Under the pieces are notes generated by a model. That model was not told the DNA's origin. It saw only the letters and a list, made by a program, of their open reading frames with translations, and made no database searches. Of a stretch of DNA of 64,000 bases, positions 1 to 64,000 are shown piece by piece. Made by a program: the position numbers and the translations under genes. The first letter of the stretch is position 1. The number at the start of each line of letters is the position of its first letter. This DNA is from Branchiostoma lanceolatum (Eukaryota > Chordata > Leptocardii > Amphioxiformes > Branchiostomatidae), in assembly GCF_035083965.1 (NCBI RefSeq), contig NC_089731.1, forward strand, positions 1,602,001-1,666,000, written 5' to 3'.

Positions 1-116
1 GACTTCGACGGTTGATGAGTCGAAAATTTGGGCAAGTCCAAATTTTTGTGTCGGCAATTTGCAGTTTAACTTTAATCTACATGTCTAATATTTGTTTGAT
101 TTTTATGCTACTCCAG

Positions 117-239
117 AGTGTGAAGAAGAAGAAGGTGACCCCCGCCACCACAGAGACTCAGGAAGAAATGATCCGGAGAATCGTGAGGGAGTGTCTGAAG
201 GAGACCAAGCTGGAGGAGTGCAACCTGGAGGACGGCTAA
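117..239 (+). CDS. Terminal coding exon of an unidentified gene (partial)
   Basis: An acceptor (pyrimidines then CTCCAG) at 111-116 is followed by an open frame that ends in TAA at 237-239. It encodes about 40 residues: a lysine run (KKKK), then a charged, probably helical stretch with the sequence EEMIRRIVRECLKE, and the acidic end LEDG. The rest of the gene lies left of the window, so the product cannot be named. The composition (Lys, Glu, amphipathic helix) and the clean acceptor support a real last exon; the intronic ATG upstream at 12 is not needed. No poly(A) signal was recognised in the next 150 bases. Confidence 0.5.
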   Translation, partial: SVKKKKVTPATTETQEEMIRRIVRECLKETKLEECNLEDG

Positions 240-413
240 CGCACCATATCACATTAACGTCGGGATAGAGCCATATGTACTACTAGTATGAGGCTGGTTA
301 ACAGAGTCATTTTTACATCACCATGTACTTGATATTACGTAGCTGAAGTTTCGATGACCGTCCGTCACCTTCCTTATGACCATACCGACTGGTTCTACAC
401 GTTTGGGATCTTG

Positions 414-592
414 AGGCGTTCACCGCGCATGTCTGAAACTCCAGCTCGTGATTGGTCAGCAAGGTTCCGACGTCACCAGAGGCGCCGCTGCTGATTGGTC
501 CTGAGTTAATGACGCTACACTGACCCCCCGCGGCTGATTCGAACAGATCCAAGATGGCGGCTATGGTTATTCCAGTGATCCGCATTGTAGAA
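414..592 (-). pseudogene. Truncated copy of the 5' end of the membrane-protein gene at 1890-2579
   Basis: This block matches 2382-2560 with roughly 90% identity. It keeps the start codon (585-583), the signal-peptide-like segment (ITGITIAAILDL) and the first ~55 residues down to EFQTC and NAS. Homology stops abruptly near 414; downstream the frame runs into unrelated sequence and ends at 313 without the cysteine-rich domain or membrane helix. It is in the same orientation, about 2 kb from the full gene, so a partial tandem duplication is the simplest reading. It is probably non-functional, although the retained frame is still open. Confidence 0.7.
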
Positions 593-1889
593 CCTGTTAG
601 TGTGTCCCTAGGAAATGTGACAGATGGTCACCGAAGCGTCGGTGAAGTTGTAACTTCCAGCTGTTCGCATTTGAAGAACTTTGTTAACCAGTTATGTACC
701 AACCTCGTGGAAGTATTCACGGATACACATAAAGCTATAGAGCGTTTGGGTTGCACTCTATAGAAATGGTAGCCGAGACCTGACACCATATTTATTTGGA
801 TACACCAGGGAGTGTGATAATTCAATATAATGCTGCTATCGGGAGAGAATATTATTTTCTTTATCTTTGATAAGGAACTATGTTTACAAGTGTATAGGTT
901 GATATTTTTCAATGTTTTTATGAATGTATATTTCATGTTAACAAAACAGTGAGAACTGTTTATGTTTAGTTTCAACCGGAAGGTTTCTTTTCTTTGTTGC
1001 TGCCCAGACTCAAGAGTTTATTTCTACATCGTCTTTATCTTACTCAGGTGGCGTTAGTATGATTTAGTCCGCGAAGAAAAAGACAGATGTTTATTCAAAT
1101 GGGTACAAAAGCCATTTATTTGCGATATATGTATTCCAGAAATGTATATATAAAGTGTATGTCACTATATCTACAGACGTAAGTGTTGTTGATACAGATG
1201 TTGTTAGATATAGGTAAGATGATTTCGTCGAGTATGTCAATGTTTGTCAAATATTTTTGAAGCAGGTCGACGTTGGTCTAAAGTTAGTATCAAGAAAGAT
1301 GACAACGTTTCATACAAAAGCTTGCTGCAATTTCTTTACAGCTTTTTTTTCGATCACAGTTTTCTCTATAATACGCCTTTCAAAACCAATACATCTTAAG
1401 TAGGTAATATCGGAAACTACTTTCAAGGGTACCGTGTTAGAATCCTATACTCTAACCTGTAATTGGGTGTACAGATACCTTTCTAATGTCGTTGGAATGA
1501 GACAGTGCTACATTATGGTATCACTACATGTAGAATATAAGTGATTCGTTTGTTAGGGGTTTCACATGTCTAAAACTGTCGTTCTAAATTCGAGTCGTAA
1601 AGCCATTGTCATTCCGTCAACGAGCTTCGACCGTATTTGTTGATCACCAGAAGGTTGCCCAATTTCAGAATCGATATAGGTTCGCGCGTATTTTACCATG
1701 ATATCATATTCGTTGGTTTCTAGGACCTGCGAACGTTGGCCAATGCCTTTAGATAACGCGATGGTCTAGAGAACATTTTACGTCTTACTGCCGAAAACGT
1801 CTTATAGAGATTGCAGACTGTATTCGTGCTGTGTGACAGTGGCATTAAGACCATTTCATGATCATTAGTCTCTTCCTTTCCTAGAGTCC
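593..1889. other. Intergenic, no gene seen
   Basis: AT-rich, no convincing exon on either strand. TTTATT at about 1088-1094 could be the poly(A) signal (AATAAA read on the minus strand) of the membrane-protein gene at 1890-2579. Nothing else is supported. Confidence 0.4.
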
Positions 1890-2579
1890 TCAGATAATGT
1901 TTTTCGCCAGTGTGAATTTGTTCAGTTCGGCGTCAAACACGTACACGTCATCCTGCTCAGTCCTGTCGCAGGAGCACAGCACAGCGGTGATGATACTCCC
2001 GACAAGCAGTACTCCCAATCCGGTGATAATGGGGGAGGGGCGTGTCCTGTCACCGACATCCATGCCCCGTTTAACGTACAGAGTACACGGTCTCTGGCTA
2101 AGCGTCGCCTTGTAGCACTTCCCCGGGCGCTGGGTACAGTTCCTCCCCGTTAGCGCCACGTTAACGCTGAAAGTAAAGTCTCTCAGCCCGAACACGTGAC
2201 AGTCGAGCTTGTATCCTGTGACATTGATGCGGTTCGGCACGGGACTTTCTAAGCAGGCGGATATTCTGGTGTCGGACGATTCCAGTTCTTCCGCCTTCTG
2301 CTCGAGTTTTCGCACGAAGCACTTCCCGAGGTCGTTGAAATCCTCGCAGTCGCAAATCGCCTCCTTGGCGATGAAGAAACACGAGGCGTTCACCACGCAG
2401 GTCTGAAACTCCAGCTCGTGATTGGTCAGCAAGGTTCCGACGTCACTAGAGGCGCCGTTGCTGATTGGTCCCGAGTTGATGACGTTGTACTGACCTCCAG
2501 CGGCTGTTTCGAGCAGATCCAAGATGGCGGCTATGGTTATTCCAGTGATCCACATTGTAGAAAAAGGCTGGGTTGGCAT
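1890..2579 (-). CDS. Intronless single-pass membrane protein, family not recognised (229 aa)
   Basis: One uninterrupted frame. The first ATG is at 2579; the second (2555, MWITGITIAAILDLLE) gives a better signal peptide and is also the start kept in the partial copy at 414-592, so I prefer it. The ectodomain (about residues 30-180) has ten or more cysteines and N-glycosylation sites (NAS, NVT, NCT). A hydrophobic helix around residues 185-207 (GLGVLLVGSIITAVLC) is followed by a tail of ~25 residues with one tyrosine in DDVYVFDAE. Signal peptide, glycosylated Cys-rich ectodomain, helix and short tail define a type I surface protein. I do not recognise the fold. Being intronless with a nearby partial duplicate suggests a retrocopy or a fast-evolving surface family. 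Confidence 0.65.
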   Translation of the reverse strand: MPTQPFSTMWITGITIAAILDLLETAAGGQYNVINSGPISNGASSDVGTLLTNHELEFQTCVVNASCFFIAKEAICDCEDFNDLGKCFVRKLEQKAEELESSDTRISACLESPVPNRINVTGYKLDCHVFGLRDFTFSVNVALTGRNCTQRPGKCYKATLSQRPCTLYVKRGMDVGDRTRPSPIITGLGVLLVGSIITAVLCSCDRTEQDDVYVFDAELNKFTLAKNII

Positions 2580-4474
2580 CTTCGTCTGTTCAGACTTTCT
2601 TACACAACACAGAACCTGGCTCTAATCGGCTTCCACGTGATTTCAACACCTGGATAAAGATAAAGAGTCATGATACATGTGAAAATTGCTCTAACGTTAA
2701 TGCTGTATCAAAGCTACATATACAAAATGTTGACCTCCGGTATTTTCAGCAATCTCGATCATTTCTTTGTGGCTAAATATGAAGTCTGTAAAATTCAATG
2801 AGTTGGCATTGTCTTCTGTTCAAATAAGATAAAATTTTTGAGAAGACAACTGACAATTGACGTTGCATTCCATAAAACTATTGCATCAGCTGTAGTCACA
2901 TTTCGTAAAGATGGTGTCTGAAAAGAAAAGCACTTACTTAAGTGGCGCTGCAAATTCGATTGCACCATTGGCCTGAAGTCTAACAACATTAGAAAGCTTC
3001 AACAACGGCGTTCACACAGTAAGTAAATACTTACGCGCTGACAATCTGCCACTTATTCTAGTCTAAACTTTAACCGGTGCGCTCTTCTGAATCAGAAAAT
3101 TAGATTTTCCTTTCCAGTACACTATAGAAAAGTGCGGAGGAACGAAAATCACAGAATTAGTTTTTCCAGACTAAGATCGATAACTGCAAAGTGGTGCTTC
3201 TGCCTTGGTCGGATCCAATCCGTCTGATAAAGTAGAACCACATGAAGGTCATAAAACCTGTTCCAAGGTCACGACAGTTTGATGAAAAGTCTGCCGCCTG
3301 GAACTTAATCTCGGCTAACATGGAAAAGATCAGCCGTAATCTTGAGGCTTCATTATCAACTTGATAACGGTCCATCGTGAGCTTCTCGAGAAGTCATCGG
3401 CACTGGGAGTGTTGCCCGCCCGCCCAGGTCCATTAGTTCACTACGGTGAATTCTGATGGATGGGGTCCATGATCAGTTACCTGGCCTATGGGCACAGCTA
3501 CAATCATCAAGATCTGCTGTCAGAAAATGTAGCTGATGCTTAGCAGGACTGGGCAAGTAAAACTCCAATATGCCGTGCCCATGGTATGGCTACTTCATCA
3601 TAAATGACGCCATTTTGATAGAACGGCGACACTATTATCGTGACCTTCGTAAACTCGAGAGGGTTTCATTTCCGGTCAGTCGGCGGTGATGTGGTTATCA
3701 GCACACGTCATCGGTGATAACCTTTTTTACCCGATCGATTAACGTATCCCTCCGCGCTCTATTGGACACAAAAATTGACCCCTTTTGAGAACTTTGTCGG
3801 GCATATCTTTTCGTCTATCTACATTTATCGATCAACGGACTGATGGACCTGTCAACATCCAACACCAAGAGCAGCTTTACATGTATCCACTTAATCTGCT
3901 GAAAACCACCAGGACTTGTCTATCACTTTATATCGATCAGTCAAACAATCGATCGATTTAGCGATGTTGGAATACTCATATCTTTGTAATAGTAGCTACA
4001 TCGAAAACTTTACTGCTGAATAAGCATCGCCGTAACTTTTTGAGTTGAAACTTCCATCCTTCTACCATATGCCATCTCCTTTTGTCTTTCGCAGAGATTA
4101 CAAAATTATATGATGGTATGGTATGGTACAATGAGATAATATGTATTAGATGCAAGCTAAGATTTTCAGCCAGTCATTAAATAAAGTCTGCCACGATAAA
4201 CCGAGACAAAACATTGACACACCAACAACACGTATCTACCTTTGGGCCATACACATCTTATGCCCTAACTAACATGTCCGATATTATCTTAGAGCATTTC
4301 TAAGCGATGCACTCCCTACAAATGCGACTCCGCATCTAAGAAGGGTCTGTAAGTGTAACCACATACTTCGTATTTTCCTAGAACAATCGTAGAGTGAAAC
4401 TCGTTGCCACCAAGTACCGTAGAGGCATCCTCATTAGACAGCTTTAAACAATGCATGCAGTTAGATATGCGACG
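2580..4474. other. Intergenic, no gene seen
   Basis: Short open frames only (for example 3157-3375 on the minus strand), without splice sites in register, a recognisable domain or coding bias. No repeat family seen elsewhere in the window was recognised here. Confidence 0.4.
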
Positions 4475-4564
4475 GTTAGACGTGACAGGTCGTTCGGTGT
4501 AACATAACCTGGAGCTGCTGTCGTGCCGCGTGCCTGCGAAGCTGGTGTGTTACTCCGAAGGGCG
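4475..4564 (+). repeat. Dispersed repeat with inverted ends, copy 1
   Basis: About 90 bp matching 23322-23410 (same orientation) at roughly 80%. Both contain GTGACAGG near the left end and GTGTGTTAC then CCGAAGGGCG at the right, with a GC-rich centre. The left TTCGGTGTAAC and right GTTAC(A/T)CCGAA are inverted, so it can fold. A fragment of the right end lies in opposite orientation at about 51908-51935. A short non-autonomous element is likely; the class is unknown. Confidence 0.5.
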
Positions 4565-5978
4565 TTTATGCCGACTATATATCAGATACAGATATAGATA
4601 CCGCTTACCTCGAAGTGCCATTGGCCCCAAATTGGAGAACACATCCAGACGATGAACACTGCAGCATAAGCTTCTGATCGTCAGTATCTACCCAAGCTGT
4701 AAATACTTAACTGTCTCGGACATTAAGACAGCGTATAAGCACTACTGCTATCCAGCGGCCTGTAACATCTGAGCCATTTGCAGAGCTCCTGTCATCTGCT
4801 CTGTGCCTTGTGGTAACATGCGGGCTACAACGTCGCATTGAGGCCGGAGCAATGTAGTTCCTGTTAATGGGCCTAGTAATGGTTGCGTTCGCTGCAATCT
4901 ACGAGAAGCTGCTACTTTAAACGCCTAAAACCTTTTTTGGAATGAATAAACGAATTACAAAAGAACTACAGAATAAATAAGGCAAGTATAAATTTTATGA
5001 AGTATGATTACCATGTATACAATTCGTTTTCAAAAACTTAAACCAAAACGACAAGTTGAAGAATAACCATGCAAAATACAATATAATCGATAAAAGCAAA
5101 GAACTAAACATTATGTAATGATTAGTAAAGTGTTTTTCTACTTTGGGGCAGGTATGTTTAACAAGAAACACAGCTCTGTATCGGATACCGAACGTGGAGA
5201 ATCATAAACCTTCAAGCAGAAGATACACCTGGTCATGACGGCTGAGCTGACACCTTTTCCCGTGAGACACCCTCAGGGCTTACTTGGCCTACTTATCTCA
5301 TAAGACGATGCCCATCAATCTAAGGATTGAGATGGAGACATCATTGTCTGGCAAAAATTAACTGGAATGCTGTCACTAATCCCAAGGTTCCTAGCGCCTG
5401 AGGGCTGTGCTGTGATTGGTCGTTTGCTTAATCTGCCTCAGCGGAAAGCAATGCCCTGGGACCGAGATGACATGCAAGTAAGCCCCGTCGTCATGGATAC
5501 TGTAGAAATGCCCTGGGACAGAGATCGTCATCAGAGTATAGTATACGTATCCTGTTGCCCTTGAAGGGGGAAAAGTTGGCTTTAGCCGAATACTTTTTAC
5601 TCAGCGTAGCTAAAAGTCCACCAATCACAAACCATGGCAATCATTTAAATAGTTCATTAGCAAAGAAACATCTAATTTCGTAGATGTCGCACCGCAGTAT
5701 AGAGAATGAAGAATGATGATGATGAAACATCGAAGCGACGCTGACATGAAACGGCTTTTTATGAACATCAGTCACCATTAAAGTTCATTTCGAATCATTA
5801 ATCTGAGACAACGGCACATCTGTCAGAGGATAATCACCAAGAACTAATTAGGATGACTAAAAGTCCTGAGTCTCGTAATGTAGTTTATAGAACGCGTTAC
5901 ATTTATCTATTCCGCTAAATCAATAAATCTTACTTATTTACTTACTAGTCCCAGCAAGAATAACGATCTTATTTCATC
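4565..5978. other. Intergenic, no gene seen
   Basis: AT-rich sequence. Around 5448-5530 a short unit beginning ATGCCCTGGGAC is present twice, 60 bp apart. No exon, RNA gene or named repeat is supported. Confidence 0.35.
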
Positions 5979-6758
5979 CGTTCTGGGCTACGGTCTGGAT
6001 GCTGTTTGATGTGTGGTTAAAACTCTCCAACTCTTTTCCTTGCGTGCGTAGTCCAGTGGTTAGCGATCTTGCTTCTGGAACTAGAAGCCCCGGGTTCGAT
6101 CCCGGCTGTGTCGCTCATCCGACATGCACGTTACCGGAAAAGGTCGCAGTCCTTAGGACGGGGCGTTAAGCCGTGGTCCACTGTTCATTGTGCTTGTCGA
6201 AAAGAGCTAGGGGAATTTCCCCGGTACAATGAACCTGTAAATACTGTACATAGCATCTGTCTTCTCTGTCACGACCAGTGGAAGAGTAGCTCATCTGTTC
6301 ATTGAGTTCATTTGAGCTAAACTGGTTCGAGATCACTCTCTTTTCCTATTTCCACTGTTCTCCTCCAGGTGATCTTAGATCGTTTGTTTACTCTTCCCTA
6401 CTGGTGTCCAGTACATGTATAGTGCTGTTCTTGATTTGCCATCTAAGTAATTTCTGTGCACATGTCCTATCTATTTCCCTCTCCTCCTAAGGGTGATGGT
6501 TTCAATAAATCACCCAAACCCAATTCACATTACTTCATCCGTTCTGGATGCTATTTCATGTGTGGTTGAAACGCTCTAACTCTTTTCAATTGATCTCCTC
6601 CAGGAGATCTTAGATCGTCTGTTTTCTCTTCCCTACTGTGGTCCAGTATAGTACTGTAACAGTTCCCGTTATGCCATCTAAGTTATTTCTGTGCACATGT
6701 CCTATCCATTTCCCTCTCCTCCTAAGGGCGATGGTTTCAATAAATCACCCAAACCTAA
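5979..6758 (+). repeat. Tandem ~225-bp duplication, first copy split by a SINE
   Basis: The second copy (about 6534-6758) reads CATCCGTTCTGG, TGTGTGGTTGAAACGC, AACTCTTTTC, CTCCTCCAGGAGATCTTAG and ends at AAATCACCCAAACC. The first copy has the same order but is cut after CTCTTTTCCT at 6040 and resumes at 6338 with the same ten bases, so the SINE at 6041-6337 inserted into the first copy after the duplication or into only one copy. Confidence 0.7.
6041..6337 (+). mobile_element. tRNA-derived SINE with a 10-bp target-site duplication
   Basis: The head carries pol III internal promoter elements: an A-box-like GTAGTCCAGTGGTTAG (6048-6063) and a perfect B box GGTTCGATCC (6093-6102). The body includes a hairpin-forming segment with GAATTTCCCCGGTACAATG. 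It is flanked by CTCTTTTCCT at 6031-6040 and again at 6338-6347, a ten-base target-site duplication. A second copy of the same family lies at 44807-45056 on the minus strand, matching through CTGTACATA and CCAGTGGAAGA. It has no coding capacity and needs a partner LINE for movement. Confidence 0.85.
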
Positions 6759-7331
6759 TCCAGCTTGCTGATGAGATTGATGTCGTTGTTGAGAAGATGG
6801 CGTCTCGGGTTCGGATTACATCTCGCCATCGATCATGTTGGCCATCACGTGATGATCTCCTCATCAAAGACTAAGAAGATTGTCCTACATGATATTCTAT
6901 TTTTTGTTTTAAATTCTCAGACAAGAATATAAGCCTCGGGATGCTTGGGAATACTGCTGCAACTTTATATATACTCAGCATTTGGCATTGTCTTTGCAGC
7001 TCTTTTTCCCTTCCCCCTGTCTTAATCTGATTCAGCGCTTTAATGACTTTGTAACGACTCTTGAGCAGCCTAATTGCTTTCAAGTTTTAAATGACATCCA
7101 GTATAGTTCAATATACACATCGCATCTCGGCCCATGTTCTGTTTCCCGCCAGCGACACAGGACATAGGCCCTGAGGAAATTTCACAGTCTGCTGGTAAAT
7201 TGCTACCTTCTTCCCCTTTGCAGGCAAGCAAAGTAAGATCAATGGAAACAAAAAGAAGTTATACAAATCGTTCCTCTTTACCTCTTTGCTAAAATACTGC
7301 GAAAAACACCATGTTTTTTTTTGCTCTGGGG

Positions 7332-7734
7332 AATTACACAGTCTGCTACCGACAAATACGATTGAATGAATTGTTGTTAACTAGTAGTCAAAGTACAGCA
7401 ACCAAACCGCCACTGGTGACAAAGAAAAGTGAGTGTTCCCTAGCCTTTGGCATTTACGCTAAGCTGTAGAGGGAATACATCACCCAATAGTATACACGCT
7501 TAGGAAATTACACAGGCTGCTTCTACATGGATTCATTAAAAGGGCTTCCTATAAACGATCGGCAACCACACCGCCACTGGTGACAAAGAAAAGTGAGTGT
7601 TACCCAGCCCTTGGCATTTACGCTGAGCGGTAGAGAGAAATACATCACCCTATGGCGTACACGCTTAGTAAATTACACAGGCTGCTTCTACAGGGATTCA
7701 TTTAAAGGGTTCCTTATAAATGATAGGCACCAAC
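7332..7734 (+). repeat. 164-bp tandem repeat, two full units plus degenerate flanks
   Basis: CCGCCACTGGTGACAAAG starts at 7407 and again at 7571, and the following text (TTTACGCT, TACATCACCC, TACACGCTTAG, ACACAGGCTGCTTCTAC) repeats in order. A weaker piece of the unit (AATTACACAGTCTGCTAC) precedes it at 7332, and similar text appears near 7183. The open frame at 7593-7967 arises from the array and is not a gene. Confidence 0.7.
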
Positions 7735-8156
7735 GCCAGGTAATCAGCAGCGACACGGAGAAGCCGGCGTTCCTTCGCCCTCTGCGTTTTATGCGGACTG
7801 GCCCTCAATTCATTTTCATTGGTCAACCGTCAGAGGTCAATGGCATTACGTCACGGCGTGTATTCCGCGCGGAGGTGACTCGCAACACCTTTATCAACGA
7901 TTCACTCCTGAAGGGTCTGTGCGTTGGAAGGGCGCACCCAAGTGACGAGAAGGGGTCGCACGTCTGAATATAAAGGGTCACGTCGATCGATCAACAACAA
8001 TAGTGCCATTTTACGATGCCTTTCGTTATTCCTAATAGGCAATGTATTAACTGCAATCTATCTAGGCTCACAGACCAAACGCTAGGATGGAGCAAGCTTA
8101 AGGATGGAGTAAGGATTGATGCTGTATAGTTGTTGTTGTTATCAACGATTACTGCA

Positions 8157-8395
8157 TTAGGATTTGATTTGATTTGGATTTTATTAGACTTGCAACAGTG
8201 CAATACATGTGGGACACAGGCAGCTATTGCTGGTGTTGTGACCCACATATGATAATCTTTTTACACTTGGGTGGAGTGAGGCAAGTTGTGTAAAATGCCT
8301 TTTCCCAAGGGCACAAGATCGGTGGCGTCAGGGAATTCGAACCCGGGACCGCTGGGCGAAAACCCTGCCGTTACACCACACGACCCCACGGCGTA
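8157..8395 (-). mobile_element. tRNA-headed SINE (second family)
   Basis: Read on the minus strand: a head with GTGGTGTAACGGCAGGG (A-box like) and GGTTCGAATTCC (B-box like) at the high-coordinate end, a body with CCTTGGGAAAAGGCATTTTA, and a tail of repeated CAAAT units at 8160-8180. The same body text (CCCTTGGGAAA...GGC) is in the copies at 10251 and 45062. The A-T-rich pentamer tail is typical of LINE-mobilised SINEs. Confidence 0.7.
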
Positions 8396-8550
8396 AGATA
8401 GCTACTGATCTACAACTCTTTTACATCCTACAGTAGCTGGTGCATTATAAACAACGTCAAACATACCATTTCGCGATCCTGATCATTATTCTGAATACGC
8501 AATAATAATGAAGCAAATACTTCCACTTGAAAACTTGCCTGTTGAGGCCT

Positions 8551-8565
8551 CCCCCCCCCCCCCCC
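8551..8565 (+). repeat. Homopolymer C15
   Basis: Uninterrupted run of fifteen C residues; length is prone to sequencing error and to allelic variation. Confidence 0.9.
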
Positions 8566-8780
8566 GATCCGCAGAGCGCGAAGCTCTGATTTCTGCCGGT
8601 TTATAGATGGTTGTTAGAAAGGCCCATCTGGTCCATAAGCACGTTACATAATTGAAATTCAATTTTCAGTCCCACTTCTGCTGTAGGCCGATAATTGGCT
8701 GCCTTCAGAACCGGTGAAGCGAGACGGGATATCGCAGAACGATGTCATACAGTCGAGATTAAATACAGTCGAAAATGGGC

Positions 8781-9225
8781 TTCAAATTACCGGTGTTGGA
8801 TTTATTCTGTTCGCCTGGCGCGGAGTTGGTTAATTGTGGATCAATGTTTCATGCAGCTTCGGAAAGGGATTTTCAGTTTATTCCATTGATCCGATGGTGT
8901 TGGAAGTTAAGAATCTTGAGGGTATTTTGTAGCAATTTCTTTGCTGTAATGAAATGTTACGTTGATCATGCTTCCAGTTTATTCCACTGATCTGATTGTG
9001 TTTGTACTTGAAATACAAGTTTTGATATGATTTTCTAGCAATTTAGTATATATATATATACAAATACCTGGCTGCTAATTTCATCATAGATACAATAGGA
9101 AATCTGGTTCATATTACCCGTGTTAGATTCATTCTGTTTGCCTTGCGAGGAGTTGGTTAATAGTGGATCAATGTTTCATGCAGCTTCGAAAAGGGATTTT
9201 CAGTTTATTCCACCGATCCGACGGA
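8781..9225 (+). repeat. Direct repeat, two ~118-bp copies (8781-8898 and 9109-9225)
   Basis: Both copies contain GAGTTGGTTAAT, GTGGATCAATGTTTCATGC and GGGATTTTCAGTTTATTCCA in the same order with about 85-90% identity. Between them lie AT-rich sequence and a (TA) run at 9047-9060. It adjoins the 325-bp duplication at 9223, so the segment seems to have grown by repeated local duplication. Confidence 0.7.
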
Positions 9226-9871
9226 TTGTCTTCTCATGGAAGTTAAAGTATGACTGAGTTTTGTGGGATTTCGCAGTCGCAACAAATATAATGATGATAT
9301 ATGCTTCAAGTGTACGTGTACATACGCTCTTGAATATGTCATTATCAATAGTCTAAGCTAGCCTGAGTGTCATTCTGTTTAGTTCCAGGCTGTAAAGGTA
9401 GAGCCTGGAACTAAACACGATGACACTCAGGCTAAGGATAAGCAGCTTTCACAGAGATTTTCAATATATCGTGATGCATGGAGCGTGCTAGGATAGATTT
9501 TGTGTTTAAGTCTCTGTCTTCTATAAAGTTTCGTTTATAGATTATATGGATTGTCTACTGTAAGTTAAAGTACGACTGATGATGACTTTTATGGGATTGC
9601 GTAGGTGCAACAAAATGTAATGATGATTTATGCTTCCAGTGCATAAATAGATACAAATACTATACTATAAATATAGATGATAATGTCATTATCATTAGTC
9701 TAAGCTAGTGTCATCCTGTTTAGTTCCAGGCTGTAAAGGTAGATCCTGGAACTAAACAGGATGACACTTAGGCTAAGCAGCTTTCAAAGAAGATTGTCAG
9801 TATATCGTGATGCATGGAGCGTGCTAGGATAGATTTTATATCAAGTCTTTGTCTTCTATAAAGTTTAGTTT
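9223..9871 (+). repeat. 325-bp tandem duplication, each copy holding a foldback hairpin
   Basis: Copy 1 (9223-9547) and copy 2 (9548-9871) share GGATTGTC, AGTTAAAGTA, ATGCATGGAGCGTGCTAGG and TCTTCTATAAAGTTT. In copy 1 a hairpin with 32-nt arms (9360-9391 and 9402-9433, 30 of 32 paired) encloses the loop GTAAAGGTAG. In copy 2 the hairpin (about 9704-9775) keeps the identical loop but has lost bases from the left arm. The hairpin starts TAGCCTGAG and is probably a small MITE of the TAGCCTG type found elsewhere here, captured by the duplication. Confidence 0.8.
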
Positions 9872-10250
9872 CACTATTAAATGACCAATTCTAACAGCTG
9901 CGTCCAGCGTACGTTTGATAACTTTAAATGTTCCTGCCTTTTGGATTATGACAGTTATGCAGTGTTAGATGAACATTTTCACTGTTCGATGATCGATTGT
10001 TCGCCGGAGTGTTATATGTACACATTCTGTGTTCTTTGGCAATCTTGGTTTAGCACCAAATAAACTGTTTTACTGGCTGCTGCCAGTCCATACTTAATGG
10101 AAACTTAACGCGTTTTAGATTTTACTACTGGGATTCTAGCAAAATTGATGACTGTATCATCTAGAGCTAAACTTATCTGCCTGCTTGACTTCCCACGGAC
10201 AATAAACAGTACTGTTGTAACGTTAGTTTTTGTGGCATCAATGTTTTGCC

Positions 10251-10567
10251 CAGAACCGAGAGGTCCCGGGTTCGAAACCCCGATATGCCCCGATGTTGTG
10301 CCCTTGGGAAAGGCCGTTTTCCACAACTTTCCTCACTCCACGCAGGTGTGAATGGGTACCTGACTTCGGTTGGGGAAGGTCGTATTGAGGTCACCTGTTG
10401 GCGCCGAATGGCAGCCGCCCAGACCCTTGCGACACAAAGTGCAAGTGTGGAGCAAATATGTATCTGTTCTGTATTACATATTTCTATATGATTGTAAACC
10501 CTGCAGCAATTCAGCACTGGCTGCCACGGGTTATTTCTGACAAATAAACCATTATCATTATTATTAT
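10251..10567 (+). mobile_element. SINE with LINE-like tail ending in (ATT)n
   Basis: Begins inside the tRNA-like head with GTCCCGGGTTCGAAACCCC (B box), then GCCCTTGGGAAAGGCC, the shared body of the family, and a 3' part with AATTCAGCACTGGCTGCC and ACAAATAAACC before a tail of TTATTATTAT at 10557-10567. The A box is missing, so the copy is probably 5' truncated. Confidence 0.7.
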
Positions 10568-10601
10568 AGTTTCTCGGTTACATGGACATCGTGATCAAAA
10601 T

Positions 10602-10780
10602 GTTCAGTTCAGTTCAGTTCAGTTCATCCTCTTTAGTGAGGTGACACAAGTATCTCCACATGTTCCTGTCGAGCATGACAGAACGGAGTTCTTCATCTTT
10701 AAGACCAACATCCTCTTCAATTACCTTCTTAAGTGTCAATGATGGGCGACCACATCTACGCTTCTCATCTAATCAAAATA
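10602..10780 (-). mobile_element. 3' end of a non-LTR retrotransposon (LINE) fragment
   Basis: On the minus strand about 45 codons read like the extreme C terminus of LINE reverse transcriptases: a GRPS motif, then KKVIEEDVG and a DRNMWRYL segment (compare the GRPR...DR..WR ending common in RTE/CR1-type ORF2 proteins), then a stop. Directly 3' of it is a tail of repeated TGAAC units (10602-10626). Only this end survives; there is no upstream ORF. Confidence 0.65.
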
Positions 10781-10829
10781 TACTTCGCTTCATCAAGTAA
10801 TCCGTAAGCAACAAAAGTACTGTCTGTTG

Positions 10830-10943
10830 TGATCTCCAAGCAGATCTCCACGGGGGCAAGATAGTATCCAGTTTACGGGGCCAGCTGGAGATTGTTGGCG
10901 GGCTGGATTCCATTTTCCCCCGTAGAGATCTGCTTGAAGATGA
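10830..10943. mobile_element. MITE of the CTCCAAGCAGA family (degenerate)
   Basis: Inverted ends: GATCTCCAAGCAGATCTCC at 10831-10849 and its imperfect complement ending CTGCTTGAAGAT at 10930-10941. Nine-base flanks TGTCTGTTG (10821-10829) and CGTCTGCTA (10944-10952) match at six of nine positions, a decayed target-site duplication. The intact relatives at 35205 and 62035 define the family. Confidence 0.6.
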
Positions 10944-10961
10944 CGTCTGCTAAGCTATATC

Positions 10962-11180
10962 TAGCCTCTACCAGGCTCCACAGGTCGCTGGAAAAATAGT
11001 AGAAATTCACCAAATAGACAGATAACATGCCAGGGGAGAGGAGTTAGATGGCTAGTGAGTACAGTTTGCGACCTAAGGAAACTGTGCTCCCTGGCCAGAT
11101 AACTCCTCTGGCATGTTATCTGTCTATTTGGAGAATTTCTATTATTTTTTCCAGCGACCTGTGGAGCCTGGTAGAGGCTA
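10962..11180. mobile_element. Foldback MITE with ~90-bp arms (TAGCCT type)
   Basis: The left arm starts TAGCCTCTACCAGGCTCCAC and the right arm is its near-perfect complement ending at 11180; pairing continues through AGATAACATGCCAG. Flanking nonamers AGCTATATC and CGCTATAAC agree at seven of nine bases, consistent with an old 9-bp duplication. The centre is only about 40 bp and codes for nothing. Confidence 0.75.
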
Positions 11181-11284
11181 CGCTATAACCACCTGAATCA
11201 GACACCAATACACCCACACAGTCAGCAGTTGTAGGAACGGTCCTGCGGGGTACATAGATTTATTCAAATAAAGTATACTTATAT

Positions 11285-11625
11285 CTATAAAAGTAACATT
11301 GATGAAGGTTAAACATCCAGGTCAACTATACTCATATACAATTCAAACTCTAGTACTCTAGTACGGAGATTACTTCCGGATGTTTCGAGTGACATCCATC
11401 ACTCTTCTTCAGCGTCAATGACCTAGCAGAACTAAAACAATTGTGAGTACATACAATAAACTAAAAAAAAAGGTTGAGCATATAGCAAGGTCATAAACGG
11501 CATTGATATGTAATTGTTAGAATAGTTGAGGAAAAGTGATGGATGTCACTCAAAACGTCTGGACGTAATCTCCGTAATTTATCCAGTACAGTAGTAGATT
11601 TTGAATTGTATATGATCACATCTAT
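11285..11625. mobile_element. Retroelement-like repeat with hammerhead-ribozyme-like cores
   Basis: Starts with GATGAAGGTTAAACATCCAG. On the minus strand at 11412-11382 it reads CTGAAGA, the stem GAGTGA, loop TGGATG, stem TCACTC, then GAAAC: the conserved core arrangement CUGANGA / stem II / GAAA of hammerhead ribozymes. A second, decayed core lies on the plus strand near 11536-11560 with the stem AGTGA...TCACT kept. The same element is at 61821-61960. Hammerhead motifs are known in Penelope-like retroelements and retrozymes; assignment to either is inference. Confidence 0.55.
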
Positions 11626-11639
11626 AAAGCTATTAATGT

Positions 11640-13170
11640 GAATCCTTCAGCGCGTAACCACTGTTTACGGCAACAGAACCTACTCCACACACACACCGAC
11701 ATGGTACTCTTAATCTGTACTGACAAGCCCAAACATTGACAAATTTTCCATTTAAAATCAATGACAATAGTTAATTTTCCATAGGCGCAACATTTACTGC
11801 AATATCTAAAAGTAGCGACCATTGCCTTTGCAGCATCCAAGAATACCCATGTCAGTGGTATCTGGATGTGTAATCACAAATTGGCACGCAGGTTTTATAT
11901 GATAACCTTTTGGAGCTAATTGCTTCACAAAGGTTGAGAAAAACAGTTCCATTGGTATCTGGTTGTGCAATCGTCAATTGTTCCGCGCGGCTGGCATTAT
12001 ATGATTACAGTCTATATCATTACTGTGTTAACAGGCTTATATTGCCGTGATAATTGGTCTGTAGCGATGTTCGATAGTCGAATTTCATTATAGTAAAACT
12101 TCAAGTGCTTAAATTGGGATCGATCCTCCAGTTACAAGGCTGTATACTTACTTGATGTCTAGACGTCTGGGAGACTCTTTGTGCACGTTTGTTGCATGTT
12201 CTACTGTATAAATCGGGTAGTAGTTAAAGTCATGAACGTCATAGTGGTCGTTACTTCCAATACCTTGTAACTATTGATTTGTACGTAAATTTCACAAACG
12301 TACACGGTGTATAGTTTATCTAACGTTGTCTAATTGTTCGGAAATATTACTCTACACATATTTTTGGCGTAGGTTGGCCACCGGGAAATAAATTCTAAGT
12401 CATATAACACCAGTTTTAGGAAAGTCCCATGAAGACAAATTTCTAAATCAGAAAGAAGCAATAAAAAGAAGCAATTCTCACAATGGATGATTGAAAAAGC
12501 TAACAGATATAAGCCTCAACTCATTACCATGATGAAATACCAGAAAAGAACAGAATTAAACGATGATTTCTAAACTAATGTACGTAACATTACCGTTTGT
12601 CAGCTTAACACATTTAAGTCCATTTGATGTACGACAGACCGCGTCTACGTGTACAATGACAAATAACAATACATCATTTGGGTTAACGTTGGGCATGCAG
12701 TCCGAAATTTCATGAGGCAGCGTATCACAAATGTAAGATGTTATGTAATTTAGATAACAAGGAATAATTACACACGAAATGTCTTAGTATGTCTGCAATT
12801 TTGTTTCACAGCTATGTTTGTGTAATCCCGTTTTAAGAGCCATTTAAGTCCCTATGATATACGGTAGACCTACTTGATTGAGATTGTCCATAGTTGTAAT
12901 CCGATATGTGCATTTTATCACAGCGGGAACACAAAGCAGTGGATCAACTTCCGCCCAGAATAACAGTTTCCTCTTTATTACCTAAGGAGATTGGAAACTG
13001 GAGATGATAAGAACGTAATGGAAAAATTATGAGCCAATTTCCGATATGAAAGATTTAAGATGGCGCTAAATTAGCGACAACTCAACCGGAAAGGGACCTC
13101 ATGGGGTGGGGCGGTTCATAACGTTCGTTACGCCACTGTGGGGATTAGAGCGACTTCTGTGTTGTTTTTA
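11640..13170. other. Intergenic, no gene seen
   Basis: No exon with paired splice sites, no tandem array and no match to the other repeats in the window was found on either strand. Confidence 0.35.
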
Positions 13171-13195
13171 TCCCAATGAAACATGGAAGTATTTT

Positions 13196-13220
13196 TGGTG
13201 TGTGTGTGCGTATGTGTGTG

Positions 13221-13255
<35 letters not shown>

Positions 13256-13425
13256 CTGTCTGTCTGTCTATGAGTTCGTGTTTCCGGATATATGTGGTCA
13301 GCATAACTTGAGAACGATTGGATGGATTGTGATTATATTTGGTATATGGGTAGGTCTTGGGAAGACGGCCCCTTTGTGTGTGAGCTTGGTACTGCAGCAG
13401 AACTTTCCTTTTTTATGTCTTCTGT
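13196..13425 (+). repeat. Dispersed repeat carrying a (GT)n microsatellite
   Basis: A (GT)n run at 13198-13256 is followed by AACTTGAGAACGATTGGATG, TGGTATATGGGTAGGTCTT and GTACTGCAGCAGAACTT. The unit at 55538-55735 has the same order: (GT)n, ATAACTCAAGAATGCCTGG, GATATGTGGGAAGGTCTT, GGTACTGTGGTGGAACTT. The two are diverged copies of one dispersed element in which the microsatellite sits at a fixed place. Confidence 0.6.
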
Positions 13426-14027
13426 CTTCTTAAGTATGTAGGGTTGGCGCGACGATCAAGGTTTCCCATAAAAGAACACGTGAGCGATCAGAAAACAGCG
13501 CAAATAAGGAAAGAGGCAAACAGAGAAAACCATCAACCGCCCAGACGGTCTTCACATTCGTTATGAGTTACGCTGTGGGTGAGCTGGCTTGATTAGGATG
13601 AGTTCTAGAGTAGATCACAAATTAACCGATGCATATTTCAAAAGAAAGAAGGTCGAAATATATCTTTATCACCCCCTAAACCTTCATAGCTGTAGTATAA
13701 GTTTTATCTTTATGTACGGAGCCCCAGTCAGAAATTAGAACCTTTAATTTACAACTGGCTATAAGCCAATCGGTAATGCTGATTGGCCATCTATTTTTGG
13801 GCTTAGGTTATCCTTCGAAGCGCGAAAGGCTAATAAGATTCCTTGTCTAAAAAGTAAGGTTTCGATTCCCAAAATTAGTCAAATTACATTTTATGACCCC
13901 AGTTCATCTTTTACAGTTTTGTTTCTCAAGCTGAGACATTAAATCTTTCAAAGACTTTCATTTCTACTTGCCTTTCTCACTTACTCAACTGCTCAACACT
14001 CCGATTAGCGATTCTTACGTAGGGCTA

Positions 14028-14570
14028 ACAATGCCCTGTTATCACCCGGCCAGACTTATGAATGCCTTTACAAGTCTGTGCAAGTCGAGTTTTAACAAAT
14101 GTGAATGTATAGTCCTGTAAGCGTCCAGACTGATGGATGTTGGTACAAGTCTGTGCCCGTCAATGTTTATGGGAAAATGTGGGTGAAGAGGTATTTGGCC
14201 AAGTCAGATGAGAACGACGGGCTCATAACTTTGAATTTGCTTGGTTGTCGTAGCAGGTGTGGCCTGAGGGCTATAAAATCTTATATGGGCACCGAAAGGT
14301 GTCGTAAGAATCACCCTGAATTAGTTGCATCCTTGAAAAGTTACGAGCAAATTCTCAACAAAAGTGAAGGTAAGTTTAACTGTTATAGCAGCATCTATTT
14401 GTTTTTGTAACAGTTCCAAAACTTAGCGATTCCACAGTTTTCCTCTTCTTTGTTTTTTTCGCCAGTCAACACTTTAATTTTCAATGGTTATGTATGTTTA
14501 ACAATGCCCTGTACGCACCCAGACTGATGGATGTAAGCACACGTCTGAAGCAGTCGAGTTTTATGGGTTA
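14028..14570 (+). repeat. Short repeat, two or three diverged copies
   Basis: AACAATGCCCTGT is followed by CAGACT-GATGGATG and CAGTCGAGTTTTA-type text at 14028-14100, 14115-14170 and 14499-14570. An open frame at 14105-14410 runs through it and ends beside a good donor (GGTAAGTTT at 14368), but the protein matches no family I know, so it is not called as a gene. Confidence 0.4.
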
Positions 14571-15239
14571 CTAGAGGTTAACATTCACTACAGATCGATA
14601 TGGCAGCTGGTATGGGCGCTATAACTCACACACGGCAAATCACAGCATTAGTAAATCACATCGTATACTGAGTATATGGCGGCAATAGTCTGTATATTCT
14701 ATAAGGCATAGTCAAACCAAACCACTCAAGGGACTTGGAAATTGGCACAGTTTACAGGTGGTCACTATAGATAGGATGCGTAATACTTGGGTTTATAGAC
14801 AAAAATTATCTAACAGTATAACAATGACCATTACCATTTGTCATTTTGTAGAGGTGGTCTCTAGTACAGGTTTGACTTTATATCATTTGCCAGGTGGTCC
14901 TTATTATGTAGAGGTGGTCACTTGTACTTTAAGCAAACTCACCTTTGATGACTGGAGGCTGGAGTCATGTTCAGTTCACCTTTATGTTTAAAACCGTAAC
15001 ACCAAGACCGTTGCTGCCTACTACAGTAACTACTATACATTGTATGCATCACTAATAAAGAAAGACAGAAAGGCGCTGGTGAACTTACCACGGGTGACTG
15101 AAGGAAGAACAAAGCCGCTGATTTTTGGAACCGACGAAAATATCCCGGAAGGTCCCGCAACTTCATACAAAGGACTGTTCTCTGCTAGACAGAGAGACGC
15201 CAGACTGTACAAGTGGGACAAAGTTTCCCTCAGAGCGAT

Positions 15240-16640
15240 GAACAGTATAATCCAGCTGTGATGTCTGAAGTGCAGGTCAGGAGATTTCCTCGATTCCCGT
15301 AAGTCTGTCTGCACGAGCCGGAAGAATTTCCAGGAAATGTAACTAATCCGTGATGTCCGGGAAATGTGAAAGCTTTAAGGTCCCATATGAACAGTTAGGA
15401 TGCCAACTCAAGTTGGGAATGTGGGAATGAAGATATTTTAGATTCCGGTAAGCTTATCCAGACGAGGGAGATTTTTAAACAACATCAGGAGAGCGTGAAT
15501 TCTAAGAAAAGGGTAAAAGCGACTACGTCCCTGGTATGCGACTTCAATGTCAGCTTTGGTTCTTGAAGCATAACGTGAAGTCCAGAGGTTTCAGCTATCA
15601 TGTCACTGTAACAATACAAAATTCGAGCAAGAAGATTCCCGGAAACCTTTAGGACAGGACACAAAATGAGCTTGTGATTCCAGGAAAAGGAACTTTACCA
15701 GGAACACCATAGACGGTTTATACAGCAGCTGAGATTTCCGTAATGCAAAGTTAAGTCCGGAGATTGTCTAGCAGATTCCTGTAGAATTAACCACGCGAGC
15801 CCATAGATTGGCAAAAATCTTTAAGACAGGAAGCAAGTCAGTGATTTCCAGAAAAGGATACTTCGAATGCGTCCTTCGTGCAGAGTAAGTTGCCCCGAAC
15901 CGGGTCACCTTGTCTGGAGCGCAAGGCTTAGTCCAGGGATCGTCTAGTAGATTCCTGTAAAATCACCTACACGAGCCTGGAGATCTCCAAAAATCCTTCA
16001 GAGACGAAACAAGTCAGTGAATTCCAGGAAAAAAAGAAAGATAATCGGTCCTTTGTTTACAGTAAGATACCCCGAGCCGGGTCACCTTGTCTGAAGGGCA
16101 AGGTCAAGTCCAGAGATTGTCAAGGAGATTCCTGTAGAATCACCTACGCGAGCCCAATTATCTCCAAAAATCCTTAAGAGAGAACGCAAGTGATCAGTGA
16201 GTTTCAGGAAAGCAGACAGCGAAGGTGTCCTTCGTGCAGAGTAAGCTGCCCCGAACCGGGTCACCTTGTTTGAAGCGCAAGGTTAAGTCCAGAGATTGTC
16301 TAGTAGATACGTGTAAAATCACCTACGCGAGCCCGAAGATGTTGGAAAAAATCCGTAAGACAGGAAGCAAGTCAGTGAATTCCAGAATAGGATACTTCGA
16401 AGGTGTCCTTCGTGTAGAGTAAGTTGCCCCAAACCGGGTCACCTTGTTTGAAGCGCAAGGTTAAGTCCGGAGATTGTCTAGTAGATTCCTGTAAAATCAC
16501 CTAATAGTATGCGAGCCCGAAGGTTGGCACAAATCCTCAAAACAAGCTTAAGTCAGTGAATTCCAGGAAGAGCAGACAGCGAAGGTGTCCTTTCGTGCAC
16601 AGTAAGCTGCCCGTAACCGGGTCACCCGGACCCAGGTGTG
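15240..16640 (+). repeat. ~178-bp satellite-like tandem array
   Basis: The landmark CGGGTCACC occurs at 15902, 16078, 16257, 16435 and 16618, spacings 176, 179, 178 and 183 bp. Each unit also holds CAAGGTTAAGTCCAGAGATTG, TCACCTACGCGAGCCC, AGTCAGTGAATTCCAGGA and GTGTCCTTCGTGCAGAGTAAG. More diverged units extend left to about 15240. Small open frames (for example 16225-16422) repeat with the array and are not genes. Confidence 0.85.
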
Positions 16641-16934
16641 CTGCGTCAAGCGAGCGTCGGGGTTAAAATCGAGCTGACCTCAGCCAACGTCATTACGTAA
16701 GAACGTCAGGACGTCGGAACGAGGCGTGGTACGTGACACGTTACGTTGGCGTCGCCTACGTGCTGCTGTAGCACTCCCACGTGATGGAAAACCGGCGTGT
16801 ACGGCTGGGCGCGCTTCCAGGATCGATGGTAATTTAATCCGCACATTCCCGTAAATCCTGGAAGTCGCACAAAGCCGCGGGAAACGCTCGAAGTTATCAT
16901 GAACAAAAAGGCCAGAGATTAGCTGTAGCTGCAT

Positions 16935-17395
16935 TGTCTGCGGGTTATCGAAGTAGGTCATCAGAGCCGTTACTGCTATGCGACGCTGAGGAGACAATTC
17001 AGCATTAATTGTGGACGTCCTGACATCTGCATCTTTAGTTTAATTAATGTACAATATATAATGTTCAACAAAGGCACATGTACGTAGTTTTAGATTGTTA
17101 CCAATGATTGTGGTCCATTTTGACGCCATTACGACATGTTATTGATGACTGAGAGTAAAAGCGCAAATACCACTTTACATCTTATACTCAACACTTCAAA
17201 TTTTCATCACTTTAATTTTTTTTAGTTCCATTGTGTCTGCCGGTTATCGAAGTAGGCCATCACAGTCGTTACTTCTATAAGATGCTGAGGAGACAATTCA
17301 GCATTAATTACGGACGTTCTGTCTTCGTCATCTTTCGGTCATGTACAATATAGAAAGTTCAACAAAGGTTCATGGAGTTTAGATTGCTAAATGGT
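16935..17395 (+). repeat. Direct repeat, two ~165-bp copies (16935-17100 and 17228-17395)
   Basis: Both copies contain GGTTATCGAAGTAGG, CTGAGGAGACAATTCAGC, ATGTACAATATA and GTTCAACAAAGG in order. The minus-strand open frame at 16680-16997 overlaps the first copy and is not conserved in the second, arguing against coding. Confidence 0.65.
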
Positions 17396-17537
17396 CGTTG
17401 TCCACATTTGTGCTATTTGACGATGTTTTATTATCTGATCGCAGAGGAGCAGAAAAAGCACCAGAAGTGCAAATATCATTCAAAACTTATATTCAACACT
17501 TCATCTTTTCATTACTGTAATGCTTTTGTTTTCTTTG

Positions 17538-17760
17538 GAGTTTGTACCAGCATAATAATGACAATCTCTTTTGGAATTTTATGATTCTAGTATCAAAATC
17601 CATGCTATCATGTTCGTGCACAGTATCAATATCGCGGGCTATTGCACATTCTGTTTGCCTTGGAGTTTGTACAAGCATAATAATGGCAATATCTTTCGAA
17701 GTTTTAGGATTCCAGTACAGTATTAGAATTCATGTCATCATGTTTTCTTCAAGCAACACA
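17538..17760 (+). repeat. ~117-bp tandem repeat, two copies
   Basis: GGAGTTTGTACCAGCATAAT (17538) and GGAGTTTGTACAAGCATAAT (17662) start two units that share ATGGCAATAT/ATGACAATCT, TTTTA.GATTC.AGTA and CATG.TATCATGTT. No gene is supported here. Confidence 0.6.
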
Positions 17761-18199
17761 ACGATAGGACAATGGCACACCTCTCCTTATTGAATATTCA
17801 TTTATTTTCCGAAAAAAATCTAAGAAACTGCTTTGGCAAATATTTCGTGACAAATCCCCCCATAACCACGGAGACTGATGTCCCCGCACAGAGGCGTGTG
17901 GTTGAATTTCATGCCCATATTCCCCGGCTATTACACCTGCCCAATTCTTCAACATAATTCTGCCATCAAGTACAAACAATGAAATGATAAACATAAATCC
18001 TCCTGTATCATTTCTAACTGTAGTACCGACTTCATATCAATATCGTGGGCTATTTCACATACAATGTAATATGTGTCTATGTTGTTCACTCGGTATAACC
18101 GCCCTTGGTTTATTAGTTTATTGGTTGACCGTGGAAGACACACAGCCATGGCTGCCAGGCCGGTGGCTATTACAAAGGACTAGCCCTGCTGACTAAGGC

Positions 18200-19965
18200 A
18201 ATACAGGAAAGTGGAATTGCGTTTTGTGACAAATGTCCTGCCTTTGGCGTCATATACCGGCTTTGAAGCCACACGGCAGCAGCTGGTTATATAAGAGAAT
18301 TGTATCATATTTTGTAGCGACGCACGCAATTCTCCGATGTTGTCAGTGCCATGTATCTAGTGTAGGCCGAAGGTGTACTTGTATAACAATAATCTATAGA
18401 TCTGTATATTAGGCTGCAGTATAGTACAGGTATTTCTTTCTCCAACGTATCTATTGTGCATGTGGCCTTTAGCCCTTCTTAGCAATATATTGATACACAT
18501 AGGGATCATTATCATATATTACACCAAACGACTTGACAAATGTCTAGCTTTAATTGTTATCTGAAGCTGTCTGATAAAAACGGCTGTTACTGCACTCTGT
18601 AAAAAGCATATCATTAGCCAGTTATCCATTCTGCAATAGTCTTCTTATTATTAAGTTCCAGAATCAACCATATGATAAAAGTACAGCCTTCTAACTTAAT
18701 GGGACTTGGGAAAGAAGCTTATGAGAGAACAAACTATAAAGTTTAAACTCTTCGATTCTGGCTTTTCAACCGGCCACACAAGTCAATTTTAGAATCACTT
18801 TACCTGCCCGCTGTTCTAATCTCCTGAGCCTACTGCAGCCAAGGAACTCTGACTTTTACCAAGATCATGGCGTTTTGCCCAGATTTGCAGACGGTCCAGC
18901 CGCTCTAACTGATGACCCCAGGAGTGGAACATGTGTTGGGTCCGGTCCTGCGGGAGCGCGACAGGTGTTGTACAGCAGGAGATCGATAAACCGGGGAACA
19001 AGTCATCGATTCTACGGAAATCAACTCCGACTTACAACGGTTGAGTGGGAAATGAAAGCTTGGGTACGCTGCCCTGTCTCTTGATAAACTTACATATAGT
19101 TGTTAGAGTAGAGATCCCGGTCTCAATCGACTCCTATCAGATCGGAATCTGCTATGGCGGTCTCTCCTGTTTTATGAAGCCTTACTTTTAAGTCATTCCA
19201 TTGTACTAAACTTACGTGAATCAAAGTTGAAAAGTTCTGGAATTTAATAGAATATCTTTAGATTCACAGACCCCAATCGGGATCTTTCCAGGCAGAATAA
19301 GTCACGTAGCTTGTGCTTTCAAACTCTACGTACGTACGGAACTGATGTGTTACCAGTTGTGCGGTTCAGATAGACGCCGGGCCGGGCACATTTGCGTTCA
19401 AGATCAATTTCTTAAAATGGATTTTCTGAATAGAAAAAAACAACAACATATTTTGAGGCACGACGATCGTACCACAGCCCTTTTCATGTTCTTCTTCTCT
19501 GCCTGCTTGAGCGAGAACGTTAACTCCTCCAAAAGACAGAGCGGATCAATTCTAATTTGAAGTTTGAATATGTTTGTCCTAGTTTTTTCTTAGATATCTT
19601 CTCCGGGTATTGACTTTGCAATCCTAAGTGAACGCCCTGCTCATCTCTCACTCACTAAACTCTCCTAAATTCTCCTGAAATCAATAAACAATTTCTCTCT
19701 CTCTCCACCGCCGGAAATGTAAAGGTGTCTGGAGGATTTTTCTGTCACAAGATTGACGTTTCGAATTCGTCTTGGGGTGCTGTAATGGGATCGTGTGTGT
19801 AAGATCTGTTGCTTGTACAAGTGACAGATGTTTTTTCATCGATTGATCTCAAGTTCTTTAGGATAATTTCCAGGGTTTATCTATTTACATGGGCTTGGGG
19901 AGTTGTCATGGCTCCATTTAAGTTTGATATGTTACTCCTTCCGTAGCTGAATCTGTACAGCCTTT
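18200..19965. other. Intergenic, no gene seen
   Basis: Only short frames without splice context. No tandem array or foldback element noted until the MITE at 19970. Confidence 0.35.
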
Positions 19966-19969
19966 CGGT

Positions 19970-20218
19970 GTAAGGGCCCTGTCACACGTGTGCGTATGTT
20001 CAAGTGCGCGTGAGTTGCGCATTAACATTTTTTATTTTTTTTTGGTTTTTAGGTTTGCGGGGGAAAAGTTGTTTTCTACTTTGACCCACCGTTGTGCAGC
20101 CTAGTGATCGAACCTAAGAAATCACTTCTTTAGCTGCAAACTTAATCTAAACCAAAAACATGTTAAGGCACAACTCATGCGGACTTATATATACGCACAA
20201 GTGTGACAGGTGCTTTAC
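19970..20218. mobile_element. MITE with 28-bp inverted ends (CCTGTCACAC type)
   Basis: The left end GTAAGGGCCCTGTCACACG-TGTGCGTAT (19970-19997) matches the complement of 20191-20218 at about 24 of 28 bases. The interior has an A/T-rich stretch and no ORF. A target-site duplication could not be read with confidence, so the superfamily is open. Confidence 0.65.
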
Positions 20219-20929
20219 GTTAACACACCAGCTTCACAGGCGCGCAGTACTAGTGCGACACTCTTGTTATCTTACACTGAAATACCTGCCGATTCAGTAT
20301 ACGAACCGGACCTTCTAGATCTTTGGCAGCTCGAGCTCATACTGTGTTTGTTCCATCGCCAAATGAACTAGTGAGTTCAAGTTCAGATGACCGTTTAAGA
20401 GCGAATCAAAATGTGCTTTTGGTTGGACCGCTAGGTGGACGTTTGTTGACGTTTTGATGCGGGTGTTTTCCTCAGTTCAAGTGGACGAGTATGTCGCAGT
20501 ACGTCGTTCCGAAAAACAATAGATTTTGTATTAGATGAAACAAACATTTGTTCCAACTTACCTTAAGACCTTGAGGATTCATCGGTGAAGTAGGCCCAGC
20601 CTGTGTTGTCACCCTCTTCTCACTCAGGAAGGTACCTCTTCTTCTCCCAGTGTAAATCCAGCCTTGTTTTAAAACATTATCCGCTTCAACTACCTCATCT
20701 GGCAGCGAGTTCCAGTTGATTACAACTTGAAACAGTGGCCTCTTGTTTTGTCCTTGTTCCCTGACTGGAAGAAGATCTCGGGATCTTTTGACGTACATTC
20801 CTTACAGCATCATTTCACGAGATTTATTTTTTGAAAAGAGGAGAGTTATTTTTATGAGTTTGATGAATTAAACAACTACAACATCAAAACGTACCGTTCC
20901 CAAGCGCATTGAAGTTCTGTCTGGCTCAG

Positions 20930-20980
20930 ATAGGTGGCGCTCGTGACCTTACTTTCGGCAATCCAAAATGGCGGCGTCCA
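20930..20980 (+). promoter_or_regulatory. MRPS22 start region with YY1-like site
   Basis: CCAAAATGGCGGC at 20964-20976 overlaps the start codon and fits the YY1 core (ATGGCGGC), which often sits at the first codons of ribosomal and mitochondrial protein genes. No TATA box was seen upstream. Confidence 0.45.
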
Positions 20981-23900
20981 GGACGATTTTGTCGGGGTGC
21001 AAACGATGTATGCGCTCCTGGCTGGAGTCCCGGAGGTTTTCACCAACCCTGTCAAGCCCAGGTGTGCGCCTTTGTTCCTCATCGTCAGGTGAGGCAGGCT
21101 CAGGTGAGTGATATCGTCTTCTCGTGAGCACAACGCCATATCGAATGTCGGACCTATGTCGCCCCCCTCCCCATCAGACGAGCGTGTTTTCTGTACACGT
21201 TAACCTCCTTGCACGTATCTAGTAGAATGGGAAATTCACAACAACATGATATGATTTGAAAGAGTTTGCTTTACTTCCAGTTATTTCTGAAACAGTATTG
21301 TATATTCAGGCATTAACAGTCTATTTTTCGCTTACATCATAAGGTATATGGATAGTCAATAAAGTTATTGGACTGTCACATGCATAATATGTTTGTATGA
21401 TCATTTGAACACCCAGTGAACCTACGCCCTTTTGTTTTCCAGAAAAAATATGAAGAACTAGCAATATGACAGTCGTGCTATTATCATTTACAAGTGGTAG
21501 AAAACAGAAACAGTACTACTACTAACTTATATTTTTTGAGTTAAAATGTAACTTGTTCGCCGCATCATTCATATTGACTCCTGTGCTGACTGACTCACTT
21601 AGTACTTATTCAAACATGTCTGTCCACCCCAGATCCCTCCAAGCCGACCCTGCCCACCCCTCCAGACTTCTTGGACCCGGCGGTCCAGTCCATTCTGGTG
21701 CAGCTGACGGGGGTGGACCTGGAGAAGGTGTTTCACCAGGTCCGGGCCAAAGTGGACCCTCCCACATACAAACTCATGACTGAGGAGCAGCTCAAGAAGG
21801 TCGGTGGTTCATTTCTTTTCAAGCAGTGAACAAATTTGAAAGGGATATCTAATATTAGCTATAGAGTGTAGCGGAAGATAAACCCGTCCATGGTTCTGAC
21901 TACGCATGTGCAGTGTCAAAGGTGAATGTCCCTGGCTTGTAAACAGTTCTCGTCTCGACATTGTCTAGATTTGCATAACAACTCCCCGACGGGCTTTGAC
22001 AACTTGCACATGCATAGTCAGAACCGTGAATGGGCTAATAGGAACTCTTGCAAAAATAGTGATCTTTGTCTGGATGACTCGCCCAAAATGATGAATAAAG
22101 AATCAAACAATCTTGTGGACTAACTGAAGTACTAAGCTAGTATTTAATACTGCCACACAGGGATCTGATAGCTTTATTGTGCAACAATTGATATTGTAAC
22201 TGATAATGATAGTTAAGTTAATTATTAACTGATAAGCTAAACAAGGTATTGTGCTCTTCTTTCAAGGAAACAAGGAGTATTGAATTTTTGTGTCTGAAAA
22301 TGAAACAGCAACACTCTGTTTTATGTAGTCTAGTTCCTAGAGACACATACTCAGCAGGTATTCTACCTAAGTAACAGTGCTAGACTAGAATGCTGTGGTG
22401 TTCTATTCAATCTAAAAGTACAGCTGAAACACCTGTAAACCATCTGCCCATTCTCCAGGCATATGATGAAACGGTCCAGCGAGCGCGGGAGAAGCTCCAG
22501 ATGCCGCCGGTTCTGCCCGAGAGGGCGCCGATTGACCCGACACCGATAGCGGAGAACCCGGAACTGCAGGGGCTGGAGACGTCCAACCTCGTCTTCACAG
22601 ACATCTCACAGAACATCCCTGACAGGGTGAGGGGGAAACACTGCATACATTACTGTTACGTCACTCTAAAGTATCCAAGATATTGTTTTTGGCTTGTCTG
22701 TGTGTCTGTATGTGGTTTTGTGATTACTTATTGTAATGATGCCGTACATCCTCACTTCCTCAGTGCTTTTTTGTGGGACTAGGAGAGGGTGGCAAAGCAA
22801 TATGGGCAAGGGGATGAAGTTTGCATCTCTGATTGCTCTGATGTTATGAGAGTAGTGAAGATACAATGTAGATTGCTATAGGAAAAAGCATACTGTACTC
22901 TCTTTTTGCAGATTTGACAAATCATGGATTGAGAGACAATATTCTAACCAAAGAAATAACTTTTTGAATGTGACATTTTCATCTTCTGTCTCTCAATGCA
23001 TTTGTATCATTCATCCAGGAAAGATTTATCGTGGTCCGGGAGCCAGACGGAGTTCTTCGCCGCGCGACGTGGGAGGAACGAGACCGGCTGCTGCAGGTTT
23101 ACTTCCCGAAGGAGGGGCGCAGGATCCGACCTCCGCCACTCTTCAACCAGGACCACATGGACGTAAGGAGCTTTCTTCTTTCTTTCCACCATCTACAAAA
23201 CAACCAGGGACACTCATTCAATCTTGAATCCACGGACATCCTAGACTGTGAACGCCATTGGTTCTGTAGGAACATCTTCACTGAATAGCTTTGAAGAACG
23301 GTTGCAGTCAGATGTGCAAAAGTTAGGTGTGACAGGCCGTTCAGTGTAATATAACTAGTTGCTGCCGCGCCGCGTGCCTGCAAAGCTGGTGTGTTACACC
23401 GAAGGGCGGTCATACAAGCTATAAAGATACAGGTTCAAACAGGGAGTTAGAGAAGCAATAATGAGAGAATGTACAATCCCACCCTCAATAGGGAAGGAGG
23501 TCTACGCGTCGAACTTTCAGGCACTAAGGATAATGCGTTGGATTCTACTACATGTAGAATGTATATGAACATGTGTAAGTGTGTCTGTATTCTCTCTCCT
23601 CCCCAGATTGTCCTGGAGGCAGATCGCCATGTGGACCTGCTGGATCTGTGCTGTATCCAGTTTGAACCGGACTCTCCAGACTTCATCAGGGTAACTTGCA
23701 CTGTTTTACCAGTTAACCTTCTCCCTGCTGCCTAACTCAAGACCAATAGTGCCCAATGGCTACTCCAGATTGCTAAAGGTTAAAGACACACAAACCCAAG
23801 TGTCAGAGCTATTTAGTAAAAATAAGTACATTGTGGTTCCCCCAACCTGCAAAACTGTCAGTTTTGGCATTGCACTGTCAAAACCTTCAGTCTTGATATT

Positions 23901-25984
23901 GAAAAAGGACAAAGTGTCTAACTTCATTAACTACATGTATGGAAGCTTCTGTTGCACTTCTTGGGTTGCTAATTTTGAATCCTCCTTGAGAGAAAACTAT
24001 GTCTTTTTGACTAACATTGGAGCACATTTTCATATCTATGACAGATAAACCACCACAAACACATGCATGTAGATGTAACCTAATTTGCATATTTGTGACA
24101 GGACATGTAAGCTAATTTGCATATCCGTGACAGATCCACCAGCACGTGTATGAGGATGTGTTCCATGAGAAGAAGTACGGCCTGCTGCGCTCCACGCGGC
24201 ACTTCGGCGGGCTGACCTGGTAGTATATTTGCATATTTGTGACATGACATGTTAGCTAATTTGTATATCCGTGACAGATCCACCAGCACGTGTACGAGGA
24301 CGTGTTTCATGAGAAGAAGTACGGCCTGCTGCGCTCCACACGGCACTTCGGCGGGCTGACCTGGTACCTCACTCAGAACAGGAAGGTCGACGACCTCCTA
24401 GTGGACATGCTGCAGCTCGACCTGTGAGTTTCTTTTACAACGATTGATGTTATAGACGAAACCTGAAGTACAGTATGTTGGTTTTGGTCTATTCTTCCTG
24501 AAAAAAAGTAATAGTTTTGGCCCATTTCTGAAACATCACTGTCTTGGTACATCACAAAGTCCATGCAGATTAGACAAATTCTACAATGATGAAATTTGCC
24601 GTAATTGTCATAAGACATTTTTTTATCACTAATGAGCAAAATTGTGTTTTTTACCATTAAGTACTCCTACCTATCTATGGACATCAGTTAAAAGATACAA
24701 GCCTTACAATCAAGCAAATCCATTGAATAACTTTTGAGGTTTCAAATGTAAACATATCAAGTTGTTGTTGTTTATCACCAAGTTGTTTTTTGTCTTCCCC
24801 AGTGCTGATGATGCGGTCCAGCTGGTGAGGTTGTTCTGCATACTGCACCCCGACAGCCAATCAGCAGCTCAGATCACACGGAACAACCTGCAGGGGCTGG
24901 ACAGCATCAAGGTACGTTCTGCTCCAATTTCTTGTCATTCATTTTACAACAGTTACTGTAAGATGTCAATAGGATGATGTCACGGCTGCCATGCTGGTAT
25001 TATGAACCTGGAGGTGTTGGACTGATTCTATCTAAATTTACCTGGCAAGTTTCAGGTTCTTCTTCTTCTTCTCATTACGTGCTCAACCTCATTAAGTTAC
25101 GTAAGATGTACACATCGCACACCGGGGCATGCCCCTACTCTTTTTCGAAAGGTGTGGTGGGTTCTTTTGTGTGCGTGGGGTGTGGCTCTCCCCAAACACG
25201 GGACCTCCATTTAAGATGTCCCCAACTCTAGAAGAGCTAGGTACTCATTTACACCTGAGTGAAGTGAGGGAATTTGTGTCAAGTGCCTTTCCCTAGGGCA
25301 CAACGTCTGGGCGCATGTTCAGACATGTCTGGGGGCAGCTCGGGTTCGAACTGGGGTCCCCTTGTTTGACAGTCGGATGTTCTATCCATTACACCACACG
25401 ACGCCACTTACACCACACAACGCCACTAAAGTTAACCATCAAGCCAGGTGGACATAGGTATTATATGATATGTGAATGTAAACATCCCATAGCATGGACA
25501 CAGCTCAGTCTCATCATCATCATGTCGGCATCCTCGTAAACCAGGACCGTCTATCGCTCGACGTTACATCGCGAGCGTAAGCGGCCCTGGTAAAAAGACC
25601 AGTCACATATGGTTATGGCAGGTCGACTACGTCATGAGGTGGCGACGTCATCATAACCATATGTGACTGGTCTTTTTACCAGGGCCGCTTACGCTCGCGA
25701 TGTAACGTCGAGCGATAGGCGGTCCTGGTTTACGAGGATGCATGTCGGGTGGGTTGCCCGGACTAAAAGTGCAGTCTAATTTGGATATATTCATTGGACT
25801 TTCATGTACAAAGACACATTAGGCAGAGAAAAGTTCTTTGTAATTGATAAGTACTAATAAAGAATTGTTTATCCCTGCACAGACGTTTGCCCAGTATGAT
25901 GCAGTGAAGTCAGGGGTTGTGGAGCTGGCAGTGCAGGCGTACCAGGCAGCACAGGCAGGAACAGAACAGGCCGACACAAGCTAA
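20968..25984 (+). CDS. MRPS22: Mitochondrial ribosomal protein S22 (8 exons, 346 aa)
   Basis: Component of the mitochondrial 28S ribosomal subunit. Exons: 20968-21088, 21633-21799, 22459-22626, 23019-23162, 23607-23690, 24278-24423, 24803-24911, 25883-25984; all have AG/GT borders and the phases close (1,041 nt). Family signatures in order: [16 protein letters not shown]-type [77 protein letters not shown]. The first ~40 residues are rich in Arg, Ser and Leu without acids, as expected for a mitochondrial presequence. The start lies in AAAATGGCGGC, a YY1-like context common at such promoters. Human MRPS22 has about 360 residues. Oddities: a half-copy of exon 6 in intron 5 and tandem copies of the C-terminal coding end in the 3' UTR. 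Convergent with ELP5. Confidence 0.95.
23322..23410 (+). repeat. Dispersed repeat with inverted ends, copy 2
   Basis: Same family as 4475-4564 (GTGACAGGCCGTTCAGTGTAA at the left, GTGTGTTACACCGAAGGGCG at the right). Lies in MRPS22 intron 4. Confidence 0.55.
23713..23783 (+). mobile_element. Short MITE, TTAACCTTCTCCCTGCTGCC family
   Basis: Starts TTAACCTTCTCCCTGCTGCC and ends GCTAAAGGTTAA, so the outer 8 bases are inverted repeats. Lies in MRPS22 intron 5. Relatives: 30067-30149 (+), 32864-32911 (+), 41985-42064 (-), 42092-42169 (-) and 46822-46902 (-). Confidence 0.65.
24134..24220 (+). pseudogene. Ghost half-exon: duplicate of the first 87 nt of MRPS22 exon 6
   Basis: Together with its acceptor and ~50 bp of upstream intron, the first 87 bases of exon 6 (24278-24364) are repeated 144 bp upstream. 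The copy differs at four positions, all third-codon and all synonymous (TAT/TAC, GAT/GAC, TTC/TTT, ACG/ACA), so the 29 encoded residues are identical. The copy ends at the Trp codon followed at once by TAG; TGGTAGTA could act as a weak donor. Used as an exon it would truncate or frameshift the protein. Confidence 0.85.
25056..25412 (-). mobile_element. tRNA-headed SINE with (GAA)n tail in MRPS22 intron 7
   Basis: Read on the minus strand, the head (25412 downward) has GTGGTGTAATGGATAGAAC (A box) and GGTTCGAACTCGAG-like text at 25340-25350 for the B box (GGGTTCGAAC on the plus strand). The body contains CCCTAGGGAAAGGCACTTGA and the 3' end a run of GAA triplets (25056-25075). Confidence 0.65.
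25529..25740. mobile_element. Foldback MITE with 8-bp target-site duplication (hAT-like)
   Basis: Almost the whole 212 bp is an inverted repeat: CATCCTCGTAAACCAGGACC on the left, its complement on the right, with arms of about 90 nt around a short centre. It is flanked exactly by CATGTCGG at 25521-25528 and 25741-25748. An 8-bp duplication points to the hAT superfamily (inference). It sits next to the SINE in MRPS22 intron 7. Confidence 0.85.
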
Positions 25985-26220
25985 CACTGCTGCAGTTATC
26001 ACAAGTTTCACTAGGGGGCTCTCATAGCGTACCAGGCAGCACAGTCAGGCTCAGAACAGGCTGATACAAGCTAACACTGCTGCAGTTATCACACGTTTCA
26101 GAAGGGGGCTCTCATAGCATACCAGGCAGCACAGCTAGGCAAAGAACAGGCCGACACAAGCTAACACTAGTAACAGTAACACTGCTGCAGTTATCATTAG
26201 TTTCACAAGGGGCTTCTCAT
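25937..26220 (+). repeat. 90-bp tandem repeat spanning the MRPS22 stop codon
   Basis: GC(G/A)TACCAGGCAGCACAG starts at 25937, 26027 and 26117. Each unit repeats the last 16 codons (AYQAAQ...ADTS), the TAA and ~42 bases of 3' UTR. The second and third copies lie beyond the first stop and are untranslated. The third carries a small insertion (CTAGTAACAGTAACA). Confidence 0.85.
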
Positions 26221-26583
26221 GGGTAATAGAGGCGTGCCTGGCAAAACAGATCAAGCTGATACCAGCAGAAATGGCCGAAGTTCGAACAAATTTTGTAAAA
26301 AGTCTACCATCTAAAAATGGCAATGGTTAACTTTGCAGACAACGGTTACTCTCTGGCATGGTCTGCTAGGAAGCAAACATTATATTGGCTCCAAGATTGT
26401 ACAAGAGTCTACGAGTAGGTGAAAGTAGGAAAGAGGACAAAGACAACAGTGCTTTCCAGAACTTCACTTTATCTTGTATCAAGTGTCATAAAGGGACTTT
26501 CTACGATAAGTTCTGCTGACCACAACTACAGCATGGAAATTTTCTTACAAAAACTAGTCTGAAATCTGTACATAAAGTAAGGT

Positions 26584-26589
26584 AATAAA
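26584..26589 (+). terminator. Probable poly(A) signal of MRPS22
   Basis: AATAAA 600 bp after the stop, before a T/GT-rich stretch; the only well-placed hexamer before the ELP5 stop at 26776. Confidence 0.5.
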
Positions 26590-26775
26590 TAGTGTATCTC
26601 TTTCCACATCTTGTGTCATTTTTTCATACCTAAGTGAAGAAAGCTTAGCTTAGATTAGAGTAGTAATGTTTCCTTGTACGTGTACATTTCCTTTCAATGC
26701 TACTAGTGAGAATGTTTGGGATAGCTTAATTTGAATGCGCCAATCACTGCACAGTATCACATTTGAACTAGCCAA

Positions 26776-29700
26776 TCAGAAGTCCAGATCATCGTCAGGA
26801 TCCTCCTCATCAAAGTCGTCGACGTCGTCAGGCTGGTAGAAAATCTGTCCACCTGGATTGGCTGCCGGCTTGTTTGGAGCCTTTTTCCTACAGGAAAGAC
26901 AGACAAATCTCAGTAAAACATGGATTGGAAGTCTTAACTTCAAAGTCTGAATCAATGAATTTCACAGCATTTTGGACTCTATAATGACCTATGTGTATTG
27001 TAGTCTTTACCAGACTACGCTTCTCACCTTCTCACCTTCTCACCCTGACGCCTTTAGGCCAATGGCCTGTAAGTTGTAAGCCTCCTGGCGAACTCTCTCC
27101 ATACTGCTCTATCCTCAGCCATTTTCTTCACTACTTGGAAGTTTGGTTCTTCTCTTCTAGTAATCTCAACGATTTGGTCTAGCCACCTCTTTCTTGGTCT
27201 GCCTGCTGGTCTTTTCTTTTTTGGTGTCCAGTTGAAGATTCTTTTTACATCTCTGTCCTCTGGCATTCTGTGCAGGTGTCCAAACCACCTCAGTTGATTT
27301 CTTTCAACCAATGCCAGTATGGGCTCAACGGACAGTGTTTCTACTGCAGTTCCTTACTGTAGGCTGACCTCTCCTGGCAAATAATTTACCCTATTTAGGC
27401 TAATTTCTGCTATCCATAACCACTTAAGAAGACCTGGTAGAGGCTAGCTGTATTGATTTTAATCTGGAGAACAAGTTATGAAGTTGAGTGTATGAATTGC
27501 TAGTATACAATTATGTTGTCAGAAGCCTAATGTGACAAATTATAAAACTATTAAGTATTATACAATTGTCAGTTGATGGGACAAACATGATGCATGTTGT
27601 GCCATGACCCCTGCCCTTTGACCTGACCTGTGATGGTGCATGTAAGGCAGCACGACCCTGCTCCTGGCCTCCTTCTCTGTGTCGGTCAGTCGCAGGTTAA
27701 AGGTCAGGTTTGCAGTCGGGTCCACCTGGGCCTGGAGTTAAAACATTTGTTACATCACTTTTCACTACTGAGTATTCAAGGTATTAGCCTGGATACCAGA
27801 CCTTTCGCGCGATGCGATGATAACTCCTTTTGGGCGGGGAAGACCTAGTAGTAGGGATAGAGTTGGCACCCGGGAGCGCTTGGCAGCCGAACTCTGATTT
27901 CTATCGTGCTAGCTGATTAGTGGGCTGTGTGCTATCTGTGGCGGCGGCGCGAGTTGCTTCCCCGGCCAAAGGATTAGCGCCAGCAGCGCGGTGGTCTGGC
28001 ACCCAGGCTATCAAGGCATGGGTACATATAAAAGACAGTAACTGTTGTCACAGCTTGTTGTGAAGTAATTTTCCCAATGTCAAAACACAAAGTTAGAACC
28101 CCTACATTTCATCTTGTTACATTACAATTGAAGCAAAGTCAAACTGTAATGTCGAACACAAATTTTTGACTGTCCAACTACTAGTACATTCTTTGTGAAT
28201 GAGAGTTTAGCTTTGATACACAATGATTTCGAATAACACAGGTAAACTTTCAAGCTACAGTTGCATATGTCACTTGGAAGAGCATTTTTCCATGTGTACG
28301 ATGGTGTTCCTGTTACCTCCTGCTCCACCTGCGCGACAGGCCTGACTGGTGTTTTCTGTACCCGGGACGTCAGGCTCCACTGGGGGGAGATGTGGTAAAC
28401 CTCGGCCTGGAGAAACAACAGGAGAGGTTCATGATCAAGTGGTACTTGTAACGATAAAAATACTTGGCACTCCTTTTCCTCATCCTGGAAAAATGATAGT
28501 TAAGGTTCATGATCAAGTGATACTTGAAAAGACAAACTTGAAAAATGCTTCATTTGTTTATCTATTTCCAGGGTGGCCAATCTCAGTGGCATAGCACTGC
28601 TTTTTAGTGGGGTCCAGGAAAACATGCATAACATTCATACACACGAAGATATGTAACAAGTTATAGATATATACAAGTACACACAAAACAGACTAGGCCA
28701 TTATCCATATATTCATAGTCCATACTGCAAGATTTCTAAGCTCAGCAGCTATACAATATCATGAACTTGCAGAATCCAAGATTTCAAGTGATGACATCAA
28801 AGACGAAAATATTATATTTCAAATTTCTAACTTAAGAACAAAATTTATACCTTACCTGTCTTATAACCTTCCCAGACTTCCTTCTGTGTAAGACCTCACA
28901 GTTGCCATGGAAACCGGTCCCGCCCTGTGTGGGGGACTCCGCCCCCTCCTGCAGCTGGACCCAGGTGGTCGCCATGTGCCGCAGGGCGGCGGCCGTGCTG
29001 TCGTCATGGAGATCTCCGTGAAAACCAGCGACAACCTGAGAAACTTCTATACCATCTATGGGATGGTCAAAGAGAAAATATTTGTGTAGTTTGCTACATA
29101 TCATATATAGAAGATTAAATCTTTATTATACATTTCTGCCCCCATGGCCTCATGAAAACTTGTTATAACAGCAAAATAATAATTCTGATTAATAAGACAG
29201 ATATTCAAACAAAATCATACTCAGAAATAATCATAGTAAACAAAATTGCAAGGAAAAGAAGAAGAAAAGCTAATGGTTTCACAACCTAATGTTGTATTGC
29301 TGATCCTAGCCTGGCTCTCAGCAGCCTCTGCAGGGCCCTATCAATGGACAGTGCCGTAACAGTACTTACCTGATTCTAGCCTGGCTCTCAGCAGTCTCTG
29401 AAGGGCCCTACAGATGACATATCCCGGGTAGTTCTGTAGGAAGGGAGTCAGAGAGTCTATGACCACAGCGACTAAAGAAGTTTTAACAGGTGTCCTCTTC
29501 AAGTGCCCCAAGAAGTCTGGTGCTGAGACTAAGTCTATTTTGTCTGCTGAAGGATCTCTGAAATGTGGAAACAATAGTAAGTGTTAATAATACTGTTATA
29601 CAACAGAGATGGATCAAATGATTTGGTGGCAAATTTCAATAAGACAAAGCAGAATGAATGAAACTTAGAGGCAACCACAGTGCCCAACCCTGAGGCCTAG

Positions 29701-30855
29701 AGATACATGTACAAGTTTGTTTGTTTGTTTGTTTGCATGTTGGCATGATGAAGGAAGTTGGTATACAAGTACTACAAGTGGGAACTTCTGACATGGTAAC
29801 AGTTTCCATGTGCACCATATCTTTGCCCCCATAAACTGTAGTTTCAAGGACACAAAGAAGGTCATCCCAAATCTTGTCTCACCTGTTCTGCTCCTCCCAC
29901 TGCAGGGGGTCTGAGAAGCCATCATGGATGTGGACTCTGCAGGGATAGAAACACAGTCAGAAACACTCTTCTCTTTTGGGTTCCTATCCTGTCATATTGC
30001 CAACAGTATTACCTAATATATTCAATACAGGTGCAGCTTGTTGGAAGTGACACTAACTTTGTTGGATTAACCTTCTCCCTGCTGCCTATAACTCTTTAAC
30101 CTATAGGGAATGAATCAGGTGCCTAACGGCTACTTTAGTGTGCTAAAGGAAATGAGTGACGAACTGTACCCCCTCTGCAAAAGGAATACTGATAGCTATA
30201 GCGACGGTGATCAAGCAGCTGAAATAAAACCTTACTTGGAGATGTTGGCACCTTCCAGGAAGACACCTGCAGGGTTCTCCAGGTGGAACAGGTGCACAGA
30301 CTCACACCTGCAGAGACAGGCGTGTGATAAGGTTGTGTAAAGACAGCGCAAATACCTAGCTATAGATTACATTTTATCAATTTCGACTTAAGGTCATTGT
30401 CACAGTGCAATTTACACATGGAACACAGTCAGCTGTGCTGATATCGTGCACGTCCTGACTACATTGTTGTTATTGAGTAGCACTAGATTATGGAACATAT
30501 TGGCCATATATCTAACGTAACAAATTTTCAATGCTTATTTTTCCATGTATGCATCTAGCAGTGCTAGATGATCAGATCGAAAAGGAGTACTTAATTCTCA
30601 CCTCTTGGCCAGTTGTGAACAGAAGCAGTGGAAAACTGGTCTCCCGTCATGATCTACACAGTCTGGAACAAAACAGCATTCATGGGATGATGAAAAACAT
30701 TGAAACTTATTTCATTTTTGATCAACATAACAACATTGAACATTGGTCCTACTCTACTGTACTCTTATTCTTGTTTTTCAAGGTATTCGCACCTCCTTAC
30801 CTTCTATCACCACGATAGATGACGCCTCTGTTCCTTCAAGAACTTGTTGCAACAT
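26776..30855 (-). CDS. ELP5: Elongator complex protein 5 (9 exons, 306 aa)
   Basis: Subunit of the Elp456 ring of Elongator, which supports modification of wobble uridines in tRNA. Exons, 5' to 3': 30855-30801, 30662-30602, 30307-30236, 29936-29883, 29557-29370, 29046-28856, 28406-28317, 27725-27628, 26887-26776; 921 nt with closing phases. Diagnostic parts: VHIHDGFSDPLQW (human family VYHDFFRDPLNW), VAVVIDSLTPFL, VDPTANLTFNLRL, and the ending IFYQPDD...EEDPDDDLDF, nearly the vertebrate ELP5 C terminus. Exon 6 must use the acceptor GGTATAG at 29047-29053; the better-looking TTTCTCAG ten bases on would break the frame. Length matches the ~300 aa family. A LINE fragment and a MITE lie in the last introns. 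Divergent from UBXN10. Confidence 0.93.
27020..27311 (-). mobile_element. 3' end of a LINE (RT C terminus plus repeat tail)
   Basis: Minus-strand frame of ~85 codons: LRWFGHLHRMPEDR, GRPRKRWLDQI and EDRAVWREFARRL are the usual C-terminal signatures of RTE-like LINE ORF2 proteins, followed by a stop and a tail of three GGTGAGAA units (27022-27045). It lies in ELP5 intron 8 in the same orientation as the gene. Confidence 0.8.
27785..28010. mobile_element. MITE, TAGCCTGG family, 9-bp duplication
   Basis: Ends TAGCCTGGATACCAGACC and GGTCTGGCACCCAGGCTA are inverted (15 of 18). Flanks TCAAGGTAT (27776-27784) and TCAAGGCAT (28011-28019) match at eight of nine bases. GC-rich interior, no ORF. Lies in ELP5 intron 7. 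Confidence 0.75.
29301..29340 (-). pseudogene. Ghost of the 3' end of ELP5 exon 5
   Basis: Forty bases match 29371-29410, the last part of exon 5 (CTAGCCTGGCTCTCAGCAG). It lies in intron 5 about 70 bp past the real donor. The donor GT is lost in the copy. Same type of local exon-edge duplication as in MRPS22 and PLEKHM2. Confidence 0.65.
30067..30149 (+). mobile_element. Short MITE, TTAACCTTCTCCCTGCTGCC family
   Basis: Begins TTAACCTTCTCCCTGCTGCC and ends near GTGTGCTAAAGG; right terminal bases degraded. In ELP5 intron 3. Confidence 0.55.
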
Positions 30856-31125
30856 AATTTTGCCCTTAAGACGGTCTATTTCTTTACTTTTATCTAGATT
30901 CCTCAAAGAACCCGAGTAAAAATCTTGACCACATGTGTCCTGACCTCTGACCTGTCAAACCCGGAAGTACCTCCACGCATGCGCATTAGTGTCCTACCGC
31001 GCTGCATGGTGGGAAGGGGTCAATTACAGTAAACAGTTGCGGCCGTGAAAATCAGTCAAATTTCATGCGGAGTTTTTCACCAAAAGTCGGATTTCTGCGG
31101 GGCCGTAGCGAGCTGTCCAGGCGGC
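30856..31125. promoter_or_regulatory. Bidirectional ELP5/UBXN10 promoter
   Basis: Only 270 bp separate the two start codons. The interval contains CCGGAAGT (30961-30968, ETS/GABPA core) and ACGCATGCGCA (30975-30985, NRF1 core), two classic elements of TATA-less shared promoters, and becomes CpG-rich toward UBXN10. No TATA box was seen. Divergent transcription is inferred from gene positions. Confidence 0.7.
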
Positions 31126-33697
31126 ATGGCTCGGCCCGTGTCCCGGCACGGCGGGAGGAAGCAGTACGGCAGGTCGCCGATGGCTCCCACGGGCAGCGAG
31201 GCGGGGGGAAACTTCATGTTCCCCGACTCGCCCTCCCCCAGTTACGGTGAGTCGTCACGGTGGTTGGAGCTGGAGTGGCCGGGAGGCTCGGGGGTGGAGG
31301 GGGTGTGAAGTACCGTACAGCAGGGCTGAGTACAGGACACGGGGCTGTTATACACGATAAGTGCTTCACACGGAAATGTCAAGGCAACTCCGCCGGATGT
31401 AATCCGTACTTCAAACTTCTTAACTCTTTCCCAAGATGATGGGGGTTTTCCTTTATCAAATTACACCAAAGGTTGTATAAGACGGTTGTTAAGGAACAGA
31501 ATAGATGTCCGCGATGTCTATTAAGACTTCAGATCGTCGGAAAACAAAAGAAAGTCGCGATCTTTGAAGTCAGTGCTCCAACAGCTGAGTGGCTTCCATA
31601 GTTGCCATGGCAACATAATCCATATCGCACCCTCCATTTTCCGTTAAATCACAAACGACATGGTGTAAGGGGTAACGGACCGGCAGGATAAGTATTGCAC
31701 ATGGTATTTGCTACATTATCAAGTTTAACTACAGCTACTGTATTTTACAAGGCCATTTTGATTCAAACAACGTTATAGCATTTTATGAAAATATTGTAAG
31801 TTTGAACTTTGATATGGGCAGTGAAAATTGTTACCATGCATATTCACAACATATCAATGTCATCCACATAAAATTCAGGACACTGTTATGCATAGCATAA
31901 ACTCTGTGTCTCCTTTGCTATAGTGCTGGAAACCTTTTTTTAGCATTGTTACTGATAAAAGAATTAAACTCAAGTGCATGTGTATGTATCATTTCTATTT
32001 TCGTGTGATACTGAAATGTCATACTTAACATGTCTAATTTTTATGAAATTTTTATGAAATTTGTCTTATAACATGTTCACTGCTACCTCTATATATGTTT
32101 GTCCTGCTCAAGACAAGTGCATGTTTATGTACCATATCAATGTTTTTTCTTCAATTTTTCATATCCCATATTCACTACTAGTATCTGTATGTTTGTCCCA
32201 TTCTCTAGGTGGTGAGTTTGTTCCAAGCCCCCCTCCCACAGAACGACCTTCCAGTCGGCGCAGGGGTCGTATCCACGACAACGCCGACCCCACCACCAGC
32301 CCCACAGCCACGCCTAACAACACCCCGGAGACAGGCCACGTCCGCAAGATGCGCCCAAGGTCAGCCAAAGGTCGTCCGCGATCGGCCAGAATGAGTCCGG
32401 AAATGTCAGGAAGTCCGACATCGGCGTCGCCTCCGATGCACGGGTCGCCAATCATGCGCCCGTCGTCAAGAGAGGATTCTGGGATAGACATCCTGGCTCT
32501 TAGTCCCCCAGCCAGGCCGACCTCTGCATTGTCAAGGTCAAACTTTGTTTTTGTTTTTCGCTAATTTTGTTTAGTTTAAGGATTACTGTATCATACCAAC
32601 ACTTACAATACAGATAACATTGTATCCTTTCGGATAATTGCTTTGGAAGTGGAATATTATTTGGTCTTGAACTTTCTCCATATACATGTATATCATAACA
32701 TATTCCTGAAAATCTTTGACCATCTTTTTGGCCAAGTTACATATGAATTCGGAATCAAAAGAGCACTTCAACAGCAAATAGGTTTATAACTGTGAAGAAA
32801 AAGGATTATTATTTATACGTGTTATTGAAGTCTTATTCCTTAACAGTAAGTTAAGACTACTTTTTAACCTTCTCCTTGCTGCCTGGCTAATGTCAATTTA
32901 GAGAAAGTTAATCAATGTGTAGAGAAAGGATTGTTTGGTGTTATTCAAACCTTAGTTGTTGAACAGAAGTATTTTGCTCCCCCCACAGATACCGAGTCCT
33001 ACCCTCCATCGGCCCCCGACCAGGGACTGCCTCAGAGGACGGCGGGGTCGACGGCATCGCACAGGGAATGGATCACATGACTCTAGCCAACCAATCAGGA
33101 CACTCCAGGGGGGAGCCACGGAAACGCCACAGGAAACGGTCCACGGAAGAGGAGACCTACCCACAATCCTCCTCTTCCCAACGGACCAATCAGAGCACAG
33201 AGGACCTGAGAAGGAAAAACAGGCACGAGGACAGACTTCAAGAGGAGCCAAAAACACACCACAGGCCACATCACAGAGGGGAGGGAAAAATGCCGGATGA
33301 AGATGACAGAACATTTCAGGACGAGCGTCGAGATGAAGAACCTGTACAGACTCCGGTACGACCGGTAAGCGCCACGTGGCTCGCTAGAATTCCCGTCCCT
33401 CGCGAACCCGGGGTCAACCAGGACAGGCTTCTGCTCGCGCTCAAGCTGCCCGGAGGTCAGAGGTTACAGCGGCACTTCCACATGAGCGACACGCTCGGCG
33501 GAATCCTGGCGTTCGCTCAGACTCAGACGGACCAGAAACTCGGAACGTGCGAGATCGCGGTCCAGGGGACGCCACAGAGGGTGTTTACCTCCTCCGACTT
33601 TAAAAAGACGATCGCTGAGTCGGAAATTCTAGATAAAACACTTCTGTACATCCAGGCTGATGAAGAGGAGGAGGAAGAGGATGAAGATGGGCTATAG
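31126..33697 (+). CDS. UBXN10: UBX-domain protein, UBXN10-like (3 exons, 385 aa)
   Basis: Exons 31126-31246, 32209-32536, 32989-33697; 1,158 nt with closing phases. The first in-frame ATG is at 31126 (MARPVSRHGG). Residues 1-280 are low-complexity: Pro/Ser/Arg-rich with SP and RP(R)SA motifs, then basic-acidic segments. The last ~85 residues form a UBX domain: RLLLALKLPGGQRLQRHFHMSDTL, a TCEIAVQGTPQRVF strand region and KTLLYIQ, then a poly-Glu tail. UBX domains bind the N domain of p97/VCP; UBXN10 in vertebrates is a p97 adaptor in ciliogenesis. The single C-terminal UBX domain without UBA, UAS or SEP domains points to UBXN10 rather than to other UBX families. Human UBXN10 is shorter (~280 aa), the extra length being the disordered N part. 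Confidence 0.8.
32864..32911 (+). mobile_element. Degenerate TTAACCTTCTCC MITE in UBXN10 intron 2
   Basis: TTAACCTTCTCCTTGCTGCC at the left end and AAAGTTAA at the right; the interior is shortened relative to other copies. Confidence 0.5.
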
Positions 33698-35195
33698 TTG
33701 TCATGGTAACTCAGGCCAGAGCAGCCATTGGTTGATTCAGGAGCGAGCTTACTAATAATGGGTGTACATATTGAGGTTGTAGATTCTGTATTACTTTGTG
33801 AATAGAAAAGATTTTATATGAGAGAAATTCTTTGTCTACACATTCCAGTTTACAATGTACAGTACCCCATCTCTGTTCCAGTTTTGGGGCAACCTTCATG
33901 CTTAAAAATATAGGCAAGACTTAAAGAATACAGTCTTCCTACATACTACTGAAATATTGTTAGTCAAAGTGCCAAGTGCTGATGTTGAACATGATTCTAA
34001 GTTGAATTCTAATAATTAGTTATGGTGTTTTCTTTTTTTATGTTTTGGAGAAAGGGGAAAATAATTCTGTTTCAGTTGAGCACTATTAGAGCCTGGTTGT
34101 GACCTTATTGTTAGTTTATGAGCACCAGCACTTGAAGGCACTGTTCAGTAATGTAAGTGTAAATGTAACTAAAGTGTGTATAGTGAGCTGTATATGTAGA
34201 TATTGTAAGATGCCACATATAAGTACACTGAGTGTACAAATTATCACAGCAAAGACTTGTACATAGGAGATGTAACAATGTCTTTGTGGAAAAGATAGAC
34301 CTTCATATTTATAGTTCCTTTTATGCAAGCTTTCTTCATAGCCAGAAAACAAAGAGAACTATAAATGTTATGTTTTTACTTGTGGCAAAAGCATCTAGAA
34401 ATGCAATGCACATTTCTTCACATTACACTTTTCAATGCCTTTGTCTACAACTTATAGACTTGCAATCTTCTATAAAGCTTGAACTCACTAAATGAATTAA
34501 AAGTTTGGGAGAAAGTTTCCCTGCCTTTTTGTGGAAAAAAAGGTGTTTTTATGTAAGTGTGCTTCTAACTTGCTCTAAGTTTGTATTCAAGTTACTCGCA
34601 GTAAATTACTACTTAAACTACTCTCCAAACAGAGTTTCGGCTTGCCCTCCGGCTTTTTTTTGCCTTCTTTTAAGTTTTTTTTTTTTTAGCTTTCTATTTT
34701 ATCAGTTGTTTCTTTTTATCAGTCGGGATTTTTTTTTTGCTGGCTGACGAAAAGAAACCTGACAAAATAAAAAGCCGGATAAAAGCACCTAAAGGATGTC
34801 AAAAACAAGCTAGAACTAAACCTCTGCTTGCACTATCTCTAGTATTTACTCACTACAAAGACAACTCACTAGGGACAATGTTGACTCCTTTATTCTATAC
34901 GGAGAAGCGAGTCTTGCAAAACAGTTGTACAATCCTGTGTCTCGTGGTTTGGCTGCTTTCCTTCATGAACATTACTTACAGTCAATAATACTGGCAACAG
35001 CTACATGTACACAACTTCCTTCCTCTTATACAACTGACAGTCACTATCAAAATTACTTCATCGACCAACTTCTGGCTTTTCTTACACTCCCTACTTTGCC
35101 TGTGACAAAGCTCTTCATACACAATGACAATCATAAACTTACATTGTAAGTTCCATATGTCTTTTTTTACAACATGGTATTTCGTCTGCCAGGCT
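33698..35195 (+). other. UBXN10 3' UTR and downstream sequence, no other gene
   Basis: AT-rich with T-runs at 34654-34740. AATAAA at about 34765-34770 is one possible poly(A) signal, but it is over 1 kb from the stop and nearer weak signals cannot be excluded. The small frames here have no gene features. Confidence 0.4.
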
Positions 35196-35204
35196 TAACT
35201 TTAC

Positions 35205-35326
35205 TATTCTCCAAGCAGAGGCTTCGATCGAGAGGGGTAGTTTTGTCCGGGATTTTAACGTTCCTCTCCTCGTTAAAATCCCGGACAAAACTACCCCTCT
35301 CGATCGAAGCCTCTGCTTGGAGAATA
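35205..35326. mobile_element. Perfect foldback MITE with 9-bp target-site duplication (MULE-like)
   Basis: Two 56-nt arms (35205-35260, 35271-35326) are perfect complements around the 10-nt loop TTCCTCTCCT. The ends read TATTCTCCAAGCAGAGG. Exact flanking duplications TAACTTTAC lie at 35196-35204 and 35327-35335. A 9-bp duplication is typical of Mutator-like elements (inference). Perfect arms and duplication indicate a young insertion. Confidence 0.9.
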
Positions 35327-35429
35327 TAACTTTACATGACATCCAGTCATCCTACTCTTTGAGCACCCAGATAAAAGCTGATGCTGCCATTTCTGTTGTC
35401 TGTACTGACACAAGTATGAAGGTTCCTCT

Positions 35430-35587
35430 TAGTCTCCAAGCAGACGCAACGGTTTCAAAGACCGTATCCAACTGGCAGAAGGAGTTTTTATTACAACCCG
35501 ACGGTGCCTGACAACTTCTCTGGCTGACTGGAGCTTCTCTGGCTAGCTTGTACGATTTTGGCACCGTGGAGATCTGCTTGGAGATAA
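35430..35587. mobile_element. MITE of the CTCCAAGCAGA family
   Basis: Ends TAGTCTCCAAGCAGACGC and GAGATCTGCTTGGAGATAA are inverted. Flanks GGTTCCTCT (35421-35429) and GGTTACTCT (35588-35596) agree at eight of nine bases. The interior differs from the element at 35205, so the family is held together by its ends and 9-bp duplication. Confidence 0.8.
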
Positions 35588-35599
35588 GGTTACTCTCTC

Positions 35600-38237
35600 T
35601 GTAATCCCCCTGTTGTCAATGGTATAGCCCTCAACTTATTTGAATAACATTCCTCAAGAAGGTTAAAGATCTTGAAATTGGACCATCTTGAAACAGTTTC
35701 CTGGCCCCCTTAAGAACTAAGCAAACAAAGACACACAGATTTCTCTCTAGGGCTTTGTTTTAAAAAGTTGCCGGTCTCTAATATAACACTGCTTTAAGTC
35801 CAGAAACTAAACATTTATTTTTTTAGAAACTAAACATCTTTAACAGTTGCAAAGAACAGGCTAGCAACAGAGGTTTGGCAAGCAAAACCCAAATGAGTTG
35901 TTCACCCCTGATGAATGGTGGTTTTAAATTCTAGTTTTACATTTTACAAAAACAGCCTAAGCATACATAAATGAAATGAGAACTAAATTGCTTGCACTTT
36001 TCATTTTTTTTACAAGATGTATCAAAATTGAAAATACCAAACAGATACAAGTACAAATTCGAGTCCTCTCACTTGAATCTAATGGGCATCTTTCTACTGA
36101 ACTATAAACGTACCATACAGTAGTATCATTCTTACAAATAAGAAAAACCTGAATTTTGAGTGTGGCTTGAAATTCATTATATTTTGAAAAATGACCTTAC
36201 TTGGTCAAAATATATACATAATATACATAAATAAATGGGATACCCAAAGCAGCCAAACATTCACTGAAATCATTGTAACTCTACCAACATTCCTCACTAC
36301 AACATTGAACCAACAACTTTGTTGTGGTGAACACGATTGTTAAACTTCCATTTTTGGAGCTACACAAATGCTCTCTTCCACCATTGGACAGCGGTCCAGT
36401 TTATGCATACATCATTCTTAATGATACGTACATGTAGGTCCTAACTCTACAAGTGCCCTTATAGTTTGTAACATTCTTTGTTATGAGAGCCACGGTTTTT
36501 TTGCAGGATACAGAAGTTTAGGACGGTAGATAGTAGTAAGATTAAATTTGTGGCTTTTGTTATTCTACAAGCACTACATGGTAGAGGTGCTTCTTGAGTG
36601 CAGGAGGGGTAAGAAGGTTGTATCAGGAATACTGGTGTGAAGTTTGCAGGGCTTTAATTTTGTGGGTGGAGACTAGGGGAAGTAGCAATTCACAATGTTT
36701 TAAGTTTGCGGTGGAAACAACTAAAGTAACACAATGCAAGACAGAGCATACTTTTTCAGCAAGAGGCCATCTTGAAAATAAAGCGACAGTGAATTACATA
36801 AGATATCCATGGTATCAGCATCATTCCGATGTGTTCCTTTCACCCATTCCTGTCAGTTTTGCCTCTCTATAACAGCTGACTCTACCAGTACCACACTAAG
36901 GGAGAGCAAGGTTTTGTGTGAGATTATGGCGAGTCAGGGTCAGGCAAGATTTTTCTTCTAGATGTATTGCAGTTAAACGTTCTGCAGTATCTTCAATGGA
37001 CAAAAATTCTACATGGTTTATCTCTAAGTTGCTAACACTTGTTTTCTGTGTCTACGTGTTAAGTACTTCTACATTGCGTTGTTGAAGAGCCTATTTCTGA
37101 TCCCCTAGCTGTTAACCCTTAACATACTATGTCTGTTTAAGCAGCACATCCATTTGAAGCATGGTGACACCCTTGGCTGGCACAGGGTTAATGGCAAGAC
37201 TGGACAGAAGCATCATTGAGTTAGAACTTATAGAAGTTTGCTATCTTTCAAGAAGTCACAGCTTAAGGCAGGCTTATAGTTTCTTAAAGAAAGCTAGAGC
37301 GAATGCTTTGTCTTGTACCCCTTGAACATACATACAGATAACTTGTTGGGTACATACATTTGTAGTAAAAAGCATCTTACAACTGGCCTGATCGAATTTG
37401 TTCATTCTTTGCTTAAACTTATGTGTAGATTTAGTTCTGACGTGACGCAGCTGCATTTCAGACGACCTATCAAAAGCAGGTTGATGTCCCTTAGCCTGGG
37501 ACCTCCTCCCCCCCTACTTTGCCCCTCACAGGGTTATCTGGGGGGTAACTAGGATGATGATGATGATGTTCATTTCTAAATCAATATCATATTCTACATT
37601 GTTAGCATGGTTATCAGGCCTATTGAGTCGACTGGCAAGTTCATTTAATGAAGCATTGTATTACACTATTGTTCTATATCAATCACAGCCTTCAATAAAC
37701 CTGTTGCAAGGCTACACATATTGACCTTTGACCTCATGATAGACTCTATATACATGTAGTTACATATAAAGTAAGACTTCTTGCAAGGAAAGTTGGCAGT
37801 AAGCTGAAACTAAACTTTAAGATTTTTACAAAGTTACTTAATGTAATAAGACTACAATGCTGTCCCTAGTGCTGAAAACCTTGTGATTATGAAGCCTTCA
37901 ACAACTCATCACAAGTCTCATATCATGACGTTCAACACTGCATTGTAAGGAGGTTCATGACTGAAGAATTGCACAGATTCGTTAGTCTTTGCATTATTCC
38001 CAGGTTTCTATGGCAACCTCTGGGTGACATTTGTCAAATTTTGCAACAGCACAGATTTTGGGATGAGTCAAGTCTGCTTGAAAAACAACAACTTCCCACA
38101 ATTTTTCCCTCCAACACTTCACCACGCAGTTCAGGAGATACCCCTGAAGAGTTGAAACCTCAGCTGGTTGAGAAAAGCTCTGCAGACGGCGTTAGCTGCA
38201 GCGTAGGACTAAAACTTGGCTCTGGAGCAGTGGATTA
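35600..38237. other. Region between UBXN10 and PLEKHM2 3' ends, no gene seen
   Basis: AT-rich. Part must be the PLEKHM2 3' UTR, transcribed right to left from 38237. TTTATT hexamers (AATAAA on the minus strand), for example near 35815, are possible poly(A) signals. Open frames such as 36594-36872 and 37957-38241 lack family matches; the latter overlaps the antisense of the last PLEKHM2 exon. Confidence 0.4.
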
Positions 38238-41200
38238 CTAGCGGCGGTTCTTCTGTACAGACACGAGGCCCTCCCGACACTTTCTTCTCCTGATGTCGTC
38301 TTCAAGAGGGGCCACGGGGAGGTCAACCTGAATGGATAAACAAATAAGTAAACAAAAAGTTGTCATAAACAATAAAATTGGTCTTTTTTTATGGTGGAAA
38401 ATAGCCTTATACCCCTACATTTTCTCAAGAACAGTTGTCATTGCTGTCAATTCCAATCATTTTGGGGTCTGCTATTGGTCAGTGTGAAGACTCCGTTATG
38501 ACAAGCTATCCAATCAAGTGACAGCTCTAAGAATGGGAGGTTCCAACTATTAGCTGGTAATGGGTCCAGTTGGAATGTAGTGTTGTGATTGGCTAAATGT
38601 TGTTGAAATTTTGAATGCTGAGCTGTGATTGGTTGATACCTACCTGGAAGAGTTCACTCAAGGCCTCCTGTAGCGTACAGATAAACTTGTGCTGCTCGTG
38701 TGTACAGATGGCATGTAGTGATGTGATTGGCTAAAGGGCATTTGAATTTTTGAATGCTGAGTTGTGATTGGTTGATACCTACCTGGAAGAGTTCGCTCCA
38801 TGCCTCCTGCAGCGAACAGATAAACTTGTGCTGCTCGTGTGTACAGATGGCATGTAGTGATGTGATTGGCTAAAGGGCATTTGAATTTTTGAATGCTGAG
38901 CTGTGATTGGTTGATATCTACCTGGAAGAGTTCGCTCCATGCCTCCTGCAGCACGTGGATGAACTTGCGCTGCTAGTGTGTACAGATGGCATGTACTGAT
39001 GTGATTGGCTAAAGAGCATTTAAATTTTTGAATGCTGAGCTGTGATTTGTTGGAGGCTATTCAAATTTTTGAATGCTGAGTTGTGATTGGTTGATACCTA
39101 CCTGGAAGAGTTCGCTCCATGCCTCCTGCAGCACGTGGATGAACTTGCGCTGCTCGTGAGTACAGTTGAAGTACAGAACCCACGGGTCCTGCTCGTCATC
39201 AAGTTCCTGCACAAAACAAAGAACATTAAGGTCAGCTTGTTTGGTTCCAAATAAAGAAGACGTTTGCTTGGTTCTTTAGGGAGGACATCCATGACATTTT
39301 CTGCTAGTGTATCATTACAAGGCTACCAGAGACAAGCCCAATACTAGGAGCAAAAATTCTGTACTCTTCATATATTTACCATCGTACTCCACAATTTTTA
39401 TCAAGCTTTTCCAACAGAACTAAATGGGCTTGTTCATTTGTTTTCAGCCAAAACAAACAAACGTTACAAGAGCTAAGAGTCACAATTCATCCTTGATTTG
39501 TGTTGCATGCTGATATGTCTGCAGTTGCCAACAAAGTTGTTCCCTTTTTTATATTCTTTGTGAAACATCAGTGACTTTCTGTACAGCCTTACAATAAGCA
39601 CATATGTGAGGTCAAAGACAGTCAGAGGATGACATTGCCTGCAGTACTGACTGCATCTGCTAGGAGGCACTCACCACAATGCAGTAGTAGTCTATCTCCT
39701 CGTCCACACTGAGGCCGGAGATGTCCTTCAGCCCGACACTCCCGAGGCTGCGGAAGAAACTCGTCTGGCAATCCTCGTGGCAGGCAAACAGCTGGGGGTT
39801 ATAGAAACATTTTAACACATATATCTATTAATGTTCTCTCTCAACATGGTTAGTGTTTCTTGGCTTGATCAGTTACTGTTTGGTGCTTGGTTGGCTTGGT
39901 CATTTATGGAGCTTGTAAAGCTGGGAATCACTTTTTCCAGAGTTTTTTTTTTTTTTTTTTTCATACTAGATCTGGGTCAAAGCTCAATAAGAGAACATTT
40001 CGAAGGAATCCACTACACAAGATATGTGATGTAGTTTCTTTGCAATTGCAGCTTTCCAGCATGTCAATTCTTTGAGGGGAAAGAATACTGCTTTAGAAGA
40101 AATCTGCACTCTTTGAGTTCTGTCTCGTTGATATAGACCCAAGAGCAGTTGATAATGCAAGAAGGTCTGACATATAATACATGTACCTCAAGCCCAAACT
40201 TATCAATGATTTTCCTGAAGCTAGCAGTCTTACCTTTAGACTGGTGAGGGCCAGGCAGCAGGGAACAACAGACGAGGGTGGCTCTCCTTTCTCTGGTACC
40301 TGTCGGGAAGAAAAAAAAATTCTGTCAGATTATTGGCTACATACATTGTACATGTCAACTTCTCAAAGAAACATGGACAAAAATATTCTGAATTTGCCAC
40401 TTCGGTGCTGCTGCCTTGAACCATGATTGTTACATAGAGTGTGTACCACTCTGGTGGCTTCACCCCAGAGGCACTGCTAAAAACTGTCCCCTTGTGATAC
40501 ACAAAATGTACACAACACAACACAGCCAACTTATGGCTCCACCCCAGAGGCACTGCCAAAACTGTCCCCTTGTGATACACAAAATGTCCCCAACACAACA
40601 CAGCCAACTTATGGCTCCACCCCAGAGGCAATGCCAAAAACACTGACCCCTTGTGACACGGCCTGACACAGCGCCTGCAGCCACTCCTGCACCTCCAGGT
40701 CGGAGGTCGCGGCCAGCTCAAGCGAGGCGCGGTCGGTCAGCAGGATCTCGAAGGAGTGAAGCTTCTCGCCCGAGTTGATCCGACGGCAACCATTACAGTC
40801 CGGGCCTCTGGAAGAGAAACATAGAAACATTTGTTAATTTTAAAACAAGGCAATTAGAGATGGTAGACTTCACCCCTTTACCCATACTGCTAGAGAAATG
40901 GGACACAAATTGTACAAATACCTTCCCTTTTTTCCCTCTCTAAACATAAGACCTTACATGTACGTTTTGAGACTTAAAACAAAAAGATTAATAAGTCACA
41001 AGAATTCCTGTGTCTTGCAAAAGTGAAAGAGAGATAGACAGACAGAACCTACGTGAGCTGTATGGACATCTGTGGCACCACATCAGACCTCTGGCCGTAC
41101 TGGTACAGCATTCCATTGCTGAGGAGGTGCAAAACAGGCACAGTCAGAACACTCAGAGTCAAACTTTACCTACATGTACAATTGTGATGCCAAAGTACAC

Positions 41201-44163
41201 AACCATTTTGCTATCTACATTGGACATGTTTCTAGGAGACTTAGTTCGTATCAGTACAGTGATTTCAAAGAAAGAACATTGAAACAGCATTAAAGAACAC
41301 ACCCAGCCACAAAAATGAACAATAATTTTGTACATTACCTGAGCAGGAAGAATCCAGACTTCCATGTCGTGCCCCGCAGGTATCCGGTCGCTGCCTTGTA
41401 CAGCAGGACGCCGTCCTTCGTGACGCCGTCGTGCAGCGAGGACGGCTGTCCGGAGTCCGACGGGGTCCGGGCGAAGTCCTGCGGGTCCCACCAGTGAACC
41501 AACGTGTACAGCAACAGGTCCAGCTCAGATGTCTGGAAATAAGCGAAAGGAAAGTTTAATCTCTTACAAGTATTATCAAATACTGGATACTGTTATATAT
41601 GTATACGCAGTATACTTCTCAGGACGTCCTGACTATATAATTATGTAGATGTAGCTTTCAACAACGTATACAACAACAAGTCCAAGTCCGTCGTCTGGAG
41701 AAAAAAAATTCATAATAAAGGTTTGAGGATCAGTATTTTTCTCTATTTCAACTTTTAACACACAGGCAAACCTTAGTGGGGACGTCCGCTGAATGTATGG
41801 ACTACCTGGCCATTGACATTGGCATTGTGGCCACTTCTGGGTGGTCCCTTAGCTAGAATAAGGGTGTTATGAACAGTTTTCTCTATTTATTTTGTGACCA
41901 CTTTTGTTGGTGTTTGCCAGCTACACACAGGTCTGACTGTAAGACTTTTATAAGACTTTGTTTTATAAGACTTTGTTCCAATCTAATCTTTAGCACACTG
42001 AAGTAACCCTTTGACATCCCATTTCCTATTGGTTACAGAGTTAGGCAGCAGGGAGAAGGTTAAAGTATGACACATTTCTTTTGCAGAATATTAACCTTTA
42101 GCACACTGAAGTAGCCGTTTGGCACTCACTTTCCTATTGGTTACAGAGTTAGGCAGCAGGGAGAAGGTTGAACAACAAGATGAAATCTATATGTTCCACT
42201 CACATTGCACTTGGCCTCCTTGGCTGCCCATTTCCGGAGAGCGATTTTCTGCGTGGTGGCGTCGGTGAGAACCGCGGGGAACGGCTCGATCCGGAACCCG
42301 GTACTCATCGCTGCGTGGAGATGGGTCACAAACATTCTGCAAAAAACGAGGAAAAATTAGTATTTGCAACTTTTTGATTTTCCTTGATTGATATATTGAC
42401 AGCTGCTGTCAAAGATGACTGCAAGGGGGACTTGAAGGCTGTTGATATTAATACGGAGCACTGGGAGGACCTTGCAAATAACCGATCCACTGGAGATGCA
42501 CACTGTACAGACAGTTAAAATCAGGAGAAGCTAGACTGATGCATAGCACAGATTCTGAAGAAAAGTGGATCTGAAGAAAATAACTCAGACAGAACTGAGT
42601 CAGCTTATGGTGACTTATGTGACTATCATTCTCGATTAGGACTGTTTAGCCACAGCAAATGCTGTAGGGCTGTTGTTAATTAGGGTTTTACCATGGTCAT
42701 TTCTGGAACAGCCTTGAATACACAAAATAGGGCGGGGAACTCAACCACGACAATGGACCATGAGAAAAGCCAACTCCAGGCCTTACCTGGTAAGTAGCTC
42801 GTCCCCTGAGTCCACCCAGAACTGTTTTCTCCTGTTGGTGCAGACAATCTGGACATACTGGTGGTTCAGGGAGATCTGGGAACAAAAGTCATCAATAAAC
42901 TGTAAGTTCAGATATCTTTGCAGGGGTTTAATTTTGCGGAAGGAGAGGAAAGGGGGTTTTCCCTGTGTTTATCACTAAGCGTTGCCAACCCTCCTAAATT
43001 TGCTGTTAAGTGTTGCTAGGATCCTTCTATGCAGCTACGCAAAATTTTACCTGCCCACACATATAGCAACAAAACCAGCTTTCCATGGGTTGAAAACCTA
43101 TTATGCTATCAATGGTTCTTATAGTAATTGAAACATCATAATTCATACTTGCGGTGTTATGATTTTGCAGTGGAGAGTCCATCATAAAAACCGAAAAAAT
43201 AAAACCACTGCAAACATTTCAAGATTTACTGTAGTTAGTGTGTTGGTTCATTTATGTTGATGGTAATATCATAATCAGGCCTTTATATCTGCCATAAAAA
43301 GGGACCACAAACACAAATGTATGATAGAAGAAAAATGACAAACGTACTGAGATGTAGTCCAGGTCGTTGTGTCTGATGGCGTCTTCACACTCAAACTGTT
43401 GGTCACCTGAACCTATAGAAAAAATAACAATTTGGTGAAAAAAATACATTTCTGGTGCTGTCTGGATAAAAAGTCATTTTTGCAGCATGCTAGCAGTAAA
43501 ATCTGCCAATACACTGTCTTCATTGCTCGTAAAGTCTTAAGCTGAAAAAATTGACATTAAATCCAATACAACTTATAAGAACACTGGAGATACAAAGGGA
43601 AGAAGAACCATGAAAATTTATCTGTGATGGAAATTGACATTATAAAGACAATACCGGTAAGACACAAAGGAAGGACAGTAAGATCTTTAAGACACAGACC
43701 TTTCCTCAGAAGGTACATGCAGAAGTCGGTGATTAAGACGTAGACACTGTGCAGATCTCCCTCCATGTGACCCGTCGACATACGGAACATCTGCAAGGTC
43801 AAAGCTAAAATCACTACTAGCCTATTGCTTACAACATCACTCAGACATATAGTCACTTTTGCCCTGCTTTGTTATTATGCTTGAGTCAATTATCTACAAT
43901 TTACAAAGGCAATTCATGAAAATTACAGGCATTTCTTGATTATTTGTAACTTTCAAACACTTGACATGTGTGTATTACATCATGTGCTGTTGCACAACTA
44001 CTTAGACTGTGGTTAACTATAGTGGTATTTTGAGGACATCTTTAAGTATTCTTATAAGCTTGAGTCTCAAATAGATCTTATTGTGTACTGAACCTTAGAG
44101 AACTGTTCCCCCTCCTCCTTGAAGACCTCCAACATCAGGTACAGGAGAGTGTTGTTGTCAACC
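38238..44163 (-). CDS. PLEKHM2: PLEKHM2 exons 10-21: conserved block, PH domain, C terminus
   Basis: Residues about 626-1040. Exons 10-14 carry VDNNTLLYLMLEVFKE, MFRMSTGHMEG, LLRKG, VCTNRRKQF and LTDATTQKIAL. The PH domain runs from exon 15 (GVTKDGVLLYK) through exon 17 (CNGCRRINSGEKLHSFEILL, ending LCQAVSQG). Exons 18-21 give VPCCLALT, LFACHEDCQTSFFRSLG, HEQRKFIHVLQEAW and a 29-residue basic end. Exons 15, 17 and 20 each have partial copies in neighbouring introns. Confidence 0.93.
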
Positions 44164-47100
44164 CTTGGGGGAATGATCATGAAATTTTAATTCTCATGTC
44201 TTTCAAATTTAACTCTGGCTACCAACAGACAAACTTTAATGTAGATACTGTATTTAGTAATAGAACAAAAAATTTATGATAATATTTTGGTTAAAAATAC
44301 AGGCAAACAAGATAAGCGATCTTATACAAACATTAACTTTCAACGACAATGAATAATAAGTTTTTCGCAAATTCTTGCCTGCTAGACCAATGTAGAGCAT
44401 GTGTCTAACTATTGTCTAAATGCCAACTCTAAATATTTAAAAATAACCAAAAAAAAAATCTCCACTGACTTGATATCAGCATCATGAGAGTCTGGCGTAG
44501 TCCTCTTCATCATCAAGTTCTCCTCCTCCTCCTTTTCCTCCGAGTCTCCGTTCTTCTCCTCCCAGCTTCTCTCGTTCTGTCCATCCCTTTCGTCTGCCCC
44601 CCTCCCCCTCCGAGGACTGTCCCGGTCGAACGGGTTTAACCGCGCCGGTCGTTGCGGACGCGGTGACCCCTGGCTCCCTCCCGGGCTGCTGTCCCTTCCA
44701 AGCGCGTTCGGGCCAGTTCTGTGAGGAAGAAAGAAAGTGAAAGTCTCGCTCTGGACAGGAAAAAAGGAAAGTGATCTCGATCAGTTTTTCCTCACTGCAG
44801 AGTAAATCTTCCACTGGCCGTGACGGAGAAGACAGATGTTATGTACAGTATTTACAGTTTCATTGTATACTTGTACCGGGGAAATTCCCCTAGCTCTTTT
44901 CCACAAGTACAATGAACAGTGGACCACAGGTTAATGTCCTGTCCTAAGGACTGCGACCCTTTCCAGTAACATGCAATTCGGGTGAGCGACACAGCCGGGA
45001 TCAAACTCACAGCTTCTAGTTCCAGAGGCAAGGCCGCTAACCATTGGATTACGCTACCTGTACTTGGGGTCGAGTGTGGTGTAACAGCAGGGTTTTCGGC
45101 CGAGAGCCCAGCAGTCCCGGGTTTGAATCCCCTGACGCCACTGATCTTGTTCCCTTGGGAAAAAGGCACTTTACACGACTTTCCTTACTCTACCCAACTG
45201 TAAAAACGGGTATAATATGTACTAATTGTCCCACATGTATTGCTCTGTTGCAATTCCAATAATAAAACATGAAATATAATAAATACCTGTACTCCATGTT
45301 TTCGCTGCCAGAGTAGCTTGCGGCGTCGCTTTGGTACGAGCTTCCAAGTGTCACAGAATCATCGTCTTCTTCTTCCTCGTACTGCTGACGGCGTAGTCTC
45401 TCAGCTTCCGCAATTTCCTCGCTCAGAGGGACCTCAATAAATAAATTGATAAATAATGGGCTTTTATTCAAAGAACATTTGGCAGCCTGAGAGTTGAATT
45501 ACATGTTCTGTATATAGAAAATAGTTAATTGACAAGTGACACATTGACTAACATGATACAAACATACAAGATTAACATACTTAATGGTTAAAATCACAGA
45601 CAAATTCATTAAAAGTTTACAATCAATACATGTAAAGATGTGAGTAGCAGCTAAAGTCATACACCTCCAAACTAACATGCCACAGTACTAGCCGGTTAAA
45701 TACCCAGACTCATGTACTCATTCATACAACAGTAAAAGCAAACATCCTGGATGACTGTACCTCGTTTGTGTCGTTAGCGAGGGTGGAGAAAACGGGGCTG
45801 TCCGAGAAGTTTCCTTGGAGATCGACATCGTCGTCTTCGATGTTGCCTTGATCGTTGCCCCCGGCAACCGCGCCCTGTGCGTCTGCAGGCGGGTTTGGCG
45901 GCGGGAGTCCGTACGTGTGGGCGTGGCACGTCTGGTCCGTGCAGTTGGTCGGGTTCGAGTTCAGGTCTTCGTTGTTGTTTGTCAGGAGAAGCTCGAGATC
46001 GTTCACGAAGCCGGCTGCCTGCGCGTGCACGTTTTGCTGCGGGGGCTGCCCCCCCTGTGCACCCCCTTCTGCCCCCGTACCCCCCTGGCTCTGTCCCTGC
46101 CTCCCTGGGTTATGACCCTGACCTGCAGGGTTCCCCGTAACCTCCCTTGACGCTTCATTCACTCCTGCATTCTGCTCCGCAGCTCTGTTCTCCTCTAGTC
46201 CTTCATTTCTTCCCTCGTTATTTGATACAGATTGCCCCTCCCCAATATTCCGTACATCCACTCCACTGCTGCTACTCGCACGACTCAACTCCTCCGAAGC
46301 GCTGCCAGACGGGCTCGGAGTCGCATCCTGTTGCTTAGCAACGGCTTTCTTCTTCTTGCCGCCCTTCTTTGTTTTCTTACGTATCACCTCGAGTCCGCCC
46401 GAGTCTGCCGAGGACGCTTTCGGCGTTGCACCGGGGTCGGAGATTCGCGAGATTCTAAATGTTCGCTCGAGCGAATCCGGCCTTTGCGCTCTCTCTGGCG
46501 TTTTCTCTTTTCTGATTGGTCCGTTTGGAAGCGGTCCTTCTGCGGAAGCGCCCGGCGCGACGTATTCTATGTCGACGAACTCGGAGCGAACGCAGATGGC
46601 GCTGTCGGAGCCCGGTGTGGTGAAACCCGATCCCGTGGTGTAACCGGATATGCTCGATGTGGTGGAGATGGCGTCCAGGCTCTGCTGGGAGATCCGGTCG
46701 TCGTCGTACTCGCTGTAGCGCTCGTCTCGGCTCAGGGGGAGGGACGAGGTCAGGTCCAGATATGGCACGTCCTGGGCGGGAGGATGTTTAGTAGAGTTTA
46801 GGCATCAGAAATACGAAAAATTTAACCATTAGCACACCGAAGTAGCCGTTTGGCATCCGATAACAAATTGGCTACAGAGTTAGGCAACAGGGAGAAGGTT
46901 TAAGAGCCATACAAAGATGAATTGATTCTTTGGATAAAATGAGCAAGTTTCTTCTGTGTTAGCCATAAAGGCAGAAATGTATTTTCTGTGTTGCTGGAAG
47001 TAAAATTCTGATTCAACACTTACAAATTGGGCGCAAATTTTTATTGTACAGCTCTAGTAAAGGGAGTAATGTACTGCTTATAACTAGTTTCTTTTGTTCT

Positions 47101-50100
47101 ACAACAACTTTGAATTAATATTTAAACCAGTTAAACAAATTAAGACATCACAGTGGGCTCCTTATCTATGTCCTTTAGACAAAGAAAGAGAAGAAGTAAT
47201 ACTCCTCACCACATCCAGCTCAAACTTGAGATACTCCAGTCCTGAGGCCAGCGTGGTCATCACAAGCAGCCTCTGTGGACGGAGACAACAGCAGCTTCGT
47301 TAGTACAGGAATAGATAATCTAAAGCCAGGTTAAATTGTGAGAGCCAGAGTTATGCTACGTTGGTTTTGTGCTGTACAATCTGTAGAAACGCCCTCATGA
47401 TCATGTAAGGGTGGTGGTAATACCCTGGGTTCTTTAGAGATCCCGCATAGAGAGGGAAGGAATCACACAGGACACAGAATGTATTCCGCACACACAGGGC
47501 TCGTACTTAGGCGTCCGTCAGCTCTTAGGTCCAGAAACCGACTGCCTGAGAACTCCGCCACTGTCACTTTATTTCTTGTCTTATCTAAACTTTGTCCCGA
47601 CGCTGGAATTCACCCCTAGTGGGAACATCATTAAAACGTCGTTACGGCCGTCACTTCTAAAGCCAAACTCTGTACGATTAATTACACTTAGCCCTCAGAA
47701 GATAGCGATAGTCCTGCTATTAATTAAAGACGGTTACACAACGAGAGAGTTCTGCACTTAACTAGTGAGTTTCGCCCCTCTCACAATCACTCTCACCTGT
47801 TCATCCCTCAGCAAGGCATGTCTGGAAAATGAAAAAAAGAAGTTGATTATTATTCTATATTACATCAAAATGTAACTAGCACTGTCAGTCCGGTATCATA
47901 CATTTGAACTTTTTAATTGATTGAAGACATACCAATTTTTAGTATCATACATTTGAACTAAAATTGATTGAAGACATACCAATTTTTAGCAAATATACAA
48001 GCATATCCTAGTACTAGTAACTGAGCCAGGTAGTACATTGTATATCTGAACATTCTGGAGTACAAAAAACTGAAGATGTTTGTTTATTTATTGTGACCCA
48101 CCGGACATAGTATTTCCTGACCAGTTGGTAGTTTTCTGGAAGACTTGCAGGTAACTCTTATTATGTTTGTTTATTTGTTGTTTGCGGGATGCATGAGTCT
48201 GCAGGACAGAGGCACCTGGCGAGCGGCCATGAAGCTCCCCCACGCATGTTCAAGCATGTCCAGATGATGGGGAACAGAAGACGTTAAACCTGATACTGTG
48301 ATAGTGAGTGAGTGAGTGAATATAGTGACCCACCTGACGTAGTATTTCCTGACCAGTGCGGAGTTCTCCTGGAAGACTCGCAGGTAACTCTCCAGGGCGT
48401 TCTCATTCAGGGCCAGGTACAGCCACGCACGTCCTGAGGACAGAGGGAATCAACAATTCACATTGAATTCTACATAATACAGTATGTCACATATACAAAA
48501 GTATGTTGATGAAGGTTAGACATCCAGGTAATAAGATACGCCAAAAATAATTATTCAAGCAACTGGATAAGATTTTGAAACAGTCAGACGTTTCAGACAG
48601 TATCCACTGTCTTTCGTCAGTGACTAACGATAGGACTGAGAACACCAGTCCTATCGTTAGTCGCTGACGAAAGACAGTGGATGCTGTCTGAAACGTCTGA
48701 CTGTTTCAAAATCTTATCCAGTTTCTTGAGTAATTATTTTTGGCGTATACAAAAGTATGTTGTACCTGTATATAGCATCCTTAGTGCTCTGATATAAGGT
48801 AAGTAAGATTTCAACAGGAGGGAAACATGCATCTGACTACATGAATATACCTCGAGCTGTGGAGGATTGGGAGGCATGGGGCATGTGGGAACCAGCCGGG
48901 AACATCCGAAGAACAAGCTCACCAAAATGATGATGATGACAACACGCACTCACCGAGAGTGTATTACTAAGTACCAAGGTACAGACTTTCCCCTCATCCT
49001 CTTATCTAATCATCCAGTTCAGCATTACTTCATTTTAAAAATCCGAGAAACAACAAATGCAGGAAACACAAAGCCCACCTCTGCCGAGGTCGGTGGTGAC
49101 GTTGCCCATCCCCTGGATCTGTTTGATGGCGTCCTTCCGCGTGAAGTGGGGCACGACAACCCAGTATCCCTTCGTAACGTTTCGCAACCTGCAGGAACAC
49201 ACAGGATATACATTCAGTTCAGACTATGTGTTCACAGTTTTCGCTGCGAATTCTTTACCGGGAACTGACTACAGACTTAGCAGTGTGGAAACCTACACAT
49301 GTACATGTAGAAGTTAAGTGATGCACAGACACCTCAGAGTCAGTAAACATTCATCACGTTTCACAGCCAGTAGAGTTCAATTCATACTACAGAATAGAGT
49401 AGTAGAGTAGAGTAGAAACCTTTATTTAGAGTCTGACACTCACTCACACTCACTATCCGGTTTATCGTCTGAGGAGTTTACATATCTGTGGACTACAAAG
49501 ACTGCTTGCACCACAGGGGGTGGTTGCATCTTCCACGCAAACATGTCCAATGGTTTACAATGTGTGCAACTTAAGACAAAGCACATTAAATTTCTTAGAG
49601 CATGTTGGATTGTTGGTGGAAAATTCAATGATGTAATCACACCGCAAGCAGATTTTGCAGTCCACAAAGGTTTAAACTTACTATGGAAAACTTAATAATA
49701 TGTCAATTCTGTCACACTAGCCAAACTTAAATAATAATAATGAAGAGGAACGCCACCATCTGTGGCCATTCATGCTCTGAATCCTTCAGATTTATTTCTC
49801 CTCATCTCAATCATTCAAAGATACGCCTCAGATATCTTGATTAAAGTGTTTAGTTTTAAAAAGTTGAACGCCCTGATTGGTCCAATGGTTATCACAGTCT
49901 CTATGCTGATTGGTTGAACTCACCCATGCAGGAAGGCGTGGTCCAGGTGCTCACACAGGGCCTGGATCTCTCTGTCCTGATTGGTCAGTGGAGAGGCAGT
50001 TTCAGGGTCCCCCTTACAGGCCTGCAGGTCTTGGATCTGGAAGGTAATCAGTATGATATAATTTTCCGATGTTAAGAAAAGATGTAACAGTTACATTTGG

Positions 50101-53100
50101 TAGTATTGGACAAGTGGTATTTTTGAAATAAATTATCATTATGTTACATACTGATCATTTCTCTACCATATAACCCCCATACCATTCCCCAGTGGAATGC
50201 CCTGCCTGGCACGGTTGTGATGGCTCATGCACCATTGAGTAATTCCGTGCCAGGCTGGAGGCCTGCCTGCCTTAGCCCTGGATCTCAACTTCCCCTACTT
50301 AAACTTGAGTACTTTGCCCGTGATGGGGCTATATGGGGGTAGCAATGAATGATTATACAGTTCTATGCATTGATATTGGTGAACATTGATTTCTCTCATA
50401 GTTTTACTTTAAAAAAAAATGTCATACAATTAACAAAATAATTCTAATCAACAATGTTTACACTTTTAACTATTGCTTATCCAACCATTACAAAGCAAGC
50501 AATGACTAGCCATCCCTGGCTGTCAGCTGAGGATACAGACAAAAAATAACCTCTTACGAATCGTGTCAGTTACATAGAGGCCAAATTAAAAGGCAACAAA
50601 ACATGTACACCTCCCCCTGGCTATGAAATAAATGGACCATTCCCTGTGACTTTTAACCCTTATAGTATTTATACCAAACATTCTTGTGCATAAATCATGA
50701 CTGGAGTCAGACTAATCAGGAGCGAAAGTTTCGGGGCTGACGTGAGCGCTCGTACGCTGCACGAGTCTAGAATGCTACATATCGGAACTGGCTTCATCGC
50801 TACAATGGCCAACATGATCTTTCATCTCCATACAAGCAGATCTATCGGTGGCAATTAAGGCAGCATCAAAAGAGCCAACCAGTATCAAAAGCCACTGGTG
50901 GACGATAGATCTGCTTGGAGATTAATTCACATCACTTTAACAATTAAGTAATACAAGGGTTGCTGTTTTACCCAAAGGTATATATGGTGACATAAGGCCT
51001 GCTAAATTCCTGGTAGAAGCAAATATTTGCATAAACCACTATTATAAGCAATATGAATCTGATTTAAAAATATCTGATGGTGAATTTACAGTCCAGATGA
51101 AATACCAGACAGCTTCTGAATCTCTTTCCTGCAGTAATATCAGCTCAGGGTTTGAATTTGGCAACTGGCCACAACATATCAGTCTTTGGTCAGCCTGCCT
51201 GATTAATATTGTCAATGTCTCGCATACAACCATATTCTAAATTCTAAATTCTAATATTATTTTTCTTTGTACGTGAACAGTTTATTGTACAACATAATGC
51301 TATTAATGGAGTTCCACATGACTATAGTATAGCTACTAGTATAGGAATACTAAGAAATATCCCCATGGTTCAAGGATAATTCAACTGTGTTACGTACTCC
51401 ACTTTTGACATTGTCCCAGTATTAGATGCCCTTCACACACATTTATTACATATGTAATATAACCAGCTGCCTACGTAAAGTTACTAACATATATATAGTA
51501 TTATTATAGACAGCCACGGTGTACTAAACATATGCCTCAGGAAACAGTATGGGAGTAGAACACTGAAGTCCACCACTAGTGGACTACTAGACAAGTACGC
51601 CTCCCTATATTGTAGAGGCCTGTGTCGACAAACAGCTAATAGAAATATGGAGATAAGGCATTGCCAAAAGATGTGGGAAGAATAAGTAACCAGCCTTTCA
51701 GTGTCTATCAGAGGCAGGCTTCCTAATCACACCACAGCAGGGGATCAGAGGGTTGATAGCTGACTGCTGGCCAGACCTCAGGACCAGCTGATACCATGTA
51801 GAGTTTGGCAGCGGCTCAAGATTGTAGAGGCCTTTGCAAGTTCTTTCTTAGAACTCAACTTCCTCACAAAAATTTGGAATCATGTACAATCTGTATCTGT
51901 ATAGCCAGTATAACCGCCCTTCGGCGTAACACACCTGTCATACATCCTGTCATACACAGCTTGGCTGGAAAACATCACAGACTAGTCAGAAACAGTAGTT
52001 TTAATCTTATATGTTATATCCAAAACAGTTCACATCTAGATCTTATAGCCAGCCACCATGAGACACCTGTATAACTTTATACTAGTATAAAGGGCATTAA
52101 ACTAACCAACATACAGATAGATATGGAATGTTTACCTTCTAGAAAGATAAACATGAACAGATTAGAATTCTGCTTGTAAAGAGAAAGAAATGTCAGTAAC
52201 TCAGAACTGCTTTCCAAGAACAAACATTTTTCTATATTGTTGAGGACTTATTCCTAATCAATTCACAGACGCACTGGAATACTACTACTAGTACTAGCAG
52301 TAGAAGATAACAAATTGTAATACATGTACGCCAAATCAAAAATTGGTAAAAGAACTGAGCTATCTAGTGACCTAATATATATAACTGCCCCTGGAGGATG
52401 CATAACTGATGAGTGATTTGAATATAATAAAACTACCACAGACTTTATGACACAGGAAGGACAAAAATCTGACCAGTAAATTAATTTTCATACTGTACTA
52501 AAGAGGACGACTCAATCAAATTGTCCATGGAGAGTTCAAACATGTGATATGACCATGATGTATGTAAATATGTATATACTATGTAATGTAATGTAATGTG
52601 TATTTCACAAGTTGTAATGTAATGATGTTATATGTACTCGGACTCCAGGAAGAATAGTGAAGTTCACTCAGTGAGTGTGTACTTCACTAATGGAAGTCTT
52701 TTTTACAATAAACAATGTCAGTCACAGTGCATTTGTAGTTCTATATGTCAGAATTTTCCAAAGTGAAGGTCAAATCCAGTTTTTCTTCTAAACAAAGAAA
52801 CAGGGGTCCTGCATCCTCATTTACTTTCAGCAGGACCCCCTCTGTCTTATCCCTGGGAGTTTATTCTGGCAAAAACCTTCAGCTGTGTCTTGTCAGACCA
52901 TAATTTCCACCTTGAGATCTAGAATGCCTCATGATCATGATGCCCAGTTTTCACATCATTTCTAAAACTCTACATTGTACTAGCATGCTACCATTCACTA
53001 TGATTCAGCTTGGTCACTGCACTCTCTCGTCATACTTGTTATCAAACTAAAACTTCAAGCTTTAAAAGTCACATGTATACTAGTACATTTGTAAGGTTAC

Positions 53101-53511
53101 ACAATGTGGTCATACCGGCAAAAATATCGGAATAGACACAACAGAATTTGGGTATATTCCATGTTATTTATCGAGTACCCTTAAGGACTCCAAAAGGGCA
53201 AGAATAATAAATGGCTTCAAACATGCATCAAACTGTCCTGAACTGTCGGTGACAAATAGCAAACTCTTAAATCCATTTTCTGCGTCGATCAGTCACAGGC
53301 TCCTACTAGTAGCTATATCCAATGCTATAATGGAGTTCCACCATATATGTCTAGTGGCTGTAGGCTCAAACTGATATCCCCGCATGGTCCAAGGATAATC
53401 ATTTTATTATTATTAATATTAACTGTGCTACGTAGTCTGGACACTTGTGACATTGTCCCAATATTAGATGCCCTTCACACACATCTATTACACCGTGACT
53501 GTCTATAATAA

Positions 53512-53555
<44 letters not shown>

Positions 53556-54495
53556 ATTTTTCGTAGGCAGATGGTTATATTACATATGATTATGAAGGGT
53601 TACATTTTGAGTATTAGTGTTCAACTTGTCATTAACCCCGCACACACAAACACACGAACATACACAGGCAAACACACACAAGCTCACACACACATGCACA
53701 CGTCACACATACAGACACACACACACACACACACACACATTAACATTCACACACTCTCACACACAAACACACACACACATACACACACACACACACACAT
53801 ATGATCAGGCACACACACACAGACAAACACACCTTCTGAGCTCTGTCATATTTTTTTGGGAGGAACCCATAAATCAACTGTAGGTCAATAGAACTAAACT
53901 TGTTGTAATCACGGTAACGTTGACTAGTCATGGCATGGCTGTTTTTGCACAGCCTGGACATAATCTGTACTTTCACAAAATATTAATGTTATTGGCAAGG
54001 ATGTTAGCAACAATCAGCAAATTATGCCGTTGAAAGAAGCACCATAGAGCAGCTAACGCACGTCCTTCTTCTCACAGTTTCTCTTAATATTTAACTGCAA
54101 GATTATGCTGTTGTTTTTTGAGGAACTTAAAACAACGTAAACAACAAAATCTTCCTCCTTGCTCCGATCGCGATAAACAACTGGTTGACCAAGAGCTTTC
54201 TTCCCAACTACCATATCCATCCGCATTCCTAGATAGAAGTACTGAGACCGCTACCTCCCGTTCCTCCCGTGTTACGTGATTTTCCCGTCCCAAATCTCGT
54301 CCTTCCTATTTTTGCCGTTCCGCCATCCATGATCTCATCACAAAACATGACAGCTGATCTTTGGTTGAAGTCCGCTGCACAACGCAGCAAAAATACGCCC
54401 CTAAAATCGTCTGAAAACCACAGAACGCCACCTACCCCCTTCACAGCCCGGGCGATGTTGTCCAAGATCCGGTCTTTCAGCTTCAGGCGCTCCAT
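38238..54495 (-). CDS. PLEKHM2: PLEKHM2/SKIP: RUN- and PH-domain lysosome-kinesin adaptor (21 exons, 1,040 aa)
   Basis: In vertebrates PLEKHM2 (SKIP) links ARL8 on lysosomes to kinesin-1 for transport to the cell periphery. Exons 5' to 3': 54495-54436, 50036-49924, 49188-49079, 48433-48334, 47821-47797, 47272-47210, 46771-45761, 45432-45287, 44718-44470, 44163-44094, 43790-43700, 43412-43348, 42875-42787, 42336-42204, 41532-41339, 41118-41053, 40807-40648, 40299-40234, 39791-39675, 39206-39102, 38327-38238. The 3,123 nt close in frame, and all borders are AG/GT. It starts MERLKLKDRILDNI, matching the vertebrate start. N-terminal RUN domain, disordered middle, conserved block with MSTGHMEG, then PH domain and C-terminal block; human length ~1,019 aa. 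Confidence 0.95.
38560..39100 (-). pseudogene. Three ghost copies of the 3' half of PLEKHM2 exon 20
   Basis: Downstream of exon 20, ~140-bp units repeat the last ~60 coding bases with the GTAGGT or GTAGAT donor and ~80 bp of intron. Donor-proximal ends are at 38642, 38780 and 38921. The copies encode variants of HEQHKFICTLQEALSELFQ; the nearest is closest to the real exon. No matching acceptor is copied, so splicing as full exons is unlikely. Confidence 0.8.
40463..40647 (-). repeat. 78-bp tandem repeat seeded at the donor of PLEKHM2 exon 17
   Basis: CCCCAGAGGCA(C/A)TGC recurs at 40463, 40542 and about 40620; each unit ends with CCCCTTGTGA, the complement of the last 12 coding bases of exon 17 and the following G run. 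Three units fill the start of intron 17. Confidence 0.75.
41658..41700 (-). pseudogene. Ghost of the 5' end of PLEKHM2 exon 15 with acceptor
   Basis: Minus-strand text CTCCAG then ACGACGGACTTGGACTTG matches TTCCAG then ACATCTGAGCTGGACCTG at the real exon start (41532), over ~43 bases in the same frame, 160 bp upstream in intron 14. Confidence 0.7.
41985..42169 (-). mobile_element. Two adjacent TTAACC MITE copies
   Basis: 41985-42064 and 42092-42169, same orientation, 27 bp apart, in PLEKHM2 intron 14. Both contain TTAGCACACTGAAGTA, TTCCTATTGGTTACAGAG and GGCAGCAGGGAGAAGGTT. Close spacing suggests a local duplication or repeated insertion. Confidence 0.65.
44470..46771 (-). CDS. PLEKHM2: PLEKHM2 exons 7-9: disordered linker
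   Basis: Residues 158 to about 626. Exon 7 (1,011 nt) begins DVPYLDL, as in vertebrates, then is Ser-, Gly-, Gln- and Asn-rich. One short island is shared with human SKIP: LEVIRKKTKKGGKKKK. Exon 8 is acidic (YEEEEDDD), exon 9 Arg/Pro- then Glu-rich. I find no tryptophan in exon 7, whereas the vertebrate linker carries two Trp-acidic kinesin light chain motifs; the only Trp followed by acids is SWEEKNGD in exon 9. Confidence 0.9.
44807..45056 (-). mobile_element. tRNA-derived SINE, same family as 6041-6337
   Basis: On the minus strand: CCAATGGTTAGCGGCC (A box), AGTTTGATCCCGGC (B box), then CAGTCCTTAGGAC and GGGGAATTTCCCCGGTAC, matching the plus-strand copy to CCAGTGGAAGA. In PLEKHM2 intron 8. 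Confidence 0.8.
45062..45280 (+). mobile_element. tRNA-headed SINE, second family, beside the previous one
   Basis: GTGGTGTAACAGCAGGG (A box), GGGTTTGAATCCCC (B box), TTCCCTTGGGAAAAAGGCAC body as in 8157 and 10251, and an AATAATAAAACATG tail. It abuts the opposite-strand SINE within 6 bp. Confidence 0.7.
46822..46902 (-). mobile_element. TTAACC MITE in PLEKHM2 intron 6
   Basis: TTAACCATTAGCACACCGAAG at the low end and GGCAACAGGGAGAAGGTTTA at the high end, full-length relative to 42092-42169. Confidence 0.6.
47210..54495 (-). CDS. PLEKHM2: PLEKHM2 exons 1-6: RUN domain
   Basis: Residues 1-157. Landmarks of the SKIP RUN domain in order: KDRILDNI, ALCEHLDHAFLHGL, GYWVVVPHFTRKDAIKQI, RAWLYLALNENALESYL, VRKYYVRHALL and ASGLEYLKFELDV. 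In the family this domain binds ARL8. Exon 5 is only 25 nt (47821-47797). Intron 1 (54435-50037) is 4.4 kb and holds most of the repeats; introns 3 and 4 hold an exon ghost and a ribozyme-like repeat. Confidence 0.93.
48092..48158 (-). pseudogene. Ghost of the 3' half of PLEKHM2 exon 4
   Basis: 67 bases match 48325-48391: GTGACCCACC, AGTATTTCCTGACCAG, CTGGAAGACT.GCAGGTAACTCT. It lies in intron 4, 230 bp past the real donor; the copy's donor region reads TCCGGTGGGT. A dispersed repeat ending in (GTGA)n lies between the copy and the exon. Confidence 0.75.
48490..48765. mobile_element. Foldback repeat with hammerhead-like cores in both arms
   Basis: Arms of about 95 nt start at TACGCCAAAAATAATTATTC (48536) and end at the complement near 48746. 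Each arm contains CTGACGA, stem AGACAG, loop TGGATG, stem CTGTCT, GAAAC: plus strand 48664-48694, minus strand 48620-48590. The left end carries GATGAAGGTTAGACATCCAGG as in the element at 11285. The 16-mer ATACAAAAGTATGTTG flanks it at about 48492 and 48747. PLEKHM2 intron 3. Confidence 0.65.
49388..49680 (-). mobile_element. Probable retroposon fragment with pentamer tail
   Basis: On the minus strand an AATAAA followed by TCTAC repeats (plus strand GTAGAGTAGAGTAGAAACC at 49400-49420) closes a ~260-bp segment with a 75-codon open frame that matches no family I know. The tail style resembles the other LINE and SINE ends. PLEKHM2 intron 2. Confidence 0.4.
50822..50924. mobile_element. MITE of the CTCCAAGCAGA family (degenerate)
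   Basis: Left end ATCTCCATACAAGCAGATC (three inserted bases) and right end GATCTGCTTGGAGAT are inverted. No target-site duplication is readable. PLEKHM2 intron 1. Confidence 0.6.
51297..51523 (+). repeat. Dispersed repeat, copy 1 (partner at 53320-53588)
   Basis: Contains TAATGGAGTTCCAC, TTCAAGGATAAT, GACATTGTCCCAGTATTAGA and TGCCCTTCACACACAT, then from about 51450 a ~72-bp segment from TATGTAATATAACC to CAGCCACGG that is inverted in the partner. Confidence 0.7.
52560..52715 (+). mobile_element. 3' end of a CR1/L2-like LINE
   Basis: ACTCCAGGAAGAATAGTGA, then CACTAATGGAAGTC and a T-run and ACAATAAACAATG: the 'ccaggaagaatag...taatgg...aataaa' layout common at 3' ends of CR1/L2-type elements. 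No coding part remains. PLEKHM2 intron 1. Confidence 0.45.
53320..53588 (+). repeat. Dispersed repeat, copy 2, with inverted inner segment and (TA)n
   Basis: Left part matches copy 1 (GACATTGTCCCAATATTAGA, TGCCCTTCACACACAT). From 53493 it reads CCGTGACTGTCTATAATAAT, a (TA)n run at 53515-53551 and CGTAGGCAG.TGGTTATATTACATA, the reverse complement of the corresponding part of copy 1. Confidence 0.7.
53640..53826 (+). repeat. (CA)n-rich microsatellite tract
   Basis: Interrupted CA/CACA runs with AAC, GAC and CTC variants over ~185 bp. Frames through it (Thr-His repeats) are not genes. Confidence 0.85.
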
Positions 54496-54680
54496 CGTCG
54501 CCGTTTCCTCGAAGGAACCGAAGAAATTCAGCGCAGATGAAAAATTTTCCGACTCAGGTCGGCCATGATGATAGAGGGAATTGTGGGTCATGCGTGATCG
54601 ACCGCTCAGGAGCGCCACCTGGCGGAACATTGTGAAATTGAAGGGCTTCTTGATAAACTTTATTGTGGCCATAATCATAA
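54496..54680 (-). promoter_or_regulatory. PLEKHM2 5' UTR and probable promoter
   Basis: The coding start is at 54495. Upstream, 54530-54620 is moderately CpG-bearing with no TATA box; CCTGCTGGGTCATGCG-like text near 54586 has no firm motif. An upstream in-frame ATG (54678 frame) exists but the family start MER(L)KLKDRIL is preferred. Confidence 0.4.
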
Positions 54681-54681
54681 A

Positions 54682-54746
54682 TAGCCTGGAATCCTAACCT
54701 ATCATAGCTCCCGAGTCTCTCGCAAATAGGTTTGGATTCCAGGCTA
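54682..54746. mobile_element. 65-bp MITE, TAGCCTGG family, perfect 9-bp duplication
   Basis: TAGCCTGGAATCCTAACCTAT is inverted at ATAGGTTTGGATTCCAGGCTA with one mismatch. It is flanked by AATCATAAA at 54673-54681 and 54747-54755, exact. Lies just upstream of PLEKHM2, possibly in its promoter. Confidence 0.85.
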
Positions 54747-54759
54747 AATCATAAAAGGA

Positions 54760-55535
54760 TGGATCTAAAACACGACTTGCATCAACTAGGACATCAAAAT
54801 GTGTGTATAAATGAAAGAAATCCGTGCTAAATGTTACACTGATAATCAATGGTATGTTATAACGTTATATTCGTAATGTGTTGGCCTTTTCAAAACATCT
54901 GTCTGTCGCTTAATTATTTGCACAAGGAAGAGTTTTACGATTCAGCACACACGTAGAGATCCAGATTTTTCTTGGTAAGCATGATTAGAAGTAGATGTAA
55001 TTAAAAACACCAGCTTATTTTATGTGTTTGAAAACTTCAAGCTTAAGGTTCAAGGTTGAAAACTTTTAGACATGGATGAATTTATTACGTTCAGTACCTA
55101 CAATTATCGAAGTATTCACGTGCGCTATTGATTTTATTTGTCCTGTCTATTTATCCTTATAATAAAGGTTCAGAAGAACGCAAATTAAACATTCAATTTT
55201 GGTGACTGCTGGTCCGTCCGTTTCGCGTAAAAAGAAAATATAACGTATGATTGCTTTACTTTGGCCCCGCGCCGTATGATTAGTCGCACCTATACAGTCA
55301 CGTACATGGAAAAATAAAATGGTATTTAGGTCACATAAAATAATAATGAATTTTAATGTACACAATTTAAGGAGAATTCTGTCTGCAAGAAGGCGACTAG
55401 AGAAAGAACTGGAGGACAGTGAAGGAAATTGGTTTTACCAAGGTTTTACCCACTCTGATGCAGAGGCGTCTCAGACCACCGTGTAGGAAATGGACTATAT
55501 AACCTTCGCTGAGAAGGTCATGTTTTCGTCAGCGT

Positions 55536-55590
<55 letters not shown>

Positions 55591-56490
55591 CACGATAACT
55601 CAAGAATGCCTGGATGGATTGTCTAAATATTTGATATGTGGGAAGGTCTTCCCAAGATCTCAAAATGACTAGATTTTGGGTCCTCTAGCTGCTTGCTATG
55701 GTACTGTGGTGGAACTTCCAGTTTTGATATCTCGTGTTCTGCACTGCTATTGTCATGATTTTATAGTGGCAGATAACTCTTGTTGGTATATGGGAAAGGT
55801 AAAAGGCATGACTAGTACTATCTAATAGTATTCTTCATTGACTCTTGAAGCATTTCACACCTTTGACAACTTTTAGACGTTTACACATCAACGGATTGAT
55901 TAGTCCATAAACGCAACTGTCAAAAATGCACGTTTATTAAAATACTATTTTTTCAACTCAAACGTTTGGCTCGGAACTACTCAACATCTAAGAATTTGGT
56001 TTGCATTCTTTATTGGAAGGCTGCTGCGTACGTGATTTTATTCTTCATCCGTATGGCCCTGAACTGCTTTATGTACTAGAATGTAATAGACCCATCTATA
56101 GAAAAAAAAATGCTATTTAGGCCATAACGTCATATGATAATGAATATGCATGCACTCCAACCCACATCTAAACGGGTTTCTCTCAGGTGCTCATTTAAGG
56201 ATATTTCTGCCGTCAAGAAGACCACCGGGCTGTAAAAAGTGCTCGAAGACGCTCTTGGAGGATCGAAACACCAAGGAATGGGCCAAACCTGCGGACACCT
56301 GTGCGTATCCGGGTCAGTGAAATTACCCACCCGTATGTAGAGGAGACCAGTATTGCAAGAGAAATTGGACTTAATCGGGGCATGTACAATGAAAAAGACA
56401 ATTCTGTTTTTCTTCATCGACTCTTGCCAACGTAGCTGTAAGAGAATAAGTTGAAGATGTAGCCCAAGATTACAACTGGCTTAACTCTGA
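54760..56490. other. Intergenic between PLEKHM2 and the LRR-Ig gene
   Basis: Contains the (GT)n-bearing dispersed repeat at 55538-55735 (see 13196-13425). No exon recognised. Promoter elements of the LRR-Ig gene are not evident. Confidence 0.4.
55538..55735 (+). repeat. (GT)n-bearing dispersed repeat, copy 2
   Basis: (GT)n at 55538-55588, then AACTCAAGAATGCCTGGATG, GGGAAGGTCTTCCC and GGTACTGTGGTGGAACTTCC, paralleling 13196-13425. Confidence 0.6.
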
Positions 56491-56491
56491 A

Positions 56492-59392
56492 ATGACAACC
56501 ACAAGGCGTGGAAGCGTCTTCGCTCTAGTGTTATTCGTGGCGACGTGGAATGGAACAGGTTGCACCGCCGTTCAGTCAAACCTAGATTGTTGCCAGAGCA
56601 ATCCCGGATCCAATGTCGCATTACTGACATGTTGGAGATCCTGTTATTTCCGCAACATCCCCGCGCCGTTGCCGCCTAATTTGAAACAATTGTTGATACG
56701 GCAACAGAATATCACAAAGATCAAAGCAGGGGATTTTCCCCGTCGTGATATTTTGGAGAGTCTGTCTATCTGGGACAGTAACGTGGCGGTGCTACAACCT
56801 GGGGCCTTTGATGGCTTGCCTTCTATGACAGCACTAGACCTTCGTCTGAACAAGATCAGTCGACTGGAGTCAGAGACTTTTAAAGGACTGGCCCTGCTTG
56901 GTTATATCAACTTGGATGATAACGAGATACATCACATCGACAGAAAGGCTTTTGCCGGGCTCGTCAGACTCAAAACACTTGGCCTGAATAGGAACTGCCT
57001 TTCTAGCGTTCCCAGAGGGATTCGCTCGACTCTTAACGTTGAACTTCAACTGACTGAGAACCCCTTGGCGTCAATAGGAGATGTCGACGAGCTACGCCAC
57101 ATCTCCTCTCTAAGGTGGCCCGTAGCAATGATGCAGATGCAGTGCGACTGCAAACTGAGGGAAATGAAGAGATTTCTTCTGGAAAATCAACACCTGCGAT
57201 GGCACATCTGGTGCGTAGTGGGGGATATCAGTAGGGGAATCAGGTATGTAGCTTGGGAGGATCTCAGGTGCTCCTCACCTGACGTGTCCCTTACGTTAAA
57301 CAACGGGGCCGCCACAGGTGAGGTCTCCTTCACCTGCCGTACAGACTGCAAGGAAGGTCTGGCGTTCGCGTGGATCGCACCAAGTGGAGACCACAGACCA
57401 CCGAGCTTCGAGTACTCCATGGACTACAGGCACGTGAGCGACTCGTCTTGCAAAGGCTCGCCCGTCACTACCTGGGAAACGAGGAGAATGTGCTACTCCG
57501 TGTTGGACATCCCTGCGGTTGGTAGAGACGCAGATGGCAAGTACACGTGTCAGGTGACAGCTGACCATACAGACAATGCGAGCGTATCCACCGTGCTGAC
57601 CCTTAGAAGCGGTACTGGGAAAGGTACCAGAGGATACAGCCCGGCGCTCACCGTCAATAGTGCCCCCGAGAACATGACCAGAGCGGCGGCGGAGCTCTCC
57701 GTCAGTAATGGCACTGAGAAAATGACCAGAGCGTCAAGCCCGGAGCTCCAGCCGACAGACGTAGCCGTCACACCGCCAACAAGGGATAGAGGTGTCGGAA
57801 CGGAGACCACAAATCGCCCGGGGATTGGATTGTCCACAGCTCGGCTTATTCTTGCGGGTCTGGGTTTCTGTGGATTTTTCCTTATGTTCGTAGTGATCGC
57901 CGCCTGTGTGAGCAGGTGCAAAGCAGGTGGTGCAGAAGGACACCACGACACCGATGACCGGTCTTCTGATGATCCCACAAGAGGACAATACGAAAATGAC
58001 GACCAGTTTTCGGACATGGACGAAGCAAGAAGCAGACAATATGAGAACGATGACCAGTTTTCAGACGCAGGAGGATCCAGGGAAAGACATTACGAGAACG
58101 ATGACCAGTTTTCGGACACGGACGAAGCTAGAAGCAGACATTACGAGAACGACAACCAGTTTTCGGACACGGACGAAGCAAGAAGCAGACCATACGAGAA
58201 TGACGACCAGTTTTCGGACACGGACGGAGCTAGAGGCAGACACTACGAAAACGATGACCAGTTCTCAGACGCAGGAGGAGCCAGAGGTGGTCACTACGAG
58301 AACGATGACCAGTTTTCAGACTCAGAAGAAGCAAAAGGACGACACTACGAAAACGACGACCAATTCTCCGATGACGATGTGAGGAAAGCCCCTGGCAAGC
58401 CGACCAGTGGTGGACCACGGAAGACATCTTTCACTGCTAAAGCCAAAAGGAGAGGTCGTCGTCACATCAAGAGAGGCTTGGTCAAAACAAGAGCAATGTC
58501 AATGTCAAACAACAAAACAACCAGGGCGGTAACATGCATTGTTGCTATTCACGCTGAGGCACAAGCAGGTGATCACTATGACAACGAAAGGAAAACCTCT
58601 AGACAAAACCTCGACGACAGGAACTCTACGGGAACTTCGCCCAGTGGGGGAACTGATGACAACAATCAGACAGCTGGGCACTATGACAACGACAAGAACT
58701 TCAAAGGTTTGGCGTCAAACACCGCCATGAGAACTGATGACGACAGCGACTCTCATCATGACTACATGTCGTTACCTCAGAACAGAGCGGCAGGACGGGG
58801 GACTGGACATGGATCCGGAGAAGAGGATGTCAAAGATGAAGGCGACGATCCTGTCTCCACGTCTGCAAGTGCCGTTGAGGGATCAGAGCATGGGTATGTG
58901 AAACTCCCTGGGACGGAAAATGTCGACGCTAAGTCTGACCACACATTTGTGAAATTTCCTGGGACGGAAGATGCTGACCACATTTATATGATACTTCCCG
59001 GGACAGAAAATGCCGGAGATAACTCTGACCACACCTATGTGACATTTCCTGATACGGAAAATGCCGACGACAACTCTGATCACACTTATGCGACCTTCCC
59101 TGACTCAAAGGATGCTGAAGGACAGCAAATGAAAACAGAACAAAATGACGGACATGTTCTAGGTCCAGTCCCCGGTTTACCTGACGAACAGGACGACCCT
59201 GGCAACCCTGATCACGTTTATTTGACGTTTCCTGACAGTGAAACTGACAATGCTGGAGAACAGCAAGCAGAAAGGAATGCGGAAGATGTGCAAGTTTCAG
59301 ACCGAGCGCCCGCAGTGTCCGAATTAAATCTAAACTCTGATCATGTCGATGTGACGGTTCACGACAGAAGAACCACACGGGATGAGCAGTGA
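56492..59392 (+). CDS. LRR-Ig transmembrane receptor with repetitive tyrosine tail (966 aa, intronless)
   Basis: Signal peptide (residues ~1-26, FALVLFVATWNGTG). A Cys-containing N cap (CCQSNPG, CWRSC) leads into LRRs at ~60-180 (MTALDLRLNKISRLES, LGYINLDDNEIHHIDR, LKTLGLNRNCLSSVP). LRR C cap ~216-262 (CDCKLREMKRFLL). One Ig domain ~263-370 ending DADGKYTCQVTA. Thr/Ser-rich stem, then a membrane helix ~448-472 (LAGLGFCGFFLMFVVIAAC). The ~490-residue tail has eight 17-residue repeats of YENDDQFSD (~499-640), two YDN sites (~694, ~730) and eight units of the type DHxYxx(L/F)P (~755-955). LRR plus Ig ectodomains serve in adhesion, neuronal or immune recognition. pYxN is the GRB2 SH2 consensus, so phosphotyrosine signalling is likely (inference). 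It has no introns, unlike its neighbours. The ligand is unknown. Confidence 0.85.
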   Translation: MTTTRRGSVFALVLFVATWNGTGCTAVQSNLDCCQSNPGSNVALLTCWRSCYFRNIPAPLPPNLKQLLIRQQNITKIKAGDFPRRDILESLSIWDSNVAVLQPGAFDGLPSMTALDLRLNKISRLESETFKGLALLGYINLDDNEIHHIDRKAFAGLVRLKTLGLNRNCLSSVPRGIRSTLNVELQLTENPLASIGDVDELRHISSLRWPVAMMQMQCDCKLREMKRFLLENQHLRWHIWCVVGDISRGIRYVAWEDLRCSSPDVSLTLNNGAATGEVSFTCRTDCKEGLAFAWIAPSGDHRPPSFEYSMDYRHVSDSSCKGSPVTTWETRRMCYSVLDIPAVGRDADGKYTCQVTADHTDNASVSTVLTLRSGTGKGTRGYSPALTVNSAPENMTRAAAELSVSNGTEKMTRASSPELQPTDVAVTPPTRDRGVGTETTNRPGIGLSTARLILAGLGFCGFFLMFVVIAACVSRCKAGGAEGHHDTDDRSSDDPTRGQYENDDQFSDMDEARSRQYENDDQFSDAGGSRERHYENDDQFSDTDEARSRHYENDNQFSDTDEARSRPYENDDQFSDTDGARGRHYENDDQFSDAGGARGGHYENDDQFSDSEEAKGRHYENDDQFSDDDVRKAPGKPTSGGPRKTSFTAKAKRRGRRHIKRGLVKTRAMSMSNNKTTRAVTCIVAIHAEAQAGDHYDNERKTSRQNLDDRNSTGTSPSGGTDDNNQTAGHYDNDKNFKGLASNTAMRTDDDSDSHHDYMSLPQNRAAGRGTGHGSGEEDVKDEGDDPVSTSASAVEGSEHGYVKLPGTENVDAKSDHTFVKFPGTEDADHIYMILPGTENAGDNSDHTYVTFPDTENADDNSDHTYATFPDSKDAEGQQMKTEQNDGHVLGPVPGLPDEQDDPGNPDHVYLTFPDSETDNAGEQQAERNAEDVQVSDRAPAVSELNLNSDHVDVTVHDRRTTRDEQ
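57986..58380 (+). repeat. In-frame 51-bp minisatellite coding YENDDQFSD repeats
   Basis: Eight units of 17 codons with only scattered changes; each keeps Tyr-Glu-Asn and DQFSD, while the linker alternates between (T/M)DEARSR, AGG(S/A)R and SEEAKGR. DNA identity between units is high, so copy number may vary between alleles. Confidence 0.9.
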
Positions 59393-59436
59393 GGGGTGGA
59401 ACAATTGGACTTTTGATAACATTAACAGGTTTGGAA

Positions 59437-59442
59437 AATAAA
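59437..59442 (+). terminator. Poly(A) signal of the LRR-Ig gene
   Basis: AATAAA 45 bases after the stop codon; further AATAAA motifs at about 59888 and 60070 could serve longer forms. Confidence 0.5.
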
Positions 59443-60400
59443 GGCAGAGATCGATATTCTCAGAATGCTTTGATAGCAATTAGAAATTTTGAAACCTATC
59501 TATTGTAGTGTATTGATATAGAATATTTTGTAGCAAAGTTTTGTTTTACTGAATATTTTATTCTAGTACATGTAAGACTTAATGAAATGGGTCAGTGGGC
59601 AATACCACAGCTCTTGACAGAATGGCGATTGATTGTTGTAATTATACCGCTGAACAAAGCATGCTGCACATTTCCAATCGGTACCGGTCATGCCGGATAT
59701 GTTGTCAACGTCACGGGTTGTGCTGGTCACTATGGAAACGCCCCGTGCCGAGTAGACTCGTTTGTATCAAGATTTAGATTTGATTAGAAAACAGCACCGC
59801 ATACAGGATCAAACTGTACCGCCTACGTAGTTTATTCATCAAGTGTCAGAAAACATGCCTTGATATGAAAGACTGATGTATATTTACGAATAAATGGTAT
59901 TCTGGAGCTTATCACGCCTCTATAGATAATGTTCACATTGTAGATCTACTAGTGCTGTTCATGTATATTTGATATCAATCATTTTGTCCAGCATTAGATA
60001 TTTTACAAAATGTCCGTGATTACTATACAGTATTGAGCTTACTTTTGATACAACGTGTAAAATCATTAAGAATAAAGTTATGTTTGCACAATATTTTCTT
60101 GGCTTTACCTAAAACTAACTAGGCAAGACCAAGGCAATAGCAAACCGCCACCAAAACGCATCTGATTTGTGAGCTACGTTAAGAAAGTACAACAGTTAGA
60201 ACAGTTTTATATCTCCAAGTAGTTAAATGTTGTTAGCTATATTATATATTATATGCCTATATAACATATATAGAAAAGGCCGTGTGTTAACAACTTAATA
60301 TGCTACTTATCGATAGGCATGACGCATGTCAAACTATGGAAATAATTGTTCTTAAATGATGACGTCAGAGACGTAAGCTTAAAAGGTGAAATGTAACATA

Positions 60401-63400
60401 TCAAATCTCATCAGCGCCTACGTACAACACATTATCAGTGTCACCCTCCTGACTTACGCCCCCGAATTCCCCTGCACTTTCGTACAAGACGTTCTCAACT
60501 TCTCCCGATTCTTTCTTAACCGGTTTCGCGTAAAGATCCTCCACATTTCGTGCCCTTTTTGCCTTGTTCTTATCAGGTTTACTGTACATGGCTTCCAGCC
60601 TATCCGAGTCTGACGTCACGTTAGGCTGACCAATGGCGGAGTAGCTACAGGTTGCCCCTGACAACGCCAGCTGGACCCCGCCCTCCTCCTCCCTGATAGA
60701 GTCGTACGTCGGCTCCGGGGAGCGATCAGCTGTGACGTCAGGAGGTGGTGCGCTAGATGGGACTGACGTTGGGCTGGAAATTAAACACTTTTGCTTATTT
60801 TCTTACTGTATAAATTAGTATTTTAATTTCTAGATATCAAATACATGGTATTTTACGTTCACGTGAGTCGAGATTCCAGAATAGGATTGTTCAGCTATAG
60901 CCGATGCTGTAGGGCTTATGATCATGGTAAATAGTGACCAACGGAGGCCATATATGACTTGGACATCATGGCTATGACGTCCCCAAAATACATCACATAA
61001 ACACAAGAAATTCTTAAACCATGGGTGATTCTGTCGCTAAATGCAACTGAAGCAGCAGCGTCTATACTATTAAGCACATTGTCCAAATAAACTACCTTCT
61101 CCTCCGTTTCATCACTATGACAACCGTTGCTATGGCAGCCGCCAGAAGTACAACCCCGCCTGCTGCAGCTCCGATGGCGATAGGCAGTGTGTTGTTGTTG
61201 TTATGGGGCGCTTCTGGAGTGATAACTAATAGAACTCGGTTATACACATGCAGAAGGGATTGTATCTCTAAGCGTGGTTTCCTACAAACTGAAAAGATGC
61301 CCATCATTATTGCATTTCGTATCTCCATTGTATACAGTCACACGGATCAGTTGCGCTTTCGAATTGCACACGACGACGTACCTATATATGAGCTCGATCC
61401 TTTTTTTTGGCAATAAATTTGGCCAAATCTCTGGATAAACACTTACTTCTTCGTCCAACGCCTCCGTCCGTGGGAACCGAAGGTAATGTTTGACGTGGAA
61501 CTCGACCTTTTGCTGTCGTTTGTGCGATGGTTTTCACCGTAAACATGGTAATCATCGTCGCTTTAGTTGTTCTTCTAGTTGATTGCACAGGGCGGGTTGT
61601 TGAATGGGTGGGGATGCCACCCGTGTCTGAGACTGCAAAAAGTTTATGACATCATTTCCGTGTCAAAATATTGTATTAAAACGTACCCTAAAATAGCGAA
61701 AATAAGTCTACAATATACGTATTTCACTATTGAAACGATATCGTTTTCATGTCTATGATATCAGCTCGGGACAAAAATACCGTTATATTCCGTTTTACGC
61801 AACAAAGTCCACTGATGATCCTGCATATACAATTCAAACTCTACTTCTGGATAAATCACGGAGATTACTTCCGAACGTTTCGAGTGACATCCATCACTCT
61901 TCTTCAGCGTCACTTGTATGAGTATTGTTTACCTGGATGTTTAACCTTCATTAATGCACGCTTACTTTCATAGCACATGTAAATCATCGATGGACATTAC
62001 ATGGCATCATCATGAACTGCATGTGTCTCTACTCTATTCTCCAAGCAGAGGCTTCGATCGAGAGGGGTAGTTTTGTCCGGGATTTTAACGTTAACGTTCC
62101 TCTCCTCTCAGTGAGAGGGATTTTAACGTTCCTCTCCTCTCAGTGAGAGGGATTTTAACGTTCCTCTCCTCTCAGTGAGAGGAGAGGAACGTTAAAATCC
62201 CGGACAAAACTACCCCTCTCGATCGAAGCCTCTGCTTGGAGAATGTCTCTACTCATTCATTCCGACGATGACGATATGCTTAAGATGATGATATCCAGCT
62301 TACCAATAATTAAAGTGCCGGTCTGTTGACGACCAACCACTGCGTTAGAAACGGGCGGTACATCTGTTTGCCTGGTAACCGATTTTGTAATTGTAGAACT
62401 TGTGACAGGTTGAGATGTGGAGGCTTTGTATGTAGCAGGAAGAGCTGTGGAAATTACTCTGCTGGGTGGTGATGCCTCTGCGTTTGAAATAATCAAAAAT
62501 TGAATATAAAATGACAATATATATTAGCCTGGGTTTGCCATCCTGTCTAATTTATACAGAGGCTTATGTACTCTCCCGATTGGAAATCTCTATTTTCTCA
62601 TAATGAGCTCCTAAAGCTGTTGACGACTTACTAAAAAACCTTATACCTATTGACGACGAGAAAATTTTGCGATTAACGTATAACAGACGTGGAAAATAAA
62701 TGACAATAAGGGGTGGAATTATGTCACACTAATCAAGTTATGGCATTACGTATAAAAAAATATGAATGCGAGTTGCGTACATAAATTTTGCACTATACAA
62801 TCAGTTTGCCAGCTTCTATGAATTAAAGATATGTGAGAAGTTCGTCATAGTTACCGATTTGGCAGATGTAAGAAACACTCAAAGTGCACTCAGTGGCAAG
62901 GGACCCAATTAAATCATTCCTGCCCAACAGTGACCCGCTACAGACCCGCTTGTGTCGACAAAAGTTTCTGACATGCTCCGTAATGTCCTGGGAACGACAT
63001 GCTCTACAGTTCACACTGTCGGGCTGACGTCTACAACAAGAAGCTTGCCCGTAAATTGCGGACGTGACGACAATGGTCTGGGAAGGAGTCCCGTCACATC
63101 TGAGTGTCCCTGTACCGGTCAGCGGGCAAAATCGTTCTGCATACGAACATAATGTAATACAGTATATAATAAGTTTATTGCAAATTCCTGCCCGAAGGCT
63201 GATTGCAAATAATATAGATAAAAGACCATGGTACCGGGGAATGCGGAAGTATCTGATTAATTAGTACGAGATGGAACAAAACAAAACAAAAAACCTTCAC
63301 TTCACAAGGCTTTCAAAGATACTTCATGCACCTCACTGCATCAATGATCATGTAAACGGTTATGCATGTGATGATTGATAATCTGCCCGTATCAACTGTG

Positions 63401-63670
63401 GTCTCCGCATAAGAAAATTAAATAATTTTGCTTGGAAGAAATCACACTGCGTCATACCAGTATAACACCACACCACAGCACAAGCTCATGTAACACATAT
63501 TCATTCATTCATTCATAATAATACACATGCAAGTCTAAATGTATCAAACTATTTGATTCTGAGAGAATTTACATATACAAACCGCGGGATACGGTGGTGG
63601 ACAGGCAGTTGTTCAGTGTTACGAACAGAGACAGGGTTACCACCGCAAGGCTTAGCTTATAACGTTGCAT
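60401..63670 (-). CDS. SUEL/Gal-lectin receptor with Thr/Ser stalk and tyrosine tail (6 exons, 406 aa)
   Basis: Exons: 63670-63583 (signal peptide, LSLAVVTLSLFVTLNNC), 63136-62855, 62477-62304, 61632-61447, 61213-61096, 60773-60401; 1,221 nt in frame. Exon 2 is a SUEL-type lectin domain (residues ~33-121): LRCDG, IVVTSAIYGQ, CC, a Cys-rich middle (CRHKRVCSG) and the closing SVSYICQ, as in rhamnose-binding lectins. Exons 3 and 4 are a Thr/Ser/Pro-rich, probably O-glycosylated stalk. Exon 5 has the membrane helix (AAAGGVVLLAAAIATVVIV) and KRRRR stop-transfer. Exon 6 is a ~120-residue tail with tyrosines in PTYDSI, SYSAI, MYSKP, LYAKP, VLYES and VLYVG. The first four introns are all phase 1. A receptor for galactosyl or rhamnosyl sugars is plausible; signalling partners are unknown. 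It converges on the LRR-Ig gene. Confidence 0.8.
61821..61960. mobile_element. Repeat with hammerhead-like core (family of 11285)
   Basis: On the minus strand: AAGGTTAAACATCCAGGT, then CTGAAGA, GAGTGA, TGGATG, TCACTC, GAAAC (61907-61877) and AGTTTGAATTGTATATG. In intron 3 of the lectin receptor gene. Confidence 0.6.
62035..62245. mobile_element. MULE-like MITE with internally amplified core, 9-bp duplication
   Basis: Same ends and 56-nt arms as 35205-35326 (TATTCTCCAAGCAGAGG...). The core has grown: a ~32-bp unit TTCCTCTCCTCTCAGTGAG... is present three times before the right arm. Flanks TCTCTACTC at 62026-62034 and 62246-62254 are identical. In intron 3 of the lectin receptor. Confidence 0.9.
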
Positions 63671-63829
63671 GTTGGTTCCTAAACAACGCGTCACGGGTTC
63701 CCAGTTCACAAAATAACTCGAGTTTAAACTAAGGTATACAACATATAGTTTGTAAGACCATAAAAGAAATCTGTGGTTAGAGTTTGACTTAGACTGTTCT
63801 GCTTCTGACTGAGATTTCCGGGTCACTAA

Positions 63830-64000
63830 TTATTTCTGTTTGGATGCGTCGATGTCCCCAGGCTAGCCGTTAGGGCCATTGTCAGTACCGCCACTTCGCG
63901 ATTTTTGTATGAACTGCAGTAAGTTTCACACCTGCCGCCATAACGCTCAGCGCGCATGCGCGAGTCGAGAACTCTGGGAGAGCCGCTTTCGACTCAGTGG
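63830..64000 (+). promoter_or_regulatory. Probable promoter at the right edge
   Basis: The sequence turns GC/CpG-richer and contains GCGCATGCGC (63952-63961), a full NRF1 palindrome. Such a site close to a start of transcription suggests a housekeeping gene beginning right of the window, divergent from the lectin receptor. No exon is visible yet. Confidence 0.4.

Follow-up and report, generated by a model that had tools for sequence, protein, structure and literature searches.

Tandem YEN motifs in the tail of a putative amphioxus LRR receptor as candidate GRB2 docking sites

Known GRB2 scaffolds and the putative amphioxus receptor

In T cells, recognition and multivalent GRB2 scaffolding are divided between separate proteins, the receptor and LAT. 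LAT, LAB and LAX are not known to have a sizeable ligand-binding ectodomain or a tandem array, EGFR carries its own kinase on the same protein, and FRS2 is not known to be a receptor or a tandem array. Repeated SH2-docking tyrosines are also found in the substrate domain of p130Cas and in the EPIYA region of CagA, where the copy number is variable; these tyrosines lie in YxxP or EPIYA motifs and serve SH2 domains of other kinds, and neither protein is known as an LRR receptor.

According to the accessible parts of the published reports, LAT, LAB and LAX are membrane-anchored tails with several GRB2 sites (three in LAT, three in LAB, and five among the ten tyrosines of LAX), and valency governs clustering in a model of LAT with GRB2-SOS1-GRB2, in which gelation occurs if LAT is trivalent and does not occur if it is bivalent (PMC3291652). 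In the case of EGFR, the scaffold is the receptor's own phosphorylated tail, which together with GRB2 alone condenses on supported membranes via GRB2-GRB2 contacts (PMC9181613). FRS2 has several GRB2 sites, including the two pYEN sites pYENI and pYENL (PMC3514216). Two LRR proteins of amphioxus have been described in a related context. BbLcLRR is an LRR receptor with one transmembrane segment and a tail that is phosphorylated by Lck, the phosphorylated tyrosines found by mutation including HDY655 and HDY690; it is described as an inhibitory receptor of 699 amino acids with a WSC domain and ITIM-like sites, and the available part of its description mentions no Ig domain (PMC8211107). FrLRR was found in Grb2 immunoprecipitates and its phagocytosis is inhibited by Grb2 knockdown, but it has a folate-receptor domain and a predicted GPI anchor (PMC10199209).

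Scaffolds with multiple YxN sites for GRB2 are already known (LAT, LAX, FRS2, EGFR), and it is such valency, in an extreme form, on an LRR receptor that is new in the locus described here, which lies in a 64-kb window of Branchiostoma lanceolatum DNA (the whole stretch that was analysed). As in LAT, LAB and LAX, three or more YxN sites lie behind a transmembrane segment, whereas the minimal ectodomain of that group is replaced by about 450 residues, leucine-rich repeats included; the receptor may work like a scaffold of this kind, but it is not a member of the class. It resembles EGFR in that the putative docking sites lie on the receptor's own tail, and differs in that Pfam detects only LRR families, a kinase domain not being among them, and in that its sites are near-identical repeats. 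Among the matches listed in our literature search, judged by title and the start of the abstract, there was no receptor of similar build with repeated GRB2 or SH2 docking sites. The strings YENDDQ, ENDDQFSD, NDDQFSD and HYENDD were not found in the literature searched, outside which most subscription papers lie.

Architecture of the receptor frame and its tail

The forward strand is open over 980 codons from stop to stop (56450-59392), and an ATG at 56492 starts an uninterrupted frame of 966 amino acids (56492-59392, +), which has the layout of a type I receptor with a long tail. The first approximately 25 residues read by eye as a signal peptide; a 21-residue hydropathy scan did not flag this region above 1.6. 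Leucine-rich repeats occupy residues 57-195 (56660-57076, +; Pfam LRR_8, E 4.9e-35, four stretches), and the PDB matches include LGR4, TLR3, LRIG1 and VLR chains among the 60 of 239 matches listed. A cysteine pattern of the type CDC...C...C, recognised by eye and without a separate HMM match, marks an LRR C-terminal cap (57138-57280, +). The segment behind it (57281-57625, +) carries the signature DADGKYTCQV and is probably an Ig domain. Searched alone, it matched Pfam I-set with E 0.002 and 18.6 bits, under the cut-off of 23.7, and gave weak PDB matches (best E 0.015), while the Pfam scan of the whole protein returned no Ig family up to E 0.1. AlphaFold models calculated without an alignment were too poor for use, the mean pLDDT being 30.5 in the ectodomain model and 44.7 in that of the Ig segment, and Foldseek with the poor Ig-segment model gave a best E of 1.0. 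From the preliminary description of the gene as an LRR-Ig receptor, the LRR part is therefore well founded, whereas the Ig part is likely, yet sub-threshold.

Residues 452-474 form the transmembrane segment (57845-57913, +), with a Kyte-Doolittle mean of 2.63 over residues 453-473 that is the maximum of the protein and belongs to a single dominant hydrophobic segment. Since the 484-residue tail lies C-terminal to this segment and behind an LRR ectodomain, it should be cytoplasmic, as had been supposed, and the case for this topology is strong. The membrane-proximal stalk contains a 48-bp (16-residue) duplication (57642-57733; 1.9 copies by Tandem Repeats Finder), each copy of which has an N-x-T site (NMT and NGT, by eye). 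The tail had no match up to E 10 in either PDB or Pfam, and tblastn with tail and ectodomain found only the receptor itself in the 64-kb window, the best other place having E 0.17.

The tail contains eight 51-bp units that encode the core YENDDQFSD with a period of 17 residues (57986-58372, +). The YEN tyrosines are residues 500, 517, 534, 551, 568, 585, 602 and 619, with codons beginning at 57989 for the first through 58346 for the eighth, and all seven intervals between them measure 17 residues. Tandem Repeats Finder independently placed a repeat at 57984-58362 (period 51, 7.4 copies, 79% matches; also detected at period 153). Motif positions and repeat detection thus confirm the earlier proposal of eight tandem YEN sites encoded by a 51-bp minisatellite on an open receptor frame; the range proposed for it, 57986-58380, is right to a few bases, the last core ending at 58372. 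The two YDN sites expected in the same tail were located at Y696 (58577-58585, +) and Y731 (58682-58690, +), the latter in a degenerate unit, HYDNDKNF. Ten YxN motifs in the tail compare with a mean of 1.03 in 10,000 residue shuffles, none of which reached ten, although this count is non-independent evidence because the copies arose by duplication, and the codon test given below is the better measure.

Between the last YEN unit and the first YDN site lies a segment (58379-58558, +; residues 630-689) that may be a 180-bp phase-0 GT-AG intron, or else an in-frame insert that is basic if translated. It would encode 17 Lys or Arg and 1 Asp or Glu in 60 residues, against 35 and 109, respectively, in the other 424 residues of the tail (Fisher p 3e-5 and 2e-6). 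The segment starts with GTGAGG, ends with AG and is in phase 0 at both ends, and when it is left out the YDN of Y696 falls exactly 17 residues past the last YEN, as a ninth unit in register. Against an intron stand the weak acceptor (GAG), the six phase-0 AG ends to choose from between 58380 and 58720, and the lack of a stop in the reading frame, though both other frames have stops. The features in favour are suggestive of an intron. The eight YEN units are unaffected by this question.

Selection on the core and the proposed GRB2 docking

Among the eight copies of the core YENDDQFSD, which come from a single allele, nine distinct changes are silent and one, in copy 4, replaces an amino acid (D to N at +4), with 3.67 silent sites against 23.3 replacement sites (binomial p 1.4e-7, for changes that are not wholly independent, as copies of one array exchange parts). 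A version restricted to transitions, with 9 silent and 17 replacement targets, gave p 4.9e-4. In the core, 1, 0 and 8 of the nine sites at codon positions one, two and three, respectively, are variable; the corresponding figures for the spacer are 4, 6 and 7 of eight, counted in copies 1 to 7 because the spacer of copy 8 has diverged. Changes in the spacer were 9.67 silent and 19.33 replacement, which indicates mild constraint (p 0.04), and core and spacer differ with a Fisher p of 0.003 when the spacer counts are rounded to 10 and 19. Tyrosine and asparagine are unchanged in all eight copies. The silent excess in the core, together with the far looser spacer, argues for maintenance of the motif at the protein level, beyond that of a DNA repeat, and the core is under protein-level purifying selection. 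We infer that for much of its past this was a translated frame and that the nine core residues matter. A codon test within one gene shows at the protein level that a nine-residue unit is important, and it leads to a precise peptide, HYENDDQFSDTDEA.

This pattern bears directly on the idea of a selectively neutral coding minisatellite that is homogenised by unequal exchange and whose tyrosines are functionless. The unit subtypes are interspersed within the array (units 1, 3, 4 and 5 share 44-48 of 51 bases, and units 2, 6 and 7 share 40-41), as repeat turnover predicts, but homogenisation cannot spare third positions, where nearly all core variation lies. Gene conversion and DNA-level constraint were dismissed on the same ground, so that neutral turnover or gene conversion is ruled out as the cause of core identity by the codon-position pattern; provided that the frame is translated, neutrality is largely refuted, and we regard it as very improbable. 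The tail might also serve as an acidic disordered spacer or bind cations, the tyrosine being incidental, and its 76 Asp and 34 Glu in 484 residues would suit such a role. However, Y, N, Q and F are constant, and it is the acids of the spacer that vary (D-E versus G-G types), which makes this explanation improbable.

Two further readings accept that the core is functional and change its partner or its context. It is possible, though doubtful, that YENDDQFSD is a longer composite motif, recognised by GRB2 together with a second reader or by that other reader alone. Such a reader could be an SH2 protein with an extended footprint that is specific to the lineage; alternatively, the pYEN site may be joined to a phosphoserine (F-S-D-x-D/E, of the casein-kinase-2 type) or to a trafficking motif. 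The Asp at +3 and the residues Q, F, S and D at +5 to +8 are constant in all eight copies despite varying third positions, and the degenerate copy HYDNDKNF retains the D at +3 and the F at +6. On the other hand, Y and N are equally unchanged, both YDN copies retain Y-D-N while the rest of the motif is lost wholly in one and mostly in the other, and the spacing rule of casein-kinase-2 sites fails in the two units of the A-G-G type. We consider it rather unlikely that the receptor is a dual one, in which the proximal array recruits GRB2 and distal HxYxx-type tyrosines are inhibitory and ITIM-like, as in amphioxus BbLcLRR. The distal part of the tail contains seven DHxYxxFP-type units (58883-59374, +), which were picked by pattern; the tyrosine is lost in two of them, where F and D take its place, and YxxF/L is also a type of endocytic signal, which offers an alternative for these motifs. 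Histidine occupies -2 in all six tail tyrosines outside YxN motifs, as it does in two of the three tyrosines that mutation identified in BbLcLRR, and BbLcLRR is phosphorylated by Lck and associates with SHIP1, and less with SHP1/2, in Jurkat cells (PMC8211107, in its accessible part). The ITIM consensus used for BbLcLRR (I/V/LxYxxL/V), however, wants I, V or L at -2, and none of the six tyrosines has it. We also considered whether the proximal (YENDDQFSDTDEA) and distal (YVTFPDTENA) 17-residue units share an origin, and rejected this, as 921 of 2000 shuffles reached the score of their local alignment.

In the reading that we prefer, the protein is a type I LRR-Ig receptor that carries its own platform for multivalent GRB2 docking; from sequence features, we assign to this reading a probability of about 0.55. 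The GRB2 SH2 domain depends strongly on N at +2, with and without which the predicted affinities lie two to three orders of magnitude apart, as reported in the part of PMC12521615 that was accessible, and P at +3 is not tolerated in the GRB2 family, whose sites include pYENI and pYENL of FRS2 (PMC3514216, likewise). In the amphioxus tail, N occupies +2 in all ten YEN and YDN sites, and P is absent from +3, which is D in all eight YEN sites and E and D in the two YDN sites. The preliminary description had taken pY-x-N as the binding consensus of the GRB2 SH2 domain, and pYEN with D at +3 obeys the published rule (PMC3514216), so that binding is predicted. It is this fit of pY-E-N-D to the GRB2-family SH2 rule that makes the multivalent GRB2 platform the best reading. 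Constraint on the core reaches as far as +8 and exceeds the known need of the GRB2 SH2 domain, which makes another or an additional reader possible.

It had further been suggested that the surrounding Asp and Glu residues favour tyrosine kinases, and this is true only in part. Acidic residues flank the YEN tyrosine at +1, +3, +4 (7 of 8), +8, -6 (5 of 8) and -7 (6 of 8), but positions -1 to -4 are acidic in only 1 of 32 cases, with R or K at -4 in seven and R at -2 in six of the eight sites. Each of the eight sites has one or two K or R within seven residues of the tyrosine, none at +1 to +3, and Q, H or P at -1. As far as the accessible text of the report goes, K or R within seven residues severely hinders ZAP-70, whose rule asks for D at -1; LAT, which is phosphorylated by ZAP-70 or Syk, has R at -2 of Y191 and is still a slow ZAP-70 substrate at this site; and Lck tolerates upstream basic residues, but not K or R at +1 to +3, and favours bulky hydrophobic residues at -1 (PMC5089863). 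The YEN sites largely break the rule of the ZAP-70/Syk type, as they have K or R within seven residues and no D at -1, and they also lack the bulky hydrophobic residue at -1. The arginines just before the tyrosine disfavour kinases of the Syk/ZAP-70 type, and a Src-family-like kinase seems likelier than a Syk-like one, the residue at -1 fitting neither rule fully.

The predicted course from phosphorylation through GRB2 binding and clustering to output builds on the observed anatomy of the tail and on the observed selection on its core. A ligand on the LRR ectodomain would place the receptor near an active tyrosine kinase, for which the Src family is likelier than the Syk/ZAP-70 type; this kinase would phosphorylate several of the eight sites (nine or ten if the YDN sites are counted). 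One GRB2-family SH2 domain could dock per pY-E/D-N, and the gap of 17 residues (about 6 nm if extended) would let adjacent sites fill simultaneously. Docked GRB2 might then crosslink tails via SOS or GRB2-GRB2 contacts, and the crosslinking would lead to receptor clustering and to a local rise in Ras or actin signalling. Eight to ten sites would place one receptor over the LAT-type gelation threshold even if it were partly phosphorylated. More tentatively, one may think of a single-chain innate receptor that brings its own LAT-like condensation scaffold with up to ten GRB2 sites, lies above the trivalent threshold even when mostly empty, can change its valency in steps of 17 residues, and has a nine-residue core that would imply a reader whose footprint exceeds that of ordinary GRB2; we hold this extended proposal to be doubtful as a whole. 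A receptor that fuses recognition with a GRB2 scaffold and whose valency is laid down in a minisatellite would, if this is true, represent a natural experiment on the number of docking sites needed for clustering, and would also probe whether valency evolves by gain and loss of units.

Other features of the window

The window has a GC content of 42.7%, and searches of all 64 kb with Rfam (gathering scores) and ARAGORN (bacterial code) gave no match. On the reverse strand, in the neighbourhood of the receptor gene, an exon-like frame at 60401-60802 has a sub-threshold match to the SUEL lectin domain (E 0.00045), and a separate open frame at 62823-63260 contains six tyrosines, including those in MYSKP and LYAKP; the two are possibly parts of one putative lectin receptor, whose SH2 docking tail would differ from that of the LRR receptor. 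A single open frame of 243 amino acids (1890-2621, -) ends in a hydrophobic segment followed by a short acidic tail with YVF, and had no Pfam match up to E 0.1. The forward strand further contains a UBX domain match at 32963-33697 (E 1e-8) and, at 22384-22782, an exon of the mitochondrial ribosomal protein S22 (MRPS22), with a Pfam match of E 2.2e-13 and matches to mS22 chains in PDB. At 62091-62182, Tandem Repeats Finder detected a perfect 32-bp tandem repeat of 2.9 copies, and the 100% matches between its copies suggest a very recent expansion.
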